Shown here in pieces: positions 1-64,000 of a DNA stretch of 64,000 nt. The translations under genes were made by a program, and so were the position numbers. Under the pieces are notes generated by a model. That model was not told the DNA's origin, did not search any database, and saw only the letters and a program-made list of their open reading frames with translations. The first letter of the stretch is position 1. Each line of letters starts with the position of its first letter. Origin of the DNA: Winogradskyella sp. PC-19 (GTDB lineage Bacteria > Bacteroidota > Bacteroidia > Flavobacteriales > Flavobacteriaceae); contig NZ_CP019332.1 of NCBI RefSeq assembly GCF_002163855.1, positions 847,145-911,144 of the forward strand. The letters run 5' to 3'.

Positions 1-114
1 TTCGTAAACAGCAGTGACAGATAACCCTAAAATGTTTGACAATGCTTTTGTGGTTTGCTTACAATCATCCTGAAGTAATTGCAGTAAACGTTTATCAGTA
101 ATATCTAAAACCAT
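1..114 (-). CDS. Lrp/AsnC-family transcriptional regulator (partial, N-terminus only)
   Basis: Reading the minus strand from the ATG at 114 gives an N-terminus beginning MVLDITDKRLLQLLQDD and continuing into a helix-turn-helix (TTKALSNILGLSVTAVYE). This is the typical opening of Lrp/AsnC regulators, which sense amino acids and bind DNA as dimers or octamers. The gene runs off the left edge, so the ligand-binding RAM domain is not visible. It is transcribed divergently from the Cys/Met PLP enzyme at 274, and such a pairing often means the regulator controls the divergent amino-acid catabolic gene. That link is inferred from position only. Confidence 0.85.
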   Translation of the reverse strand, partial: MVLDITDKRLLQLLQDDCKQTTKALSNILGLSVTAVYE

Positions 115-273
115 AAGCGTAAAATTTTCATCATTAATTAGCTTTATTCACATAAAATTAGATAAAAAATCTAAATATTTAATAATTATATGATTTATTT
201 ACTAAAATAACTTTACTCTATTGTTTTTGATTCTAAATATTATGAATTTTGAATTAAATAAAAATAATATATC

Positions 274-1476
274 ATGGCTTTTAAACCTGCAAACAATATT
301 CAAGATTTACAATATTTTGGTGAATTCGGAGGTGTAAATCCTTCGATTTCAGACTCATCGACTTACACGTTTTTATCAGCAAAAACAATGTTTGATACCT
401 TTGAAGGTAATGCAGATGGTTGTTATTTATATTCTCGTCACTCGACACCTTCAAACTTATATCTAGGCGAAGCTCTAGCTGCAATGGAAGGCACAGAAAC
501 CGCGACTGTAACTGCATCAGGAATGGGAGCAATCACACCAGTTTTAATGCAATTATGTGGACAAGGAGAACATATCGTTAGTAGTCGTACAATCTATGGA
601 GGCACCTATGCTTTCTTAAAGAATTTCACACCACGTATGGGTATCGATACATCGTTTGTAGATATTACAAAATTAGATGTTGTTGAAGCTGCCATAACCT
701 CAAAAACTAGAGTGTTGTATTGCGAATCGGTAAGTAATCCGCTTTTGGAAGTTGCAGACATTAAAGGTTTGGCTAAACTTGCCAAAAAACACAACTTAAA
801 ATTAGTCGTTGATAATACGTTTTCACCATTATCAATTTCTCCAGCCGAATTGGGTGCAGATATAGTTATACATAGTTTAACCAAATTTATTAACGGCTCA
901 AGCGATACTGTAGGTGGCGTTATTTGTGGGTCACAAGAATTTATTGACCAGCTACGAAATGTTAATGACGGTGCTTGTATGCTACTAGGTTCTACGATGG
1001 ATAGCTTAAGAGCGGCTTCGGTTTTAAAGAACCTAAGAACACTTCATATCAGAATGCAACAACATAGCTATAATGCTTCGTATTTAGCAGAAAAATTTGA
1101 AAATGATGGTCTCAAGACTGTATATCCTGGACTTAAATCGCATCCGTCACATGGTTTATTTTCAGGAATGATGAATGATAAGTATGGCTTTGGAGGAATG
1201 CTAACAATAGATGTAGGATCTCTTGACAAAGCAAATGCTTTGATGGAACTTATGCAGGAAAGAAACCTAGGTTATTTGGCAGTAAGTTTAGGTTTTTACA
1301 AAACACTATTCTCAGCACCAGGAAGTTCAACTTCATCAGAAATTCCTGAAGAAGAACAAGCAGAAATGGGCTTAAGCGATGGATTAATACGTTTTTCTAT
1401 TGGACTTGATGCTGATATAGAACGCACCTATAAAATGATGCATAAATGCATGAAAGATTTAAATATTCTTAATTAA
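274..1476 (+). CDS. Cys/Met metabolism PLP-dependent enzyme (methionine gamma-lyase-like)
   Basis: A 400-residue fold-type I PLP enzyme of the Cys/Met metabolism family (cystathionine gamma-lyase, methionine gamma-lyase, O-acetylhomoserine sulfhydrylase). Visible landmarks are the phosphate-binding YSRHSTPSN segment (about 53-61), a cofactor-stacking Tyr at about 108 (TIYGGTYAF), Asp180 in VVDNTF for the pyridine nitrogen, and the Schiff-base Lys204 in HSLTKFING. Length is normal for the family. The position that is Cys in classical methionine gamma-lyase (LYGCTF) is Gly here, so substrate cannot be assigned safely; lyase or sulfhydrylase are both possible. It is divergent from an Lrp-type regulator, with 159 bp between the two start codons, which is the likely control region. 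Confidence 0.85.
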   Translation: MAFKPANNIQDLQYFGEFGGVNPSISDSSTYTFLSAKTMFDTFEGNADGCYLYSRHSTPSNLYLGEALAAMEGTETATVTASGMGAITPVLMQLCGQGEHIVSSRTIYGGTYAFLKNFTPRMGIDTSFVDITKLDVVEAAITSKTRVLYCESVSNPLLEVADIKGLAKLAKKHNLKLVVDNTFSPLSISPAELGADIVIHSLTKFINGSSDTVGGVICGSQEFIDQLRNVNDGACMLLGSTMDSLRAASVLKNLRTLHIRMQQHSYNASYLAEKFENDGLKTVYPGLKSHPSHGLFSGMMNDKYGFGGMLTIDVGSLDKANALMELMQERNLGYLAVSLGFYKTLFSAPGSSTSSEIPEEEQAEMGLSDGLIRFSIGLDADIERTYKMMHKCMKDLNILN

Positions 1477-1478
1477 CA

Positions 1479-2513
1479 TTAAATACCTTTTAATCGTCTA
1501 ATCATCGGTCCTAAAACAGATTCAAACGTTGGATTGTCTTCCATCTCAGGTCTATTATTTTTCATATCCCAGCGGTTATTCTTTTTGTGAATTCTGAATG
1601 AAAATAGTGAAGAATTAACGTCATCAGGATTTAATAAAGCATATCTCAAATCTTTATAGATAAACTCACCAAAATCGTCTGCTTTTATAACACGATAATA
1701 GTCGTCGCTAAACCATGTCAATGTAGACAAATCAATATCATTCATTGGGATTATTGGAATTTCTTTAGGAATCACTTTCCAAGTGTCAATACGGTTTCCT
1801 TTATCCAAAAGGGAATAAAAACCAAGATGAAATGCATCGTCTGTCTCAGCGACACCATACCACAATAAGTTGTTTAATATTGTAGGCTGTGTTCTAAATC
1901 TTTGAAACTTTATGTTACTTTCGACTAGTGATTTTTCAAAAACTGAATTGATATAAAATTTATTTACAACTGTAAATAACATATATACTGAGCTTATTCC
2001 TACGCCGAGTTTTAGCCAAACTTTTCGTTTAGGCTTACTCCGTTTATAAAACATTAATATTATCAAACAGAGTAAAAAAGGCAATGTATATAGTGGGTCA
2101 GCAACAGCAATATTATTAAACGCTACACGATAATCTGAAAACGGATAAAATAATTGTGTGCCATAAGGTGTAAAACAATCTAAAATAGGATGTGTCAATA
2201 AGGACCAAAAGAATAGTTTTTGCCAATCACGAAGTTCTGTTGTGCTTTTACGCTTTCCTTTGTCATATAGTTTAAAGACCAACCAGCCGAAAATAAAGGT
2301 CCCTAAAATAGAAAATAGAATGGAGTGCATAAATCCACGATGGAACGCCATGGCTTGAATTTCGTTATCGTAAAGCCAACCACCTATAAAAACATCTAAA
2401 TCTGGGATTGTACCACCAATAGCGCCAAACAATAATGCTTTATTTCCAATTTTCTTACCTAAAACAGCTTCGCCACAAGCAGCACCTAAAACAATTTGAG
2501 TTAATGAATCCAA
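1479..2513 (-). CDS. YdjM-like (DUF457) inner-membrane metal-dependent hydrolase
   Basis: A 344-residue membrane protein opening MDSLTQIVLGAACGEAVLG, characteristic of the LexA-binding, inner-membrane-associated YdjM/DUF457 family, whose members are annotated as putative metal-dependent hydrolases. Conserved polar clusters that could bind metal are PDLDVF (about 37-42), HRGFMHS (about 58-64) and HPILDCFTPYG (about 108-118). These lie among hydrophobic segments in the first half. A soluble region follows after about residue 190. The substrate of the family is unknown. The gene converges on the PLP enzyme with only 2 bp between stop codons, so neither has room for a separate terminator. Confidence 0.8.
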   Translation of the reverse strand: MDSLTQIVLGAACGEAVLGKKIGNKALLFGAIGGTIPDLDVFIGGWLYDNEIQAMAFHRGFMHSILFSILGTFIFGWLVFKLYDKGKRKSTTELRDWQKLFFWSLLTHPILDCFTPYGTQLFYPFSDYRVAFNNIAVADPLYTLPFLLCLIILMFYKRSKPKRKVWLKLGVGISSVYMLFTVVNKFYINSVFEKSLVESNIKFQRFRTQPTILNNLLWYGVAETDDAFHLGFYSLLDKGNRIDTWKVIPKEIPIIPMNDIDLSTLTWFSDDYYRVIKADDFGEFIYKDLRYALLNPDDVNSSLFSFRIHKKNNRWDMKNNRPEMEDNPTFESVLGPMIRRLKGI

Positions 2514-2566
2514 TTATAATTAAATTAATACAATGGTGGTGAAATTAATTATTAAAATGGATACTT

Positions 2567-2866
2567 CTAGATTAATGAACAATAGAATTTAATTTTTTCA
2601 GTGATTTTTACGATTTCAATTTTTAATTCTTGCTCAAAAGACTTCTTTTCCTCAAGTCTACAATCCTTATCTAGCAATTCTAAATTCACTGATATTGAAG
2701 ACACATAATTAAGAGTCATTACCTTTTTGCAAAGCTCACTATTTGCCCTACGAAGTTCTTTTTTAGCTTCTAAAGAAGATATACTTCGCTTTCTGAATCT
2801 TTTAATTGCTGAACAAATTTTTGTGGATACCATAGCTAAATAATTATAACTAAAGTTCATATTCAC
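2567..2866 (-). CDS. Small hypothetical protein, basic and helical
   Basis: An open frame of 99 codons with no family I recognise. The product is rich in Lys, Arg and Glu, with a basic stretch (IKRFRKRSISSLEAKKELRR) and a probable amphipathic C-terminal helix. An alternative ATG at 2833 (MVSTKICSAIKRF) would give an 88-residue protein and is equally plausible. It lies 53 bp upstream of the YdjM-like gene on the same strand and could be co-transcribed. Codon use does not look random, but without homologues the call is tentative. Confidence 0.4.
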   Translation of the reverse strand: MNMNFSYNYLAMVSTKICSAIKRFRKRSISSLEAKKELRRANSELCKKVMTLNYVSSISVNLELLDKDCRLEEKKSFEQELKIEIVKITEKIKFYCSLI

Positions 2867-3007
2867 CTAAAATATTGACAAACAGAAAGTTAAAATCAAA
2901 TTAGTTTTGCCGATGAAATACTTATCTATTCGATAAAATAAATTATAATGGCTTAATTTGTTATAAGAGTAAGATTATTGTAAAATTACGTAATCAAACA
3001 TATTCAA

Positions 3008-4501
3008 ATGGAAGACGAAAACAATTACACAGAAATAAAAATAAAGAATCAAAAAATAATGGATAATAAAGAGCTTAGTCTGCTCGAAGCATTAGTTCCT
3101 GTTGTTATTCTGATGTGTATGTTGGCTTACAATATCTTTTTTGTTGATGGACAAGAGTGGTTTGGAGGATATACAAATCAAATCATTTTATTACTTGGTG
3201 GTGTCGTTGCTGCAGTTGTTGGGTTCTTAAATAAAGTGACCATTGGTAATATGATAGCTGAAATATGGGAGAATCTAAAAAGTGTATTTGTTCCAATTAT
3301 GATTTTATTTTTGGTTGGTGCTTTAGCAGGAACTTGGTTAGTTAGTGGTGTAATTCCTGCTATGGTCTATTATGGACTACAAGTATTAAGTCCCGAAATT
3401 TTCTTACCTGCTTCAGTAATTATTGCAGCAGTTATTTCTATTGCTACTGGTAGTTCATGGACTACTTCCGCTACTGTTGGTATTGCATTAGTTGGTATTG
3501 GAACAGCACTAGGCATCTCTCCAGGTATGATTGCGGGCGCAGTTATTTCTGGTGCTTATTTTGGGGATAAAATGTCACCATTGAGTGATACAACAAATTT
3601 AGCTCCTGCAATGGCAGGTACTGATTTATTTACACACATCAGATACATGGCATTAACCACAGTTCCTACAATTATTATTACGCTTATTGTCTTTGGAATT
3701 ATTAGTGCTAATATTGAACCAACTGGAAATGCTGACATTAGTAATTTGTTAGCTTCGATTGATAAAACTTTTAACATTACACCTTGGTTATTTTTAGTAC
3801 CTGCTGCTGTAATTGCTTTAATTTTGATGAAGACTAAACCACTAATTGCATTAGCTACAGGTGTTATTTTGGCTGCTATTTTTGCTTTTATTTTTCAACC
3901 TGAAGTCTTAGCTGGATTATCTGATTCAAATTTGTCTGCAATAACGACTTCGGTATTAACAGACACAAGTATAACAACTGATAATGAAGCTTTAAACGAG
4001 TTGTTTTCTTCAGGTGGTATGAACGGTATGATTTGGACTATTCTATTAATAGTTTGCGCAATGGTTTTTGGTGGCATAATGGATGGTATTGGTGCCCTAG
4101 CGAGAATAACGAAAGCATTATTATCTATAGCTTCTAGTATTTTTGGTCTTTTTGCAAGTACAGTTGTTAGCTGTTTAGGGATAAATACTATTGCTTCTGA
4201 CCAATACCTAGCAATCGTTATACCAGGAAAAATGTTTAAAAAAGCTTATGAAGATAAAGGTTTAGCTCCTGAAAATCTTAGTCGTACGCTAGAAGATTCT
4301 GGTACAGTCACCTCTGTATTAATCCCTTGGAATACTTGTGGCGCTTATCAAAGCGGTGTGCTCGGCGTAGGTGTAGGAGAATATTTTGTATATGCTATGT
4401 TTAACTGGTTGAGCCCATTTACAACATTACTATTTGCAGCTTTTAGAATAAAAATAAAAATGCTTCGAAAAGAAAAATATAATAAAAAAGCCGCTAATTA
4501 G
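3008..4501 (+). CDS. nhaC: NhaC-family Na+/H+ antiporter
   Basis: A polytopic membrane protein of up to 497 residues with about a dozen hydrophobic segments. Conserved NhaC features are the paired SSWTTSATVGIALVGIG region, the GAYFGDKMSPLSDTTNLAPA loop and the late SCLGINTIASDQYLAIVIPG segment, followed by LEDSGTVTSVLIPWNTCGA. NhaC proteins exchange external protons for internal Na+, supporting pH and sodium homeostasis, which suits a marine-type bacterium. A second in-frame ATG at 3059 (MDNKELSLLEALVPV) matches the usual start of the family better and may be the true start. The stop codon lies inside a bidirectional terminator shared with the convergent ankyrin gene. Confidence 0.88.
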   Translation: MEDENNYTEIKIKNQKIMDNKELSLLEALVPVVILMCMLAYNIFFVDGQEWFGGYTNQIILLLGGVVAAVVGFLNKVTIGNMIAEIWENLKSVFVPIMILFLVGALAGTWLVSGVIPAMVYYGLQVLSPEIFLPASVIIAAVISIATGSSWTTSATVGIALVGIGTALGISPGMIAGAVISGAYFGDKMSPLSDTTNLAPAMAGTDLFTHIRYMALTTVPTIIITLIVFGIISANIEPTGNADISNLLASIDKTFNITPWLFLVPAAVIALILMKTKPLIALATGVILAAIFAFIFQPEVLAGLSDSNLSAITTSVLTDTSITTDNEALNELFSSGGMNGMIWTILLIVCAMVFGGIMDGIGALARITKALLSIASSIFGLFASTVVSCLGINTIASDQYLAIVIPGKMFKKAYEDKGLAPENLSRTLEDSGTVTSVLIPWNTCGAYQSGVLGVGVGEYFVYAMFNWLSPFTTLLFAAFRIKIKMLRKEKYNKKAAN

Positions 4502-4511
4502 CGGCTTTTTT
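4485..4511. terminator. Bidirectional intrinsic terminator
   Basis: A perfect palindrome (GCCGCTAATTAGCGGC) flanked by A6 on the left and T6 on the right sits at the convergent ends of nhaC and the ankyrin gene. It contains the nhaC stop codon and works in both orientations. Confidence 0.85.
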
Positions 4512-4980
4512 ATTTTAGTAAGGTTGCTATTTTTTGAAAACTCTTAACTTCTGCATAAAGAAGAGCAGTTTTACCTGTATTATCTTTTAAAGACTTATCG
4601 GCTCCTTTATTTAATAGAAACTTGACCATCTCTTCTTGCTGATACATCGTTGCAAAAATTAAAGGTGTAACATCTGCATTATTACGAGCATTAATATCAG
4701 CACCATTATTTAACAGTAATTCAGCAATAGCCATATTTCCTTTAAAACTTACACCAATCAAAGCTGTATTGCCTGACGCATCTTTAACATCAACCTCAGC
4801 ATTATATTTCAAAAGAATTTCTGAAGCTTCTTTATTATCAAAATAAGTAGCAAATATCAATGGCGTAAAGCCTCTTGCATCTTTTGCGTTTACAATTTCA
4901 GGGTTATTTTCAATCTGAGCTACTAGCCTATCATTAAAACCTTTTCTTATAGTGTCAAAAAACAGTTCGGTTGCATTCAT
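4510..4980 (-). CDS. Ankyrin repeat protein downstream of catalase-peroxidase
   Basis: A 156-residue protein built almost entirely of about four ankyrin repeats, with typical units such as DARGFTPLIFATYFDNKEAS, DASGNTALIGVSF and NNADVTPLIFATMYQQEEMV. No signal peptide is visible, so it should be cytoplasmic, like the catalase-peroxidase encoded just upstream on the same strand. In Pseudomonas an ankyrin protein (AnkB) encoded beside a catalase is needed for full catalase activity; a similar accessory role is inferred here from position. A hairpin plus T-run lies between katG and this gene, so read-through may be limited or conditional. Confidence 0.85.
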   Translation of the reverse strand: MNATELFFDTIRKGFNDRLVAQIENNPEIVNAKDARGFTPLIFATYFDNKEASEILLKYNAEVDVKDASGNTALIGVSFKGNMAIAELLLNNGADINARNNADVTPLIFATMYQQEEMVKFLLNKGADKSLKDNTGKTALLYAEVKSFQKIATLLK

Positions 4981-4993
4981 AATTCAAAATTTA

Positions 4994-5027
4994 TAAAAAA
5001 AGGAATGCACTATCAAAGTACATTCCT
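4994..5027 (-). terminator. Intrinsic terminator or attenuator between katG and the ankyrin gene
   Basis: On the minus strand AGGAATG and CATTCCT form a 7-bp stem followed by seven T residues, placed 23 bp after the katG stop codon and before the ankyrin start. It can end most katG transcripts and let a fraction continue into the ankyrin gene. Confidence 0.7.
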
Positions 5028-5050
5028 CTTTTTTCATAATCCATTAACAT

Positions 5051-7291
<2,241 letters not shown>

Positions 7292-7524
7292 CTATAAAAT
7301 TAGGAAATAATAGGAGCATGAAGCGTTAGTGATATATTAAATATTTATTTTTTCATAAGCGTTATCTATCATAGGCAAAATATCTATTACTACTTTTAAT
7401 ATTCACACTCTTTTTGTTTAACCTTTACTAGTCATTTAAACCCTGAATTAACTTTTGATTAAACACAAATGTTAAAGACTTGTACTGCATTGATTTGATT
7501 AGTATTTTTATAAATAAAAACGCT

Positions 7525-8244
7525 ATGTTATTGAAAAAGACCAACATTGAGGAAAAACTACAGCGCTTAAAAAGAAAAGAAAATTCTGAATCTTTGATAT
7601 TAGAGTCCGTAAAATCCATCTTGAAAAAAGATGATAATCATGACGAAAAAATAATTAAAACTCTAAACTCTGGTAAATCTTCTAATGATAATTCTTTTGA
7701 GTTTGATTTGTTAGAAACCAAAAACATATACCACATTGACCAAATTAAGCAGATTTGTATAGATTATCGTCTACGTTTTTTAGACACCAAGTACTTTAAA
7801 GGAAATTTACCATACGAAGCAGTGTCAAAAATTAAAGCTCTTGAGAAATCCCATAAAACTGATATTACGGGTTTTAAGATAGTAGCACCTTCAAAACTAT
7901 TTAAGTTAGAAAATGCAGATGATCCATTACTATTTGCACCTATAGGTAATGGTTATTATTATCTCGTTCATAAATGGGGAAATGACCTTAACCCTTTTAG
8001 GCGTTTATTAATGTGGCCATACAAGAGTTTTGGAAATCTAATATTTACAACCTTATTAGTAAGCTTGTTAGCTACTGGTTTGGTTCCTGATGGTTTATTT
8101 TCAGATAAAATGACGTCTTCGCAAACAGGTATGATTTTCTTTTTTATGTTTAAATCTATTGCAGCTATTGTACTGTATTATGGGTTTGCCGCTGGAAAGA
8201 ATTTTAATACTGCAATTTGGGATAGCAAGTATTTTAATGCCTAA
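7525..8244 (+). CDS. Hypothetical membrane-anchored protein, two C-terminal TM helices
   Basis: A 239-residue protein of unknown function, using the ATG at 7525 (MLLKKTNIEEKLQRLKRKE) rather than the in-frame ATG 15 codons earlier, whose extra residues look non-coding. The first 60 residues are charged and probably helical. A compact soluble domain follows (about 65-165, with GFKIVAPSKLFKL and LLFAPIGNGYYYLVHKWGND). Two hydrophobic segments near the C-terminus (about 180-200 and 215-235) would anchor it with the domain in the cytoplasm. It is followed after 72 bp by a DUF2007 gene on the same strand. Confidence 0.65.
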   Translation: MLLKKTNIEEKLQRLKRKENSESLILESVKSILKKDDNHDEKIIKTLNSGKSSNDNSFEFDLLETKNIYHIDQIKQICIDYRLRFLDTKYFKGNLPYEAVSKIKALEKSHKTDITGFKIVAPSKLFKLENADDPLLFAPIGNGYYYLVHKWGNDLNPFRRLLMWPYKSFGNLIFTTLLVSLLATGLVPDGLFSDKMTSSQTGMIFFFMFKSIAAIVLYYGFAAGKNFNTAIWDSKYFNA

Positions 8245-8316
8245 TAAATAGCAACAATTTTGTAACATACATTTAAATTTTGTAACTTATAGTTATAATC
8301 TTTAAATCGTTTAGTT

Positions 8317-8553
8317 ATGGAAAATTCAGAATATGTAAAAGTTTACGGAGGCAACTTTATTTTAGCTAATCGTGTTATTGCTGAGCTACAATCAGTTGGT
8401 ATTGTTCCTATTATTAAAGACGAGTCAGAATCTCAAAGACTGGCAGGCTATGCATCACTAGATGGTGGTCATCAGGATGTTGTTGTTAGAAGAGATGAGC
8501 TAGAAAAAGCTACGGAAATTGTTAATCGTGTAAAAGCTGAAATGGAAGCTTAA
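8317..8553 (+). CDS. DUF2007 family protein (putative signal-transducing protein)
   Basis: A 78-residue protein matching the DUF2007 pattern: a short beta-alpha-beta unit beginning YVKVYGGNFILANRVIAELQ, a middle GI-VPIIKDES strand, and a VVVRRDELEKATEIVNR end. Members resemble small PII-like or ferredoxin-like folds and are of unknown biochemical role. It ends before a strong bidirectional terminator shared with the convergent ABC-F gene. Confidence 0.75.
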   Translation: MENSEYVKVYGGNFILANRVIAELQSVGIVPIIKDESESQRLAGYASLDGGHQDVVVRRDELEKATEIVNRVKAEMEA

Positions 8554-8572
8554 GACATAAAAAAGTAAAACA

Positions 8573-8604
8573 AAAAAAGGAACGCCAAATTGACGTTCCT
8601 TTTT
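8573..8604. terminator. Bidirectional intrinsic terminator
   Basis: GGAACG and CGTTCC form a stem, extended by CAA/TTG past one mismatch, with A7 on the left and T7 on the right. It separates the DUF2007 gene from the convergent ABC-F gene. Confidence 0.8.
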
Positions 8605-8627
8605 TTATTTTTAAGCTATACTATAGA

Positions 8628-10253
<1,626 letters not shown>

Positions 10254-10275
10254 TTATAGGTGTTTTATTTGGCGG

Positions 10276-10283
10276 CAAAAGTA
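10276..10283 (-). promoter_or_regulatory. -7 promoter element of the ABC-F gene
   Basis: TACTTTTG on the minus strand fits the Bacteroidetes consensus TAnnTTTG, 22 bp upstream of the ATG. No -33 TTG at the expected spacing. Confidence 0.5.
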
Positions 10284-10367
10284 GAAAATTTAAGTGATTA
10301 CAGGAAATATATGTCAATGATAGTAACATTTAACTAGGCATTAACAACACAAAACCTATCCAAGGCA

Positions 10368-10375
10368 TATTTTTG
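10368..10375 (+). promoter_or_regulatory. -7 promoter element close to the start codon
   Basis: TATTTTTG fits TAnnTTTG and ends only 6 bp before the ATG at 10382. If active, transcription would begin at or next to that ATG, or leave a leader of about 24 nt for the ATG at 10406. Confidence 0.35.
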
Positions 10376-10381
10376 TCCATA

Positions 10382-11851
10382 ATGAAGTGCAAAAAGTTAC
10401 TTTTAATGAAACCCCACATTTTATACCTCACAGCATTACTCTCTTTATTTATGGGATGTAAGAGTACATCTGATAATAATGCAGATACTGCATTCTTTGG
10501 TGGTGAGATTATCAATCCAAAAGGTGATAAGGTTATTTTTTACAGTCGTGATGGCAAAATTAGTGATACTCTTAAGCTAGATGGTGATAATAGATTTCAA
10601 AAAAAGTTTAATTCTATAGAAACTGGTGTTTACTACTTTAGACACGGAAGCGAGATTCAATTAGTCATTGTAGAGCCTAACGACAGCATCATGATTCGTT
10701 TAAACACCTATGATTTTGACGAATCATTAGTATTTACAGGAAACGGCGCTAAAAAGAATAATTACTTACTTAAAACCTACAATCAGAATTATAATAACAA
10801 TCGTAAACTAGTAAAGCATAGTGATAAGGAACCTGAAGTGTTTTTAGATTTTGTTGACAAAAGACACCAAAGACAACTTACCGATTTTAAAGAGTTTGTA
10901 GCAAAAAAGGACATTTCTGATTTTGCAAAGTCCATTATAAAAGCAAATATTGATTACAATAGTTATGCTGATAAAGAAATTTACCCATTTGCATATTATG
11001 GTGAAAATAAAATGGTTCACATAAAAGATTTACCAGATAATTTTTATGACTACAGAGCTAATGTAGATTATAACGCTGACCATTTAAGTGAAAATTTTGC
11101 TTACAAAAGATATTTATTTTTTCATTTTGATAACATTGCTGTAAACCACTTCTATAGCAATAATGAATTCCACAGTAAATTCAACAGACATGAATTATCG
11201 TATAACAAAGCAAAGTTGGACTTGGTTGATAGCTTGGTGCAAAATGAAATCATAAAAAATAATTTACTGAAGTATAAAACTAGAGCTTTTGTAAACAATA
11301 GCGATAGTCAAGACGAAATAAACGAAATTATGGCGTCTTATCTTTCAAAAACGACCAATGAGGAAGATATCAAATACATGAATGGTCTTATCGCATCATT
11401 AGATAATTTAAAACCAGGAAAAGGTCTTCCAGACATTAAGGTGATTAATGTAAATAACGATGAATATACTATTGCAGATGTTGTAGATAAGCCAACACTG
11501 ATTTACTTTTGGTCAACAAACACAAAAAAACATTACAAGAATAGTCACTATCGTGTTAAAGAGTTAAAAAGTCAGTTTCCAAAAATGGGATTTATGTCTA
11601 TAAACATTAATGACAATCCTGATAAATTCTGGAAAGAAACTATATATCAATACAAATTTGATTTAAACAACGAATACCGTTTTAAAAACCCTAAACAAGC
11701 ATTACAAACACTTGCTGTAAACTATTTATATAAAGTGATAATTGTAGATAATAAAGCTAACATCATTCATCCTAATGTAAACATATTCAGTAAAGATTTT
11801 GAAAATACTCTACAGAATATGATACTAAAAAAGGAGCTCGTATTAAAATAG
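10382..11851 (+). CDS. Lipoprotein with a thioredoxin-like C-terminal domain lacking CXXC
   Basis: A 489-residue predicted lipoprotein; the signal ends in SLFMGC, a lipobox placing it in an outer or inner membrane leaflet. The N-terminal part (GGEIINPKGDKVIFYSRDG) resembles the DUF4369-type beta domain that often precedes TlpA-like thioredoxin domains in Bacteroidetes. The C-terminal 140 residues keep thioredoxin landmarks (LPDIKVINVNNDEYTIADVV, TLIYFWST), but the redox motif is replaced by WSTNTKKHYKNSH, with no cysteines, so it is unlikely to be an oxidoreductase. I use the ATG at 10382; an ATG at 10406 (MKPHILYLTALL) also gives a good signal peptide. The upstream TTG frame opening is rejected. 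Confidence 0.75.
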   Translation: MKCKKLLLMKPHILYLTALLSLFMGCKSTSDNNADTAFFGGEIINPKGDKVIFYSRDGKISDTLKLDGDNRFQKKFNSIETGVYYFRHGSEIQLVIVEPNDSIMIRLNTYDFDESLVFTGNGAKKNNYLLKTYNQNYNNNRKLVKHSDKEPEVFLDFVDKRHQRQLTDFKEFVAKKDISDFAKSIIKANIDYNSYADKEIYPFAYYGENKMVHIKDLPDNFYDYRANVDYNADHLSENFAYKRYLFFHFDNIAVNHFYSNNEFHSKFNRHELSYNKAKLDLVDSLVQNEIIKNNLLKYKTRAFVNNSDSQDEINEIMASYLSKTTNEEDIKYMNGLIASLDNLKPGKGLPDIKVINVNNDEYTIADVVDKPTLIYFWSTNTKKHYKNSHYRVKELKSQFPKMGFMSININDNPDKFWKETIYQYKFDLNNEYRFKNPKQALQTLAVNYLYKVIIVDNKANIIHPNVNIFSKDFENTLQNMILKKELVLK

Positions 11852-11863
11852 AGCTCCTTTAAA
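11830..11863 (+). terminator. Intrinsic terminator overlapping the gene end
   Basis: AAAGGAGCTC and GAGCTCCTTT form a 10-bp stem with an 11-nt loop. The left arm encodes the last residues of the thioredoxin-like lipoprotein. The T-tract is short, so efficiency may be moderate. Confidence 0.6.
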
Positions 11864-11882
11864 TATTAAGGTTTAGATAAAC

Positions 11883-12536
11883 CTAGTTTCCTTTTTTATA
11901 ATCCGCTAAAAACTTTTCTAAACCAATATCAGTTAATGGATGTTTTAATAATCCTGATATTGAACTTAATGGACCAGTCATAACATCAGCACCTAATTTT
12001 GCACAATCAATAACATGCATCGTGTGACGTACTGAAGCTGCTAATATTTCTGTTTCAAAAGCGTAGTTATCATATATATGACGAATCTCTGCAATAAGAT
12101 TTAACCCATCGGTAGATATATCATCTAAACGTCCAATAAAAGGCGATACATAAGTTGCACCAGCTTTTGCTGCCAATAAGGCTTGACCTGGAGAAAAGAC
12201 CAATGTAACGTTTGTTTTGATACCTCTGTCAGAAAAATACTTACATGCTTTTACACCGTCTTTAATCATAGGTAATTTCACCACGATTTGATCATGCAGT
12301 TCAGCTAAAGCCTCACCTTCTCTAACCATACCATCAAAATCTGTAGCAATTACTTCGGCAGAAACATCGCCATCTACTATATTACAAATATCCACATAGT
12401 GCTTCATAATATTGTCGTGCCCAGTAATACCTTCTTTTGCCATAAGAGATGGATTGGTAGTTACACCATCTAAAATACCCATATCTTGGGCTTCTTTTAT
12501 CTGCTCTAAATTGGCTGTATCAATAAAAAATTTCAT
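11883..12536 (-). CDS. fsa: Fructose-6-phosphate aldolase / transaldolase (TalC-type)
   Basis: A 217-residue small transaldolase. The opening [20 protein letters not shown] and the [12 protein letters not shown] segment are diagnostic of the TalC/Fsa subfamily. The Schiff-base Lys87 lies in [11 protein letters not shown], and the phosphate-binding end includes ASVRHTMHV and GADVMTGP. Such proteins either transfer dihydroxyacetone units in the pentose phosphate pathway (transaldolase) or split fructose-6-phosphate. Sequence alone does not separate the two activities, though in this phylum the protein is usually taken to be the transaldolase. It is a cytoplasmic homo-oligomer and stands as a single transcription unit. 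Confidence 0.93.
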
Positions 12537-12629
12537 GTAATTGTAGTTTGAGTTGTTGTGTTTAATTTCGGGACGAAGTTACGATAATTGGTAACTTTTA
12601 ATTGAAAATAAAATAAAAGAAATTAACTT

Positions 12630-13037
12630 TTATTCAACAACTACTAAACTAAAGTCTTTACTGACATCATCAGAACATGTTGGACTAGAGTCAAAATAAC
12701 CATCTCTAAAGCTTTCGACATAAAGGTATACTCTAAAATTAAAAGTTCCAGTTTCTAATGGTCTTCCAATAAACTCAATACGTCTTGCGAAATAAATTAT
12801 ATCGATACCTTCAGGAATGTCGCCATAAATCTCAAAGAAGTAATCAAAGGCATTGTCATTTGCAGCATTATCAACTTCGGCAGTAATAATCTGAAAATAT
12901 TCTTCACCCAGAGTTGCACTAGCTATAGTATTTTCGTTGATTTCTGGGTCAATATCAAAAGCACATTCTAGAAACTCCTCACAAGAGGTTAAGACAAAAA
13001 AAGATAATAATAAGGGTAAGTAAAGTTTTGATTTCAT
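12630..13037 (-). CDS. Small lipoprotein with a putative Ig-like domain
   Basis: A 135-residue lipoprotein; the signal MKSKLYLPLLLSFFVLTSC ends in the lipobox LTSC. The mature part reads as a single beta-sandwich domain with the pattern (IPEGIDIIYFARRIEFIGRP, ETGTFNFRVYL) seen in putative Ig-like He_PIG domains of cell-surface proteins. It carries three further cysteines (in the LECAF segment and SPTCSDD). No enzymatic motif is visible and its partner is unknown. It is downstream of the SDR gene on the same strand with a 44-bp gap, so the two may share a transcript. Confidence 0.7.
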   Translation of the reverse strand: MKSKLYLPLLLSFFVLTSCEEFLECAFDIDPEINENTIASATLGEEYFQIITAEVDNAANDNAFDYFFEIYGDIPEGIDIIYFARRIEFIGRPLETGTFNFRVYLYVESFRDGYFDSSPTCSDDVSKDFSLVVVE

Positions 13038-13081
13038 GATGAAAGATTTTCTCTTTCAATTCACAAAAAACATACCAAAAT

Positions 13082-13885
13082 TTATAAATTGTAGTGATTC
13101 ATTAATAGTTTTTCGTAAACCTTATCTGGAAGAATTCGTTTTAAAACTATAGAAAACTTCTGCATAAAAGCACCTACTTTGTAATGAATCTTTGGATTAT
13201 TACTATTAATAATTTTCAAAATAACCTCTGCTACTTCTTTTGGGTTACCGCCAGAATCTACATGTGCATCCATAGTATTTAACGTCTCGCCATATGTCTT
13301 TTTATAGGGAGAATTTTCTAAGACTGGCGCATGGTAACGTCCAGCAGCTATATTAGTAGCAAAGTCGCCAGGTGCCAAATTACACATGTGTACATTAAAA
13401 GCCTTGAGTTCCATCCTAAAAGCTTCAGTAACTAGTTCTAAAGCGCCTTTACTTGCACTATAAATACCACGGTAAGGCAATCCCATATAACCAGCAATGG
13501 ATGTGATATTAATAATCAAACCGCTTTTCCTATCTCGCATACTTGGCAAAACTGCTTTGATAACATTTATGGGACCAAAAAGATTGGTTTCGAAGTTTCG
13601 TTTTATTTCTTCATCAGGAATTTCCTCAATTGGACCAGTAATTCCTGCACCTGCATTATTGACTAGAACGTCTATCTTTCCCTCTTTATCTAATACCTCG
13701 TCAATACAACTAGTAATAGTATTTCCTTCTGTAACATCTAAAGCGACTAACGTAAATTCGCTATTGGTATACTTATCCGGATTTCGGCTTGTACCATAAA
13801 CTATAAATCCTTTAGTTTTTAAAAACTCACCTATGGATTTTCCAATCCCTGAAGAACCGCCAGTAATTAATACAACTTTAGACAT
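13082..13885 (-). CDS. Short-chain dehydrogenase/reductase (SDR)
   Basis: A 267-residue classical SDR. It shows the Rossmann glycine motif TGGSSGIG (8-15), the structural NNAG (76-79), and the catalytic Ser129, Tyr142 and Lys146 (YSASKGALELV). The Ser-Arg after the second strand (GTSRNPD) favours NADPH over NADH. Members oxidise or reduce alcohols and ketones, and the substrate cannot be read from sequence. The C-terminal tail (KIHYKVGAFMQKFSIVLKRILP) suggests a lipid or sterol-like substrate group, but this is weak. The gene lies back to back with the SRP RNA gene. Confidence 0.9.
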   Translation of the reverse strand: MSKVVLITGGSSGIGKSIGEFLKTKGFIVYGTSRNPDKYTNSEFTLVALDVTEGNTITSCIDEVLDKEGKIDVLVNNAGAGITGPIEEIPDEEIKRNFETNLFGPINVIKAVLPSMRDRKSGLIINITSIAGYMGLPYRGIYSASKGALELVTEAFRMELKAFNVHMCNLAPGDFATNIAAGRYHAPVLENSPYKKTYGETLNTMDAHVDSGGNPKEVAEVILKIINSNNPKIHYKVGAFMQKFSIVLKRILPDKVYEKLLMNHYNL

Positions 13886-13964
13886 AAGATATTATAATTT
13901 TAATGCTGAAAAATACAAATTTCAAAACTATTCAATGTGAAGAAAATATTTCAGTTTTGGGTAC

Positions 13965-14065
13965 AAAAAAAGGCAAGCTACCTACATCACACCGCTACGA
14001 CCATTTACCTTTGCTTCGTTCCCGACCTGGAGGATTCAACAGGAGCTGGTTGTGTAGGACTTGCC
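13965..14065 (-). ncRNA. ffs: Signal recognition particle RNA (small 4.5S type)
   Basis: The minus strand between 14065 and 13972 has the diagnostic SRP apical loop AGGTCGGGAACGAAGCAAAGG, the binding site for the Ffh M domain. The ends pair: the 5' segment GGCAAGTCCTACAC matches the 3' segment GTGTGATGTAGGTAGCTTGCC. The 3' end runs into a T7 tract that ends transcription at the base of the long hairpin. A full Bacteroidetes promoter lies immediately upstream. With Ffh the RNA targets membrane proteins to the translocon. An open frame on the opposite strand passes through this locus and should not be read as coding. Confidence 0.95.
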
Positions 14066-14070
14066 GGCTG

Positions 14071-14100
14071 CAAAGATACAACCTTTTAATACTTTCACAA
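14071..14100 (-). promoter_or_regulatory. Bacteroidetes promoter of the SRP RNA
   Basis: On the minus strand, TTG (14100-14098) is followed by exactly 19 bp and TATCTTTG (14078-14071). This matches -33 TTG and -7 TAnnTTTG, with the RNA 5' end expected 5-7 nt downstream. Confidence 0.85.
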
Positions 14101-14154
14101 TATTTTTTTAATCCTATTTTTTATAAATATCTTGCACAAAACTTAATCAATTTT

Positions 14155-15177
14155 ATGTTTAGATTTAAATATTTAGCAGTCATAGTATTAGCAACTATTA
14201 TAGTAGGCTGCGCTACCGAAAAGCCTAAGCTTACGGTAAAAACTTCAGCAAAGAAAAATATAGCCACTCTTGGACAGACTGTAAAGTTATCACTTTATAA
14301 CCCTGATGGTGTAAGTGTAAATTCGATAGATTATCAATTAGAAGGAAAAACAATTACCGGAAATTTAAAAGTAAACGGTAAACTTGGCAAACAAGATTTG
14401 GTAGCTAAAGTAATTTCTGGAAATGATACAATTATAGCCGAAAGTGATTTGGTCGTCTTAAATAATAGTCGTCCAGACATATACACCTATGAGATTATTA
14501 ATACATATCCTCATGACCCAACATCTTACACACAAGGTTTAGAATTTTACAAAGGTGAGCTTTATGAAAGTACTGGTCAATTTGGTGAATCCAAACTGAG
14601 AAAAGTTGATTATAAAACCGGAGAAGTTTTAAAGAACATAAATCTTAATAGTGGCTACTTTGCAGAAGGGCTTACCATCTTAGACGATAAGATTTACCAA
14701 CTCACTTGGAAAGCAGATACCGGAATTATATATGACGTTAATACATTCGAAAAATTAGGCATCTTCAGATATGACCTGAGCAAAGAAGGTTGGGGATTAT
14801 GCAACAATGGTAAGTCTTTGTACAAATCTGATGGTACGGAAAATATCTGGACATTAAATACTACTACTTTTACTGAAGATGATAAAATACAGGCATATAC
14901 CAACACAGGTAAAATTGGAAGACTAAATGAGCTAGAATGGATTAATGGAAAAATTTATGCCAACATTTACGAAAAAAATGGTGTCGCTATAATAAATCCT
15001 CTAAACGGAGCAACAGAAGGTGTTATTGACTTTACACCATTGACTAAGTTAATTGCAAATTTTTCGGCTAATGATAATGTTCTTAATGGTATTGCCTACA
15101 ATTCTGAAACTGAAACAGTTTTTGTAACTGGAAAACGTTGGGATAAACTATTTGAAGTTAAGATTGTAAAAAAATAA
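14155..15177 (+). CDS. Glutaminyl-peptide cyclotransferase lipoprotein (beta-propeller type)
   Basis: A 340-residue protein starting at the ATG at 14155 (MFRFKYLAVIVLATIIVGC), which yields a lipoprotein signal with a VGC lipobox. The longer upstream frame runs antisense through the SRP RNA and is rejected. After an N-terminal Ig-like stretch (about 25-105) the protein has the plant/bacterial glutamine cyclotransferase pattern: YEIINTYPHDPTSYTQGLEF, LYESTGQFGES, FAEGLTIL, LYKSDGTE and the LNELEWINGKIYAN core. These enzymes convert N-terminal Gln to pyroglutamate. In this phylum the substrates are thought to be exported proteins cut just before Gln, and this window contains at least eight. The thioesterase gene begins 3 nt after its stop. 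Confidence 0.9.
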   Translation: MFRFKYLAVIVLATIIVGCATEKPKLTVKTSAKKNIATLGQTVKLSLYNPDGVSVNSIDYQLEGKTITGNLKVNGKLGKQDLVAKVISGNDTIIAESDLVVLNNSRPDIYTYEIINTYPHDPTSYTQGLEFYKGELYESTGQFGESKLRKVDYKTGEVLKNINLNSGYFAEGLTILDDKIYQLTWKADTGIIYDVNTFEKLGIFRYDLSKEGWGLCNNGKSLYKSDGTENIWTLNTTTFTEDDKIQAYTNTGKIGRLNELEWINGKIYANIYEKNGVAIINPLNGATEGVIDFTPLTKLIANFSANDNVLNGIAYNSETETVFVTGKRWDKLFEVKIVKK

Positions 15178-15180
15178 ACA

Positions 15181-15570
15181 TTGCAAATCTTTAAAAAAGA
15201 AATTAAGGTCGTTCAAGACGATTTAGACCAACTTAATCACGTTAACAATGTACGCTATGTCCAATGGATTCAGGATATAGCTGAAGCACATTGGCTTAAA
15301 AATGCATCACAAAACATATTAGATAATTATTATTGGGTACTGGTAAAGCATACTATCAATTACAAAGGGCAAGCCTTTTTAGGAGATACAGTTTTAATCA
15401 AAACCTTTGTAGAATCTTCAAAAGGCGTTAGCTCTATTAGAAAAGTAGAAATGCATAATCAAAACTCAGAAAAACTAATTATTACTTCTGAAACTAAATG
15501 GTGTTTAATAGATAAAAAAAATAATCGTCCTACTCGTATTACCTCTGAAATAGCAGAGATGTTTAATTAA
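15181..15570 (+). CDS. Acyl-CoA thioesterase, 4-hydroxybenzoyl-CoA thioesterase-like hotdog protein
   Basis: A 129-residue hotdog-fold protein with the motif DDLDQLNHVNNVRYVQW, equivalent to the D-x-x-GH-x-N-x-x-Y active-site loop of the YbgC/FadM-type thioesterases. It should hydrolyse acyl-CoA thioesters in the cytoplasm; substrate unknown. The only suitable start is TTG at 15181, since the conserved fold begins seven residues later and no ATG precedes it in frame. It begins 3 nt after the glutaminyl cyclase stop, indicating co-transcription and probable translational coupling despite unrelated functions. Confidence 0.85.
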   Translation: MQIFKKEIKVVQDDLDQLNHVNNVRYVQWIQDIAEAHWLKNASQNILDNYYWVLVKHTINYKGQAFLGDTVLIKTFVESSKGVSSIRKVEMHNQNSEKLIITSETKWCLIDKKNNRPTRITSEIAEMFN

Positions 15571-15654
15571 CGTTTCATTAGGTTAAAATTTATCAAAATC
15601 AGTTTTCTGACTAAAAATAATAAACGTACTTGCACATTAGCTAACCCATCAAGA

Positions 15655-16404
15655 ATGTTCAAAAAACTATTTTCTTTTCTCCTTTTAGTATTATCTATAT
15701 TCTCATTCTCACAAGAAATTAATGGTATTGTCTATGATGCAGAAGCTAGAGTTAAAGGTGTTAAAGTATTAAACATTACCAAAAAAATACTCACGGCTAC
15801 AAATGACGAAGGTATATTTACTCTGAAAGCAAATGTAAATGACACACTTACATTTCAATCAGTTTTTTACAAACCCATTATGGTAATTGTTAAACCAGAT
15901 TATTTTGAAGGCACTTATGTTTTTGAACTTCAAAAAATCATTAATGAGCTAGATGCGGTTAATATCAAAGACAAACCAAAAGAAAAACTCTTTGGAGAAA
16001 AAGCATTTAATGCAAACTTAAAAGAAGTCATTGCCACAGATAAAAAAAAAGAACCTCAAAAATATAATGCTACTCCTAAATATGGTTTAGACTTTATTCA
16101 GGTCGCCAAACTAATTGGCAAACTCTTTAAAAAGAAAAAGAAAGAAATACCTAATACTTTAAAATATAATCAATACAAACTTCTTTTTGCTGAAAACAAT
16201 TTTTTCACTAAAAAAATGCTTGTTAATGATTTAAAAATCCACGAAAAATACCATTCGCTTTTTTATGAATTTTTAGAAGAGAAGGCGATTCCAGAAACTA
16301 AGCTCAGTTACAATATGCGTCTTCAACTTCTTGATGAATTTACACTTTACAGTCAAGAGTTTTTGATAATCGTAGAAATGGCTGAGGAAAAAGTAAAAGA
16401 TTAA
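15655..16404 (+). CDS. Exported CarboxypepD_reg-like protein
   Basis: A 249-residue exported protein. A signal peptide ends in IFSFSQ, with Gln expected as the first mature residue. Residues about 20-100 form a carboxypeptidase regulatory-like beta-sandwich (EINGIVYDAEARVKGVKVLN, NDEGIFTLKANVNDTLTFQS), the domain that also opens SusC-type receptors. A linker of Lys-rich sequence follows, then an all-helical C-terminal domain (about 170-245). It is related in architecture to the protein at 26213-27022, including the NDTL turn. It has no TonB plug or barrel, so it is a stand-alone periplasmic or surface protein of unknown role. Confidence 0.75.
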   Translation: MFKKLFSFLLLVLSIFSFSQEINGIVYDAEARVKGVKVLNITKKILTATNDEGIFTLKANVNDTLTFQSVFYKPIMVIVKPDYFEGTYVFELQKIINELDAVNIKDKPKEKLFGEKAFNANLKEVIATDKKKEPQKYNATPKYGLDFIQVAKLIGKLFKKKKKEIPNTLKYNQYKLLFAENNFFTKKMLVNDLKIHEKYHSLFYEFLEEKAIPETKLSYNMRLQLLDEFTLYSQEFLIIVEMAEEKVKD

Positions 16405-16479
16405 TCATTCTTTTCTGTCACTATACTAAATCATAATTTGAAAAGTTATATTTTTAACCAGAAATAACATTTTCACTAT

Positions 16480-18057
16480 ATGAAGCGATTGCTATACTTC
16501 TTTATTTGTTTTGGAGTTCTAATTTTTTGGAGTTCTTGTCGTAACGATTTCGAATTCACACCAAGTACAGGAAACTTAGAATTTGCGAGAGACACAGTGT
16601 ATTTAGATACCGTTTTTAATAATATTGGCTCCAGCACATACAACCTAAAAGTTTACAATCGCAGTGATGAAGATATTGTAATTCCGACGATTCAGTTAGA
16701 ACGCGGAACCGCTTCTTTTTACAGAATGAATGTCGATGGTGGTACTGGCAACGAAGGCACACCACAAGAAGGTAAGTTTTTTGAAAACGTAGAATTATTG
16801 GCTAAAGACAGTCTTTTTATTTTTATTGAAACAACAATAGACATTGCTACTTTACCAACTTTGGATACAGAGTTTTTATATACCGATAGAATTTTATTTG
16901 ATGGTGGAACCAATCAACAAGATGTCGATTTAGTAACCTTAGTTAAAGATGCGGTATTTATTTATCCGGATTTTCAAGGAAACACCACCATGTTCGAGAA
17001 TCTAAATTTTGATGTCGATGGAGACGGAATTGTTGACGAAACATCGCTTCCTGGACGCTTTTTAACCAATTCAGAATTAACATTTACTAATGAAAAACCC
17101 TACGTTATTTATGGTTATGCTGCTACGCCTGAAGGCGAAACCCTAACAATGGAAGCTGGTGCACGTGTACATTTTCATGCGGATTCTGGGATTTTAATTA
17201 CTAATAACTCTACCCTAACTATTAATGGTGCTTCTAGTAGTGACCAAGAACTTTTAGAAAACGAAGTAATTCTTGAAGGTGATAGATTAGAACCAATCTT
17301 TGAAGACGTCCCAGGACAATGGGGAACAGTTTATTTATTCAATGGAAGTGTCAGTAACACTATAAACCATGCTACTATAAAGAATGCTACTATTGGTGTT
17401 TTAGCAGAAGGTAATGACGATGCACCAACTGATAAACTAACCATTACAAATTCTCAGATTTACAATACAAGTTCGTTTGGCCTTTTGGGAAGAGCAACTT
17501 CAATATCGGCAGAAAATGTTGTGATTAATAACTCTGGACAATCCTCTTTTGCTGGAACTGTAGGCGGAAAATATAATTTTACACACTGCACTATTGCTAA
17601 CTATTGGAATAACAGTTTTAGACAGTTTCCAGCAGTTTTACTAAACGATTTTACACAAATAGACGAAACTACAATTGGAACAAATCCATTGATAGAAGCC
17701 AATTTTAATAACTGTATTATCTACGGAAATGATAATCCAGAATTTATCTTAGACCAACAAGGTGATGATTTTAGTTTTAAGTTTACTAACTGCTTATTAC
17801 GTTTCGATAACAGTAATTTAGAAGGTACAACCAATTACGTGTTTAGTGATATGACTTTCTATGATAGTAACATTTTCAACGCAGACCCTGATTTTAAAGC
17901 ACCATTTGATAACTTAATGCAAATCGGTGAAGATTCTGGAGCAAATGGTATAGGAAGCACGATTTTCTCTACACAAGTGCCATTTGATTTATTAAATACA
18001 TCTCGTTCTGCTTCTCCAGATGCTGGTGCTTTTGAGAGTGTTATTTTTGATGATTAA
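16480..18057 (+). CDS. Large lipoprotein with a right-handed beta-helix domain
   Basis: A 525-residue lipoprotein (signal ending in SSC near residue 20). The first 150 residues include an Ig-like portion (YLDTVFNNIGSSTYNLKVYN) of the kind that precedes repeats in flavobacterial surface proteins. From about residue 200 on, short repeats rich in Asn, Thr and Ile (LTITNSQIYNTSSFGLLGRA, NHATIKNATIGVLAEG, NFNNCIIYGND) are typical of a parallel beta-helix of the pectate-lyase type. A DVDGDGIVDE segment looks like a calcium loop. No catalytic residues can be assigned. The downstream gene overlaps its stop codon by 8 nt. Confidence 0.75.
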   Translation: MKRLLYFFICFGVLIFWSSCRNDFEFTPSTGNLEFARDTVYLDTVFNNIGSSTYNLKVYNRSDEDIVIPTIQLERGTASFYRMNVDGGTGNEGTPQEGKFFENVELLAKDSLFIFIETTIDIATLPTLDTEFLYTDRILFDGGTNQQDVDLVTLVKDAVFIYPDFQGNTTMFENLNFDVDGDGIVDETSLPGRFLTNSELTFTNEKPYVIYGYAATPEGETLTMEAGARVHFHADSGILITNNSTLTINGASSSDQELLENEVILEGDRLEPIFEDVPGQWGTVYLFNGSVSNTINHATIKNATIGVLAEGNDDAPTDKLTITNSQIYNTSSFGLLGRATSISAENVVINNSGQSSFAGTVGGKYNFTHCTIANYWNNSFRQFPAVLLNDFTQIDETTIGTNPLIEANFNNCIIYGNDNPEFILDQQGDDFSFKFTNCLLRFDNSNLEGTTNYVFSDMTFYDSNIFNADPDFKAPFDNLMQIGEDSGANGIGSTIFSTQVPFDLLNTSRSASPDAGAFESVIFDD

Positions 18058-18604
18058 TATGATTAACAAACCTTTTGTTAAGTTAAACGATTCTGATTGG
18101 TCGATAATAATTAATGAAATAAATCGTCTTTTTCAAACTGAAATTTTATTTCCAACAGAAGAAGTTATCGTTTCATTTTTTGTAAATGTTCTTAATAATA
18201 AAGATGAATTCCAACTTTTAAAAACTGAAGAAATTCCTGAAAAAATAGAAATTATATATTCGCCTTCAGATGCTGTGATGTCATGGTTAAGAGCTTCAGC
18301 AGATAGTGAAACTCATAACTATGAAGCCTTAAAAAACGAACCCGAAATAGATTTAGATAGTTATTCATTTTATATTGGAGATGAACTAGCCCAAAAAGTA
18401 TTTGATAATCTTCAAGTTGACTATTCTGAAGAGTTTGAAGACGAAGTTGAAGATGCTTATGACTTTTGGGATGATAAATTTGAATTGGAAGTGAATTTTG
18501 CGAAAAAATGTTGGCAAAAAGCACTTACTAAAACTAATAAATCAGTCATTGGTGTTTTTGTCGCAGGTGATAGCAGTAATGAAGAGATAATTCTAAATAA
18601 CTAA
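18050..18604 (+). CDS. Hypothetical acidic cytoplasmic protein
   Basis: A 184-residue protein, strongly acidic in the centre (EDEVEDAYDFWDDKFELEV) and without signal or membrane segments. I recognise no family. Two starts are possible, the ATG at 18050 and the ATG at 18059. The first is favoured because it overlaps the stop codon of the beta-helix lipoprotein by 8 nt (ATGATTAA), the same junction type seen at three other places in the window. It ends just before a strong bidirectional terminator. Confidence 0.65.
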   Translation: MINMINKPFVKLNDSDWSIIINEINRLFQTEILFPTEEVIVSFFVNVLNNKDEFQLLKTEEIPEKIEIIYSPSDAVMSWLRASADSETHNYEALKNEPEIDLDSYSFYIGDELAQKVFDNLQVDYSEEFEDEVEDAYDFWDDKFELEVNFAKKCWQKALTKTNKSVIGVFVAGDSSNEEIILNN

Positions 18605-18607
18605 ATA

Positions 18608-18637
18608 GAAAAGCCTTTCCAAATTGGAAAGGCTTTT
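18608..18637. terminator. Bidirectional intrinsic terminator
   Basis: GCCTTTCC-AAATT-GGAAAGGC with A-tract and T-tract flanks lies between the acidic protein gene and convergent glyA. Confidence 0.85.
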
Positions 18638-18657
18638 TATATATCAAAGAAATATAA

Positions 18658-19932
18658 TTATCCTTTAAACAATGGACGTCCACTCATCAAAGCATTTACT
18701 TTAGTTGCAACAGCTTCTAAAGTTGCTTCATCTTCGTAGTTATTAATCACCTCATCTATTAAATCAACTACAAAAGCCATATCATCTTCTTTTAAACCAC
18801 GAGTGGTTATTGCTGGTGTACCAACTCTAATTCCTGAAGTCACAAATGGAGATTCTGTATCAAAAGGTACCATATTTTTATTCACGGTAATATCTGCTTT
18901 TACAAGTGCTTGCTCAGCAGCTTTACCTGTAATATCTTTATTTCTTAAATCAATAAGCATCATGTGGTTGTCAGTACCACCTGAAATTAAATGGTAGTCT
19001 TTAGCTACAAATGCTTTTGCCATAGCATCTGCATTTGCTTTTACTTGTAACATATAATGTAAAAAATCATCCGCTAAAGCTTCGCCAAAGGCGATTGCTT
19101 TTGCACCAATTACATGCATTAATGGACCACCTTGATTTCCTGGAAAAATACCAGAATCTAAAAGACCTGACATTTTACGTAGATTTCCATTTTTCAATTT
19201 TAACCCAAATGGGTTTTCAAAATTTTCGCCCATCATTATTAATCCACCACGAGGTCCACGTAACGTTTTATGTGTGGTTGTTGTCACGATATGGCAATGT
19301 GGCATTGGGTCGCTTAAAATACCTTTGGCAATTAAACCAGATGGATGAGAGATATCTGCTAATAACAAAGCACCTACATTATCGGCAACTTCTCTAAACT
19401 TAGCAAAATCTATATCTCGAGAGTATGCAGATGCGCCAGCAATAATCATTTTTGGCTTTTCTTTTTCAGCTTGGTCCGATAACATATCGTAATCTATATA
19501 ACCTGTATCTTTTTTTACACCGTAAAATGTAGGGTTGTATAAACGTCCCGAAAAATTAACAGGAGAACCGTGCGTTAAATGGCCGCCATGAGACAAATCA
19601 AAACCCAAAATAGTATCTCCAGGTTTTAAACAAGCATGATATACAGCTGTGTTTGCCTGACTCCCAGAATGTGGTTGCACATTGGCATATGCGGCACCAA
19701 ACAAAGATTTTGCGCGGTCAATAGCGATTGTTTCGACCTCGTCGACCACTTCGCAACCACCATAGTAGCGCTTACCTGGATAACCTTCGGCATATTTATT
19801 TGTCAAAACCGAACCTTGCGCCTCCATAACCTGTGGACTTGCAAAATTTTCAGATGCAATAAGTTCTATTCCATCGATTTGACGTTCTTTTTCAGCTTCA
19901 ATTAATTCAAAAATTTGTTCGTCGCGTTGCAT
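18658..19932 (-). CDS. glyA: Serine hydroxymethyltransferase
   Basis: A 424-residue PLP enzyme that interconverts serine plus tetrahydrofolate with glycine plus methylene-tetrahydrofolate, feeding one-carbon metabolism. Family landmarks are [12 protein letters not shown] near the N-terminus, [16 protein letters not shown], the PLP-stacking HGGHLTHG, and the Schiff-base Lys222 in [14 protein letters not shown]. The full length and conserved C-terminal [14 protein letters not shown] are intact. Cytoplasmic homodimer or tetramer. It is divergent from fumarylacetoacetase and has its own -7 element (19961-19968). Confidence 0.98.
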
Positions 19933-19960
19933 ATGCTTTAAAATGGTGTTAAATGAGCAT

Positions 19961-19968
19961 CAAAAATA
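19961..19968 (-). promoter_or_regulatory. -7 promoter element of glyA
   Basis: TATTTTTG on the minus strand fits TAnnTTTG and ends 28 bp before the glyA ATG. No good -33 TTG is visible. Confidence 0.5.
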
Positions 19969-20001
19969 CGAATTACATTAGTTTTAATTTGAAAAATCAT
20001 G

Positions 20002-20009
20002 TAGATTTG
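20002..20009 (+). promoter_or_regulatory. -7 promoter element of the fumarylacetoacetase gene
   Basis: TAGATTTG fits TAnnTTTG, ending 36 bp before the chosen ATG at 20046. Its position inside the longer open frame supports the downstream start. Confidence 0.4.
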
Positions 20010-20045
20010 AAAGTAAATAATGAACAATTAATCAACATAAGTAAT

Positions 20046-21338
20046 ATGCCGCTATCAGCCAACAATCCAAACAGAACATCATGGTTATACGTTAATAAAT
20101 ATTCTGATTTTCCAATTCAGAATATACCTTTTGGCGTGTTTTTGACCAAAGACGATATTATTACTATCGGAACTCGAATTGGTGATACTGCTATTGACTT
20201 AGGTGCTTTACATCAGTTGGGTTATTTTGATGGCATTCCTTTGACAGATGATATTTTTCTTCAAGATTCCTTAAATGATTTTATTGCAGATGGCCGTAAA
20301 ACATGGAGAGCTGTTAGAAACAGGATTGCTGAAATATTTGACAAAAACAACGACACGTTAAAAAACCACACAGCACATAAAGAAATTATATGCTTCCGCT
20401 TGGACGAAATAGAAATGAAAATGCCTGTGCTGGTTGGCGATTATACAGATTTCTATGCTAGTAAAGAGCATGCAACAAATGTTGGTACAATGTTTAGAGG
20501 TGCCGAAAACGCATTAATGCCAAATTGGTTACATATGCCAGTTGGTTACCATGGTAGAAGTTCTTCAATAATTACGACTCATACTCCAATACATAGACCT
20601 CAAGGACAAACACTTCCTGAAGGTGCAGACAAACCTGTATTTGGGCCAAGTAAATTAGTGGATTTTGAATTAGAAATGGCATTTATAACAACGGATGCTA
20701 ATGACTTAGGAGAACCAATTCCTATCGAAGAAGCTGAAGAGTATATCTTCGGTCTAGTAGTTTTTAACGACTGGTCTGCAAGAGATATCCAAAAATGGGA
20801 ATACGTACCTTTAGGTCCTTTTCTAGGGAAAAATTTCGCGTCTTCTATGTCGCCATGGATTGTAACTTTAGATGCTTTAGAACCATTTAGAGTTGAAAGT
20901 CCTAAACAAGATCCAAAACCACTGTCTTACTTAAGAACAAAAGGAAAGCACAGCTTTGATATTAAATTAGAAGCTGGTATCATCCCAAAAGATGGAAAAG
21001 AGACTACTGTATGTAAATCCAATTTTAAATACATGTATTGGAATATGGCACAACAATTAGCGCATCACACGATAAATGGTTGTCCTGTAAATTCTGGAGA
21101 CATGATGGGTAGCGGTACTATTTCTGGACCTACAGAAGATTCATATGGTTCCATGTTGGAATTATCTTGGAAGGGTACCAAACCTCTTAAGATGAAGGAT
21201 GGCACTGAACGAAAATTTATAAATGATTACGATACTGTTGTTATGCGTGGTTACTGCGAAAATGATGATGTTCGTATTGGTTTTGGTCAAGTAAAAACAC
21301 AATTATTACCAGTTTTTAACCCTAAGAAAAATAAATAA
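20046..21338 (+). CDS. fahA: Fumarylacetoacetase
   Basis: A 430-residue enzyme for the last step of tyrosine degradation, splitting fumarylacetoacetate into fumarate and acetoacetate. The frame is open from 19953, but I place the start at 20046 because family proteins open MPxSANxPNRxSW and a -7 element lies between the two. Catalytic and metal residues are visible: DFYASKEHATNVG (Asp135, Tyr137, catalytic His142), GYHGRSSSI, DFELEMAFI with two metal-binding acids, and FNDWSARDIQKWEYVPLGPF with further Asp and Lys. No other tyrosine catabolic gene is adjacent. A terminator follows the gene. Confidence 0.95.
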   Translation: MPLSANNPNRTSWLYVNKYSDFPIQNIPFGVFLTKDDIITIGTRIGDTAIDLGALHQLGYFDGIPLTDDIFLQDSLNDFIADGRKTWRAVRNRIAEIFDKNNDTLKNHTAHKEIICFRLDEIEMKMPVLVGDYTDFYASKEHATNVGTMFRGAENALMPNWLHMPVGYHGRSSSIITTHTPIHRPQGQTLPEGADKPVFGPSKLVDFELEMAFITTDANDLGEPIPIEEAEEYIFGLVVFNDWSARDIQKWEYVPLGPFLGKNFASSMSPWIVTLDALEPFRVESPKQDPKPLSYLRTKGKHSFDIKLEAGIIPKDGKETTVCKSNFKYMYWNMAQQLAHHTINGCPVNSGDMMGSGTISGPTEDSYGSMLELSWKGTKPLKMKDGTERKFINDYDTVVMRGYCENDDVRIGFGQVKTQLLPVFNPKKNK

Positions 21339-21355
21339 TAAGACACAAATACAAC

Positions 21356-21386
21356 AAAAAAGCTCAGTTTTATCTGGGCTTTTTTA
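21356..21386 (+). terminator. Intrinsic terminator after fahA
   Basis: AGCTCAG-TTTTAT-CTGGGCT with one G-U pair, followed by T6. It closely resembles the hairpin after the DEAD-box helicase gene. Confidence 0.8.
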
Positions 21387-21437
21387 TGTTTGGCACGCCT
21401 ATTGGAATCTACTATTGAAACCTTAAAACCTACGATT

Positions 21438-22613
21438 ATGAAAAAAATTACAATTTTACTCGTATTAGTTGCATTCGTCGTTTCGTGCGGATCGAAGAAA
21501 AAGGTGGAACGTGCCTTAACTTCTGGTAACTACAACAAAGCCATATCAAAAGCAGTTAAACAATTACAAAATAATAAAGATGCTAAACGAAAGCAAGATT
21601 ATATTTTGTTACTTAAAGATGCCTACGACAAAGCTAATGATAGAGATATCGAAGCCATTACCGGGCTAAAAACGTCAAAAAACCCTGAGTTTTATAGACG
21701 TATTTACGAAACCTACAATGCTTTAGCTAACAGACAAAATGCTGTAAAACCATTATTACCATTAAGTGTAAATGGACGTGAAGTATTTTTTAAACAGAAA
21801 GATTATACAAATGAAATAGTTAAAGCCCGTGAAAATGTTTCTGATTTCTATTACGAAAAAGGAATAGCGCTTCTAGAAGGCGATGACAAATTTCAAATAA
21901 GAAATGCCTACAATACTCTGGCATATATCGAAGATATAAATCCAAATTACGAAAAAACACGTGAGCTCATGCAAGAAGCTCATGAGCGCGGAACAGCACA
22001 TGTTATTGTAGACATAGAAAATCAGACGAGACAAATCATACCAAGACGCTTAGAAGATGCCCTACTCGATTTTGACACATATGGTTTAAATCAATTTTGG
22101 ACGCAATATCATGCTGATGAAAATGAAGACATGAATTATGATTATGCCATGCAATTACAATTAGCACGCATTAATATTTCGCCAGAGCAAGTTCGTGAGC
22201 GCGAAGTTGTCCGTCAGCAACGCGTCAAAGATGGTTGGCAATACAGATTAGATGCTAATGGTAATGTCGCTAAAGATAGTCTTGGCAATGATATTAAAGA
22301 AGATAAAATCATCACCGTTAGGGCTAGAGTTTTTGAAACAGAACAATTTAAACAAGCAGAAGTTTTAGCCAATGTGGTTTTTACAGATTTAAAAGCTCAA
22401 GAAACTATAGAGCAATTTAACATAAATAGTGGATTTGTTTTTGAGCATTTTTATGCCACTTTTAGAGGTGATAGACGTGCACTCAATAACGATGACAGAA
22501 ACTTGATTAGAAATCGTCCAATACCATTTCCAACAAATGAACAGATGATTTTTGATTCTGGTGAAGACCTAAAGCTAAAGCTGAAGGATATTATTTCAGA
22601 TTATAAGTTATAA
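21438..22613 (+). CDS. Lipoprotein with TPR-like N-terminal helical repeats
   Basis: A 391-residue lipoprotein; start at the ATG at 21438 (MKKITILLVLVAFVVSC), giving a clean lipobox VSC. The upstream TTG extension lacks a signal and is rejected. Residues about 25-160 form helical pairs with tetratricopeptide-like spacing (ALTSGNYNKAISKAVKQLQ, YYEKGIALLEGDDKFQIRNA). The C-terminal half contains a probable beta domain (KDGWQYRLDANGNVAKDSLG, IITVRARVFETEQFKQAEV). I do not recognise a named family. It sits between two terminators as its own unit, so it is probably an independently expressed envelope protein. Confidence 0.75.
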   Translation: MKKITILLVLVAFVVSCGSKKKVERALTSGNYNKAISKAVKQLQNNKDAKRKQDYILLLKDAYDKANDRDIEAITGLKTSKNPEFYRRIYETYNALANRQNAVKPLLPLSVNGREVFFKQKDYTNEIVKARENVSDFYYEKGIALLEGDDKFQIRNAYNTLAYIEDINPNYEKTRELMQEAHERGTAHVIVDIENQTRQIIPRRLEDALLDFDTYGLNQFWTQYHADENEDMNYDYAMQLQLARINISPEQVREREVVRQQRVKDGWQYRLDANGNVAKDSLGNDIKEDKIITVRARVFETEQFKQAEVLANVVFTDLKAQETIEQFNINSGFVFEHFYATFRGDRRALNNDDRNLIRNRPIPFPTNEQMIFDSGEDLKLKLKDIISDYKL

Positions 22614-22620
22614 CGAATAT

Positions 22621-22655
22621 AAAAAATGAAGCCTCGATATATAGGGGCTTTTTTA
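22621..22655 (+). terminator. Intrinsic terminator
   Basis: AAGCCTC-GATATATA-GGGGCTT followed by T-rich sequence, 8 bp after the TPR-like lipoprotein gene. Confidence 0.7.
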
Positions 22656-22704
22656 TGACTAATCTATAAATTACTTTATTTTCACATTATAATCTTATTT
22701 ATAA

Positions 22705-23280
22705 ATGAAACTCGTATTCGCCACCAACAACCTCAATAAATTAAAAGAGGTTCAAGTATTAGTTCCTGACCATATTCAATTATTAAGTTTAGCAGATATT
22801 GGTTGTGCAGAAGACATACCCGAAACGCAACCAACAATTGAAGGCAATGCCATCCAAAAAGCAGAATACTTGGTCAAAAACTATGGATACAATTGTTTTG
22901 CAGACGATACAGGTTTAGAAGTCGAAGTCCTTAATGGAGAGCCAGGCGTTTATTCGGCGCGATATGCAGGACCAAAACGCAATTCTGATGATAACATGGA
23001 AAAACTTCTGCAAAATTTAAAAGATAAATCAAACCGAAAGGCTCAGTTTAAAACAGTAATTGCATTACATCTTAATGGCGTATTAAAAACCTTTACAGGC
23101 ATTTGTAAAGGAGAAATTACTAAAGAAAAAAATGGCGAAAAAGGGTTTGGTTACGACCCTATTTTTAAGGCCGAAGGTTACAATGAAACATTCGCACAAA
23201 TTTCATTAGAAGAAAAAAATAAGATTGGACATCGAGGAAAGGCTGTACAAGAGCTAATTCAATTTCTGAATACTTTATAA
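22705..23280 (+). CDS. rdgB: Non-canonical purine NTP pyrophosphatase (RdgB/HAM1)
   Basis: A 191-residue house-cleaning enzyme that hydrolyses dITP, ITP and XTP to monophosphates, preventing incorporation of deaminated purines. Conserved features are the opening KLVFATNNLNKLKEVQ (nucleotide binding), the metal and catalytic loop FADDTGLEVEVLNGEPGVYSARYAG, EKGFGYDPIF, and the C-terminal GHRGKAVQELIQFL. Length is typical. Cytoplasmic homodimer. It is followed after 17 bp by a hypothetical gene on the same strand and may be co-transcribed with it. Confidence 0.97.
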   Translation: MKLVFATNNLNKLKEVQVLVPDHIQLLSLADIGCAEDIPETQPTIEGNAIQKAEYLVKNYGYNCFADDTGLEVEVLNGEPGVYSARYAGPKRNSDDNMEKLLQNLKDKSNRKAQFKTVIALHLNGVLKTFTGICKGEITKEKNGEKGFGYDPIFKAEGYNETFAQISLEEKNKIGHRGKAVQELIQFLNTL

Positions 23281-23297
23281 AATCAAATCTAATATAA

Positions 23298-23858
23298 ATG
23301 GAACTCATTAAAGTCATATTTTTTGCCATCGGTACGTTTTTTGGTGTTGATAACAGTATTGTAATGGCCGAAAAGACAAACGTCAGTATAGATACCAAAA
23401 CGCAAACCATTACTATAAATCAAAATAATCTGTTTACTATAATACGTAATGAGCAAGATAGCATCAAAGTAGCAGAACAACTTTACCGAATTAGCAATCA
23501 AGCCACAGAAGAAGAGCGTTACCAATGGCGAGAAGAATTTAATGACTACAAATTAAAAACTCTCGATATAACAACTAACAAAGAGAAAAAACAATTAGAT
23601 ATTAGTATTAAACTAAAATACAATACATCAAAAGACCTAAAAGTTTTTGCAATAGACTATGTCGAAGCCGAAAACAGTTATGCCATAATAAATATCGAAT
23701 CTTGGAATATCGATACTGACAAAGGCGAACTAAAAGGTAATTATTGGTACTTTAAAGACGATATTTCTTTTAGCATGTCTCCAGCTGCAACAATGCCTGA
23801 ACAATACAAGCCTCTAAAAAAAGACTTGTATACCTTTTGGAAAATGATAAAACCATAA
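23298..23858 (+). CDS. Hypothetical protein, mostly beta
   Basis: A 186-residue protein I do not recognise. The first 23 residues are moderately hydrophobic (MELIKVIFFAIGTFFG) and could be an uncleaved anchor or a poor signal. The rest alternates predicted beta strands with charged turns (NVSIDTKTQTITINQNN, KKQLDISIKLKYN) and one helical segment (ATEEERYQWREEFNDYKLKTL). It lies 17 bp after rdgB and is followed by more than 300 bp that hold the promoter and structured leader of the helicase gene. Confidence 0.6.
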   Translation: MELIKVIFFAIGTFFGVDNSIVMAEKTNVSIDTKTQTITINQNNLFTIIRNEQDSIKVAEQLYRISNQATEEERYQWREEFNDYKLKTLDITTNKEKKQLDISIKLKYNTSKDLKVFAIDYVEAENSYAIINIESWNIDTDKGELKGNYWYFKDDISFSMSPAATMPEQYKPLKKDLYTFWKMIKP

Positions 23859-24027
23859 TTGTGTTGTTTATAAAACGTCAACAACTCTATTGTATATCAT
23901 ATTGATTTCTAGATTTTAAAATCCTAACTTAGCTTAACTTCTGATATAAATCATTAAAAACGGATTCATATCATGATATTTAAGCGTAACTCCAAAATCT
24001 CGATAAAAACAAAGTTAAATAAAAGTG

Positions 24028-24035
24028 TATCTTTG
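24028..24035 (+). promoter_or_regulatory. -7 promoter element of the DEAD-box helicase gene
   Basis: TATCTTTG, identical to the SRP RNA -7 element, followed by GCACGC. It predicts transcription from about 24042 and a leader of about 130 nt. No -33 TTG lies at 19 bp. Confidence 0.65.
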
Positions 24036-24041
24036 CACGCT

Positions 24042-24171
24042 GAAAGTCAGAGAACTGATTTTCTGATAATTCCTCAGAGTGAGGATGTGTTACAAGGAGA
24101 ATTTAGAATAAGTATGTCGATTCGCTTCTTATGTAACACTACATAATACAATCGAATACTTATACAAAAGA
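24042..24171 (+). promoter_or_regulatory. Structured 5' leader of the DEAD-box helicase mRNA (candidate RNA switch)
   Basis: The leader holds four strong pairings. Hairpin 1 is AGTCAG/CTGATT around AGAA (24045-24060). Hairpin 2 is TCCTCA/TGAGGA around GAG (24071-24085). Helix A pairs GTGTTACA (24087-24094) with TGTAACAC (24132-24139). Helix B pairs ATAAGTATGTCGATT (24108-24122) with AATCGAATACTTAT (24150-24163), 14 bp with one bulged G. A and B interleave, so they form a pseudoknot or are alternatives. Helix B ends 8 nt before the helicase ATG. A 10-codon ORF (24114-24146) lies inside. No known riboswitch class is recognised; function is inferred from geometry. Confidence 0.6.
24114..24146 (+). 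CDS. Possible upstream ORF of 10 codons in the helicase leader
   Basis: ATG at 24114 to TAA at 24144-24146 encodes MSIRFLCNTT. It spans the left arm of helix B and the right arm of helix A, so its translation would open both helices. An AAGGAG stretch lies 14 nt upstream of the ATG, which is a long spacing, and this phylum rarely relies on such sites. Whether it is translated is unknown. Confidence 0.25.
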   Translation: MSIRFLCNTT

Positions 24172-26046
24172 ATGAGCACATTCCAAGAACTCGGTCTTGA
24201 CCAAGACCTATTGAATGCTATTAACGACATGGGTTTTGTAACTCCAAGTGAAGTTCAGGCACAAGCAATACCATTATTATTAAAAGAAGAACGCGATTTA
24301 GTTGCATTGGCACAAACCGGTACTGGTAAAACAGCGGCATTTGGTTTTCCTATGCTTCAAAAAATCGATGTAGAGAGTCGTACAACCCAAGGTCTAATCT
24401 TATCACCAACACGTGAGCTTTGTTTACAAATCACAAACGAGCTTAAGCAATACGGTAAATATTGTAAAGGGCTTAATGTAACTGCTATTTATGGTGGTGC
24501 GAGTATTACAGACCAAGCACGCCAAGTAAAGCGTGGCGCACAAATTATTGTGGCAACTCCTGGTCGTATGAAAGATATGATTAGCCGTAAACTCGTAGAT
24601 ATTTCTAAAATACAATACAGTGTTTTAGATGAAGCCGATGAGATGCTTAACATGGGTTTTTACGAAGATATTACAGATATCTTATCGCACACACCAGACG
24701 ATAAAAGCACGTGGTTATTTTCTGCAACAATGCCTAAAGAAGTGGCTACGATTGCAAAAAAATTCATGTACGATCCGTTAGAAATTACTGTTGGTAATAA
24801 AAACGAAAGTACAAGTAACGTATCGCATGAGTATTATTTAGTAAATGCTCGTGACCGTTACAACGCACTAAAACGTTTGGCAGACGCTAATCCAGATATA
24901 TTTTCTGTTATTTTCTGTCGTACAAAACGCGACACACAAAAAGTAGCCGAAAACTTAATCGAAAGTGGTTATAGCGCTGGTGCATTGCATGGAGATTTAA
25001 GCCAGAATCAACGTGATTTGGTGATGAAATCTTTCCGTAACAAACAAATACAAATGTTGGTAGCAACAGATGTTGCCGCCCGTGGTATCGATGTAGACAA
25101 CATTACACACGTTATCAATTACCAATTACCAGACGAAATCGAAACCTATACACACCGTTCTGGTAGAACTGGTCGTGCAGGAAACACTGGAGTTTCTATG
25201 GTCATTGTTTCAAAAAGTGAATTACGTAAGATAAAAAGTATCGAGCGTATCATTAAGAAACAGTTTGAAAAGAAAGATATCCCTAGCGGAACAGAAATTA
25301 CCGAAGTACAGTTAATGTCTTTGGCTAATAAAATACATAATACCGAAACTGGAGACGAGATTGACAAGTACCTTGAAAGTATAAATGAATTATTTGTAGA
25401 TACGTCTAAGGAAGATTTGATTAAGAAATTTTTCTCAGTAGAATTTAACCGTTTCCATAACTACTACCAAAAATCGAAGGACTTAGGTGTTGTAGATTCT
25501 CGTGGTGGTGAAGGTAGAGATTACGGTAAATCATCAAACGACACACGTTACTTTATCAATGTTGGACGTAAAGATGGTTTTGACTGGATGAAATTGAAAG
25601 ATTTCTTAAAAGAAAAACTAGAATTAGGTCGTGATGATGTCTTTAAGGTAGACGTAAAAGAAAGCTTTTCGTTCTTTAATACTGAAAAAGAAACTCAAGA
25701 AAAAGTATTGGCTTTCTTCACAGATTTTAAACACGAAGGTCGTTTTGTAAACGTTGAAGTGTCAGAAAACAGAGGCGGCGGACGTGGACGCAATCGCAGT
25801 GGCGGTGGAAGACGAAGAGATGGCGGTAGTGGCGGCGGACGTAGACGTTCAGATGATAGACGTAGCGAAAGACGCTCTAGCGATAGAGGTGACAGAAAAC
25901 CAAGACGTTCAGATGATTCTGCTAACAGAGGCGACAGACGTAGCAGACGTTCTAACGATGATAAACCAAGAGGAAGACGCTCAGAAAACTCTAACTCTAG
26001 CTATTCTGGTTCGGACAGACCAAGACGTTCTCGAAGAAGAGATTAA
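24172..26046 (+). CDS. DEAD-box RNA helicase with a DbpA-type RNA-binding domain and RG-rich tail
   Basis: A 624-residue ATP-dependent RNA helicase. All core motifs are present in order: a Q motif near 20-26, AQTGTGKT (I), PTREL (Ia), DEAD (II, about 154), SAT (III), ARGID (V) and HRSGRTGR (VI). A C-terminal domain around residues 455-535 (YFINVGRKDGFDWMKLKDFL to RFVNVEVSEN) resembles the DbpA RNA-binding domain. The last 85 residues are low-complexity Gly, Arg, Ser and Asp repeats that typically add non-specific RNA affinity. Probable roles are ribosome assembly, RNA decay or cold adaptation. The long structured leader suggests post-transcriptional control, possibly by the helicase itself. 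Confidence 0.95.
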   Translation: MSTFQELGLDQDLLNAINDMGFVTPSEVQAQAIPLLLKEERDLVALAQTGTGKTAAFGFPMLQKIDVESRTTQGLILSPTRELCLQITNELKQYGKYCKGLNVTAIYGGASITDQARQVKRGAQIIVATPGRMKDMISRKLVDISKIQYSVLDEADEMLNMGFYEDITDILSHTPDDKSTWLFSATMPKEVATIAKKFMYDPLEITVGNKNESTSNVSHEYYLVNARDRYNALKRLADANPDIFSVIFCRTKRDTQKVAENLIESGYSAGALHGDLSQNQRDLVMKSFRNKQIQMLVATDVAARGIDVDNITHVINYQLPDEIETYTHRSGRTGRAGNTGVSMVIVSKSELRKIKSIERIIKKQFEKKDIPSGTEITEVQLMSLANKIHNTETGDEIDKYLESINELFVDTSKEDLIKKFFSVEFNRFHNYYQKSKDLGVVDSRGGEGRDYGKSSNDTRYFINVGRKDGFDWMKLKDFLKEKLELGRDDVFKVDVKESFSFFNTEKETQEKVLAFFTDFKHEGRFVNVEVSENRGGGRGRNRSGGGRRRDGGSGGGRRRSDDRRSERRSSDRGDRKPRRSDDSANRGDRRSRRSNDDKPRGRRSENSNSSYSGSDRPRRSRRRD

Positions 26047-26057
26047 TAATATAATTA

Positions 26058-26087
26058 AAAGCTCAGAATTTTATTCTGGGCTTTTTT
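26058..26087 (+). terminator. Intrinsic terminator after the helicase gene
   Basis: AGCTCAGAA-TTTTA-TTCTGGGCT with one G-U pair, followed by T6. Very similar to the terminator after fahA. Confidence 0.85.
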
Positions 26088-26212
26088 AGTGCTTAAAAAA
26101 AATACTAAATCAGACTTACCCAGTAAGATTGGTGTTAATATTACGTCAAATTGAATAGTCCAATTCGCCTAACTGCGTTTTGTTTACTACCTTTACGCTG
26201 TAAGAAAAAGTC

Positions 26213-27022
26213 ATGAAGCATTACTTACTTTTATTACTTTGTTTTGTATCCATTAGTATTTATGGACAAGACACAGAATCTTCTAATGAGCCTACACGAG
26301 TGCAAGCTACAATAATAAGTAGTACTACTAAAGCACCACTTGTAGATGCCAATATCGTTAACCTAAACCAAGTCATTGGAACCACGACAGACGACAACGG
26401 TATGTTTGAGATTAGAGCAAAAGTTAATGATACGCTTCACTTATCGTATTTAGGTTACAAATCCATAAAAGTTCGAGTTACTAATGATTGGATTAAATTT
26501 GGTAATACAGAAATTGAAATGACAGATTTGGCATTAGCTCTTGAAGAAGTTGTAGTAAATCAGTTAAAACTTACCGGTTATTTAGAAGTTGATTTAAAAC
26601 AAATCCCGATTAGGTCAAATAACCGATACAGAATTTCTGGTATACCAAATCAAGGTTATGAAGGCGGACAAACTAATGTGGTTAACAAAGTTTTAGGTGC
26701 CATATTTAATCCAGCAGACTTCTTATATAAGATGTTTGGTAAAAAACCAAACCAAATGCGTAAGCTGAAGGAAATGAAGAAAGATGATGAAATTAGAAAT
26801 CAGCTTTCTAAACGTTTTGACCGTGAGATGTTGACCGTTTTACTTCAAGTTGATAAATATGACTTAGATGAAATCGTCAATCAATGTAACTACTCTCGTG
26901 ATTTTATTCGCACAGCAAATGACCTTCAGGTTCTAGATGCTATTAGCGAATGTTATGAGGAATATAAGGTCCTTAACAGAAATAACGAGAGAAAACGTAA
27001 TAAGCGTAAAACTGCACCTTGA
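26213..27022 (+). CDS. Exported CarboxypepD_reg-like protein
   Basis: A 269-residue exported protein. A signal peptide ends at ISIYGQ, with Gln as the likely first mature residue. A carboxypeptidase regulatory-like domain (about 30-110: TRVQATIISSTTKAPLVDAN, TDDNGMFEIRAKVNDTLHLSYLGYKS) ends in an ALEEVVV strand, as in TonB-dependent receptors, but no plug or barrel follows. The C-terminal half is helical and charged, ending in a basic tail (NNERKRNKRK). The architecture matches the protein at 15655-16404. Possibly an accessory envelope protein; function unknown. It converges on the TrmH-type gene. Confidence 0.75.
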   Translation: MKHYLLLLLCFVSISIYGQDTESSNEPTRVQATIISSTTKAPLVDANIVNLNQVIGTTTDDNGMFEIRAKVNDTLHLSYLGYKSIKVRVTNDWIKFGNTEIEMTDLALALEEVVVNQLKLTGYLEVDLKQIPIRSNNRYRISGIPNQGYEGGQTNVVNKVLGAIFNPADFLYKMFGKKPNQMRKLKEMKKDDEIRNQLSKRFDREMLTVLLQVDKYDLDEIVNQCNYSRDFIRTANDLQVLDAISECYEEYKVLNRNNERKRNKRKTAP

Positions 27023-27035
27023 TTTATTAATTCCA

Positions 27036-27689
27036 CTACGTAGATTTAAAACGCTCTACAATAGCATTATAATCCTTAATAGTTTTCTTTATCCAATCAA
27101 AGCGCTTTTCAATAAGTTCTTTTTCGGAAAGTTGCCATTTTACATTAGATTTTCTCAATTGAGCTGTCACGTGCTGTAGAATTATAGCTGCAGAAACAGA
27201 AATATTTAAACTCTCCGTAAAACCAACCATTGGTATTTTTAAAAAGCAATCCGCATTTGCTTTAACATAGTCAGATAGGCCTTCTGTTTCACGTCCAAAG
27301 AAAAAGCAAGATTTTTTAGAAATATCAAAATCAATTAAATCACAATCGTTTACATGTGGTGTCGTAGCAACAATCTGATAGCCTTGGTGTTTTAAGTCAT
27401 CGATGCAAGTTTTTACACTACCATAACGCCTTAAATCAACCCATTTTTGGGCACCCATAGCAATTTCTCTATCTATATCTTTCGAGTTGGCTTCTTCAAT
27501 GACATTTAACTCTTGAATACCAAAAACATCACAAGACCTCATCACTGCACTTGTATTATGTAGTTGGTACACGTCTTCAGTTGCGACAGTAAAATGTTTG
27601 GTACGTTGCTGTAAAACAGTTTCGAAACGTTTTAAACGATTTTCAGTAAGATAACCTTCAAGATGTTTTAGAAGTTTTAAATCATTCAT
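27036..27689 (-). CDS. trmH: TrmH-family (SpoU) RNA 2'-O-methyltransferase, probably tRNA Gm18
   Basis: A 217-residue SPOUT-class methyltransferase. The three SpoU motifs are visible: motif 1 NTSAVMRSCDVFGIQ with the conserved Asn and Arg, motif 2 FFFGRETEGLSDY, and motif 3 IPMVGFTESLNISVSAAIIL, which builds the deep trefoil knot binding S-adenosylmethionine. The N-terminal extension (RLKRFETVLQQRT) and the C-terminal helix (KELIEKRFDWIKKTI) are typical of TrmH, which methylates the ribose of G18 in tRNA. A different RNA target cannot be excluded from sequence alone. It is divergent from the sirtuin gene. Confidence 0.88.
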   Translation of the reverse strand: MNDLKLLKHLEGYLTENRLKRFETVLQQRTKHFTVATEDVYQLHNTSAVMRSCDVFGIQELNVIEEANSKDIDREIAMGAQKWVDLRRYGSVKTCIDDLKHQGYQIVATTPHVNDCDLIDFDISKKSCFFFGRETEGLSDYVKANADCFLKIPMVGFTESLNISVSAAIILQHVTAQLRKSNVKWQLSEKELIEKRFDWIKKTIKDYNAIVERFKST

Positions 27690-27727
27690 AACCCAAAAAT
27701 ATAAAAATAGATGATTGTAAGATTCGC

Positions 27728-27735
27728 TATTTTTG
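27728..27735 (+). promoter_or_regulatory. -7 promoter element adjacent to the sirtuin start codon
   Basis: TATTTTTG fits TAnnTTTG and ends 4 bp before the ATG at 27740. If it is the promoter, the mRNA would be leaderless or nearly so. Confidence 0.4.
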
Positions 27736-27739
27736 ATTT

Positions 27740-28420
27740 ATGAAAAAACATATTGTTGTATTAACTGGTGCAGGCATAAGTGCAGAAAGCGGTATAAAAA
27801 CTTTTAGAGATGCAGATGGACTTTGGGAAGGTCATGATGTGATGGAGGTCGCTTCACCTCAAGGGTTTTGTAATAATCCTGAATTAGTTTTAGATTTTTA
27901 CAATCAACGTCGAAGACAATTAAAAGAAGTAACTCCAAATGCGGCACATATCTCTTTAGTTGAATTAGAAGAAGAATACAAAGTATCGATAGTCACTCAA
28001 AATGTAGATGACCTTCACGAACGTGCTGGAAGTACAAATGTATTACATCTTCATGGCGAATTAAGAAAAATAAGAAGTACTGGAAATCCACAAGATATTA
28101 GAAACTGGGAAGAAGACATAAATCTCGGAGATAAATGTACTAATGGATACCAGCTAAGACCTCATATTGTTTGGTTTGGTGAAGATGTACCTATGATTGA
28201 AAAAGCAGTAGAAATCTGTGAAACAGCAGATATCTTAGTTATTATAGGTACTAGTATGCAAGTTTACCCAGCTGCAAGTTTGATGAATTTTGTTGACTCT
28301 AATATCCCGATATATTATGTAGACCCAAACCCTGCTGTAATACACAATTCTAAAATAACTGTGATTCAAAAACCAGCAACATCAGGAATGCTAGAACTTA
28401 ATAAACTATTAAAAGATTAA
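27740..28420 (+). CDS. cobB: Sirtuin NAD-dependent protein deacylase, class III type, without zinc cysteines
   Basis: A 226-residue compact sirtuin that uses NAD+ to remove acyl groups from lysines. Motifs present are TGAGISAESGIKTFRD (9-24), QNVDDLHERAGS (87-98), the catalytic His105 in LHLHGEL, and GTSMQVYPAASL near the end. Tyr54 and Arg57 (FYNQRRR) match the pair that selects succinyl or malonyl lysine in SIRT5-like enzymes. The small domain normally holds two Cys pairs for zinc; here only Cys133 remains (between HGELRKIRST and LRPHIVWFGE). The protein is otherwise intact, so a zinc-free structural variant is more likely than a broken gene. Confidence 0.93.
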   Translation: MKKHIVVLTGAGISAESGIKTFRDADGLWEGHDVMEVASPQGFCNNPELVLDFYNQRRRQLKEVTPNAAHISLVELEEEYKVSIVTQNVDDLHERAGSTNVLHLHGELRKIRSTGNPQDIRNWEEDINLGDKCTNGYQLRPHIVWFGEDVPMIEKAVEICETADILVIIGTSMQVYPAASLMNFVDSNIPIYYVDPNPAVIHNSKITVIQKPATSGMLELNKLLKD

Positions 28421-28454
28421 GTAAACAATAATTACAACTAAAACAAAGACAACC

Positions 28455-28655
28455 CTAATCATCATCAGAGAGCTTAAAAAAATCATTTACAGGCTTACTG
28501 AAAATTGCAGATAATTTAAGTGCTAAAACTGTTGAAGGTACATATCTATTAGCTTCAATAGAATTTATAGTTTGTCTTGACACTCCAATTTTTTTTGCTA
28601 AATCATCCTGTGTAAGACTCAAGATAGCACGTTCTACTTTTATTGTATTCTTCAT
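28455..28655 (-). CDS. Small XRE-family helix-turn-helix regulator
   Basis: A 66-residue protein that is almost entirely a Cro/CI-type DNA-binding domain (LTQDDLAKKIGVSRQTINSIEANRYVPS). It has the length and C-terminal tail of the YozG-like regulators often paired with a small membrane protein. Its ATG overlaps the stop codon of the upstream membrane protein gene (TAATG), so the two are translationally coupled. It probably represses its own operon, as is common for such pairs; that is inferred. Confidence 0.9.
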   Translation of the reverse strand: MKNTIKVERAILSLTQDDLAKKIGVSRQTINSIEANRYVPSTVLALKLSAIFSKPVNDFFKLSDDD

Positions 28656-29101
28656 TATCTGTAGCGTTTTAATGTGTGATAGAATCCTAACTGAATTAAA
28701 AGCATAAAACTAAGCAGTTGAAAATCTCCTAGCTCTTTGTAAGACTCACCACCAGAATGTACAATATTGGAAACTCCAAACTCAATATATGGCATTATAA
28801 TAGCATATAACACACCAAGAATAAATGCTATCGCATAAGATTGTGCTCTTAGAGCAACAATCATTTCATCATCTTCTCTATCTCTAGCTAACGAAATACA
28901 TAACAGACCAATAATAAAGATAGTTCTACCGATACTCCTAATTAATTCTGCCTGTTCTGGGAATTGTTTTCTTACAAAAAACAACGTAAAAGCGGTAATC
29001 AATAAAATTACACCTATCCATTTAAAGGATGTTGGCAATCTAAAATCTAACAATTTTTTTATGCGATTACGTTCGCATTCTACAAAACTCTTCTTATTCA
29101 T
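28655..29101 (-). CDS. Four-TM membrane protein paired with an XRE regulator
   Basis: A 148-residue integral membrane protein starting at the ATG at 29101 (MNKKSFVECERNRIKK); the frame continues upstream but those residues look non-coding. Four hydrophobic segments are visible (about 25-42, 58-76, 88-108 and 122-142), with a charged cytoplasmic loop between the second and third (ARDREDDEMIVALR). The stop overlaps the start of the XRE gene. Similar pairs occur widely in bacteria, where the membrane protein is of unknown function and the regulator controls it. I do not recognise a named domain. Confidence 0.75.
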   Translation of the reverse strand: MNKKSFVECERNRIKKLLDFRLPTSFKWIGVILLITAFTLFFVRKQFPEQAELIRSIGRTIFIIGLLCISLARDREDDEMIVALRAQSYAIAFILGVLYAIIMPYIEFGVSNIVHSGGESYKELGDFQLLSFMLLIQLGFYHTLKRYR

Positions 29102-29260
29102 AATTGACAAATTTATTTTATATTTAGTAAAAATAATTTTACTTAATGACAAATATACTTTACATTTTTGAAATTTACAAATTCACCTTCATTTTATACA
29201 TATTTAATGTTTTACATATCTTAAATTAAAATTGTTATTTTACAGCAAATAATTAATAAA

Positions 29261-29995
29261 ATGAAAAATATTTTCTTTTTTGTACTCCTTAGTTGTTTCT
29301 ATTTGGGTGCTAATGCACAAACAGAAATAACCGATGCAAATGCAGAATCAAAACTGCTTAATAATAACAATAGACTTATACTTGTAGATTTTTATGCTAC
29401 TTGGTGTGGGCCATGTAAACGTATGGCGCCAATAATTAAAGAGCTTGAAAGCGAATATCCAAATGTCGATTTTTACAAAATCGATGTAGATAAAAATCAA
29501 GTAGATGACGCTTTGGGTGTTTCTGCTATGCCAACCTATGTTTTTATAAAAAACAGTTCTAATCTTGAACAGATTGAAGGTGCAATGAGTAAAGCAAAAA
29601 TGAAATCACTTTTAGACAAACACTTAAGCAGTGGTTCTACAATTATTACTGCTTATGATGCTACAGCAAAACATGGGAACTCCGATGAATATAGTCAAGC
29701 TACTCTAGATGTAATTTGGAACTCCTCTTCAAGACTAAATTCGTTAGCATGGCATACTTACGAAGAACACGGAGATGTTGACTCTCTATTGAAAGCTATC
29801 AAAATTGTAGAACGTTCAATTGATTTAGAAGCTACTTATTACAATGTAGATACACACGCTGCTTTGTTATACAAAACTGGTAATTATACAAAAGCTTTAA
29901 AGAAAGCCAAAGAAGCTATTGAAATTGCAAAGCAGGAAGGATTGTCATATACCACAACATCAGAGTTAATAGATAGTATTATTGATAAACTGTAG
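29261..29995 (+). CDS. Exported thioredoxin with C-terminal helical repeats
   Basis: A 244-residue periplasmic thioredoxin. The signal peptide ends in GANAQ, with Gln as the probable mature N-terminus. The thioredoxin domain (about 20-120) has an intact active site WCGPCKR, the VDFYATWC strand and the cis-proline loop SAMPTYVF. From about residue 150 a helical region contains at least one TPR-like unit (THAALLYKTGNYTKALKKAKEAIE). Likely a periplasmic disulfide reductase or an adaptor that delivers reductant to partner proteins. It converges on the glycosyltransferase gene with 2 bp between stop codons. Confidence 0.88.
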   Translation: MKNIFFFVLLSCFYLGANAQTEITDANAESKLLNNNNRLILVDFYATWCGPCKRMAPIIKELESEYPNVDFYKIDVDKNQVDDALGVSAMPTYVFIKNSSNLEQIEGAMSKAKMKSLLDKHLSSGSTIITAYDATAKHGNSDEYSQATLDVIWNSSSRLNSLAWHTYEEHGDVDSLLKAIKIVERSIDLEATYYNVDTHAALLYKTGNYTKALKKAKEAIEIAKQEGLSYTTTSELIDSIIDKL

Positions 29996-29997
29996 AG

Positions 29998-31233
29998 CTA
30001 CTTATTCTTTTCTTCAATCCACTTACTCATGTATTTGGTACTCTGAAGATAGTGGTGCATCAACAATTGTCCAGTGAAGTTTTGTTGACGGTGTGTAACT
30101 AGATTTTTAAATAAGTAGGCAATTTTTTCTGCAAAATCAGATGTAAAATTAGAAACATTAAAACGTTGGTTTATAATATTAAAACCAGCGTTTTGTTTTT
30201 TATTCCATTTGTTCTTGTCCTGGTATAAGTCTATGGATTTTTGTGCAAACCTACTTGGAGAATCATCAACTAAACCAGCTACTTCATAATTGCCAAACAT
30301 ACCTTCAGCAGCAATAGAAGACATTACACTAGGTGTTCCGTTTTTCATAGCGTCTATAAGCTTTCCTTTTAAACCTGCACCATATCGTAAAGGAGCTAGA
30401 CAAACTCTCGCACTTTGCATGGTGGCATTGACGTCCTCGGCAAACCCTTTGATTATAAAACCTTCTTTCTTGTTATTAAGCTGAGAGACTTTTTGCGATT
30501 CATAAGCGCCATACAAGTGCATTTCTGCTTCTGGTAATTGCTTCTTAATTAAAGGCCAAATATTTTGTTTTAAATGTAATACAGCATCAAAATTTGGCGG
30601 ATGTAAAAAATTACCAATGGTTATGAAATGCTGACGCTTTTCAAATTCTGGTAATATTTCTATTTCAATTCCTGAAATGGGCTCTTGTAAAAAGGGTAAG
30701 TAACATAAAAGATTATTATCTACTTTGAGTTGTTTTGTCAAAATTTCTATTTCAACTTCAGAAATGATTAAACTTAAGTCACTACGGTAAATGCTAGCAA
30801 TTTCACGTTTAGTGGTATCGTTTTGCAAATATTTTAATGAAAAATCCTCATGATTCTTTATAGCTTCTCCTCTACCTTTCCGTAATCCATGAAAGTCTTC
30901 TGTATCAAGAATTCGAATTGTATTTGGGCAATGCTCGGCTACACGCCAACCAAATTGTTCTTCGGTCATAAAGCGGTCAAATACTACGACATCTGGTTCT
31001 AAATCTTTTACAAATTCATCAAAAGAAGCATTATTTAATTCAATTTTAGTGATTTTTACACCTATTGAATTTAAATCAAATGCCTTATCACTATCATTAG
31101 CAGTAGTGGCAAATGTTATAGCATAACCTTGTTTTTGAAACAAGCGGATAAGTTGTAACATACGACTACCTGCTGCTGAACTTTTAGGTTCGGGCAATAC
31201 AAAGCCAATAATTAAAAGGTTGCTATGAGACAT
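29998..31233 (-). CDS. Glycosyltransferase, GT4-like (GT-B fold)
   Basis: A 411-residue glycosyltransferase of the GT-B fold. The N-terminal domain begins with a Rossmann strand and glycine-rich turn (NLLIIGFVLPEPKSSAAGSR) typical of family 4. The C-terminal donor-binding domain shows MHLYGAYE, IIKGFAEDVNATMQSARVCLAPLRYGAGLKGKLIDAM and a conserved Glu in SSIAAEGM. The sugar donor and acceptor cannot be deduced. No polysaccharide operon surrounds it, so it may act on a cell-surface glycan from an isolated locus. Confidence 0.88.
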   Translation of the reverse strand: MSHSNLLIIGFVLPEPKSSAAGSRMLQLIRLFQKQGYAITFATTANDSDKAFDLNSIGVKITKIELNNASFDEFVKDLEPDVVVFDRFMTEEQFGWRVAEHCPNTIRILDTEDFHGLRKGRGEAIKNHEDFSLKYLQNDTTKREIASIYRSDLSLIISEVEIEILTKQLKVDNNLLCYLPFLQEPISGIEIEILPEFEKRQHFITIGNFLHPPNFDAVLHLKQNIWPLIKKQLPEAEMHLYGAYESQKVSQLNNKKEGFIIKGFAEDVNATMQSARVCLAPLRYGAGLKGKLIDAMKNGTPSVMSSIAAEGMFGNYEVAGLVDDSPSRFAQKSIDLYQDKNKWNKKQNAGFNIINQRFNVSNFTSDFAEKIAYLFKNLVTHRQQNFTGQLLMHHYLQSTKYMSKWIEEKNK

Positions 31234-31293
31234 AACAACCTTTTAATTGAAAATAATATTCTGTTGGAGAATAAGAATCCATTTTTTAGATTT

Positions 31294-31995
31294 TTATTTA
31301 TCCTTTAAATAAACAAAACGTTCTAGACGTTTCAACTCTTTATCGTCAACGTATTTTCCAATTTCTTTTCTAAACTGAGTCAAACTGTTGTATGGTCTGT
31401 ATTCTTCAAACTCATGTGCCATTTTATTTCCAACTCCTGGTAATGCATTGATATCAGCTTCAGAAGCTGTATTTAATTCCACTGGTACAAAGACATAATT
31501 CAAATAGCGCTCTACCTCAGTTTTGTCAACATATTTACCAATTTCTCTTTTAAATTGTTTTACGCTAGTATACGGTCTATATTCTTCAAACTCATGCGCC
31601 ATTTTTTTACCAACACCAGGAATAATTTTAAAATCAGCTTCTGCAGTTGTATTTAAATTAAATGGAACGAATAGTTTTTTATAAAGCGCTTCTTTATTTT
31701 CAATTTTAAAAATAGCATCTAAATCATTCATGCTAACAAATGGTCTATTTTCTAAAATCTGAGAGACCATTTCTGAAGGTAATTCTAAGCTATTTAAATC
31801 TGCTTCGGTTGCTAGATTTGCATTTAAGACTGTGCTTGCTTTAGTTGTAGTTTCTTCAGTTTTATTTTGAGATGTTTTCGTTGTTGTTTCTACAACTTCA
31901 CTCTTTTCCTGTTGTTCTTTTGTTTCGTTTTTACACGAAAAAAAGCTTGTGGCTGTTAATGCGAATACGAGTACTAATTTTGTTATATTTTTCAT
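31294..31995 (-). CDS. Lipoprotein with tandem helix-hairpin-helix repeats (ComEA-like)
   Basis: A 233-residue lipoprotein (lipobox FFSC), followed by a Thr, Glu and Lys-rich linker and three helix-hairpin-helix units. The first (about 57-110) is divergent. The second and third are near-identical 59-residue copies sharing LNT-EAD, PGVG-KMAHEFEEYRPY and REIGKYVD, and the DNA encoding them is also repeated (31348-31500 and 31525-31677). Helix-hairpin-helix units of ComEA bind duplex DNA during uptake in the periplasm. Being lipid-anchored suggests a role at the envelope, but no other competence gene is in view. It overlaps the upstream membrane protein gene by 4 nt. Confidence 0.8.
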   Translation of the reverse strand: MKNITKLVLVFALTATSFFSCKNETKEQQEKSEVVETTTKTSQNKTEETTTKASTVLNANLATEADLNSLELPSEMVSQILENRPFVSMNDLDAIFKIENKEALYKKLFVPFNLNTTAEADFKIIPGVGKKMAHEFEEYRPYTSVKQFKREIGKYVDKTEVERYLNYVFVPVELNTASEADINALPGVGNKMAHEFEEYRPYNSLTQFRKEIGKYVDDKELKRLERFVYLKDK

Positions 31996-32399
31996 TGTTT
32001 TTGATTTATAAGTATTAAATATGAATATCCAATTAATGCTAAAACTATCATACTAAATGGGGCTAGTGTTGGTAATGCACCAGAAAAACTCTCAATAATT
32101 AAATCCCAATTACTAGCGGTTGGTGTCATTTCAACCTCAAACTCATAATTGGCATGTAAATGTAAATAACCTCCATAAATACCACCGAGTGCTGTCATTA
32201 ATAATAGTAGTTTAAATGTACCTTTAATGATGCTTGTCCTTTTAAAATATAGAAGAATCGTGAATATCATTACCAAACCTATACAGAGTATTGGTATGAG
32301 CTGTAATATGTCTTCATAATGCTTCAGCAGGAATAACTCCAACAATGTACCAATCATCATAATGACAAAAGCCGATATAATTACGCGCTTTAAACTCAA
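31992..32399 (-). CDS. Four-TM membrane protein of unknown function
   Basis: A 135-residue protein with four clear hydrophobic helices (about 5-22, 35-50, 62-80 and 108-130) and a short exposed loop (HANYEFEVEMTPTASNWDLI) between the last two. No family is recognised. The last codons overlap the start of the helix-hairpin-helix lipoprotein gene (ATGA), so the two are co-translated and may form an envelope pair. The region upstream (32400-32566) is AT-rich with no recognisable element. Confidence 0.75.
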   Translation of the reverse strand: MSLKRVIISAFVIMMIGTLLELFLLKHYEDILQLIPILCIGLVMIFTILLYFKRTSIIKGTFKLLLLMTALGGIYGGYLHLHANYEFEVEMTPTASNWDLIIESFSGALPTLAPFSMIVLALIGYSYLILINQKQ

Positions 32400-32566
32400 C
32401 TATTTTTCTTTCTAATTTTAAATAATATGATGACACAAAATTAAGCACCTAATGTTGGAAATAAAAATTATTTAGATAAATTCTAAATAAAAAACATACG
32501 CATTTATGAGATTAAATTTTTAAATAAAATTTCTTTAGTTTAGAATACTGAAAATCAAATATACTC

Positions 32567-33139
32567 TTGACAAAAGACCAACTTTATACAGAATTAAATT
32601 ACGTAAATCATTCACGAGAAAAACGCTTGTATTACGCTAATCTTGTAATTGATAATACCTATTTAATATCACCTCTGCTCGAAATTCTTTTTTCTGTCAA
32701 TGACAAAATATCTTGCAGAGCTGCTTGGGTTTTTGAATTTATGTGCACCGAAAAGCTTGAAAAAATCATTCCCTTCTTAGATATCTTTATTAACAACATA
32801 AGTAAAGTTCACCTAGATTCTGCTGTTAGACCAGTTGCAAAAATCTGTGAATTATTATGTACCACTTATTATGGAAAAGATAATTCAGAGATAAAAAATC
32901 ACTTAAATATAATGCATCGTGAAAAAATTACTGAAGCTTGTTTTGACTGGATGATTAACGAAGAAAAAGTAGCACCCAAAGCTTACGGTATGAACGCTCT
33001 TTACCTACTTGGATTAGAATTTGATTGGATACATCCTGAATTACAAATTATTTTAGAACGTGATTTTTCTTTACAGAGTGCTGCTTTTAAGGCTAGAGCG
33101 CGACATATTTTAAAAAAATTAAATAAGAAAAAATCTTAA
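32567..33139 (+). CDS. HEAT-like helical protein upstream of purB
   Basis: A 190-residue all-helical protein. Paired helices with the spacing of HEAT-like repeats are visible (ISCRAAWVFEFMCTEKLEKI, SAVRPVAKICELLCTTYYG, PKAYGMNALYLLGLEFDWI, SAAFKARARHILKKL). The only start consistent with the fold is TTG at 32567. The protein lies 65 bp upstream of purB, which has its own -7 element, so co-transcription is possible but not required. Function unknown. Confidence 0.7.
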   Translation: MTKDQLYTELNYVNHSREKRLYYANLVIDNTYLISPLLEILFSVNDKISCRAAWVFEFMCTEKLEKIIPFLDIFINNISKVHLDSAVRPVAKICELLCTTYYGKDNSEIKNHLNIMHREKITEACFDWMINEEKVAPKAYGMNALYLLGLEFDWIHPELQIILERDFSLQSAAFKARARHILKKLNKKKS

Positions 33140-33172
33140 GGCTTTGAACTACAAAATTCTAATAGACTTCAT

Positions 33173-33180
33173 TATATTTG
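33173..33180 (+). promoter_or_regulatory. -7 promoter element of purB
   Basis: TATATTTG fits TAnnTTTG, ending 24 bp before the purB ATG. No -33 TTG at 19 bp. Confidence 0.5.
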
Positions 33181-33204
33181 ATTCTTTCAAAATTCTGAAC
33201 ATAC

Positions 33205-34548
33205 ATGGCACTTTCATCACTGAATGCAATCTCTCCAATTGACGGTAGATACCGCTCAAAAGTCGAATCTCTTGGCAACTATTTTTCTGAAGAAGCTCTC
33301 ATAAAATATCGCGTTTTAGTAGAAATAGAATACTTTATTGCGCTTTGTGAGATTCCGTTACCACAATTATCATCTGTAGATACAACAGTATTTGAAGATT
33401 TACGTAAGATTTATAGAGATTTTTCTTCTGAAGATGCTACTGCAATCAAAGATATAGAGAAGGTTACAAATCATGATGTTAAAGCTGTTGAGTACTTTAT
33501 AAAAGATAAATTTGACACTTTAGGGTTATCAGATTATAAAGAATTTATCCATTTTGGATTAACCTCTCAAGACATCAATAATACAGCAATACCTTTAAGT
33601 ATTAAGGATGCCATGAATGATGTTTATGTTCCTGAATACTTTACGCTCCTAGAAAAAATTGAAACACTTGCAGAAGAGTGGAAAGCAATACCAATGCTAG
33701 CAAGAACTCATGGACAACCTGCATCTCCGACGCGTTTGGGTAAAGAGATTTTAGTCTTTGCTGTTAGACTTAAAGAGCAATTTAATTTATTAAATGATAT
33801 CCCAAGCGCCGCTAAGTTTGGAGGAGCAACAGGCAACTTTAATGCACATAAAGTGGCTTATCCAAATATCGATTGGAAAGATTTTGGTACAAAATTCGTA
33901 CAAGAAAAGTTAGGCTTACAACATTCTTTTCCGACTACTCAGATTGAACATTACGACCATATGGCAGCATTATTCGATGCTCTAAAACGTATTAATACGA
34001 TAATCATTGACTTAGACAGAGATATATGGACTTACGTTTCAATGGATTATTTTAAACAAAAAATTAAAAAAGGCGAAGTTGGTAGTTCGGCTATGCCACA
34101 CAAAGTAAACCCTATAGATTTTGAAAATAGTGAAGGTAATTTAGGTATAGCAAATGCTATTTTCGAACATCTTTCAGCTAAGTTACCTGTTTCGAGATTA
34201 CAACGAGATTTAACAGATAGCACCGTTTTACGAAATGTTGGCGTCCCTTTTGGACACACATTGATTGCTTTTGCTTCTACACTAAAAGGTTTAGGAAAAC
34301 TATTATTGAATGAAACTAAATTTCGTCAAGATTTAGAAAATAACTGGGCTGTTGTTGCAGAAGCTATTCAGACTATTTTGAGAAGGGAAAATTATCCAAA
34401 TCCATATGAAGCTTTAAAAGGATTAACAAGAACCAACGAAGCAATTACACAATCTTCAATTTCTAATTTTATTGATACACTTGAAGTTTCTGAGAGTATT
34501 AAAAACGAATTGAAAGCTATTTCGCCAAGTAATTATACAGGCATATGA
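33205..34548 (+). CDS. purB: Adenylosuccinate lyase
   Basis: A 447-residue member of the fumarase/aspartase superfamily. It releases fumarate from SAICAR and from adenylosuccinate, at two steps of purine synthesis. Visible conserved regions are KVTNHDVKAVEYFIK, HFGLTSQDINNTA, ARTHGQPASPTRLGKE and the superfamily signature GSSAMPHKVNPIDFENSEGN, which carries the catalytic Ser. The C-terminal ETIQ-type end is intact. Cytoplasmic homotetramer. The following small membrane protein gene overlaps its stop by 4 nt (ATGA). Confidence 0.97.
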   Translation: MALSSLNAISPIDGRYRSKVESLGNYFSEEALIKYRVLVEIEYFIALCEIPLPQLSSVDTTVFEDLRKIYRDFSSEDATAIKDIEKVTNHDVKAVEYFIKDKFDTLGLSDYKEFIHFGLTSQDINNTAIPLSIKDAMNDVYVPEYFTLLEKIETLAEEWKAIPMLARTHGQPASPTRLGKEILVFAVRLKEQFNLLNDIPSAAKFGGATGNFNAHKVAYPNIDWKDFGTKFVQEKLGLQHSFPTTQIEHYDHMAALFDALKRINTIIIDLDRDIWTYVSMDYFKQKIKKGEVGSSAMPHKVNPIDFENSEGNLGIANAIFEHLSAKLPVSRLQRDLTDSTVLRNVGVPFGHTLIAFASTLKGLGKLLLNETKFRQDLENNWAVVAEAIQTILRRENYPNPYEALKGLTRTNEAITQSSISNFIDTLEVSESIKNELKAISPSNYTGI

Positions 34549-34781
34549 AATTCAAACTTCCATTTCCTCTAAATAACAATACTATTGCCTTAAGTTTTGT
34601 AGCTATAATTACACTTTTATTTTTTATAGCAGGAGCATTTAGCGTCTTAGATTACGTAATTATTAAAATTATCATAATTGGTCTAACTGCTGCAATAGCC
34701 ACTATTGTATCTGTTATTTTATTCAAAAAAGATTTAATAAAAAATCGTCTTGAAGATAATCCTCAAGACGATTCTAATTAA
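34545..34781 (+). CDS. Small membrane protein with two TM helices
   Basis: A 78-residue protein starting on the ATGA overlap with the purB stop codon, implying translational coupling. Two hydrophobic helices (about 15-35 and 40-62) with a charged C-terminal tail (KKDLIKNRLEDNPQDDSN). The function is unknown. The end of the gene also encodes the terminator of the convergent lipoprotein gene on the minus strand. Confidence 0.7.
   Translation: MKFKLPFPLNNNTIALSFVAIITLLFFIAGAFSVLDYVIIKIIIIGLTAAIATIVSVILFKKDLIKNRLEDNPQDDSN
34735..34773 (-). terminator. Intrinsic terminator of the sigma-factor operon
   Basis: An 11-bp inverted repeat (AATCGTCTTGA / TCAAGACGATT, 9-nt loop) followed on the minus strand by six T residues. 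It is embedded in the 3' end of the small membrane protein gene on the plus strand. Confidence 0.75.
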
Positions 34782-34804
34782 CATTTTAATGAATAGAGGT
34801 CAGT

Positions 34805-35353
34805 CTATTTAAAAAAATCGGTAAGACCATTAAGGTCTGTATCTTCAAATTTTACATCATTCATGATTGTTCGTAAAGACATTAGGTCATTAGCGTTCAT
34901 GTCATCACCTAAGATTCTAGCTACCATAAAACCCTTGTCATTAGCATTTCCTAGAATTATAAGTTCATCGATGTTTTCGATATCTCCTAAAAACTTTACT
35001 ACAAATTTTCCGTCAGTAGTGTTACCACCTCGCATTAACTCTTCGTATTTAGGATTTTTAAGAATCGTTTTTACGTTTTCTAATTCTGTTTTGTAAACAT
35101 CACCATTTTTTTCATCTACTTTAAAAGCCAGAACATTAAGCTTATCTATTGATTTATAAGCTTTTTCTTGCTGATCTGAAAGTTCTACTTTATCGACATC
35201 AATAAAGCCTGTTGGCACATCGAACGTGGTAAATCCCGGCTTTAACTCATTGTCTACATAATAGGTTTGCAACGTTGGCCCATTGTTACAGCTCACAAAA
35301 GCAGTAACAATTAGGGCTAACATCACAAGTTTTTTGATTGATTGAAATTTCAT
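34805..35353 (-). CDS. DUF4252 lipoprotein
   Basis: A 182-residue lipoprotein (MKFQSIKKLVMLALIVTAFVSC). The region from about residue 60 to the end (INVLAFKVDEKNG-like strands, LKNPKYEELMRGG, DIENIDELIILGNANDKGFMVARILG) matches DUF4252, a domain found in Bacteroidetes envelope proteins of unknown function. It is the last gene of a four-gene operon with an ECF sigma factor, a membrane protein that resembles an anti-sigma factor, and a second DUF4252 protein. The position suggests it is an effector or sensor under that sigma factor. Confidence 0.85.
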   Translation of the reverse strand: MKFQSIKKLVMLALIVTAFVSCNNGPTLQTYYVDNELKPGFTTFDVPTGFIDVDKVELSDQQEKAYKSIDKLNVLAFKVDEKNGDVYKTELENVKTILKNPKYEELMRGGNTTDGKFVVKFLGDIENIDELIILGNANDKGFMVARILGDDMNANDLMSLRTIMNDVKFEDTDLNGLTDFFK

Positions 35354-35364
35354 GATGATTTGTA

Positions 35365-35940
35365 TTAGTTTTTCTTGCTAGCTTTCTTAAGCTGCTCGCC
35401 ACCTGGCATATTCATTTGATTTGTCAACTTTGAGATTTGTCTTAAATCGATATCTCCTGTTAATGATAATACAACTGTTTCGATTTCTCTCTTCTTCCCA
35501 TTGATCTCAATATCTTGCCCTTTAGTCATTTCTTTAAGACCGTTAACAAACATTAAAAGTTCTTTTACATGGTTTTCATCTTTACCTTCTTTTATATAAA
35601 AGAATACGTTCTGGTCACCATCTTTTATGCGCATTAACTCTTCAAGGTCAGTTTTCTTAAGATAAGACTTTACTGTAGCGTTCATATCTGCAGATATTTT
35701 TTCGTCTCCTGTTGTAAATACTTTAAAGCCTGTTATGTTTTTAGCCATATTTACAAATTCTTGTGCATCTGGGTCATCTAAGTCAATACCCATTGTAGCT
35801 AGCATCTTAAACATCTTTTGGTTAACTACTACTGATGTTACGCCATCTACATCTTCGAATTTGTCAAATACGCCTTGACCAAATGAAACTGCCGATGTCA
35901 ATACAAAAGCTACTATTAAAATTAAATTTTTACTCATCAT
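35365..35940 (-). CDS. DUF4252 exported protein
   Basis: A 191-residue protein starting at the ATG at 35940 or the adjacent ATG at 35937; the extra upstream codons are rejected because they spoil the signal peptide. The signal ends in AVSFGQ, with Gln at the predicted mature N-terminus. The DUF4252 region shows the same order of elements as its lipoprotein paralogue (GVTSVVVNQKMFKML, FKVFTTGDEKISADM, KTDLEELMRIKDGDQNVFFYIKEG). It lies 11 bp before the DUF4252 lipoprotein gene. Exported soluble or surface protein of unknown function. Confidence 0.85.
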   Translation of the reverse strand: MMSKNLILIVAFVLTSAVSFGQGVFDKFEDVDGVTSVVVNQKMFKMLATMGIDLDDPDAQEFVNMAKNITGFKVFTTGDEKISADMNATVKSYLKKTDLEELMRIKDGDQNVFFYIKEGKDENHVKELLMFVNGLKEMTKGQDIEINGKKREIETVVLSLTGDIDLRQISKLTNQMNMPGGEQLKKASKKN

Positions 35941-36008
35941 ACTTATTTTATTATTTCTGTTTACGTGAATCTTCGATTTCATGATTTCTGTTTTTGTGTT
36001 ATTGTTTG

Positions 36009-36488
36009 TTATTTTAAAAATTTGTTTGTTGTTTTTCCGAATTCCTTAACAAAATTAGCCTTGTACATACCAGCATTAAAATTATCTGATGCCATCTCTA
36101 AAACGTTAAGACTCGATGCGCCTTCGTTAAAATTTGAAGACATAAAGGCTAAAGCATTTTTAGTTTTGTTATACATTTCAATTTCCTTATCAGAATAAGT
36201 TGGACCACTCAACATTTGTGGCATCATAATACCGAGCATAATAACCGCTGCCGCCGCGACTGAAATCCATTGATAGAAATTTGATTTCTTTTTAGTGTTT
36301 AATGGAACGTCTTTGGTAAACGCTTCTTGCTGCGTATTAGCAAAATAGACAAACAAAGGTTTGTAAGACTCTAAATGAGGTGCTACATCATCACTGGCAA
36401 AGTAAGCTCTTAATTGTGCTTCTTCTTGAAGTGTTGTTTCTGCGTTGTCGTACTTTTCTAATAATTTTTCGATACTATTTAATACCAT
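36009..36488 (-). CDS. Single-TM protein, probable anti-sigma factor
   Basis: A 159-residue protein with a soluble N-terminal region of about 70 residues that looks like a zinc-less anti-sigma domain (IEKLLEKYDNAETTLQEEAQ), one transmembrane helix (about 72-92) and a C-terminal periplasmic part. It overlaps the end of the ECF sigma gene by 14 nt, the usual arrangement for a sigma and its antagonist. The domain is weakly conserved, so the assignment rests mainly on topology and position. Confidence 0.75.
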   Translation of the reverse strand: MVLNSIEKLLEKYDNAETTLQEEAQLRAYFASDDVAPHLESYKPLFVYFANTQQEAFTKDVPLNTKKKSNFYQWISVAAAAVIMLGIMMPQMLSGPTYSDKEIEMYNKTKNALAFMSSNFNEGASSLNVLEMASDNFNAGMYKANFVKEFGKTTNKFLK

Positions 36489-36987
36489 AACTATGTGTCT
36501 TAGTTAATTGTTCTCTTATAGTTTTTCTAGCTCTTGATAAGGCTACACGAATTGCTGTTTCATTCATGTCTAACATTTTAGAAATCTCAGAAAAATCGTA
36601 CTGCTCTATATCTCTAAGCTGAACTATAATTTGTTGTTGTTCTGGTAATGTTTCTATTATGCTCGAGACCCAGTCAACACTATCTCTTGCTTCTACTTGT
36701 TTTTGTAATGACGAGTGGCCTTTGTCTTGATAATTACTATGAACTATCTTTAGATTCTGAGCTTGTTTAGACTTTAAACGGTCTAGACAAAAGTTCTTAG
36801 TCATGGTCATAGAAAATGCTTCTACATTTTTGTAGTCACTGATTTTCTGTTTGTTTCTCCATAATTTCAAAAGTATTTCTTGCGTCGCATCTTCGGCTTC
36901 TTCTCGAGAAACCAGTAGTCGCTTTGCTAAACGAAACACTTTGTCCTTAAATGGCATCACTAATTTTACAAAATCTGCCTGTGTCAT
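36475..36987 (-). CDS. ECF RNA polymerase sigma factor
   Basis: A 170-residue sigma-70 family factor starting at the ATG at 36987 (MTQADFVKLVMPFKDKVFRL); the nine codons upstream are rejected as the domain begins here. Region 2 (RLLVSREEAEDATQEILLKLW) binds the -10, and region 4 (LPEQQQIIVQLRDIEQYDFSEISKMLDMNETAIRVALSRARK) holds the helix-turn-helix for the -35. It heads an operon with a probable anti-sigma factor and two DUF4252 proteins. A candidate autoregulatory promoter lies upstream. Confidence 0.93.
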   Translation of the reverse strand: MTQADFVKLVMPFKDKVFRLAKRLLVSREEAEDATQEILLKLWRNKQKISDYKNVEAFSMTMTKNFCLDRLKSKQAQNLKIVHSNYQDKGHSSLQKQVEARDSVDWVSSIIETLPEQQQIIVQLRDIEQYDFSEISKMLDMNETAIRVALSRARKTIREQLTKTHSYGIK

Positions 36988-37035
36988 TACTTGGTTTGAT
37001 TGGTTGAAAAACAATTTTAGTTGCTTTCATAATTA

Positions 37036-37062
37036 CGACGAAGCTTAACAATTTTTGTTACA
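37036..37062 (-). promoter_or_regulatory. Candidate ECF-type autoregulatory promoter
   Basis: On the minus strand TGTAAC (37062-37057) is followed after exactly 16 bp by CGTCG (37040-37036). AAC in the -35 and CGTC in the -10 are typical of ECF promoters and differ from the housekeeping TTG/TAnnTTTG pair. It sits about 50 bp upstream of the sigma start. Confidence 0.5.
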
Positions 37063-37239
37063 AATACATAAAAATAAAATTTAATGTGCTGATTTTCAAT
37101 ATTTTAAAATTTGAATTATTTTTATAATTATCATCAAAGCTAAAGCCTTAGTCGTATTTCCTTTTAATTCTACAATATTGTAAGTAAATTTAGAGTTTTA
37201 CAACTGAAACCTATATTATTACAGTAAACCCAAATAAAA

Positions 37240-38685
37240 ATGAAGAGTTTTAAATTACTAATATTAACAGCAATAGTTACTTTTTCGGCAACAAGTTGTT
37301 TTGAGGATAGAGATGATAATCTTGTTTTTACAAATGATGTTAAAGACTTTATCTGGAAAGGAATGAATGAGTTTTATATATTCGGAGATGATGTGCCAGA
37401 TTTAAGAAACGAAAGATTTGGTATTAACGGTGAAGACAATAGATATGATTCTACTCCAGAATATTTAGATTATTTATCAGGTTTTTCATCACCAGAAACC
37501 ATCTTTGATGCATTAGTGTTTGATGCTGGTAATACTGATAGATTCAGCGTATTATTTCCCGATTTATTTGAAGCATTACAATTATTTGACGGAACAACTG
37601 AAACTAACGGTTTAAGATTTTCTGCTTTTCCTGTCCCTGAAAGTTCTAATGAAGTTTATGCCATAGTACGGTTAGTTTTAAATGGTAGTAATGGCGATTT
37701 AGCAGGAATAGAACGCAACATGTTTATAACTAGTGTTGATGGAATTACACTAACAACAACGAATTTTGCAGATTTATTAACTCAAGATACAGCTACTTTT
37801 GATTTTGCGAATTACAATGATAATGGTACAGAAACTTTAGATGATGATATTATAACACCAAATGGAACAAGTATTACTGCATCTAAATCAACTTTTACTG
37901 ACAACCCTGTTCATCGCGTAGAAGTAATAGAAGAGGACAACGAAACCATTGGATATATTATGTACAATAGTTTTAGAGGTAACTTTGAAACAGAATTAAA
38001 TGAGGCTTTTGCTACCCTAAGTGCTGCTAATGTACAGCATTTAGTATTAGATTTACGATATAATGGTGGTGGAAGTATTTTGACAGCAACTAGACTGGCA
38101 AATATGATAACTGGTCAATTTAATGGGCAGCCATATGCGAACAATATCAATGGCCCTAATCGTCAAAATGAAAACACAACATTCAATTTCACCAATACTA
38201 TTGATGGTGGTGCTACAACAAATAGTCTAGGTTTAGATAAGGTTTATGTACTAACGACCAATGGTTCTGCTTCAGCAAGTGAGCTTACAATTAATAGTCT
38301 AAGACCTTATATTGAAGTTGTACAAATTGGAACCAATACATCTGGAAAAACAACATCAAACCGATTAGTATTTGATTCTCCTGATTTTGGAACGTCTCAA
38401 GTAACATCAGCACACACATATGCCCTTTTTCCATTAACTGGAAATGTATCTAATAGAGATGATGTTTTAGTGCCGTCAACGGGATTAGTACCAAATATAC
38501 TACTTGAAGAATCTAGAACTAATTTTGGGACACTTGGTGACGTCGAAGAACCACTATTAGCAAGGGCAATAGCTGATATTACTGGGTCAGGAAGATTTAC
38601 AAATAATATCAGTCATTCTGGCTTTGAAGAACTAAAATCAAAAAAGTTGGATGAACAATTCGATGGGTATATGTATTTTAAATAA
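37240..38685 (+). CDS. S41-family (C-terminal processing) serine protease lipoprotein
   Basis: A 481-residue lipoprotein (signal ending in ATSC). An N-terminal cap of about 90 residues precedes a PDZ-like section (VRLVLNGSNGDLAGIERNMFITSVDG) and an S41 peptidase core. The core has the conserved LVLDLRYNGGGS, the catalytic Ser in TTNGSASASELTINSLRP, and the catalytic Lys region TNTSGKTTSNRL. Tail-specific proteases of this type trim or degrade envelope proteins; substrates are unknown. It stands alone with its own terminator. Confidence 0.88.
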   Translation: MKSFKLLILTAIVTFSATSCFEDRDDNLVFTNDVKDFIWKGMNEFYIFGDDVPDLRNERFGINGEDNRYDSTPEYLDYLSGFSSPETIFDALVFDAGNTDRFSVLFPDLFEALQLFDGTTETNGLRFSAFPVPESSNEVYAIVRLVLNGSNGDLAGIERNMFITSVDGITLTTTNFADLLTQDTATFDFANYNDNGTETLDDDIITPNGTSITASKSTFTDNPVHRVEVIEEDNETIGYIMYNSFRGNFETELNEAFATLSAANVQHLVLDLRYNGGGSILTATRLANMITGQFNGQPYANNINGPNRQNENTTFNFTNTIDGGATTNSLGLDKVYVLTTNGSASASELTINSLRPYIEVVQIGTNTSGKTTSNRLVFDSPDFGTSQVTSAHTYALFPLTGNVSNRDDVLVPSTGLVPNILLEESRTNFGTLGDVEEPLLARAIADITGSGRFTNNISHSGFEELKSKKLDEQFDGYMYFK

Positions 38686-38690
38686 AAAGA

Positions 38691-38721
38691 AAAAGCCACT
38701 TCTGTTGAAGTGGCTTTTTTT
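38691..38721. terminator. Bidirectional intrinsic terminator
   Basis: AGCCACTTC-TGTT-GAAGTGGCT with A-tract on the left and T9 on the right, between the S41 protease gene and convergent btuB. Confidence 0.9.
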
Positions 38722-38738
38722 TTCTTATAAATAATCTT

Positions 38739-40610
38739 CTAAAACTTAAGATTAAGTCCTAAACTTGCATTTCTTCCTAAAGTTGTAAATCCTAAAATTT
38801 CTGAATAATCTTCATTAAACACGTTATTTACGGATGCAAAAACTTTCAATTTATTATTTTCTAGTAACTTATGACTAAAGTATAAGTTGATTAAAGAATA
38901 AGCTTCTAAATCTACATTTGAAAAAGTTGCAAAATCTGTATCCTGTCTTTTGCCTACATATTGGGCATCAATAGATGCAAAAGTTTTTGGAGAAAAATCA
39001 TAACCTAAACTAGCATTTGCACGATGTTTTGGCAAACGAATACGTGTGCCATCTTTTAGTTCTGTAAATGTATAATTTGCAGAAATTGATAAATCTTTTA
39101 TGATATTAAATTCTGTCTCAATTTCTACACCTTGAACTGTGGCGTCAGTAATTGCATTCTCATAACCGTTTGAACCAAATAGTATTGTATTCTCCTCATC
39201 TCTGTTAAAGTACACAGTACTAATTCTAAAACCTTTTTTAGTATTAAATTCAAAACCACCTTCAATAGTCAAGTTTTCTTCTGGTTCTAAGTTAGGATTA
39301 GGTCCAAAAAAACCAAATAACTGTGATAGGTTTGGTGCTATAAAAGATGTAGCATAAGAACCAAAAACTTTAGCGTAACCTTCATTTACTGTTACCTTAT
39401 AAGACGGATTAATATTATACACAAACTGAGACCCATATTCGCTATGGTTATTTAAACGTCCTCCAATATTAACTGTTAGTCCTAAGTCAGTAACATAAAC
39501 CACATTTGCGTAAGGATCAGTATTTGTAAAACTTTCCTCAACAGCAAACAAACTTTTATAATCACCATAATTAATACCTACAATAGTGTATATATTTTCG
39601 TTAAATGTGTATTTATTAAAAGCATCAAGGACAAAACTTTCTGCCTCGTTTACAGACCCAAAAGCAGAAATAGTTTCTCTTTCAATATCCGTATAGGCAG
39701 CACTAACTTGCACACTACCATTCTTATAAGTGAATTTTGGAGCTAAGCCTACTCGCTTCTGTTTTGAAGTAAATTGGTCATTAGTGTCTGCAAATGTAAA
39801 AGCTGGTGCAGGAAAACCATCAATATCTGTTTTAAACCTATCTATACTTCCGTGAGCAGTTACACTGAAACTATCTGAAAATTCATAGCCTAATTTCAAA
39901 TTCACGTTATATCTAGAAAATGGGTCAGCTTCAGGATTATCAGATTCTGCAGCGGACAAACCTTCTGCAAACTGATTGCCAAAACTAGCTACATATGTAA
40001 AGTCATTTAATGTTCCATTTACGGTAACATTATTTGTAAACTGTTCGGCTCTATAATCATTTTCATCTTGCGACTGATTAGTACCTACTACAGATAGAAA
40101 ACTTGCTGAAATAGCTTTTTTAGAAGACTTCTTAGTTGTAATGTTAATTACAGCAGTAGCAGCTGAGTTACCGTATAGCGTGCTCGACGCACCTTTTACA
40201 ATCTCAACACTCTCAATAGTATTTAAGTCCAAAAGACGTAAATCGAATTCATTATTAACCAAAGATGGGTCATTTACCTGTATACCATCAATAAGTACCA
40301 AAACCTGTCGATTATTTCCACCACGAACAAAATACCCAAGATTTTGTCCTGCTACACTTCGCGTTCCATTAATTTCGAAACCACTTTTACTATTAATCAA
40401 TTGCGCTAAAGTGCGTCCTTGATTATTTTCAATCTCTTTTCTAGAAATTTTAATAACTGTCTTACCAGAATTTTCTCGTTTAATTGCAAATCGTGTGTCG
40501 GTGACGACCACTTCTTCCAATTTTTCGACTTTTGTTGAATCTTGCGTTTGCGCAAATCCAAGATTTAGCATGCCAATAGATAGCATACCTAACCATTTCA
40601 TTTTTTTCAT
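38739..40610 (-). CDS. btuB: TonB-dependent outer-membrane receptor for cobalamin
   Basis: A 623-residue outer-membrane receptor. The signal ends in NLGFAQ. A TonB box-like region and plug follow (VEKLEEVVVTDTRFAIKREN, TLAQLINSKSGFEINGTRSV, IDGIQVNDPS, VEIVKGASSTLYGNSAA), then a 22-strand-type barrel with aromatic ends (final residues SLGLNLKF). The moderate length and the cobalamin riboswitch in its leader identify the substrate as a corrinoid. It imports vitamin B12 using TonB energy and hands it to BtuF, encoded on the divergent strand. Either ATG at 40610 or ATG at 40601 could be used. Confidence 0.94.
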   Translation of the reverse strand: MKKMKWLGMLSIGMLNLGFAQTQDSTKVEKLEEVVVTDTRFAIKRENSGKTVIKISRKEIENNQGRTLAQLINSKSGFEINGTRSVAGQNLGYFVRGGNNRQVLVLIDGIQVNDPSLVNNEFDLRLLDLNTIESVEIVKGASSTLYGNSAATAVINITTKKSSKKAISASFLSVVGTNQSQDENDYRAEQFTNNVTVNGTLNDFTYVASFGNQFAEGLSAAESDNPEADPFSRYNVNLKLGYEFSDSFSVTAHGSIDRFKTDIDGFPAPAFTFADTNDQFTSKQKRVGLAPKFTYKNGSVQVSAAYTDIERETISAFGSVNEAESFVLDAFNKYTFNENIYTIVGINYGDYKSLFAVEESFTNTDPYANVVYVTDLGLTVNIGGRLNNHSEYGSQFVYNINPSYKVTVNEGYAKVFGSYATSFIAPNLSQLFGFFGPNPNLEPEENLTIEGGFEFNTKKGFRISTVYFNRDEENTILFGSNGYENAITDATVQGVEIETEFNIIKDLSISANYTFTELKDGTRIRLPKHRANASLGYDFSPKTFASIDAQYVGKRQDTDFATFSNVDLEAYSLINLYFSHKLLENNKLKVFASVNNVFNEDYSEILGFTTLGRNASLGLNLKF

Positions 40611-40687
40611 TTAAAATTTAATTACTCGAGAACATACAGCGAACTATACGTAAACTTTTATCCCGAAAGTTGTACTTCTATGTTGAA

Positions 40688-40872
40688 ATTGGCAGGTCTC
40701 CTGACTTGCGTCTTGTTGTTTGTCTTCCCATTTCTAAAATTTGAAACAGTGACTTTGAAGGTAACAACAAGCTTTATAGCTTACAGTTGCGGGAACAGTT
40801 CTGGATTTTAACCAGATTCCCTTTTAATCGAAACATAAATAGTTTATGAATCGAACCAGATTTCGGTGCGAA
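40688..40872 (-). promoter_or_regulatory. Cobalamin (AdoCbl) riboswitch
   Basis: On the minus strand the leader of btuB carries the B12 box AAGTCAGGAGACCTGCC (40707-40691) with the preceding conserved GGGAAGAC and GTCACTG elements, plus the 5' segment GCACCGAAATCTGGTT. This is a full-length aptamer by eye. It ends about 78 bp before the btuB ATG, so binding of adenosylcobalamin should shut off expression by termination or by masking the start. Confidence 0.93.
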
Positions 40873-40918
40873 ATTAAACAATTGCTTTAATGTGTTCTAT
40901 TAAAAGTCTAAATAATAT

Positions 40919-40926
40919 TACTTTTG
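40919..40926 (+). promoter_or_regulatory. -7 promoter element of the btuFCD operon
   Basis: TACTTTTG fits TAnnTTTG and ends 16 bp before the TTG start of btuF. It lies outside the riboswitch. Confidence 0.45.
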
Positions 40927-40942
40927 AAAGAAAACTAAACCT

Positions 40943-42085
40943 TTGAAATTTTATAAATACATATTCCTATTTCTAGTTTTCGTCGCTTGTAAAAATGATA
41001 AGAAAGAAGAATTACTTCCTTTTTCAGAATCAAAACAACTAGAGCTTAAATATGCAAAAGGTTTTACTGTAGTAGAATATGAAGATTACATAATTCTAAC
41101 CATCTCAAAACCTTGGCCAAAATCTGAGAAAGAGTATACATACTTACTTGCTTCTTCTGAACAATTATCGAAGATGACATTCCCAAAAGATGCTTATGAT
41201 GGCGTTATAACAAATACTTTAGAAAGAATAGTTGTGACATCAACAACAAACATTCCATCATTAGAGCTTCTAGGTGTCGAAAAAAGTTTAGTAGGTTTTC
41301 CCGGTACAGACTATATTTCATCTGACAAAACAAGGCAACTTATAAATAATGGTTCTGTAAGAGAACTAGGAAAAAATGAAGGTATAAACACCGAAGTATT
41401 AATAGAACTAAATCCAGACGTAGTTGTAGGTTTTGGCATTGATGGTGTTAATAAAACCTTCGAAACAATAAAAAGAGCAAACGTACCTGTAATTTATAAC
41501 GGTGATTGGGTAGAGTCATCGGCACTAGCAAAAGCTGAATGGATCAAGTTTTTTGGTGTATTGTATAATAAAGAACAAGAAGCAGATTCTATTTTCAATA
41601 CCATAGAGAAAAACTATTTAGAAGCCAAAGCAATTGCTAAGAACGCTAAGACAAAGCCTTCTATTCTGAGTGGTGCAATGACAAAAGACGTATGGCATTT
41701 ACCTAACGGTAATAGTCCAGAAGCTCAGTTTTTAAAAGATGCTAATGTCGATTATATATGGAAAGACACTTCTGGTAATGGAAGTTTATATCTAAGTTTT
41801 GAAGCTGTTCTAGACAAAGCAAAAAATGCTGATATTTGGCTTAGTCCTTCTTACTATTCAAGCTTGAGTCAATTGGAAAAAGCTAATCCACTTTATAATA
41901 ATTTTGAAGCCTTCAAAAATAAATCAGTTTATAGTTTTTCTAATACGACTGGTGTTACTGGTGGTGTATTGTATTATGAATTAGGCACTGCAAGACCTGA
42001 CTTGGTTTTAAAAGACATTATAAAAATTTGTCACCCAGAATTATTAGATTCATACACACCTTATTTTTTCAAACCACTTGAATAA
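40943..42085 (+). CDS. btuF: Cobalamin ABC transporter substrate-binding lipoprotein
   Basis: A 380-residue lipoprotein of the BtuF/FecB (cluster A) type. The signal ends in VFVAC. The two-lobe fold is recognisable from IVVTSTTNIPSLELLGVEKS, VLIELNPDVVVGFGI and the C-terminal TGVTGGVLYYELGTARPDLVLKDI. It captures corrinoid in the periplasm and delivers it to BtuC. The start is TTG at 40943 (TTGAAATTTTAT), the only one giving an intact signal. The btuC gene overlaps its stop by 8 nt. Substrate is inferred from the divergent riboswitch-controlled btuB. Confidence 0.9.
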   Translation: MKFYKYIFLFLVFVACKNDKKEELLPFSESKQLELKYAKGFTVVEYEDYIILTISKPWPKSEKEYTYLLASSEQLSKMTFPKDAYDGVITNTLERIVVTSTTNIPSLELLGVEKSLVGFPGTDYISSDKTRQLINNGSVRELGKNEGINTEVLIELNPDVVVGFGIDGVNKTFETIKRANVPVIYNGDWVESSALAKAEWIKFFGVLYNKEQEADSIFNTIEKNYLEAKAIAKNAKTKPSILSGAMTKDVWHLPNGNSPEAQFLKDANVDYIWKDTSGNGSLYLSFEAVLDKAKNADIWLSPSYYSSLSQLEKANPLYNNFEAFKNKSVYSFSNTTGVTGGVLYYELGTARPDLVLKDIIKICHPELLDSYTPYFFKPLE

Positions 42086-43106
42086 TAGCAAAACATATCG
42101 ATTTCAGTTTCTAATACTAGTTTTTGTATTGGTACTTTGCTTTTTTGTCAACATTAGTTTTGGCTCAGTTAGTATTCCTTTTAAAAGTATTTTTTCTAGT
42201 CTTTTTGGCACCATAGAAAATTCTACTTGGGAAGTTATAGTAACAGATTTCAGGCTTCCAAAAGCTATTACTGCGATTCTAGTAGGTTCTGGTTTGGGAA
42301 TTTCTGGGTTATTAATGCAAACGTTATTTAGAAATCCATTAGCAGGACCTTTTGTTTTAGGTATAAGCTCTGGAGCAAGCTTAGGAGTAGCATTAGTTAT
42401 TTTGGGTTCTGGTTTATTTGGTGGTGTCTTTGCGACAACACTTACAACAAAATGGAGTATTGTTATTGCTGCTAGTTTAGGTAGTTTTATAGTTTTATTA
42501 GCCGTTTTAGCGGTTTCTAGTAAAGTTAGAGACACTATGGCGATATTGATTATTGGATTAATGTTTGGTAGCATTACTGCTGCTGTAGTAAGTGTACTCT
42601 CTTATTTTAGTTCTGCAGAGCAGTTACAACAATATATTTTTTGGGGATTTGGTAGTTTAAGCAACCTATCGTGGAGTGAACTTTTAATATTTTCTGGAAT
42701 TTATTTAATCGGATTGTTACTAAGTATCCTATCAATAAAAGGGTTAAATAGTCTTTTACTAGGTGATAATTACGCGAAAAGTTTAGGTCTTAACTTAAAA
42801 CAAAATCGTCTCGTTATTATAATTGCTACAAGCTTAATTGCTGGTACTATAACAGCATTTGCAGGTCCAATAGCTTTTATAGGCTTGGCAATACCTCATT
42901 TAACTCGACAAATTTTTACGACCTCAAATCATAAAATTCTATTACCAGCTGTATGCTTGTTTGGTGCAATTGTTATGCTTATTTGTGATAGTATAGCTCA
43001 GATTCCAGGTAGTGATTATATATTACCAATAAATGCAATAACAGCTTTGGTTGGTGCACCTGTAGTTATTTGGCTATTGGTAAGACAACGAAAAATGATG
43101 TTTTAA
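42078..43106 (+). CDS. btuC: Cobalamin ABC transporter permease (FecCD family)
   Basis: A 342-residue polytopic permease of the FecCD family with about ten hydrophobic segments. Conserved signatures are FRLPKAITAILVGSGLGISGLLMQTLFRNPLAGP, LGISSGASLGVALV, and ITAFAGPIAFIGLAIPHLTRQI, which contains the loop contacting the ATPase. The start is TTG at 42078, overlapping the btuF stop as TTGAATAA (8 nt), so translation is probably coupled. It forms a dimer in the inner membrane with BtuD. Confidence 0.92.
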   Translation: MNNSKTYRFQFLILVFVLVLCFFVNISFGSVSIPFKSIFSSLFGTIENSTWEVIVTDFRLPKAITAILVGSGLGISGLLMQTLFRNPLAGPFVLGISSGASLGVALVILGSGLFGGVFATTLTTKWSIVIAASLGSFIVLLAVLAVSSKVRDTMAILIIGLMFGSITAAVVSVLSYFSSAEQLQQYIFWGFGSLSNLSWSELLIFSGIYLIGLLLSILSIKGLNSLLLGDNYAKSLGLNLKQNRLVIIIATSLIAGTITAFAGPIAFIGLAIPHLTRQIFTTSNHKILLPAVCLFGAIVMLICDSIAQIPGSDYILPINAITALVGAPVVIWLLVRQRKMMF

Positions 43107-43110
43107 TTTA

Positions 43111-43905
43111 GTGAAAGAAAACAAATCAAATATCATCCTTAAAACTCAAAACCTTTCTATTGGTTACAAAACAAAAAAGAATGAGATTATTGTTGCTTCA
43201 AACATAAATTTTGAATTACATAAAGGTCAACTCATTGGATTGGTTGGCGCCAATGGTATTGGTAAATCAACTTTACTCCGAACACTCATAAAAGTTCAGC
43301 AAAGTTTGTCTGGAACTATTTTTCTAAATGGAAAAGACCTAAAACAATCCACAAATACTGAATTGGCTAAACAGCTAAGTATTGTTTTGACTGAGCAATT
43401 AACCTCTAAAAACTTATCGGTATACGAACTTGTAGCTTTAGGGCGTCATCCTTACACAAACTGGATAGGAAATCTTTCTGACGAAGACACTATCAAAATA
43501 AATGACGCGATTGATTTAGTTAATATTTCCGAACTAAAAGACAAAAAGTGTTTTGAACTCAGTGACGGTCAACTTCAAAAAGCTATGATTACTCGCGCAT
43601 TGGCTCAAGACACAGATATTATCGTTTTAGATGAACCAACTACACATCTGGACATGTATCATAAAGCATATATATTAAAATTATTACAAAGGTTAGCTAA
43701 AGAAACTGGTAAGACCATTCTATTTTCTTCACATGAGATAGATTTGGCGATTCAGCTTTGTGATACAATGATTGTAATGACTGATAAAGACATTATTTGC
43801 AATCAACCTAGTAGTCTTATTGAAAATGGGGTTTTTAATTCGCTATTCCCAAAAGATATGATTGCCTTCGATACCAAAACGGGTAGCTTTAAGATTACTA
43901 AATAG
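43111..43905 (+). CDS. btuD: Cobalamin ABC transporter ATPase
   Basis: A 264-residue ATP-binding cassette with Walker A GANGIGKST, a Q-loop region VLTEQLTS, a signature reading LSDGQLQKAMITRAL (Asp replaces the usual second Gly of LSGGQ, a common variant), Walker B VLDEPTTHLD and the H-loop SSHE. It powers BtuFC import of cobalamin. It begins with GTG at 43111, 4 nt after btuC, and completes an operon whose three genes all use non-ATG starts. Confidence 0.93.
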   Translation: MKENKSNIILKTQNLSIGYKTKKNEIIVASNINFELHKGQLIGLVGANGIGKSTLLRTLIKVQQSLSGTIFLNGKDLKQSTNTELAKQLSIVLTEQLTSKNLSVYELVALGRHPYTNWIGNLSDEDTIKINDAIDLVNISELKDKKCFELSDGQLQKAMITRALAQDTDIIVLDEPTTHLDMYHKAYILKLLQRLAKETGKTILFSSHEIDLAIQLCDTMIVMTDKDIICNQPSSLIENGVFNSLFPKDMIAFDTKTGSFKITK

Positions 43906-43984
43906 CCCTTTTTCATTAGTACGACAAATCAAAAATCTGTTGAAAACTAAAGATGCTTCACTTCACTCTAAATGACAAAAAAAT

Positions 43985-43992
43985 TATCTTTG
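43985..43992 (+). promoter_or_regulatory. -7 promoter element of rmuC
   Basis: TATCTTTG, the same sequence as the SRP RNA -7 element, ending 20 bp before the rmuC ATG. The -33 position reads TTC rather than TTG. Confidence 0.55.
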
Positions 43993-44012
43993 AAGAAACT
44001 CAGATTTAAAAC

Positions 44013-45335
44013 ATGAACGACACGCTTATTCTTTTGATTGCAATTATAATTTCTGCCGGAATTGGTGCTTTTATTGGACTTAAATTTTCACAGCTTAAAA
44101 GTAAAAGTGAACGTAGTACTTTGGAAGAAAGACAACTTCAGCTTAATAATACTATCAATGATTTAAAACAAAATGTTGAAAAGACAGAATCTGAACGTGA
44201 AGAAATTCGTCGTGAAAAGGATTTTTTAAATACCGAATTATCGCGTCGCAATACTGAGTTTGAAAACCTGCAACATCAAAATTTAAAACGTGACGAAGAG
44301 CTTGCCAAACAACAAGAACAGCTAAGAAAAGATTTTGAATTAATGGCATCAAAAATTCTTGAAGAAAAATCTGAAAAGTTTACAACTCAGAATAAAGAAA
44401 ACATAAAAAACATACTCAATCCATTAGAAGAGAAAATAAAAACGTTTGAAAAGAAGGTTGAAGATTCGCAGAAGGAAAGTATAAGTATGCATTCTGCTCT
44501 TAAAGAACAATTACTTGGTCTTAAAGACTTGAATCAGCAAATGGCAAAGGAAGCCACTAACCTAACAAAAGCATTAAAAGGCGATAGTAAAACACAAGGG
44601 AATTGGGGTGAATTAGTTTTAGAACGTGTTTTAGAAAAATCTGGTTTAGAGAAAGACCGTGAATATTTTGTACAACAAAACTTTCAGCGCGAAGATGGCT
44701 CTCGTGTAATGCCGGATGTCGTTTTGCATCTACCTGACTCAAAGAAAATGATTATTGATAGTAAAGTATCACTAACTGATTATGAGCGAATGGTTAATGC
44801 CGAGGACGAGGAAAGAGCTATGTATCTAAAATCTCATGTTAGTTCTATAAAAAAGCATGTGGACCAACTTTCAGCAAAAAACTATCAAGATTTATATGAC
44901 ATAGAATCTCCAGATTTTGTGTTAATGTTTATTCCAATTGAACCAGCTTTTGCCGTAGCTATCAATGAAGATAACTCGCTTTACAACAAAGCTTTTGAGC
45001 AAAATATTGTTATTGTCACACCTTCTACGCTTTTGGCAACATTACGAACAATTGATACGATGTGGAATAACGAGAAACAGCAACAAAATGCTATTGAAAT
45101 TGCAAGACAAGCTGGTGCACTTTACGATAAGTTTGAAGGCTTAGTTACTGACCTAACAGGAGTTGGTAAAAAGATTGACGCTGCTAAAAATGATTATTCT
45201 TCTGCCATGAACAAATTAGTTGAAGGAAAAGGAAATTTAATTTCTCGTGTCGAAAATATCAAGAAAATGGGAGCCAAAGCTAAAAAATCATTACCTGAGA
45301 ATATCATTAAAAGAGCTGAAGAAGATTTTGAATAA
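44013..45335 (+). CDS. rmuC: DNA recombination protein RmuC
   Basis: A 440-residue protein with an N-terminal membrane anchor (residues 4-24), a long coiled coil (about 30-170, rich in Glu, Lys, Gln) and a C-terminal nuclease-like domain of the RmuC family. The domain has conserved GNWGELVLERVLEKSGL, MPDVVLHLPDSKKMIIDSKVSL and FVLMFIPIEPAFAVA. The DSKVS motif resembles PD-(D/E)XK active sites. RmuC limits recombination between inverted repeats; the mechanism is unsettled. The next gene begins within its last codons (TTGAATAA). Confidence 0.93.
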   Translation: MNDTLILLIAIIISAGIGAFIGLKFSQLKSKSERSTLEERQLQLNNTINDLKQNVEKTESEREEIRREKDFLNTELSRRNTEFENLQHQNLKRDEELAKQQEQLRKDFELMASKILEEKSEKFTTQNKENIKNILNPLEEKIKTFEKKVEDSQKESISMHSALKEQLLGLKDLNQQMAKEATNLTKALKGDSKTQGNWGELVLERVLEKSGLEKDREYFVQQNFQREDGSRVMPDVVLHLPDSKKMIIDSKVSLTDYERMVNAEDEERAMYLKSHVSSIKKHVDQLSAKNYQDLYDIESPDFVLMFIPIEPAFAVAINEDNSLYNKAFEQNIVIVTPSTLLATLRTIDTMWNNEKQQQNAIEIARQAGALYDKFEGLVTDLTGVGKKIDAAKNDYSSAMNKLVEGKGNLISRVENIKKMGAKAKKSLPENIIKRAEEDFE

Positions 45336-45594
45336 AAAAACTATTGATACCATTTATAAGTGGACGCTTCGCTTTTACTATATAAGAACCCTTTTAGCTG
45401 GTATTATCTGTATTTGCTTTTCCGTTATTTTAATTATAACAGATTATAAAATTTCAAAAAAAGAAGATTTCAATTTATTTATAATAATTTTTAGTGCAAT
45501 TCTAGGTATTGTTTTTTTATTGATTGGTCTATTTCAAAAAACTGAAACTGAATTTGGAATAAGAAATAAATGGCATGAAAAATACATTGAATAA
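45328..45594 (+). CDS. Small two-TM membrane protein overlapping the rmuC end
   Basis: An 88-residue protein with two hydrophobic helices (about 15-38 and 48-70) and a charged C-terminus (FQKTETEFGIRNKWHEKYIE). The open frame extends 27 codons back into rmuC, but I place the start at TTG 45328, which overlaps the rmuC stop by 8 nt (TTGAATAA), the same junction as btuF-btuC. Function unknown. The thioesterase gene follows after 9 nt. Confidence 0.6.
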   Translation: MNKKTIDTIYKWTLRFYYIRTLLAGIICICFSVILIITDYKISKKEDFNLFIIIFSAILGIVFLLIGLFQKTETEFGIRNKWHEKYIE

Positions 45595-45603
45595 ACAATA
45601 GAT

Positions 45604-46140
45604 ATGCAAAAGACCGTAAAAGAATCTCAAATAGAAATATCTCAACTCATGCTTCCATCTAACACCAATTTTGGTGGCAAAATACATGGTGGTTATATCT
45701 TGAGTCTTATGGACCAGATTGCTTTTAGTTGTGCGACAAAACATTCACGTTCTTATTGTGTAACTGCTTCAGTTGATAAAGTAAATTTTAGAAATTCTAT
45801 TGAAGTTGGTGAGCTAGTAACTATGAAAGCTTCAGTAAACTATGTTGGTAATTCTTCGATGGTCGTCGGTATTAGAGTAGAATCTGAAAATATAAAAACC
45901 GGGAATGTAAAACATTGCAATTCTTCTTATTTTACTATGGTGGCTATTGATGAAGCTGGAAAAACATCAAAAGTACCAGAACTTATTGTACAAACTAAAG
46001 AAGAATTAAAGCGTTTCCTAAAAGCTATAAAACGTATTGAAGCTAGTAAAAATAGACAAGTTGAGTTTTCAGATTCAAATTTTTCAGCTCAAGATTATAT
46101 TGAAGAACTGAAAGACTATCGTGTAGATATTCAACTTTAA
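45604..46140 (+). CDS. Acyl-CoA thioesterase, hotdog fold (YciA/BACH-like)
   Basis: A 178-residue hotdog protein. The motif MLPSNTNFGGKIHGGYILSLMDQIAFSCATKHS contains the Asn-x-x-Gly...GG...Asp arrangement of the YciA/BACH acyl-CoA thioesterases, followed by CVTASVDKVNFRNSIEVGE. The C-terminal 45 residues are charged and helical, longer than in minimal members. It should hydrolyse fatty acyl-CoA in the cytoplasm. It lies 9 nt after the small membrane protein gene and is probably in the rmuC transcript. Confidence 0.88.
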   Translation: MQKTVKESQIEISQLMLPSNTNFGGKIHGGYILSLMDQIAFSCATKHSRSYCVTASVDKVNFRNSIEVGELVTMKASVNYVGNSSMVVGIRVESENIKTGNVKHCNSSYFTMVAIDEAGKTSKVPELIVQTKEELKRFLKAIKRIEASKNRQVEFSDSNFSAQDYIEELKDYRVDIQL

Positions 46141-46150
46141 GTTTGTAAAA

Positions 46151-46312
46151 CTATTTTTTCCATGTACCGCCGTATTTGTAATTAGAATTATTCGGTTTTA
46201 CATCCAATAAACAATTTTTACATACAAAAACCCAAGTTTTTGAGGTGTCGTATTGTACGCGATACATCGTGGAAAACTCTTTCTTACAAACATCACAATA
46301 TTTGATTCTCAT
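46151..46312 (-). CDS. Small CxxC...CxxC protein (probable zinc ribbon)
   Basis: A 53-residue protein on the minus strand, starting at the ATG at 46312 and ending with TAG at 46151-46153. It begins MRIKYCDVCKKEFSTMYR and continues with VFVCKNCLLDVKP, giving two Cys-x-x-Cys pairs 22 residues apart, as in a zinc ribbon, with a YGGTWKK tail. Below the size limit of many gene finders. It is convergent with the thioesterase gene, only 10 bp away. Function unknown, possibly nucleic-acid or protein binding. Confidence 0.7.
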   Translation of the reverse strand: MRIKYCDVCKKEFSTMYRVQYDTSKTWVFVCKNCLLDVKPNNSNYKYGGTWKK

Positions 46313-46333
46313 AACATGAATTAAATTTTAATC

Positions 46334-46372
46334 AAAATAAAAATGACTACCAACATTGATTGATAGTCATTT
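46334..46372 (-). terminator. Intrinsic terminator of the DOMON gene
   Basis: AAATGACTA and TAGTCATTT form a 9-bp stem with a 14-nt loop; on the minus strand a T-rich tract follows. It lies 22 bp after the DOMON protein stop codon. Confidence 0.7.
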
Positions 46373-46393
46373 AATATTATTATGAAATTAGTT

Positions 46394-47215
46394 TTATTGC
46401 TTAATAAAACGTTTAGTCTGCGTAGACTGATCACTTGTTAATTTAACTAGATAAACACCAGCTCTCCAATTATACACATTGATAGATGTATCATTTTTTG
46501 ATAGCTGACCTCTATATATTTGTTTACCTAGTACATCATAGACTTCGATACTATAATCTCTACTAGCATCGTAAACAATACCAATATTTAAATCTTTGGA
46601 TGCAGGATTGGGAGATATTGTAAACTTTGTAGGGTTAATTTGAAAATCTTCGTTGCTCAAAACATTATTTGTAGATAATACAGCACCTCTACCACCAGAA
46701 TGAAATCCAAAGGAGTTGTTTGTTCCAGCTCCACCCTTAGCCCAAACTAGAGTAAAAGAAGTTGGTGGTGCTGTTGGAAAGTCAAAATCATTTGGATCAC
46801 CAGTATCTCTAGCTCTTGTTGCTATCACTGTTCTTGTAGTACCATTAACTGTATTTCCACCTGAAGATATATTCCAGTTCTGAGTAACATCAATACTTGG
46901 TTGACCATTACCACCAGGCATTTTTCTGTCAGAAATTGAATTATTGGTATATATTGCCACATCTCCACTTCCATCAGTATTATTAAATTGTCCCATAGAA
47001 CTTCCAGCAGAATATACAACGTTAGATAAGCCGACGCCAAGCCATTCATTTGATGGGCCTATCATAGTCATTGTAACTATATCTGTTGTAGTATTAACAT
47101 CAAACTTAACAGAATAATTTGAACCATTAAGGTTAACAGTTCCGGTTGTCCAATTTTGAGAAAACCCAAAAACAGTTAATAATAAAAAGAATAAAAGGGT
47201 AATTTTTTTCATCAT
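46394..47215 (-). CDS. Secreted DOMON-domain protein with a type IX secretion sorting domain
   Basis: A 273-residue secreted protein. The signal ends in FGFSQ, giving Gln as mature residue 1. Residues about 25-185 look like a DOMON beta-sandwich (YSVKFDVNTTTDIVTMTMIG, GDVAIYTNNSISDRKMPGGN, FTLVWAKGGAGTNNSFGFHSGGRGAV); such domains bind heme or sugars, and a Met and a His are present where heme ligands could lie. The last 75 residues (FTISPNPASKDLNI to KRFIKQ) are a type A T9SS C-terminal sorting domain that directs export across the outer membrane. Paired with an exported ankyrin protein 2 bp upstream. Confidence 0.82.
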   Translation of the reverse strand: MMKKITLLFFLLLTVFGFSQNWTTGTVNLNGSNYSVKFDVNTTTDIVTMTMIGPSNEWLGVGLSNVVYSAGSSMGQFNNTDGSGDVAIYTNNSISDRKMPGGNGQPSIDVTQNWNISSGGNTVNGTTRTVIATRARDTGDPNDFDFPTAPPTSFTLVWAKGGAGTNNSFGFHSGGRGAVLSTNNVLSNEDFQINPTKFTISPNPASKDLNIGIVYDASRDYSIEVYDVLGKQIYRGQLSKNDTSINVYNWRAGVYLVKLTSDQSTQTKRFIKQ

Positions 47216-47217
47216 AT

Positions 47218-47754
47218 TTAAGATTTTTGGAGCTTTAATAATTCATTTAATTTTTCGTCATTATGACTAATTGCATAATCTAAAGCAGATTTATCTACGT
47301 TATTTTTAATAGTAAAATCAGCTTTTGCATTTACTAATTTTTCAACAATTATATAATTTTTAAATAATACTGCATAATGAGCAGCTGTCACACCTTGGTC
47401 ATCAGCTATATTAGGGTTTGCATTGTGATTTAATAAAATCTCGACAATATTATCGTAACCTTTTACAGTTGCAGCCATTAATGGTGAACCATACGATGTT
47501 TTATTGTTTAAACTCTTAACTTTATTAACCAAGAAGCTAACTATATCTTCGTGCCCATAATAGCATGATAATACTAGTGCTGAATATCCATTCTCTTCCT
47601 CGGCATTTACAATATTAGTATCAATATTATATAACCTTTCTACCGCATCTAAATCTCCTTGTCTACAGGCATCAAATATATTTTGCTGCGCAATCAATAA
47701 AGTATTCAGGCATAAAAACGTTACAAATAAGAATGTTTTTTTATTCAAAATCAA
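47218..47754 (-). CDS. Exported ankyrin repeat protein
   Basis: A 178-residue protein with a signal peptide (TFLFVTFLCLNTLLIAQ), so the mature protein starts with Gln and lies in the periplasm. About four to five ankyrin repeats follow (EENGYSALVLSCYYGHEDIV, TSYGSPLMAATVKGYDNIVE, DDQGVTAAHYAVLFKNYIIV, NNVDKSALDYAISHNDEK). The gene ends 2 bp before the DOMON gene, so the two are one operon. Exported ankyrin proteins are rare and usually bind a partner; the neighbouring DOMON protein is the obvious candidate. Confidence 0.88.
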   Translation of the reverse strand: MILNKKTFLFVTFLCLNTLLIAQQNIFDACRQGDLDAVERLYNIDTNIVNAEEENGYSALVLSCYYGHEDIVSFLVNKVKSLNNKTSYGSPLMAATVKGYDNIVEILLNHNANPNIADDQGVTAAHYAVLFKNYIIVEKLVNAKADFTIKNNVDKSALDYAISHNDEKLNELLKLQKS

Positions 47755-47797
47755 CTATTTAAGGTCTAATTTATAAAAAAAATCCCATAATCAAGTA

Positions 47798-47826
47798 TTT
47801 TGTCGGTAAATTACACGTTTTGTCGG
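47798..47826 (-). repeat. Two CCGACAAAA direct repeats with 20-bp period
   Basis: TTTTGTCGG occurs at 47798-47806 and 47818-47826, a spacing of exactly two helical turns, in the 81 bp between carB and the ankyrin/DOMON operon. On the minus strand this reads CCGACAAAA twice upstream of the ankyrin start. Possibly a regulator binding site. Confidence 0.4.
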
Positions 47827-47835
47827 AATTTTAAC

Positions 47836-50691
47836 TTATTTACTAAGATACATCTTACGTCTTGAATACAAATCATAGAACTCATCATCCTTTAAACTAT
47901 CAATAAATAAGATGCTTTCACCAGTACTTTTCATTTCTGGCCCTAACTTTTTATTTACATTAGGGAACTTATTAAATGAGAAAACCGGTTGTTTTATGGC
48001 ATAACCTTCAAGTTGAGGATTAAAATCAAAATCAGTGACTTTCTTTTCCCCTAACATCACTTTAGTCGCATAATTTACATAAGGCTCTTTATAAGCTTTT
48101 GCAATAAATGGTACCGTACGAGATGCTCTTGGATTTGCCTCGATGATATAAACTGTATCGTCTTTAATTGCAAATTGTATATTAATTAGACCTACAGTAT
48201 TTAATGCTCTAGCAATAGTATGCGTATGGTCTATAATTTGTTGTTTTACCAAATCACCTAAGTTAAACGCTGGCAATAAAGCATTACTGTCACCAGAGTG
48301 AATACCGCAAGGTTCAATATGCTCCATGATACCAATTATATATACGTTACCATCTGCATCACAAATGGCATCAGCTTCAGCTTCGATAGCACCATCTAAA
48401 TAATGATCTAATAACAACTTATTACCAGGAATAGATTTTAATAAATCAATAACGTGTGCTTCTAATTCGTCTTTATTAATTACGATTTTCATTCCTTGTC
48501 CTCCAAGTACGTATGATGGTCTTACCAATATTGGGAAATCTAAAACATCTGCAATTGCAAGTGCCTCATCAGCCGTTTCGGCAACATCAAATTCTGGGTA
48601 AGGAATATTATTTTCTTTTAAAATAGTTGAAAAACTTCCACGATCCTCAGCTAAATCCAGAGATTTAAAGCTAGTTCCCATAATTTTAACTCCCCATTTT
48701 TCTAACTTTTCAGCTAGCTTCAAAGCAGTTTGTCCTCCAAGCTGTACAATCACGCCTTCAGGTTTTTCATGCTGAATAATGTCGTAGATATGTTCCCAAA
48801 AAACAGGTTCAAAATATAATTTATCAGCAATATCAAAATCAGTTGATACAGTTTCAGGATTACAGTTAATCATTATAGTTTCGTAACCGCATTCTGCAGC
48901 AGCTAGAACACCGTGTACACAACAGTAATCAAACTCGATACCTTGACCTATTCTGTTTGGTCCAGAACCTAATACAATAATTTTCTTTTTGTCTGTGACT
49001 ACACTTTCGTTATCTACAGTGACTGTTCCATCAGGATATTCAACCTCGCTTTCAAAAGTTGAATAATAATATGGCGTCATCGCTTTAAACTCAGCAGCAC
49101 AAGTATCTACGAGCTTATAAACTCTATTAATTTTTAGCTCTTTTCGTTTGTTGTACACTTGACTTTCAAGACAGCCTAACATATGGGCTATCTGACGATC
49201 ACCATATCCTTTTTGTTTTGCTTCAAGTAATAAATCTCTATCGATAGTTTCGATTTTATAAGTAGAAATCTCCTTTTCAATCTGAAATAACTCTTCATAT
49301 TGCTTTAAGAACCACATGTCGATTCTTGTGATATCATGAATTCTACTTAACGGAATACCCATTGCTATTGCGTCGTATATTACAAATACACGATCCCAAC
49401 TTGCATAGGTTAACTTTTCGATTACCGTATCGTAATTTGTATAACCCTTTCCGTCTGCTCCTAAACCATTTCTTTTAATCTCTAAAGATTGTGTGGCTTT
49501 ATGTAGAGCTTCAGAGAAAGAACGTCCAATTGCCATTACCTCACCAACAGCTTTCATTTGAAGCCCTAATGTTCTATCAGAACCTTCGAATTTATCAAAA
49601 TTCCAACGTGGTATTTTAACAACTACATAATCTAACGTTGGCTCAAATAATGCCGAGGTAGATTTTGTGATTTGGTTGTCTAATTCATCTAAAGTATATC
49701 CAATAGCTAATTTGGCAGCAATTTTTGCAATCGGATAACCAGTAGCTTTACTTGCCAAAGCAGAAGAGCGTGAAACACGAGGATTAATTTCAATAGCAAT
49801 AATTTCTTCTTGATCATCTGGACTTACAGCAAATTGCACATTACAACCACCAGCAAAATCACCAATACTTCGCATCATATGTATTGCCATATCACGCATT
49901 TTTTGCTGAGTTTTATCCGATAGAGTCATTGCTGGTGCTACAGTAATAGAATCTCCGGTATGGATACCCATAGGATCCATGTTTTCGATTGTACAAATAA
50001 TGACAACATTGTCATTTTTATCTCTTAACAGCTCTAATTCATATTCTTTCCATCCTAACAAGGCTTTGTCTATCATCACCTCATGTATCGGAGAGATTTC
50101 TAAACCACGTGTTAGGTTTTCATCAAACTCTTTTTCGTCATAAACAATTGCTGCACCTGCACCACCAAGCGTAAAGGATGCTCGTATACATAATGGAAAA
50201 CCAAATTCTTGCGCAATTTCTTTACCTTTCAAAAATGAAGTTGCTGTTGCTTGTGGTGCCATACCAACACCAATTTCTAACATTAACTCACGGAATTTCT
50301 CTCTATCCTCTGTAATATTAATTGCATCAATATCAACACCAATAATCTCTACACCAAAATCTTCCCATATACCTTTTTCATCTGCCTCAATACATAAGTT
50401 TAAAGCAGTTTGTCCACCCATAGTTGGTAATACCGTATCAATCTGTGGATGATCTTTTAAAATCTTAATTATAGATTTTGTCGTCAAAGGCAACAAATAC
50501 ACATGATCCGCCATTGACGGATCGGTCATTATAGTTGCTGGATTAGAATTTATTAAAATAGTCTCTATTCCGTCTTCTCTTAAAGACCGCAGTGCTTGAG
50601 AACCCGAATAATCAAATTCACAGGCTTGACCTATAATAATTGGACCTGAACCTATGAGTAAAATGGACTTGATGTTTTTGTTTTTTGGCAT
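47836..50691 (-). CDS. carB: Carbamoyl-phosphate synthase large subunit, without the C-terminal regulatory domain
   Basis: A 951-residue protein with two ATP-grasp halves, each with its own carboxyphosphate or carbamate synthetic domain (SILLIGSGPIIIGQACEFDY at the N-terminus and IIVLGSGPNRIGQGIEFDYC in the middle; paired RVSRSSALASKATGYPIAK and RASRTVPFIAKAYKEPY). It makes carbamoyl phosphate for pyrimidine and arginine synthesis with the small subunit CarA. It ends soon after the second ATP-grasp module (LYSRRKMYLSK), so the allosteric MGS-like domain of about 120 residues found in E. coli CarB is absent. No frameshift is visible downstream, so this is a natural form. Confidence 0.96.
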   Translation of the reverse strand: MPKNKNIKSILLIGSGPIIIGQACEFDYSGSQALRSLREDGIETILINSNPATIMTDPSMADHVYLLPLTTKSIIKILKDHPQIDTVLPTMGGQTALNLCIEADEKGIWEDFGVEIIGVDIDAINITEDREKFRELMLEIGVGMAPQATATSFLKGKEIAQEFGFPLCIRASFTLGGAGAAIVYDEKEFDENLTRGLEISPIHEVMIDKALLGWKEYELELLRDKNDNVVIICTIENMDPMGIHTGDSITVAPAMTLSDKTQQKMRDMAIHMMRSIGDFAGGCNVQFAVSPDDQEEIIAIEINPRVSRSSALASKATGYPIAKIAAKLAIGYTLDELDNQITKSTSALFEPTLDYVVVKIPRWNFDKFEGSDRTLGLQMKAVGEVMAIGRSFSEALHKATQSLEIKRNGLGADGKGYTNYDTVIEKLTYASWDRVFVIYDAIAMGIPLSRIHDITRIDMWFLKQYEELFQIEKEISTYKIETIDRDLLLEAKQKGYGDRQIAHMLGCLESQVYNKRKELKINRVYKLVDTCAAEFKAMTPYYYSTFESEVEYPDGTVTVDNESVVTDKKKIIVLGSGPNRIGQGIEFDYCCVHGVLAAAECGYETIMINCNPETVSTDFDIADKLYFEPVFWEHIYDIIQHEKPEGVIVQLGGQTALKLAEKLEKWGVKIMGTSFKSLDLAEDRGSFSTILKENNIPYPEFDVAETADEALAIADVLDFPILVRPSYVLGGQGMKIVINKDELEAHVIDLLKSIPGNKLLLDHYLDGAIEAEADAICDADGNVYIIGIMEHIEPCGIHSGDSNALLPAFNLGDLVKQQIIDHTHTIARALNTVGLINIQFAIKDDTVYIIEANPRASRTVPFIAKAYKEPYVNYATKVMLGEKKVTDFDFNPQLEGYAIKQPVFSFNKFPNVNKKLGPEMKSTGESILFIDSLKDDEFYDLYSRRKMYLSK

Positions 50692-50739
50692 TTGATTAAT
50701 TTATTTGATTTACAAAAATAAGTATCGTTTGGGTACAAA

Positions 50740-50768
50740 AAAAGGCGTTACACCTAAGTAACGCCTTT
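50740..50768 (-). terminator. Intrinsic terminator after rpmH
   Basis: AAAGGCGTTA and TAACGCCTTT form a 10-bp stem, followed on the minus strand by seven T residues. It separates rpmH from carB. Confidence 0.85.
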
Positions 50769-50791
50769 AAAATATTAACAATTGTTAATCA

Positions 50792-50953
50792 TTATTTTTT
50801 ATGTCTTAAATCTGAAGATACAGATAATCTTTTTCTTCCTTTAGCTCTACGACGCGCTAAAACTTTTCTACCATTAGCAGAAGCCATTCTTTCTCTGAAA
50901 CCATGTTTGTTTCTTCTCTTTCTCTTTGACGGTTGAAACGTTCTTTTCGGCAT
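50792..50953 (-). CDS. rpmH: 50S ribosomal protein L34
   Basis: A 53-residue, very basic ribosomal protein on the minus strand, starting at the ATG at 50953 ([20 protein letters not shown]) and ending at the TAA at 50792-50794. The sequence contains the L34 signature ([20 protein letters not shown]) and the usual Lys/Arg tail. Too short for many ORF filters. It binds 23S rRNA in the large subunit. It has a full -33/-7 promoter and its own terminator. Neither dnaA nor rnpA, the usual L34 neighbours, is adjacent. Confidence 0.97.
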
Positions 50954-51016
50954 GTCTTATATATTTTAAAATCTTATATTATTTATTAATACTGGGTGCT
51001 ATCCCAAAACTGCGTG

Positions 51017-51046
51017 CAAATATACAACAAGTTTTTACTTTAACAA
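51017..51046 (-). promoter_or_regulatory. Bacteroidetes promoter of rpmH
   Basis: On the minus strand TTG (51046-51044), exactly 19 bp, then TATATTTG (51024-51017). Full consensus, 64 bp upstream of the ATG. Confidence 0.85.
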
Positions 51047-51080
51047 GTCTCAAATAAAAATTATTTTTAATTGTTTTTAT

Positions 51081-51088
51081 TACCTTTG
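51081..51088 (+). promoter_or_regulatory. -7 promoter element of the TPR-like membrane protein gene
   Basis: TACCTTTG fits TAnnTTTG, ending 25 bp before the ATG at 51114. No -33 TTG at 19 bp. Confidence 0.5.
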
Positions 51089-51113
51089 GCATCCGCAATT
51101 TATAACAAAATTT

Positions 51114-51692
51114 ATGTTCAATAAAAATATAAAATTAGTCATCGCAGCAGCTATTATTGCTTTTGCAGTGTATCAATTTACAGAAGGAGAAATAGGGAAT
51201 GGTATTATGTACATATTATTGTCATTGATATTCATTTTCTTATACTTTAAAAACGAAATGATTCTCTTGGCTTTTTTGAAGCTTAGAAAACAAGATTTTC
51301 CTGGTGCAAAAAAATGGTTAGATAAAATTAAGAACCCAGAAGGCGCCTTGGTAAAAAAGCAACAAGGTTATTTGAATTACTTAAATGGAGTAATGGTCTC
51401 TCAAACCAACATGAATGAAGCTGAAAAATATTTTAAGAAAGCTATTGACCTTGGATTATCCATGGATCATGATTTGGCAATGGCAAAATTAAATTTAGCT
51501 GGAATTGCTTTTAGTAAGCGCAGAAAACAAGAAGCTCAAAAACTTTTGGCGGAAGCTCAAAAACTTGATAAAAGAGATATGTTAGCTGAACAAATAAAAA
51601 TGATGAAGCAACAGATGAAAAAAGCTTCGATTCCAAAACAACAATACGGGCAACCTACTTCTTCTAGACAGAATAGACGAAGTCGTCGATAG
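51114..51692 (+). CDS. Membrane-anchored TPR-like protein
   Basis: A 192-residue protein with two N-terminal hydrophobic segments (about 8-25 and 32-56), then TPR-like helices (FPGAKKWLDKIKNPEGALVK, MNEAEKYFKKAIDLGLSMDH, AKLNLAGIAFSKRRKQEAQK) facing the cytoplasm. The C-terminus is basic and disordered (QYGQPTSSRQNRRSRR). Family not named. It is divergent from rpmH and closed by an exceptionally long palindromic terminator. Confidence 0.72.
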   Translation: MFNKNIKLVIAAAIIAFAVYQFTEGEIGNGIMYILLSLIFIFLYFKNEMILLAFLKLRKQDFPGAKKWLDKIKNPEGALVKKQQGYLNYLNGVMVSQTNMNEAEKYFKKAIDLGLSMDHDLAMAKLNLAGIAFSKRRKQEAQKLLAEAQKLDKRDMLAEQIKMMKQQMKKASIPKQQYGQPTSSRQNRRSRR

Positions 51693-51708
51693 ATGGTTAG
51701 ATGAAATC

Positions 51709-51748
51709 AAAAAGCTCATTTTCTTAATTAAGAAAATGAGCTTTTTTT
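51709..51748. terminator. Bidirectional intrinsic terminator with a 19-bp perfect palindrome
   Basis: AAAAAGCTCATTTTCTTAA followed directly by its exact complement, ending in T7. It separates the TPR-like gene and the convergent lytic transglycosylase. Confidence 0.9.
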
Positions 51749-51767
51749 AGTACCTGTTATCTAAAAG

Positions 51768-52709
51768 TTACTTGTAAAATCCTTCTTTAGGAATTGCAAT
51801 TTCGTAAAGCTTTCGTGATTTGTTGTTAAGGTGTGGTTCACGTAACCAAGGATTGTGAATTTTTAGAATCTTATAATTTATACCAAATTTTTCAGCAAAT
51901 TTTGTAAAATCAGTAACTGCAGTATCAACTTTTACCTTTGTTGTTGGGACATATTTATATAAATGCTTTTCATTAAAATTAAAACCATACTTTTCTGCGT
52001 TATTTAAAATCTCTTTTAACGCAACAATTCTGAACATGTATCGGCCTGTTTCTTCTCCTAAAAGCAAATCGTAATAGTCGCTAACGTTTTGCTCTTTAAG
52101 TCGTCGTCCTATTCCGGCTTTGCCAGCATTATAAGATGCTGCTGCCAAAGTCCAATTTCCAAATCTTGCTTTGGCTTCTTTAAGATATTTACAAGCTACC
52201 TTAGTTGCTTTCTCTAAATGGTAGCGTTCGTCAACATTACTATTAATTTCTAAACCATTTTCTCGCCCAGTAGTTTTCATGATTTGCCAAAAGCCTCTCG
52301 CTCCTGCTGGAGAAACAGCATTTGTCAAGCCACTTTCGATAACTGCTAAGTATTTAAAATCTTCAGGAATTCCATTTTCTTTTAAAATAGGTTCAATGAT
52401 AGGAAAATACTTCTGGGCACGTTTTAACATTAATAATCCATTAGATTGCCAATAGGTATTAACCAAAAGCTCTCGGTCCATACGTTCATAGATATCAGGA
52501 TTGTCTAGTGGCAATGGCTCATCAGCGAAGTTTAAGTCCATTGGTACATCCAATGCATAAACATTATAGCCGTTTGTCACTTTTGGAGAAATATTACTCT
52601 TATCTGCATCAGTAACCTGATCAGAAGGACCTTTTTGCATAGCGAAAATAAAAAATCCTGAAAGCGCCATCAGGCAAATCACCGATAATATATTTTTAAT
52701 AGTTTTCAT
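51768..52709 (-). CDS. Lytic transglycosylase (MltD/SLT type)
   Basis: A 313-residue exported or membrane-anchored murein hydrolase. An N-terminal hydrophobic segment (7-25) is followed by a soluble SLT domain. The catalytic Glu125 lies in YLAVIESGLTNAVSPAGARG, followed by FWQIM and the family motif AAASYNAGKAGIGRRL. The C-terminal end lacks a LysM repeat, which many MltD proteins carry. It cleaves the glycan backbone of peptidoglycan. It lies 42 bp downstream of the alpha/beta-hydrolase gene on the same strand. Confidence 0.9.
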   Translation of the reverse strand: MKTIKNILSVICLMALSGFFIFAMQKGPSDQVTDADKSNISPKVTNGYNVYALDVPMDLNFADEPLPLDNPDIYERMDRELLVNTYWQSNGLLMLKRAQKYFPIIEPILKENGIPEDFKYLAVIESGLTNAVSPAGARGFWQIMKTTGRENGLEINSNVDERYHLEKATKVACKYLKEAKARFGNWTLAAASYNAGKAGIGRRLKEQNVSDYYDLLLGEETGRYMFRIVALKEILNNAEKYGFNFNEKHLYKYVPTTKVKVDTAVTDFTKFAEKFGINYKILKIHNPWLREPHLNNKSRKLYEIAIPKEGFYK

Positions 52710-52751
52710 ATTAATCTTTTGTTTTAAATGTATTAAATAAACATGATGCTG

Positions 52752-53420
52752 TCAAGGTTTATCGTTAATTAGTTTTGGTAAATTTTCGTTAAACCATTTA
52801 TACTTATTAATAATCATAATGTGTGTGCCACCTTTAATTACAATACAATCACCTTCACAAGAATGTGGAAATACAAAATCTTTATCACCATGAATATATA
52901 TTGCGTCTGGGTTTGCCTCTTCCTCATCCCAGCAAACAACCTGTTCTATAGCCCAATCAAGATATGCCTTATCATTAACCGATAAGTATTTTTTATACAG
53001 TTCTACTCTTTTTTTTATAGTTTCACCAAAAGCATATTTTGCCAATAAATCTATATTACCAACTAATTGCGTTGGTAATATCTTGTAGGCTTTTGTGTAC
53101 TTTAAAAGTTTGAAACGCTTTGGTAATTCATGATGAGACTTTACACTTGAAACTACGAAAAGCTTCTTTAAGCTCATATGTTTGCTCATTTCCTGTACCA
53201 AAATTCCTCCAAAAGAAACTCCCAAGAGTACAACGTTATCGTGACTAATATCTTTTATCATACGCTTTGCATATGATTCTAGTGATTCATTTTTATTCGG
53301 AATCTTCCATTCTAACCAATGAATTTGAAATTTATCTTCAGGAAGTTTTATATGCTCGAAAATCGTAGGATTTGCAGCCATTCCTGGCATTAAGTAAACA
53401 TGAGTCAAATTATTCTTCAT
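52752..53420 (-). CDS. Alpha/beta-hydrolase
   Basis: A 222-residue protein with the alpha/beta-hydrolase nucleophile elbow GVSFGG (about 67-72), an acid in HGDKDFVFP (about 176) and a terminal GGTHIMI with the catalytic His. The N-terminus carries an oxyanion-type YLMPGMAA. Serine hydrolase activity on an ester or amide is expected but the substrate is unknown. The gene may share a transcript with the downstream lytic transglycosylase. Confidence 0.82.
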   Translation of the reverse strand: MKNNLTHVYLMPGMAANPTIFEHIKLPEDKFQIHWLEWKIPNKNESLESYAKRMIKDISHDNVVLLGVSFGGILVQEMSKHMSLKKLFVVSSVKSHHELPKRFKLLKYTKAYKILPTQLVGNIDLLAKYAFGETIKKRVELYKKYLSVNDKAYLDWAIEQVVCWDEEEANPDAIYIHGDKDFVFPHSCEGDCIVIKGGTHIMIINKYKWFNENLPKLINDKP

Positions 53421-53530
53421 CTTTAAAATTATTATAAAAAATGCATAAAAAATACAATTCCAATTTCACCGAAAACCCTTACAACACTGATGTTTAACAC
53501 AATAAATTCAGAATTTTATTAGAATTTTTG

Positions 53531-53538
53531 TACATTTG
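53531..53538 (+). promoter_or_regulatory. -7 promoter element
   Basis: TACATTTG fits TAnnTTTG, followed by a leader of about 60 nt to the ATG at 53603. No -33 TTG at 19 bp. Confidence 0.5.
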
Positions 53539-53602
53539 CACAAATCTATTGAAAAATATAGTTTCTACTCTAGCCAACCGCTAATTTAAAATACAAAAGA
53601 TT

Positions 53603-53899
53603 ATGACAGAGACCGCAGAATTAGTTGACAATGAATTTTTACGTCAATTTGAATTAAAGGTTGAAAAAGAAATGGCAATCATAGAGTATTCTTTACAAGA
53701 GCGTAAGATATTCTTAACAAAATTAATTATTCCTGATGCTATTAGGACCAGAGAGTTTGAATTAGAATTTATAGACATGGTATTTAGTAACATCAAGGAA
53801 CGCAACATTTGTGTTGTTCCTACTAGTCCAGAAATCGCAAAATTTGTAAGAGGAAACAGGAAATATAAGCGTATGCTTCCTGTTGGGATTAGAATATAA
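53603..53899 (+). CDS. Degenerate GNAT-like protein (YjdJ/Acetyltransf_CG type)
   Basis: A 98-residue protein that aligns with the small GNAT-like YjdJ family. That family runs as an N-terminal strand pair, the acetyl-CoA loop RGxGIA, a helix, and a C-terminal VVPxCPxVAxYxRxHxEY. Here the end (CVVPTSPEIAKFVRGNRKYK) fits well, but the loop reads DAIRTREFELEF, without the Arg-Gly-x-Gly needed to bind acetyl-CoA. The fold may be retained with a different or lost activity. The leader of about 60 nt suggests it is well regulated. Confidence 0.55.
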   Translation: MTETAELVDNEFLRQFELKVEKEMAIIEYSLQERKIFLTKLIIPDAIRTREFELEFIDMVFSNIKERNICVVPTSPEIAKFVRGNRKYKRMLPVGIRI

Positions 53900-53925
53900 A
53901 ACATTACTTATTTTTAAATAAAAAA

Positions 53926-53954
53926 ACCGAAGCAAATGCTTCGGTTTTTTTTAT
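53926..53954. terminator. Bidirectional intrinsic terminator
   Basis: CCGAAGC-AAAT-GCTTCGG with A7 before and T8 after, between the GNAT-like gene and the convergent lipoprotein gene. Confidence 0.9.
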
Positions 53955-53971
53955 GTTTTTTTAATTGACAG

Positions 53972-54463
53972 CTATTTAGTATAACTAAGAGTCAAGTCTT
54001 TAGTTTCAATGACTTCAGTAAAATCATTATTGTAGATTCGTATTGCATTTTTGAAGACTCTAGTTAACTGCTTTCCACTAAATATAAATTCTTCGTTATT
54101 AGGAGCAATGACAACCGTATCTCCAACCGTTTTGTAGGTTGATGCAAAACCTAAAGCTCCTTTATTACAATTTACATCAAATACATATTTGCTATTATTT
54201 TTTGAAATCTTGACAATAGGGTTATATGTATTAACGGCATTTAAAGTACCATCAGACTTTATAGTCAAAACCTCTTTATTATCACAGTCAACTTCGTCCA
54301 ATAAATTAGTACTCTTTATTCCATTTTTGTCTAAATCTATTTCTACACCAATATACCATGAAGACAATTTCCATTCACCATATAATGGATTTGTATCCTG
54401 ACAAGATATTACTGTAAAAAAAGTTATAGAAATTAGAAGAAGAATTTTAAAAGTGTTCTTCAT
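53972..54463 (-). CDS. Lipocalin-like lipoprotein
   Basis: A 163-residue lipoprotein (signal ending VISC) whose mature part reads NPLYGEWKLSSWYIGVEIDL and then alternating strands, the start pattern of Bacteroidetes lipocalin-like domains (GxWxL). It has several acidic turns but no metal motif. Function unknown. It is downstream of mtaB on the same strand by 39 bp. Confidence 0.7.
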   Translation of the reverse strand: MKNTFKILLLISITFFTVISCQDTNPLYGEWKLSSWYIGVEIDLDKNGIKSTNLLDEVDCDNKEVLTIKSDGTLNAVNTYNPIVKISKNNSKYVFDVNCNKGALGFASTYKTVGDTVVIAPNNEEFIFSGKQLTRVFKNAIRIYNNDFTEVIETKDLTLSYTK

Positions 54464-54502
54464 ATGTAAATTACAATACGTATTAATTAATCCAAAGCAA
54501 AA

Positions 54503-55822
54503 CTAATCTATAAAATCGAAACGAACTAAACCATCGTCATCAATTTTTGTGAGTTTTACATGATGTATTGTATTCACTAATTCAGGATTCCAAGGTGATT
54601 TCACTTTTACATAATTTTCTGTAAATCCATGAATATAACCTTCTTTGTTTTCGCCTTCAAACAAAACTGTCCTATTAGTATTTAATTGACATTCGTAATA
54701 AGCACGTCGCTTTTTGGCAGAAAGTCCACGCAACATTTTACTACGTTTTGCTCTAATATTTTTTGGAACTACACCATCAAAATCTGCAGCTTCCGTATTG
54801 TCGCGTTCAGAATAGGTAAAAACATGTAAATACGAAATATCTAACTCATTGAGGTAATTATAGGTTTCTAAAAACAACTCATCTGTTTCACCAGGAAAAC
54901 CTACAATAACATCAACTCCGATACATGCATGTGGCATGACTTCTTTAATTTTAGCAACACGGTCAGTGTACAATTCACTCATGTAACGGCGTTTCATTTT
55001 TTTGAGTAAACTATTGCTTCCGCTTTGAAGAGGTATATGAAAATGAGGAACAAAAGCTCTTGATTTAGCAACTAGATCAATCGTTTCATTTTTTAATAGA
55101 TTCGGTTCAATTGAAGATATTCGTAATCTTTCAATACCGTCGACATTATCAAGTTCAGAAACTAAGTCTAAAAAAGTATGTTCATGTCTTTTGTTTCCAA
55201 ACTCTCCTTTACCATAATCACCAATATTGACTCCTGTCAAAACGATTTCTTTGATCCCCTTTTCTGATATTTCTTTAGCGTTTTGCAATACGTTTTTCAT
55301 AGTGTCACTTCTAGAAATACCTCTAGCCAAAGGAATTGTACAATACGTACATTTATAATCACAGCCATCTTGTACCTTCAAAAATGCACGTGTTCTGTCA
55401 CCTATTGAATAACTACCGACATAAAAATCGGCTTCTTCAATTTCGCAAGAATGCACTTCACCAAAATCGTTTTTGGATAAATCATTGATATAATCTGTAA
55501 TCTTAAATTTTTCTGTAGCGCCTAATACTAAATCTACACCATCAACAGCAGCTAATTCTTCAGGTTTAAGCTGGGCATAGCAACCAACAGCAGCAACAAA
55601 AGCTTCTGGATTTGTTTTTTGCGCTTGTTTAACAATGGTTTTAAAACGCTTATCAGCGTTTTCGGTAACAGAACATGTATTTATAACGTAGATGTCCGCA
55701 TTTTCTTTAAAATCAACACGATCAAAACCTTCGTCATTAAAGTTTCGAGCGATTGTAGATGTTTCAGAAAAATTAAGCTTACAACCTAATGTATAAAATG
55801 CGACTTTTTTTCTACCGTTCAT
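54503..55822 (-). CDS. mtaB: tRNA t6A37 methylthiotransferase
   Basis: A 439-residue radical SAM enzyme that adds a methylthio group to t6A at position 37 of tRNAs reading ANN codons. The N-terminal UPF0004 domain carries three cluster-binding cysteines (Cys14, Cys50, Cys81). The radical SAM cluster is Cys154-Cys158-Cys161 (DGCDYKCTYCTIPLARG). GVDVIVGFPGETDE and a C-terminal TRAM-like domain (LFEGENKEGYIHGFTENYVK) complete the methylthiotransferase layout. MtaB is preferred over MiaB because the opening VAFYTLGCKLNFSET is the MtaB type. Confidence 0.93.
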   Translation of the reverse strand: MNGRKKVAFYTLGCKLNFSETSTIARNFNDEGFDRVDFKENADIYVINTCSVTENADKRFKTIVKQAQKTNPEAFVAAVGCYAQLKPEELAAVDGVDLVLGATEKFKITDYINDLSKNDFGEVHSCEIEEADFYVGSYSIGDRTRAFLKVQDGCDYKCTYCTIPLARGISRSDTMKNVLQNAKEISEKGIKEIVLTGVNIGDYGKGEFGNKRHEHTFLDLVSELDNVDGIERLRISSIEPNLLKNETIDLVAKSRAFVPHFHIPLQSGSNSLLKKMKRRYMSELYTDRVAKIKEVMPHACIGVDVIVGFPGETDELFLETYNYLNELDISYLHVFTYSERDNTEAADFDGVVPKNIRAKRSKMLRGLSAKKRRAYYECQLNTNRTVLFEGENKEGYIHGFTENYVKVKSPWNPELVNTIHHVKLTKIDDDGLVRFDFID

Positions 55823-55871
55823 TCTTGTATTTTTACTCGATAATAGAGATAAGAGCTTTTTTTCGAGGGCA

Positions 55872-55879
55872 CAAATTTA
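55872..55879 (-). promoter_or_regulatory. -7 promoter element of mtaB
   Basis: TAAATTTG on the minus strand fits TAnnTTTG, ending 49 bp before the ATG at 55822. No -33 TTG at 19 bp. Confidence 0.5.
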
Positions 55880-55894
55880 CAACTAATACTCAAA

Positions 55895-57532
55895 ATGCTA
55901 AAACAAATATTAAGCTTTAGATCTTTAAAAATCAGTAGACTAATTTTTGTCATAACACTGATTCTAATTCAATCTTGCTCTGAATCGGTTACGGACAACA
56001 AAGATTATCTTGTATTTAGATATAATGAACACAGAAACATAAGCTCTCTAGACCCAGCTTTTTCAAAGGATTTAGCAGATATTTGGGCGACTAACCAGAT
56101 TTTTAATGGACTTGTGCAAATGAATGACAATCTTGAAGTACAGCAAGCTATTGCAAAGACTTGGAAAATATCTGATAGTGCAAAAACGTATACCTTTACA
56201 TTAAGAAATGATGTTTATTTCCATAAGCACAACTTATTTAAGCATGACTCTACACGCACAGTAAATGCATCAGATTTTGAATATAGTTTTAATAGACTTA
56301 GAGACGAGAAACTAGCTTCTCCTGGCAGTTGGGTCTTAAATAAAGTAGAAAGATTTTATGCCGAAAATGATTCGGTTTTCACCATAAAACTCAAACAACC
56401 ATTTCCTGCTTTTCTAGGATTGCTTACTATGAAATATTGTTCAGTAGTACCTAAAGAAATTGTGGAATATTATGGAACAGATTTTAGATCAAATCCAATT
56501 GGCACTGGTCCTTTTAAATTTAAACGTTGGGAAGAGAATATAAAGTTAGTCTTAAGAAAAAATCAAAACTATTTTGAAAAAGACACAAAAGGAAATAAAC
56601 TCCCAAAACTTGAAGCAGTTGCAGTTACATTCTTGCCAGACAAGCAAAGCGAATTTCTACAATTTGCTCAAGGTAATATTGACTTTGTATCAGGTTTAGA
56701 TGCATCATATAAAGATGAAATTTTAACTACTAAAGGTAAACTAAAAGCCAAGTACATTGAAGACGTGAATATGATTCGTGGTCCGTATCTAAACACTGAA
56801 TATCTTGCTTTTTTTATGGCAAGTAAGGTCAACGAAGTTCAGTCTCAAAAAATAAGACAGGTCATTAATTTAGGGTTTGACAGAAAAAAAATGATAACCT
56901 ATTTAAGAAACGGTATTGGTATCCCTGCAAATGGTGGCTTTATCCCTAAAGGTCTTCCAGGTTTTGATGAAACTATTGGCTATTCTTACAATCCTGAAAA
57001 GGCCAAAGAATTACTGAGTCAATTCAAAAAAGAAACAAATATTAATAACCCAAAAGTTACGCTAACAACCACGAGTAATTATCTCAATTTCTGTGAATAT
57101 ATACAAAGAGAACTTCAAAAAATAGGTTTAGAGATTATTGTAGACGTTATTCCTGCTTCGAGTTTAAAAGATTTAAAAGCCAATGGTCAACTCGATTTTT
57201 TTAGAGCCAGTTGGATTGCTGATTACCCAGATGCAGAAAACTATTTATCGCTTTACTATAGCAAGAATTTCGCACCAAATGGACCAAACTATACGCATTT
57301 TAAGAATGACACATTTGATGCATTATACGAACAATCCTATTTAGAAACTAATTCTGAAAAACGTAAAGAATTGTATATTAAAATGGACAGTTTAGTAATG
57401 CAATCTGCACCAATCATCCCATTGTTTTATGACGAAGTTGTAAGGTTTACTAGAAAAAACGTAAATAATCTAGGAATTAATGCCACAAACCTTCTAGATT
57501 TAAAAGATGTTTCTAAATCTAAAATCCAGTAA
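55895..57532 (+). CDS. Peptide/nickel-type ABC transporter substrate-binding lipoprotein
   Basis: A 545-residue lipoprotein of the SBP_bac_5 family (DppA/OppA type). The signal ends in LIQSC. Conserved segments are ISSLDPAFSKDLADIWATNQIFNGLVQ near the N-terminus, the VNASDFEYSFNRL helix, SNPIGTGPFKFKRW, and the C-terminal RASWIADYPDAENYLSLYYS. These proteins bind oligopeptides or other solutes for import. No permease or ATPase genes are nearby, so its transporter partner is elsewhere. The last 14 bases overlap the convergent PD40 gene. Confidence 0.9.
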   Translation: MLKQILSFRSLKISRLIFVITLILIQSCSESVTDNKDYLVFRYNEHRNISSLDPAFSKDLADIWATNQIFNGLVQMNDNLEVQQAIAKTWKISDSAKTYTFTLRNDVYFHKHNLFKHDSTRTVNASDFEYSFNRLRDEKLASPGSWVLNKVERFYAENDSVFTIKLKQPFPAFLGLLTMKYCSVVPKEIVEYYGTDFRSNPIGTGPFKFKRWEENIKLVLRKNQNYFEKDTKGNKLPKLEAVAVTFLPDKQSEFLQFAQGNIDFVSGLDASYKDEILTTKGKLKAKYIEDVNMIRGPYLNTEYLAFFMASKVNEVQSQKIRQVINLGFDRKKMITYLRNGIGIPANGGFIPKGLPGFDETIGYSYNPEKAKELLSQFKKETNINNPKVTLTTTSNYLNFCEYIQRELQKIGLEIIVDVIPASSLKDLKANGQLDFFRASWIADYPDAENYLSLYYSKNFAPNGPNYTHFKNDTFDALYEQSYLETNSEKRKELYIKMDSLVMQSAPIIPLFYDEVVRFTRKNVNNLGINATNLLDLKDVSKSKIQ

Positions 57533-58427
57533 AATAATAAATATCATCATTTCCTTTTCCTCTTAATCTTCTAGAGGTAAAAAAGCCACTCTTTCCATCT
57601 TCTTTTAAGAAGAAAGAAAAATCTTCACCGACACTGTTAATAGGTTCTGGGAGTAATTTGGGAATTATAGTTTCGTCTGTTTCTTTAAGATTATAACTAT
57701 AAATATCATAGCCACCTATTCCGTTACGTCTATTAGAAGAAAAGTAAAGTATATTGCCCCTAGATATAAAAGGATATAATTCTGTTCTTGAAGAATTTAT
57801 AGATTCGCTTAATTTCTCGGGGTTACCATAAGCGCGATGCTCGAAAACAGAAACTTTATATAAATCAGTTCTTCCTTTTGTACCCTCTATATTTGATACA
57901 AAATAAAGTGTTTTATTATCTGGGCTTAGAGCTGGGTGACCGTAATTAAAATCTTTATTACAAAACGGCAAAAAAGTAAAATTTGTCCAACCTTTACCTT
58001 TTACATATTCTGCACGTTGTAATTGTAAGTTATAGGTTTTAAAATCTTTACGGTTATTATCTCCAACTTCGAGAGCATTAGTGGTAAAGTACATATACCG
58101 TCCATCGTTGGTAAAAGTCGCTACAGAGATATTTTTTTTTCCATATCTATTACCTAGTACTGGTTTTTTTTGACTGAACTCTCCTTGAGTATCAACATTT
58201 GCTTCAATCAACGTAAAAAGTTGAGTTCCAAAACGGTCTTTAACAAGTTTCCCTCTAGCAGTTAATAAATTACGGCTATAAAACATTTTACCATTAAGCA
58301 TGACAGGAGAAAAATGGTCTAGTTTATTATTAAGCTTTATGTTTTTTATTTTTATATTCTGCCCAAGACTTAAATTAGAGCAAAGTAAAAAAACAATAAA
58401 AATTTTATAAACTAAAAATTTAATCAC
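57519..58427 (-). CDS. Exported PD40 (WD40-like) beta-propeller protein
   Basis: A 302-residue protein using GTG at 58427 (VIKFLVYKIFIVFLLCSNLS), which overlaps the upstream stop by 8 nt (GTGATTAA); the ATG 10 codons earlier is possible but gives a poorer signal. The signal ends in NLSLGQ with Gln next. The mature part has PD40 beta-propeller blades (FTNDGRYMYFTTNALE, GHPALSPDNKTLYFVSNIEG, YPFISRGNILYFSSNRR, GYDIYSYNL, GKSGFFTSRR). Typically a ligand- or peptide-binding envelope protein. It converges with, and overlaps by 14 nt, the SBP gene. Confidence 0.78.
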   Translation of the reverse strand: MIKFLVYKIFIVFLLCSNLSLGQNIKIKNIKLNNKLDHFSPVMLNGKMFYSRNLLTARGKLVKDRFGTQLFTLIEANVDTQGEFSQKKPVLGNRYGKKNISVATFTNDGRYMYFTTNALEVGDNNRKDFKTYNLQLQRAEYVKGKGWTNFTFLPFCNKDFNYGHPALSPDNKTLYFVSNIEGTKGRTDLYKVSVFEHRAYGNPEKLSESINSSRTELYPFISRGNILYFSSNRRNGIGGYDIYSYNLKETDETIIPKLLPEPINSVGEDFSFFLKEDGKSGFFTSRRLRGKGNDDIYYFTGF

Positions 58428-59595
58428 GTCTAAACTTTTGGGTAGTTTCAAACACATGCTCTAATATTTTTTTATCCATCTCAGAAAAAGCAATATTTCG
58501 ACGTTTCATTACAACTTCCGAAACTTCGAAGGCTTTATTTGTTTTGTAAGTGACAAAGCCTTTGCTTCCGCCCCAAGAAAAACTTGGTACAAAATTACGA
58601 GGGAAACCACTACCAAAAATGTTAGAACTAACACCGACAACAGTACCAGTATTAAACATTGTATTGATACCACATTTACTATGATCACCCATCATTAGTC
58701 CACAAAACTGAAGTCCTGTCTTAGCAAAACCCTCAGAATTATAATCCCATAACCTAACTTCTGCATAATTGTTTTTTAAGTTTGAATTATTAGTATCAGC
58801 ACCTAAATTGCACCATTCGCCAAGTACAGAATTACCTAAAAATCCATCATGACCTTTGTTTGAGTATCCAAAAATCACCGAATTATTAACTTCACCACCA
58901 ACTTTACTGAAAGGTCCAACAGTTGTTGGTCCATAAATTTTGGCTCCTAATTTTAAAACACCATTATTACAAAGTGCAAACGGTCCACGAACTAAACTAC
59001 CTTCCATCACTTCTGCGTCTCGACCAATATAAATTGGGCCATTACTAGCATTAAGAGTTGCAAAATTTATTTTAGCACCTTTTTCGATAAAAATTTGTTC
59101 AGGATTTATCGTATTAACTGTGGCCGGAATTGGTTGTGATTTTCGGTTTTTGGTAATCAATTCAAAATCATCTGAAATAGCTTCTGCATTTTTTGAAAAA
59201 ATATCCCAAGTATGTTCTATTTTAATAATATCACTTTCAAACTCAATAGCTTCAAAATTTGAAAAATCATCATGTTCTGCGCCTTCTTCGACACAAAAAG
59301 CAACTACATCTTCATCTTTAAAAATAGCTTGATTTATTTTAAGCTCTTTTACAAGCGCAATGATTTCGGTGTTTGGTAAAAAAGATGCATTAATCATTGT
59401 ATTGATTTCCATCTCTACCATCGGAAATTTTTCAGACAAATAATCTTCGGTAATGGTAGTAGTGGTGTAATCTACATAAGACTCCCACTTTTCTCTAATA
59501 GTCAAAATACCAACTCTAATATCAGCAACAGGTCTTGTATAAGTAAAAGGTAATAAGTTGTTTCTGTTAGGACCGTCAAAAAGGATGTAGTTCAT
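58420..59595 (-). CDS. GlmU-like sugar nucleotidyltransferase/acetyltransferase homologue
   Basis: A 391-residue protein starting at the ATG at 59595 (MNYILFDGPNRNNLLPFTYT); the frame continues upstream without a good start. The N-terminal half (TRPVADIRVGILTIREKWE) belongs to the GlmU-like subgroup that lacks the usual GxGTRM nucleotidyltransferase loop. The C-terminal half has hexapeptide repeats (IYIGRDAEVMEGSLVRGPFA, KIYGPTTVGPFSKVGGEVNN) of a left-handed beta-helix acyltransferase. Its role in this phylum is unresolved, probably in activated amino-sugar metabolism. The PD40 gene overlaps its stop by 8 nt. Confidence 0.8.
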   Translation of the reverse strand: MNYILFDGPNRNNLLPFTYTRPVADIRVGILTIREKWESYVDYTTTTITEDYLSEKFPMVEMEINTMINASFLPNTEIIALVKELKINQAIFKDEDVVAFCVEEGAEHDDFSNFEAIEFESDIIKIEHTWDIFSKNAEAISDDFELITKNRKSQPIPATVNTINPEQIFIEKGAKINFATLNASNGPIYIGRDAEVMEGSLVRGPFALCNNGVLKLGAKIYGPTTVGPFSKVGGEVNNSVIFGYSNKGHDGFLGNSVLGEWCNLGADTNNSNLKNNYAEVRLWDYNSEGFAKTGLQFCGLMMGDHSKCGINTMFNTGTVVGVSSNIFGSGFPRNFVPSFSWGGSKGFVTYKTNKAFEVSEVVMKRRNIAFSEMDKKILEHVFETTQKFRRD

Positions 59596-59675
59596 AAAAA
59601 ACCAATGTTTGTTATTTGAAGTAAAAACCAATGTTTTAATGCTCCAAACGTTGAACATCAAATTTAATTGAATTA

Positions 59676-59714
59676 TGGGTATAAAAAAAGCCTTTCTTGT
59701 TCAGAAAGGCTTTT
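59676..59714 (-). terminator. Intrinsic terminator of rpmE2
   Basis: On the minus strand AAAAGCCTTTC and GAAAGGCTTTT form a 10-bp stem with seven following T residues, 21 bp after the rpmE2 stop. Confidence 0.85.
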
Positions 59715-59734
59715 GATAAAATATGTATATATGC

Positions 59735-59986
59735 TTATTTCTTGAATTTAGCATATTTGTTTTTGAACTTATCAATACGTCCAGCAGTATCTACTAATTT
59801 AGATTTACCAGTATAGTACGGATGAGATGTTCTAGAAATTTCCAATTTTACTAATGGATACTCTACGCCATCAACCTCAATTTTTTCTGCTGTATCGGCT
59901 GTAGATTTAGTTAAAAACACTTCATCGTTAGACATGTCTTTAAATGCTACTATTCTATAATTTTCTGGATGTATACCTTTTCTCAT
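59735..59986 (-). CDS. rpmE2: 50S ribosomal protein L31, type B
   Basis: An 83-residue protein of the L31 family starting at the ATG at 59986 ([20 protein letters not shown]); the codon before it is GTG and less likely. It keeps the family core [20 protein letters not shown] but has no CxxC pair, which is the mark of the zinc-free (type B) paralogue. Type B L31 is often the only or the zinc-limitation form. It stands alone with a full promoter and a terminator. Confidence 0.95.
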
Positions 59987-60023
59987 CACTAAATGCTTTA
60001 ATATTTCGATTTTTTTCGAGGTG

Positions 60024-60053
60024 CAAATTTAATTATTTTTTACAAAACTACAA
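60024..60053 (-). promoter_or_regulatory. Bacteroidetes promoter of rpmE2
   Basis: On the minus strand TTG (60053-60051), exactly 19 bp, then TAAATTTG (60031-60024). Full consensus, 37 bp upstream of the ATG. Confidence 0.85.
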
Positions 60054-60203
60054 TCTTTTTAAATCTTTATTTTATGTGATTTTCATTTTTATGTGTTGTT
60101 GGTCATAAAATGATATAGATTTCAACTTTATTTCAATCAAATTGTAACGTTTACGTATATTTATATACTTACTAACTGATTAATTAACTAACCTTAAAAA
60201 ACC

Positions 60204-60734
60204 ATGGAAAAATCAATTAAATCAAATGCCATCAATTATGGTCTATATTTAGGAATTGCGTTAGCAGCAATAAATATTCTAATTTATGTAATCGACATTA
60301 AACTTTTTAACAGTTTATTACTTGTTGCAGCGATATTTATTTCAATAATTGTGTTCGGAGTTTTGTCCATTAATTCATCTAAAAAAATATTAGGTGGCTT
60401 CATCTCATTTAAAAAAGCATTTACATCTTACTTCATAACAATTGCTTTAGGGCTATTTATAAGTTCGACTGTGTATTTTTTAATTTTTAATGTAGTAGAT
60501 ACGGAGGCTGCACAGATTCTAGCAGAAATGCAAGTTGAAAATCAAGTGAAAATGATGGAGAACTTTGGAGCTCCACAAGAGTCAATAGATCAAGCAGTAG
60601 TACAATTACAAGAAAATGACCCTTTCTCATTAGGAAATCAATTTTTAGGGTACTCTATTTTCCTTGTAATAATGAGTCTTATTGGTCTTATTGTAGCGGC
60701 AGTTACAAAAAAGAATGACCCTAACGAAGCTTAA
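60204..60734 (+). CDS. DUF4199 membrane protein
   Basis: A 176-residue membrane protein with four hydrophobic helices (about 12-30, 38-55, 70-93 and 148-168) and an amphipathic stretch between the last two (EMQVENQVKMMENFGAPQES). The pattern matches the DUF4199 family, abundant in Bacteroidetes and of unknown function. The 5' region (60054-60203) is AT-rich with no convincing promoter or terminator. A GT2 gene follows on the same strand after 45 bp. Confidence 0.8.
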   Translation: MEKSIKSNAINYGLYLGIALAAINILIYVIDIKLFNSLLLVAAIFISIIVFGVLSINSSKKILGGFISFKKAFTSYFITIALGLFISSTVYFLIFNVVDTEAAQILAEMQVENQVKMMENFGAPQESIDQAVVQLQENDPFSLGNQFLGYSIFLVIMSLIGLIVAAVTKKNDPNEA

Positions 60735-60744
60735 TTTTTTTATT

Positions 60745-60752
60745 TACATTTG
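60745..60752 (+). promoter_or_regulatory. -7 promoter element of the GT2 gene
   Basis: TACATTTG fits TAnnTTTG, ending 27 bp before the ATG at 60780. No -33 TTG at 19 bp. Confidence 0.45.
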
Positions 60753-60779
60753 AAGTCTAAACACTAGACCTCGAAACAC

Positions 60780-61730
60780 ATGAATATATCTATAGTCATT
60801 CCGCTTCTAAATGAAGCCGAGTCGCTAACAGAATTACACGATTGGATTGTATCTGTGATGCAATCCAATTCGTTTTCTTATGAAATTCTGTTCATCGACG
60901 ATGGCAGTACAGATAATTCATGGCAAGTTATTTCTTCGCTTTCTAAAAAAGATACCAATGTAAAGGGTATTAGATTTCTTAAAAACTTTGGTAAATCTCA
61001 AGCGCTTCATGCTGGTTTTGCAGAAGTCACTGGTGATGTCGTAATTACTATGGATGCTGACTTACAGGATAATCCTGAAGAAATCCCTGAATTATATAGT
61101 ATGATAACCGAGGATAATTTTGATTTGGTTTCTGGTTGGAAAAAGAAACGTTACGATTCTGTAATTGCAAAAAATTTACCATCAAAACTATTTAATTGGG
61201 CAGCAAGACGCACTTCTGGTGTTAAGCTAAATGACTTTAATTGTGGTCTCAAAGCTTATAAGAATATCGTTGTAAAAAACATTGATGTTAACGGAGAAAT
61301 GCATCGCTACATACCCGTATTAGCTAAAAATGCAGGCTTTACTTCTATTGGAGAAAAGATTGTAAAACACCAAGCCAGAAAATACGGAACAACAAAATTT
61401 GGAATGAATCGCTTTATCAATGGATTTTTAGACCTGATTACTATTTGGTTCTTATCGCGTTTTGGTAAAAGACCAATGCATTTGTTTGGCGCCTTAGGTG
61501 TGATTATGTTTTTAATAGGTTTTACGTTTGCATTTTACATGGGTATAGATAAGCTTTTTCTAAATCCTTCAGGTAGATTAATTACTCAAAGGCCAACTTT
61601 TTATATTGCGCTAGCAACAATGATTATTGGAACTCAATCCTTTATTGCTGGTTTTTTAGGAGAACTTATATTGCGCTCTAAAAGAGATAACAAACGCTAC
61701 CTTATAAAAGAGAATTTAAATCTAGATTAA
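60780..61730 (+). CDS. Polyprenol-phosphate glycosyltransferase (GT2, DPM/GtrB-like)
   Basis: A 316-residue family 2 glycosyltransferase. The GT-A domain has the nucleotide-binding IVIPLLNEAESL, DDGSTDNSW (25-50), the metal-binding DADLQDNPEE (about 92-101) and the acceptor region NCGLKAYKN, HRYIPVLAKNAGF. Two C-terminal transmembrane helices (about 230-255 and 270-295) place it with the DPM1/GtrB/ArnC proteins that load a sugar onto polyprenyl phosphate. The sugar and the transferase that uses the product are not identifiable. It precedes the phosphohexomutase. Confidence 0.92.
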   Translation: MNISIVIPLLNEAESLTELHDWIVSVMQSNSFSYEILFIDDGSTDNSWQVISSLSKKDTNVKGIRFLKNFGKSQALHAGFAEVTGDVVITMDADLQDNPEEIPELYSMITEDNFDLVSGWKKKRYDSVIAKNLPSKLFNWAARRTSGVKLNDFNCGLKAYKNIVVKNIDVNGEMHRYIPVLAKNAGFTSIGEKIVKHQARKYGTTKFGMNRFINGFLDLITIWFLSRFGKRPMHLFGALGVIMFLIGFTFAFYMGIDKLFLNPSGRLITQRPTFYIALATMIIGTQSFIAGFLGELILRSKRDNKRYLIKENLNLD

Positions 61731-61769
61731 ATTCCATCATCATTCTTATTACCCATTATTCTAATTATG

Positions 61770-61777
61770 TACTTTTG
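61770..61777 (+). promoter_or_regulatory. -7 promoter element of the phosphohexomutase gene
   Basis: TACTTTTG fits TAnnTTTG, ending 19 bp before the ATG at 61797. No -33 TTG at 19 bp. Confidence 0.45.
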
Positions 61778-61796
61778 TACCAATAATTAATAGACT

Positions 61797-63524
61797 ATGT
61801 TGCATATAGAACCAGAAATTTTAAAAAAAGTAAACGAATGGTTAACACCAACTTTTGACAAAGAAACTCAGGAGAAAGTAAACCATATGGTTGCTGGTAA
61901 CCCAAAAGAACTTAAAGAAAGTTTTTATAAAAATTTAGAATTCGGAACTGGTGGTATGCGAGGTGTTATGGGTGTTGGTAACAACCGTATCAACAAATAT
62001 ACACTCGGCAAAAACACACAAGGTCTTAGTAATTATTTAAAGCAATCGTTTCCTGACGAACAAGTAAAAGTTGCAATTGCATATGATTGTAGACACAACA
62101 GTAAAGTCTTCGGAAAAGTAGTTGCAGATGTGTTTTCGGCTAATGGCATACAAGTTTTCTTATTTGAAGACTTACGCCCTACTCCAGAGCTATCTTTTGC
62201 TTTAAAACATTTAGATTGCCATTGCGGTATTGTATTGACTGCATCACATAATCCACCAGAATACAACGGTTACAAAGTGTATTGGCAAGATGGCGGACAA
62301 TTGGTGCCTCCTCAAGATGCTGAAATCATTTCTGAAATAAATAGTCTTGATTATTCTGAAATAAAATTTGAATCAAATGCAGATTTAATAAAATACATTG
62401 GTGAAGATGTCGATGATGTATTCATAAATGCATCTGTAAAAAATGGAAGCTTTGATACATCAGCAGAAGCTCGAAACAATTTAAATATTGTTTTTACTTC
62501 TTTACACGGTACGTCAATTGTTTCGATTCCTGAGACTCTAAAACGTGCAGGATATAACAATGTTCATATTGTACAAGAACAAGCAGAACCGAATGGTGAT
62601 TTCCCAACAGTTGATTCACCAAACCCAGAAGAACCTGCTGCTCTTAAAATGGCTATGGAATTAGCAGAGAAAGTTAATGGAGATATAGTTATTGGTACTG
62701 ACCCAGATAGTGACCGCGTTGGTATTGCAGTAAAAAACTCAGAAGGTAAAATTACATTACTCAATGGTAACCAAACCATGATTGTAATGACAGAGTTCCT
62801 TTTAAAACAATGGCAGAATAAAGGTAAATTAAAAGGGAAAGAGTTTATTGGCTCTACAATAGTTTCAACACCAATGATGAGTGTTTTAGCGGATTCATAT
62901 AACACAGAATGCAAAATTGGATTGACTGGTTTTAAATGGATTGCAAAAATGATTAAAGACTTCCCAGAACTCGATTTTGTAGGTGGTGGTGAAGAAAGTT
63001 TTGGTTTTATGGTTGGTGATTTTGTACGTGACAAAGATGCCGTTACGTCGACATTATTAGCTTGTGAAATCGCTGCACAAGCAAAAGCAAATAGTAGTTC
63101 ATTTTATGAGGAATTAATCAAACTTTACACAAAGCATGGCTTTTATAAAGAGCGTTTAATTTCATTAACAAAAAAAGGTATTGAAGGTGCCAATGAAATC
63201 AAACAGATGATGGTTGATGCTAGAGAAAATCCTTTAAAAGAAGTCAACGGCGAAAAAGTTGTCCTAATCGAAGATTACAAATTATCAGTTGCAAAAAATC
63301 TTCAAACACATGAAAGTTCTAAGCTAGATATTCCTGAGTCTAATGTCTTGATATATTATACCGAAAATGGAAGTAAAATAGCTTTAAGACCTAGCGGAAC
63401 AGAACCAAAAATAAAATTTTACATCAGTGTAAATACAGAACTAGACAATGTGTCTGATTTTGATAAAACGGAGCAATTGTTGGAATCTAAGATTGATGCT
63501 ATTCTAAAAGACATGAATATTTAG
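61797..63524 (+). CDS. Phosphoglucomutase/phosphomannomutase (alpha-D-phosphohexomutase)
   Basis: A 575-residue phosphohexomutase interconverting hexose-1- and hexose-6-phosphates. The four conserved loops are intact: the phosphoserine loop [13 protein letters not shown] with Ser150, the Mg2+ loop [12 protein letters not shown], the sugar-selecting [12 protein letters not shown], and the phosphate-binding [14 protein letters not shown]. The PGM2-like length (over 550) is usual in Bacteroidetes. It supplies activated sugars for envelope synthesis. The next gene, an ABC exporter, begins directly at its stop codon. Confidence 0.95.
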
Positions 63525-64000
63525 ATGAACTATTTTAAACAAATCATACGCTTTGCGCTGCCTTACAAAACATACGCGGTACTAAACGTTATATGTAATA
63601 TTTTTTACGCTTTATTTTCGGGACTATCCTTTATGGTATTAATGCCATTATTAGAGGTTTTATTTAATCCTGAAGCCGAAAAGCCAACATCAAAACCAGT
63701 TTATGAAGGTTTTACAGAGTTTGGGAATTATTTCAGTAATAGCCTTAATTATTACATTACAGATATAGCTGGGTCTGATGCTTCTAAAGCGTTAATTTTT
63801 GTTATAGTACTCATATTAAGTGTTTTCTTTTTAAAGAATCTTTTCAACTATTTAGCGATGTATTTTATTACGTTTTTACGTAATGGTGTTCTTAAAGATT
63901 TACGTAACGACTTATATGACAAAACATTAGAGCTTCCAGTTTCATTTTATTCTGAAAAGCGTAAAGGTGATATTTTAGCTCGTTTTGGGACTGATGTATT
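63525..64000 (+). CDS. ABC transporter, MsbA-like permease/ATPase (partial, runs off the window)
   Basis: The first 158 codons of a longer gene that starts immediately after the mutase stop (TAGATG). It begins MNYFKQIIRFALPYKTYAVL and contains three or more hydrophobic helices, an elongated loop (NPEAEKPTSKPVYEGFTEFG) and the conserved intracellular coupling segment LPVSFYSEKRKGDILARFG typical of type IV (MsbA-like) exporters. The ATPase domain lies beyond the window. Probably exports lipid or a hydrophobic substrate; inferred from the family. Confidence 0.85.
   Translation, partial: MNYFKQIIRFALPYKTYAVLNVICNIFYALFSGLSFMVLMPLLEVLFNPEAEKPTSKPVYEGFTEFGNYFSNSLNYYITDIAGSDASKALIFVIVLILSVFFLKNLFNYLAMYFITFLRNGVLKDLRNDLYDKTLELPVSFYSEKRKGDILARFGTDV

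What the first reader, a model, noticed from the sequence alone, without database searches (positions are those of the whole stretch)
24042..24171. Structured leader of the DEAD-box helicase mRNA with two interleaved long helices and a possible upstream ORF
From a TATCTTTG promoter at 24028, the leader of about 130 nt contains two local hairpins (24045-24060; 24071-24085) and two much longer-range pairings. GTGTTACA (24087-24094) matches TGTAACAC (24132-24139) over 8 bp without mismatch. ATAAGTATGTCGATT (24108-24122) matches AATCGAATACTTAT (24150-24163) over 14 bp with one bulged G. Their order is A, B, A', B', so they form a pseudoknot or exclude each other. Helix B ends 8 nt before the helicase ATG, where it would block ribosome loading. 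A 10-codon ORF (24114-24146) overlaps both. This looks like a temperature-, ribosome- or helicase-sensitive expression switch; I recognise no known class. RNA helicases of this kind in other bacteria have long regulated leaders.
Basis: partly seen in the sequence, partly recalled or inferred. Interest (0 to 1): 0.75.

Follow-up and report, generated by a model that had tools for sequence, protein, structure and literature searches.

The report
Two-state leader RNA of helicase gene
In front of an RNA-unwinding enzyme's gene in many flavobacteria lies an undescribed, evolutionarily conserved RNA that can apparently fold in two competing ways, one of which hides the start of the gene, so the enzyme may help set its own level.

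Summary
In detail: both long helices are at the stated coordinates, and the leader folds better than 200 of 200 shuffles (z -3.1). It is a conserved cis-regulatory RNA with no Rfam match at gathering score. Two sequence types occur in 166 and 63 of 397 sampled Flavobacteriaceae genomes, once per genome except one; the helicase follows in 183 of 183 loci examined. The uORF is not conserved. P1-P3 form first in the growing transcript; in nested full-length folds P4 mostly replaces them and hides the bases before AUG. Most likely it is a two-state translational switch: P1-P3 on, P4 off. I infer, without direct evidence, that the helicase speeds the change to off and so limits its own synthesis. 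Orthologs in other flavobacterial lineages have unrelated leaders, some of similar layout. New RNA family; known kind of regulation.

The parts
24028..24035 (+). Promoter -7 element TATCTTTG (Bacteroidota TAnnTTTG type; the label is recalled)
   Evidence: sequence; the TAnnTTTG motif lies within 120 nt upstream of P1 in 92 of 95 type I and 74 of 74 type II leaders, against 137 of 3380 shuffled upstream stretches
24042..24063 (+). P0, 5' hairpin GAAAGTCAG-AGAA-CTGATTTTC; sequence changes between relatives, no room for it in many
   Evidence: MFE. 51 of 169 leaders have at least 22 nt between promoter and P1; in 37 of those 51 the stretch has at most 5 of 100 mononucleotide shuffles as stable
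24071..24085 (+). P1 hairpin TCCTC-AGAGT-GAGGA
   Evidence: 98.3% of cells paired over 95 distinct type I rows; 3 of 5 pairs show changes on both sides, but the four inner pairs keep one type in 92-95 of 95 rows
24087..24094 (+).
   Evidence: 7 of 7 P2 pairs have changes on both sides in type I, 95.2% of cells paired; type II 99.1% paired, 2 of 6 pairs with changes on both sides
24096..24099 (+). P3 5' strand (GGAG; GAAG or GAG in relatives)
   Evidence: 94.3% of cells paired, 3 of 5 pairs with changes on both sides; type II 98.6%, 2 of 3
24108..24122 (+).
   Evidence: Own-partner duplex energy beats 2000 of 2000 permutations in types I and II; neighbour swap, type I 32 better, 10 worse, 4 ties, p=0.0009; type II 21 better, 10 worse, 5 ties, p=0.07
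24125..24128 (+). P3 3' strand CTTC
   Evidence: As for the P3 5' strand
24129..24135 (+). P5 5' strand TTATGTA (hairpin nested in P4; overlaps the P2 3' strand)
   Evidence: MFE; own pairing beats 2000 of 2000 permutations in type I (n=72) and type II (n=70), with small energies
24132..24139 (+). P2 3' strand TGTAACAC
   Evidence: As for the P2 5' strand
24140..24146 (+). P5 3' strand TACATAA
   Evidence: As for the P5 5' strand
24150..24163 (+). P4 3' strand AATCGAATACTTAT, 8 nt before the helicase ATG
   Evidence: As for the P4 5' strand; mean unpaired probability of -20..-1 is 0.33 in the free ensemble and 0.72 with P1-P3 enforced, over 95 type I leaders
24172..26046 (+). DEAD-box RNA helicase with C-terminal DbpA RNA-binding domain and an Arg/Gly-rich tail
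   Evidence: Pfam DEAD 1.3e-48, Helicase_C 9.5e-32, DbpA 3.3e-17; no cut-off reached in the 25 NCBIfam families shown of 40, best CshA 478 bits against 646
26060..26087 (+). Terminator-like hairpin AGCTCAGAAT/ATTCTGGGCT followed by T6, so the gene looks monocistronic
   Evidence: Read by eye; no terminator scan was run

Best explanation
A cis-acting leader RNA controls translation of its own DEAD-box helicase gene through two competing folds. As the leader is transcribed, P1, P2 and P3 form first and leave the bases before the AUG open (on). When the last 22 or so nt before the AUG emerge, the more stable fold with P4 (and P5) can form and covers positions about -22 to -9 (off). Moving from the first fold to the second needs P2/P3 to be opened. 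I infer that this step is what the helicase accelerates: with ample helicase activity the leader relaxes to the off fold and synthesis stops; when unwinding is limiting, for instance in the cold, the early fold persists and more helicase is made. Shown by computation: the conserved structure, its place before this helicase in every locus examined, the order of folding in a nested model, and loss of accessibility at the start site in that model. Inferred: that the folds are exclusive in all members, that the control is translational, and that the helicase is the trigger.
For: Conserved RNA: R1 in 166 of 397 and R2 in 63 of 397 Flavobacteriaceae genomes, no genome in both lists, one match each except G051. 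Helicase downstream in 66 of 66 and 117 of 117 loci; its start lies -10 to +11 nt from the end of the match in 182 of 183, and 170 nt away in L262, whose leader is split by an insert. These loci cover 116 of the 166 R1 genomes and 63 of 63 R2 genomes (for R1; for R2). Covariation: 13 of 17 type I pairs and 7 of 12 type II pairs with changes on both sides, 0 of 500 shuffles. P4: 0 of 2000 permutations in either type; neighbour swaps in type I p=0.0009. Exclusivity: in 10 of 95 type I leaders P2 (at least 5 bp) and an unbroken P4 (at least 6 bp) lie 0-1 nt apart, too short to cross P2/P3; P5 uses bases that P2 needs. Order: P2 pair probability above 0.5 in 92/95 and 73/74 prefixes, but in 6/95 and 22/74 full leaders, where P4 exceeds 0.5 in 88/95 and 52/74. 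Forced nested folds: the P4 fold is lower in 85/95 and 56/74 at 37 C. Start-site openness rises from 0.33 to 0.72 (I) and 0.59 (II) with P1-P3 enforced; 24 short-leader orthologs average 0.60. In F. johnsoniae, structure at -20 to +20 tunes initiation (PMC6847099, passages).
Against: No expression, probing or start-site data exist here. The folding programs forbid pseudoknots, so P2/P3 and P4 exclude each other in them by construction; where the linker is about 10 nt (commonest in both types) both might form together. The P4 pairs forced were chosen as the best duplex, which favours that fold. P4 neighbour swaps are not significant in type II (p=0.07), and P2/P3 swaps are uninformative (17 better, 18 worse in type I; 16 and 9 in type II). 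A general refolding score did not separate the leaders well from shuffles (79 of 95 type I against 66%, 71 of 74 type II against 66%), and a stricter one reached p<=0.05 in only 10 of 30 and 11 of 30 drawn leaders. The four inner P1 pairs of type I are nearly invariant, which suggests that something reads them specifically. Flavobacterium, Salegentibacter and Capnocytophaga loci that I read lack the element, so it is dispensable for the gene family. Nothing shows that the helicase binds the leader.
Confidence: 0.55

Rival explanations
1. Static pseudoknot operator: P2/P3 and P4 form together as one pseudoknot that a protein (the helicase through its DbpA domain, or a ribosomal protein) binds and stabilises, blocking or trapping the ribosome, as described for E. 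coli S15 (recalled).
For: Interleaved A-B-A'-B' order; linkers of 10 nt are the commonest in both types; near-invariant P1 in type I suggests specific recognition; DbpA RNA-binding domain present.
Against: In 10 of 95 type I leaders the linker is 0-1 nt, which cannot span P2/P3; P5 pairs bases that P2 needs. An rRNA-mimicry test could not be run (no 23S found in G001).
Confidence: 0.22
2. Direct thermosensor: temperature alone shifts the balance of the two folds.
For: Two folds with different energies; a known bacterial example, cspA, has a cis-acting thermosensor and a less accessible conformer formed at 37 C (PMC9947658, abstract).
Against: Cooling from 37 to 10 C favours the P4 fold more (median gap 5.1 to 7.7 kcal/mol in type I, 2.7 to 3.2 in type II), which would switch a cold-needed helicase off at equilibrium. 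A kinetic version is not excluded.
Confidence: 0.12
3. Metabolite riboswitch with P1-P3 as aptamer and P4 as expression platform.
For: Conserved loop letters around P1 and P4 and a sequestering helix at the start codon.
Against: No other gene context in any of 183 loci; one copy per genome but for G051; unrelated leaders serve orthologs in other lineages.
Confidence: 0.06
4. uORF-based control (the 24114-24146 ORF).
For: The ORF is real in the window, and 42 of 95 type I leaders have an ATGTC ORF of at most 12 codons ending before the helicase ATG.
Against: Absent in 44 of 95 type I and 72 of 74 type II leaders; of the other 9 type I, 5 are longer, 3 overlap the helicase start out of frame and 1 is open and in frame into it. 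Its letters are P4, P3 and P2 strands, which explains their conservation.
Confidence: 0.03

Closest known systems
E. coli cspA 5' leader, with CspA acting on its own mRNA (PMC9947658, abstract and outline seen)
   Same: An RNA-remodelling protein acts on its own mRNA, whose conformers differ in ribosome access.
   Different: There the protein stimulates translation of the less accessible conformer; here the inferred sign is opposite and the protein is an ATP-dependent helicase. No sequence relation was tested.
Synechocystis crhR DEAD-box helicase autoregulation (PMC3485376, abstract and outline seen)
   Same: DEAD-box helicase that regulates its own expression, temperature-linked, partly after transcription.
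   Different: No conserved leader fold is described in the abstract; different phylum and helicase.
E. coli rpsO (S15) and phage T4 gene 32 leader pseudoknots (recalled, no call)
   Same: Autogenous control through an interleaved RNA fold at or before the start codon.
   Different: Those are treated as one pseudoknot bound by the product; here P2 and P4 appear mutually exclusive in at least some members.
Ribosomal protein leaders of Flavobacteria (PMC7247131, passages seen)
   Same: Lineage-limited structured leaders before RNA-binding protein genes, some in Flavobacteria.
   Different: The word helicase is absent from the main text.
Rfam whalefall-1 (RF01762)
   Same: A 19-bit resemblance over 24027-24086.
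   Different: Below the gathering score of 37 and aligned across the promoter with several mismatched pairs; I take it for a chance match.

Membership tests
Any of 4227 Rfam 15 families | Score at or above the family's gathering score | tested here: not met
   Whole window at gathering: only the cobalamin riboswitch and the small SRP RNA, neither in this region; permissive searches of the leader gave no family above gathering
Structured cis-regulatory leader RNA (general kind) | Compensatory base changes in helices | tested here: met
   (type I P4)
Structured cis-regulatory leader RNA (general kind) | Constant position before one gene or gene set | tested here: met
   Helicase start within -10 to +11 nt of the match end in 182 of 183 loci, 170 nt in the one with an insert; 50 of the 166 R1 genomes were not inspected
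Two-state translational switch | Two mutually exclusive conserved folds, one covering the start site | tested here: inconclusive
   Linker of 0-1 nt in 10 of 95 type I leaders, P5 competing with P2, accessibility; not strictly exclusive where linkers are near 10 nt
Autogenous (product-regulated) leader | The gene product changes the leader's fold or output | not testable with these tools
   Needs protein-RNA and genetic experiments
Metabolite riboswitch | Ligand binding, usually several gene contexts | tested here: inconclusive
   Single gene context in 183 of 183 loci; ligand binding cannot be tested here
Thermosensor | Temperature shifts the fold | tested here: inconclusive
   Computed energies only; cooling favours the P4 fold

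The most novel reading that the evidence does not exclude
The leader is a gauge of RNA-unwinding capacity: it is born in a fold (P1-P3) that only strand separation can convert to the stable off fold (P4/P5), so the rate of conversion reports how much helicase activity the cell has. Because what is sensed is unwinding and not a sequence, the layout (early helix A, later helix B closing on the start codon) would be kept while the sequence is replaced. In line with this, orthologs of the helicase in other flavobacterial lineages have unrelated leaders in which the strand near the start codon again competes with or crosses an upstream helix (L285, L267, L268, L283, L266: conflict-helix p of 0.005-0.02). 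Those leaders were picked out by eye before the score was made, and L285, L267 and L268 look related to one another, so this is suggestive only.
Probability: 0.25. Interest if true: 0.85.

Novelty: new variant of a known kind. Interest (0 to 1): 0.62.

Why it matters
Autogenous leaders are well known for ribosomal proteins and cold-shock proteins. This would be a widely conserved leader RNA for a bacterial DEAD-box helicase with a defined two-fold architecture, found in 229 of 397 sampled Flavobacteriaceae genomes. If the helicase drives the conversion, it makes the question of how cells measure RNA-folding capacity directly testable with a leader of about 100 nt and one protein. It also gives genome annotators a new family (types I and II) that Rfam 15 lacks.

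Tried and rejected
Rejected: whalefall-1 and mir-1302 Rfam matches (below gathering); the uORF as a conserved element; a general refolding ('switch') score, which did not discriminate (score of at least 5: type I 79 of 95 against 66% of shuffles, type II 71 of 74 against 66%, type III 4 of 12 against 46%, class IV 3 of 7 against 38%, other Bacteroidota 2 of 10 against 31%, short-leader controls 11 of 26 against 44%; mean scores of types I and II, 12.2 and 9.6, did exceed their shuffles, 7.2 and 6.9). A stricter conflict-helix score gave p<=0.05 in 10 of 30 drawn type I leaders, 11 of 30 drawn type II, 2 of 10 type III, 5 of 7 class IV, 2 of 8 other Bacteroidota and 2 of 25 short-leader controls; type III is therefore not statistically supported. 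Types III and IV and the other Bacteroidota set were chosen after I had read their leaders, and I fixed the lengths of III and IV at 72 and 60-62 nt.

Led nowhere: the rRNA-mimicry idea (the helicase has a DbpA domain): the 23S search found nothing in G001; a partial 16S was fetched but no comparison was made. P2/P3 neighbour swaps were uninformative because the arms hardly differ between close relatives. The phage search with the helicase found 68 records, none covering 80% of it and none 60% identical. Structure prediction of the protein was not used. R2 was not searched beyond the family, and no model beyond the order.

A4 holds 79 type II matches, 74 distinct. The P5 permutation test left out leaders with fewer than 4 nt between P2 and P4 (kept 72 of 95 and 70 of 74). 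The accessibility control kept 24 of 25 short-leader orthologs.

Full report
Observation. Two elements were missed: P3, nested in helix A, and P5, nested in helix B. I rename helix A as P2 and helix B as P4.

Gene. The protein after it is a DEAD-box helicase with a DbpA RNA-binding domain and an Arg/Gly-rich tail. None of the 25 NCBIfam families shown (of 40) reaches its cut-off; the CshA and DbpA models score best. No phage record held a match over 80% of it. The sequence shows a terminator-like hairpin just after the gene.

Relatives. Eighty loci encoding relatives were fetched (which had more candidates than it keeps). By reading them, 30 of 80 carry a homologous leader: 14 of type I, as in the window, and 16 of type II (the Maribacter, Arenibacter and Allomuricauda group). 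Promoter-to-ATG distances are 96-159 nt in type I and 102-120 nt in type II. Of the 50 loci without the element, 47 have a promoter motif, 29 of them 13-30 nt from the ATG. On a helicase tree the labels are strongly clustered: 5 changes in all against a shuffled mean of 28.4; supported branches force at least 1 change for type I and 2 for type II. Some branches are long and uncertain.

Covariance models. R1 (type I) and R2 (type II) were built from 15 and 16 leaders. Over 81 sources R1 found all 15 of its own and, apart from one weak match (E 0.95), nothing else. R2 found its own 16 and, weakly (E 0.045-0.99), four type I leaders at the leader itself, the window among them; this suggests common origin without proving it. 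In 397 Flavobacteriaceae genomes drawn from a larger group R1 matched 166 and R2 matched 63, each once per genome, with no genome in both lists. One genome, G051, gave two R1 matches at a looser threshold because an insert of roughly 150 nt splits the P3 loop. In 395 genomes drawn over the order, which includes the family, R3 (built from 98 type I leaders) matched 14: 12 are R1-positive genomes of the family draw, one (G212) bears a handle of the family draw but was not matched by R1, and one (G553) is new. Type I therefore looks confined to this family or close to it; type II was not searched beyond the family.

Context. tblastn with the window helicase found it in 66 of 66 and 117 of 117 loci. 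Its start lies -10 to +11 nt from the end of the match in 182 of 183 and 170 nt away in L262, the locus with the insert. These loci cover 116 of the 166 R1 genomes and 63 of the 63 R2 genomes. No other gene context was seen.

Base-pair evidence. On 95 distinct type I rows 95.9% of cells pair and 13 of 17 pairs have changes on both sides, with 0 of 500 shuffles reaching any measure. On 74 distinct type II rows the figures are 97.5% and 7 of 12, again 0 of 500. These alignments were fitted to the structure, and the shuffles ignore relatedness. P4 crosses P2/P3 and was tested without aligning it: the P3 loop pairs better with its own downstream stretch than with those of other leaders (type I -11.20 against -8.14, sd 0.23; type II -9.48 against -7.33, sd 0.22; 0 of 2000 permutations each). 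The same permutation for the P2/P3 arms gave 0 of 2000 in type I but 265 of 2000 in type II, where the arms hardly vary. Swapping strands only between closest relatives, own P4 pairing was better in 32, worse in 10 and tied in 4 of 46 type I pairs (p=0.0009), and better in 21, worse in 10 and tied in 5 of 36 type II pairs (p=0.07, not significant); P2/P3 swaps told nothing. P5 also beats 2000 of 2000 permutations in both types, with small energies (means -1.77 and -0.32).

Two folds. Because P2/P3 and P4 are interleaved they either form a pseudoknot or exclude each other. In 10 of 95 type I leaders an unbroken P4 of at least 6 bp begins 0-1 nt after a P2 of at least 5 bp, which leaves no linker to cross P2/P3; there I infer that the two must be exclusive. 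Elsewhere the commonest linker is 10 nt (27 of 95 and 47 of 74) and could cross, but P5 uses it. Taking nested folds, P2 is present (probability above 0.5) in 92 of 95 and 73 of 74 transcripts cut at the end of P2, but in only 6 of 95 and 22 of 74 complete leaders, where P4 is present in 88 of 95 and 52 of 74. When forced, the P4 fold is lower in energy in 85 of 95 and 56 of 74 at 37 C (the P4 pairs were chosen as the best duplex, which favours it). Mean unpaired probability of positions -20 to -1 is 0.33 in complete leaders of both types, 0.72 (type I) and 0.59 (type II) with P1-P3 enforced, and 0.60 in 24 short-leader orthologs. Ribosome profiling of Flavobacterium johnsoniae indicates that structure at -20 to +20 tunes initiation in this group, which lacks Shine-Dalgarno sequences (PMC6847099, passages seen). 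No pseudoknot-capable program was used, so the exclusion in these figures is built in.

uORF. An ATGTC start is missing in 44 of 95 type I and 72 of 74 type II leaders; 42 type I leaders have one that stops within 12 codons before the helicase, and in one it is open and in frame into the helicase. It is best explained as letters of P4, P3 and P2.

Other leaders. Orthologs in another flavobacterial lineage (L265, L270-L282) mostly have a shorter, unrelated leader with AAGGCTT/AAGCCTT-like and ATTTATC/GATAAAT-like helices in the same A-B-A'-B' order before the ATG (the first helix is missing in L270 and changed in some), and further orthologs (L266, L267, L268, L283, L285) have leaders in which one strand can pair either upstream or with bases 0-8 nt before the ATG. 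A conflict-helix score against dinucleotide shuffles supports the second set (5 of 7 at p<=0.05, L284 and L269 not) but not the first (2 of 10); short-leader controls gave 2 of 25. These sets were picked after reading the leaders, and L267, L268 and L285 look related. An earlier, looser score failed to discriminate.

Mechanism. The data establish a conserved leader RNA tied to one gene and make a two-state translational switch likely. That the helicase drives the change from the early to the late fold is inference from the gene context and the nature of the protein. It predicts negative feedback and more synthesis when unwinding is limiting, for instance in the cold. Pure equilibrium thermosensing is less likely because cooling favours the off fold. 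The nearly invariant inner P1 pairs of type I are not explained by the model and may mark a protein site.

Known work. No Rfam 15 family reaches its gathering score here. Literature searches of the held library (listings only, except for the papers cited) listed no paper that I recognised as describing a helicase leader in Bacteroidota; most subscription papers are not held, nor is the 2017 survey of 224 candidate RNAs (its title recalled), so absence from print is not shown. A transcriptome study of Flavobacterium psychrophilum lists 64 structured 5' regions in a table that I did not see; its main text does not mention helicases (PMC9723704, passages seen). Closest in kind are CspA acting on its own mRNA (PMC9947658, abstract), CrhR autoregulation (PMC3485376, abstract) and, from memory, the S15 and T4 gene 32 pseudoknots.

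Noticed in passing
L262 1501-1763 (genome G051): An insert of roughly 150 nt splits the P3 loop of this leader while the P1-P4 strands are kept on both sides; L256 has a smaller insert in the same loop. The loop tolerates insertions.
   Followed up: partly
L265, L270-L282 (last ~72 nt before the helicase ATG): A third leader type with interleaved AAGGCTT/AAGCCTT-like and ATTTATC/GATAAAT-like helices in most members, unrelated in sequence to types I and II; not significant against shuffles (2 of 10).
   Followed up: partly
L285, L267, L268, L283, L266 (last ~62 nt before ATG): Leaders in which one strand can pair upstream or with the bases near the ATG (for example GATTTACAGG/TCTGTAAATC against TCTGTAAAT/ATTTACAGA-ATG in L285); conflict-helix p 0.005-0.02.
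   Followed up: partly
L048 (Chitinophaga filiformis), leader before the helicase: Competing stems TCAGTTC/GAGCTGA and GTTCAGG/CCTGAAC before the start codon, p=0.01 by the same score; may be a separate helicase leader in Chitinophagaceae.
   Followed up: no
window 40674-40875 (-): Cobalamin riboswitch, Rfam RF00174, 102.5 bits.
   Followed up: no
window 13967-14073 (-): Bacteroidales small SRP RNA, Rfam RF04183, 100.6 bits.
   Followed up: no
window 24071-24085 and type I loci: The inner P1 pairs (CCTC/GAGG) are almost invariant in type I although a structural role alone would allow drift; possible protein site.
   Followed up: no
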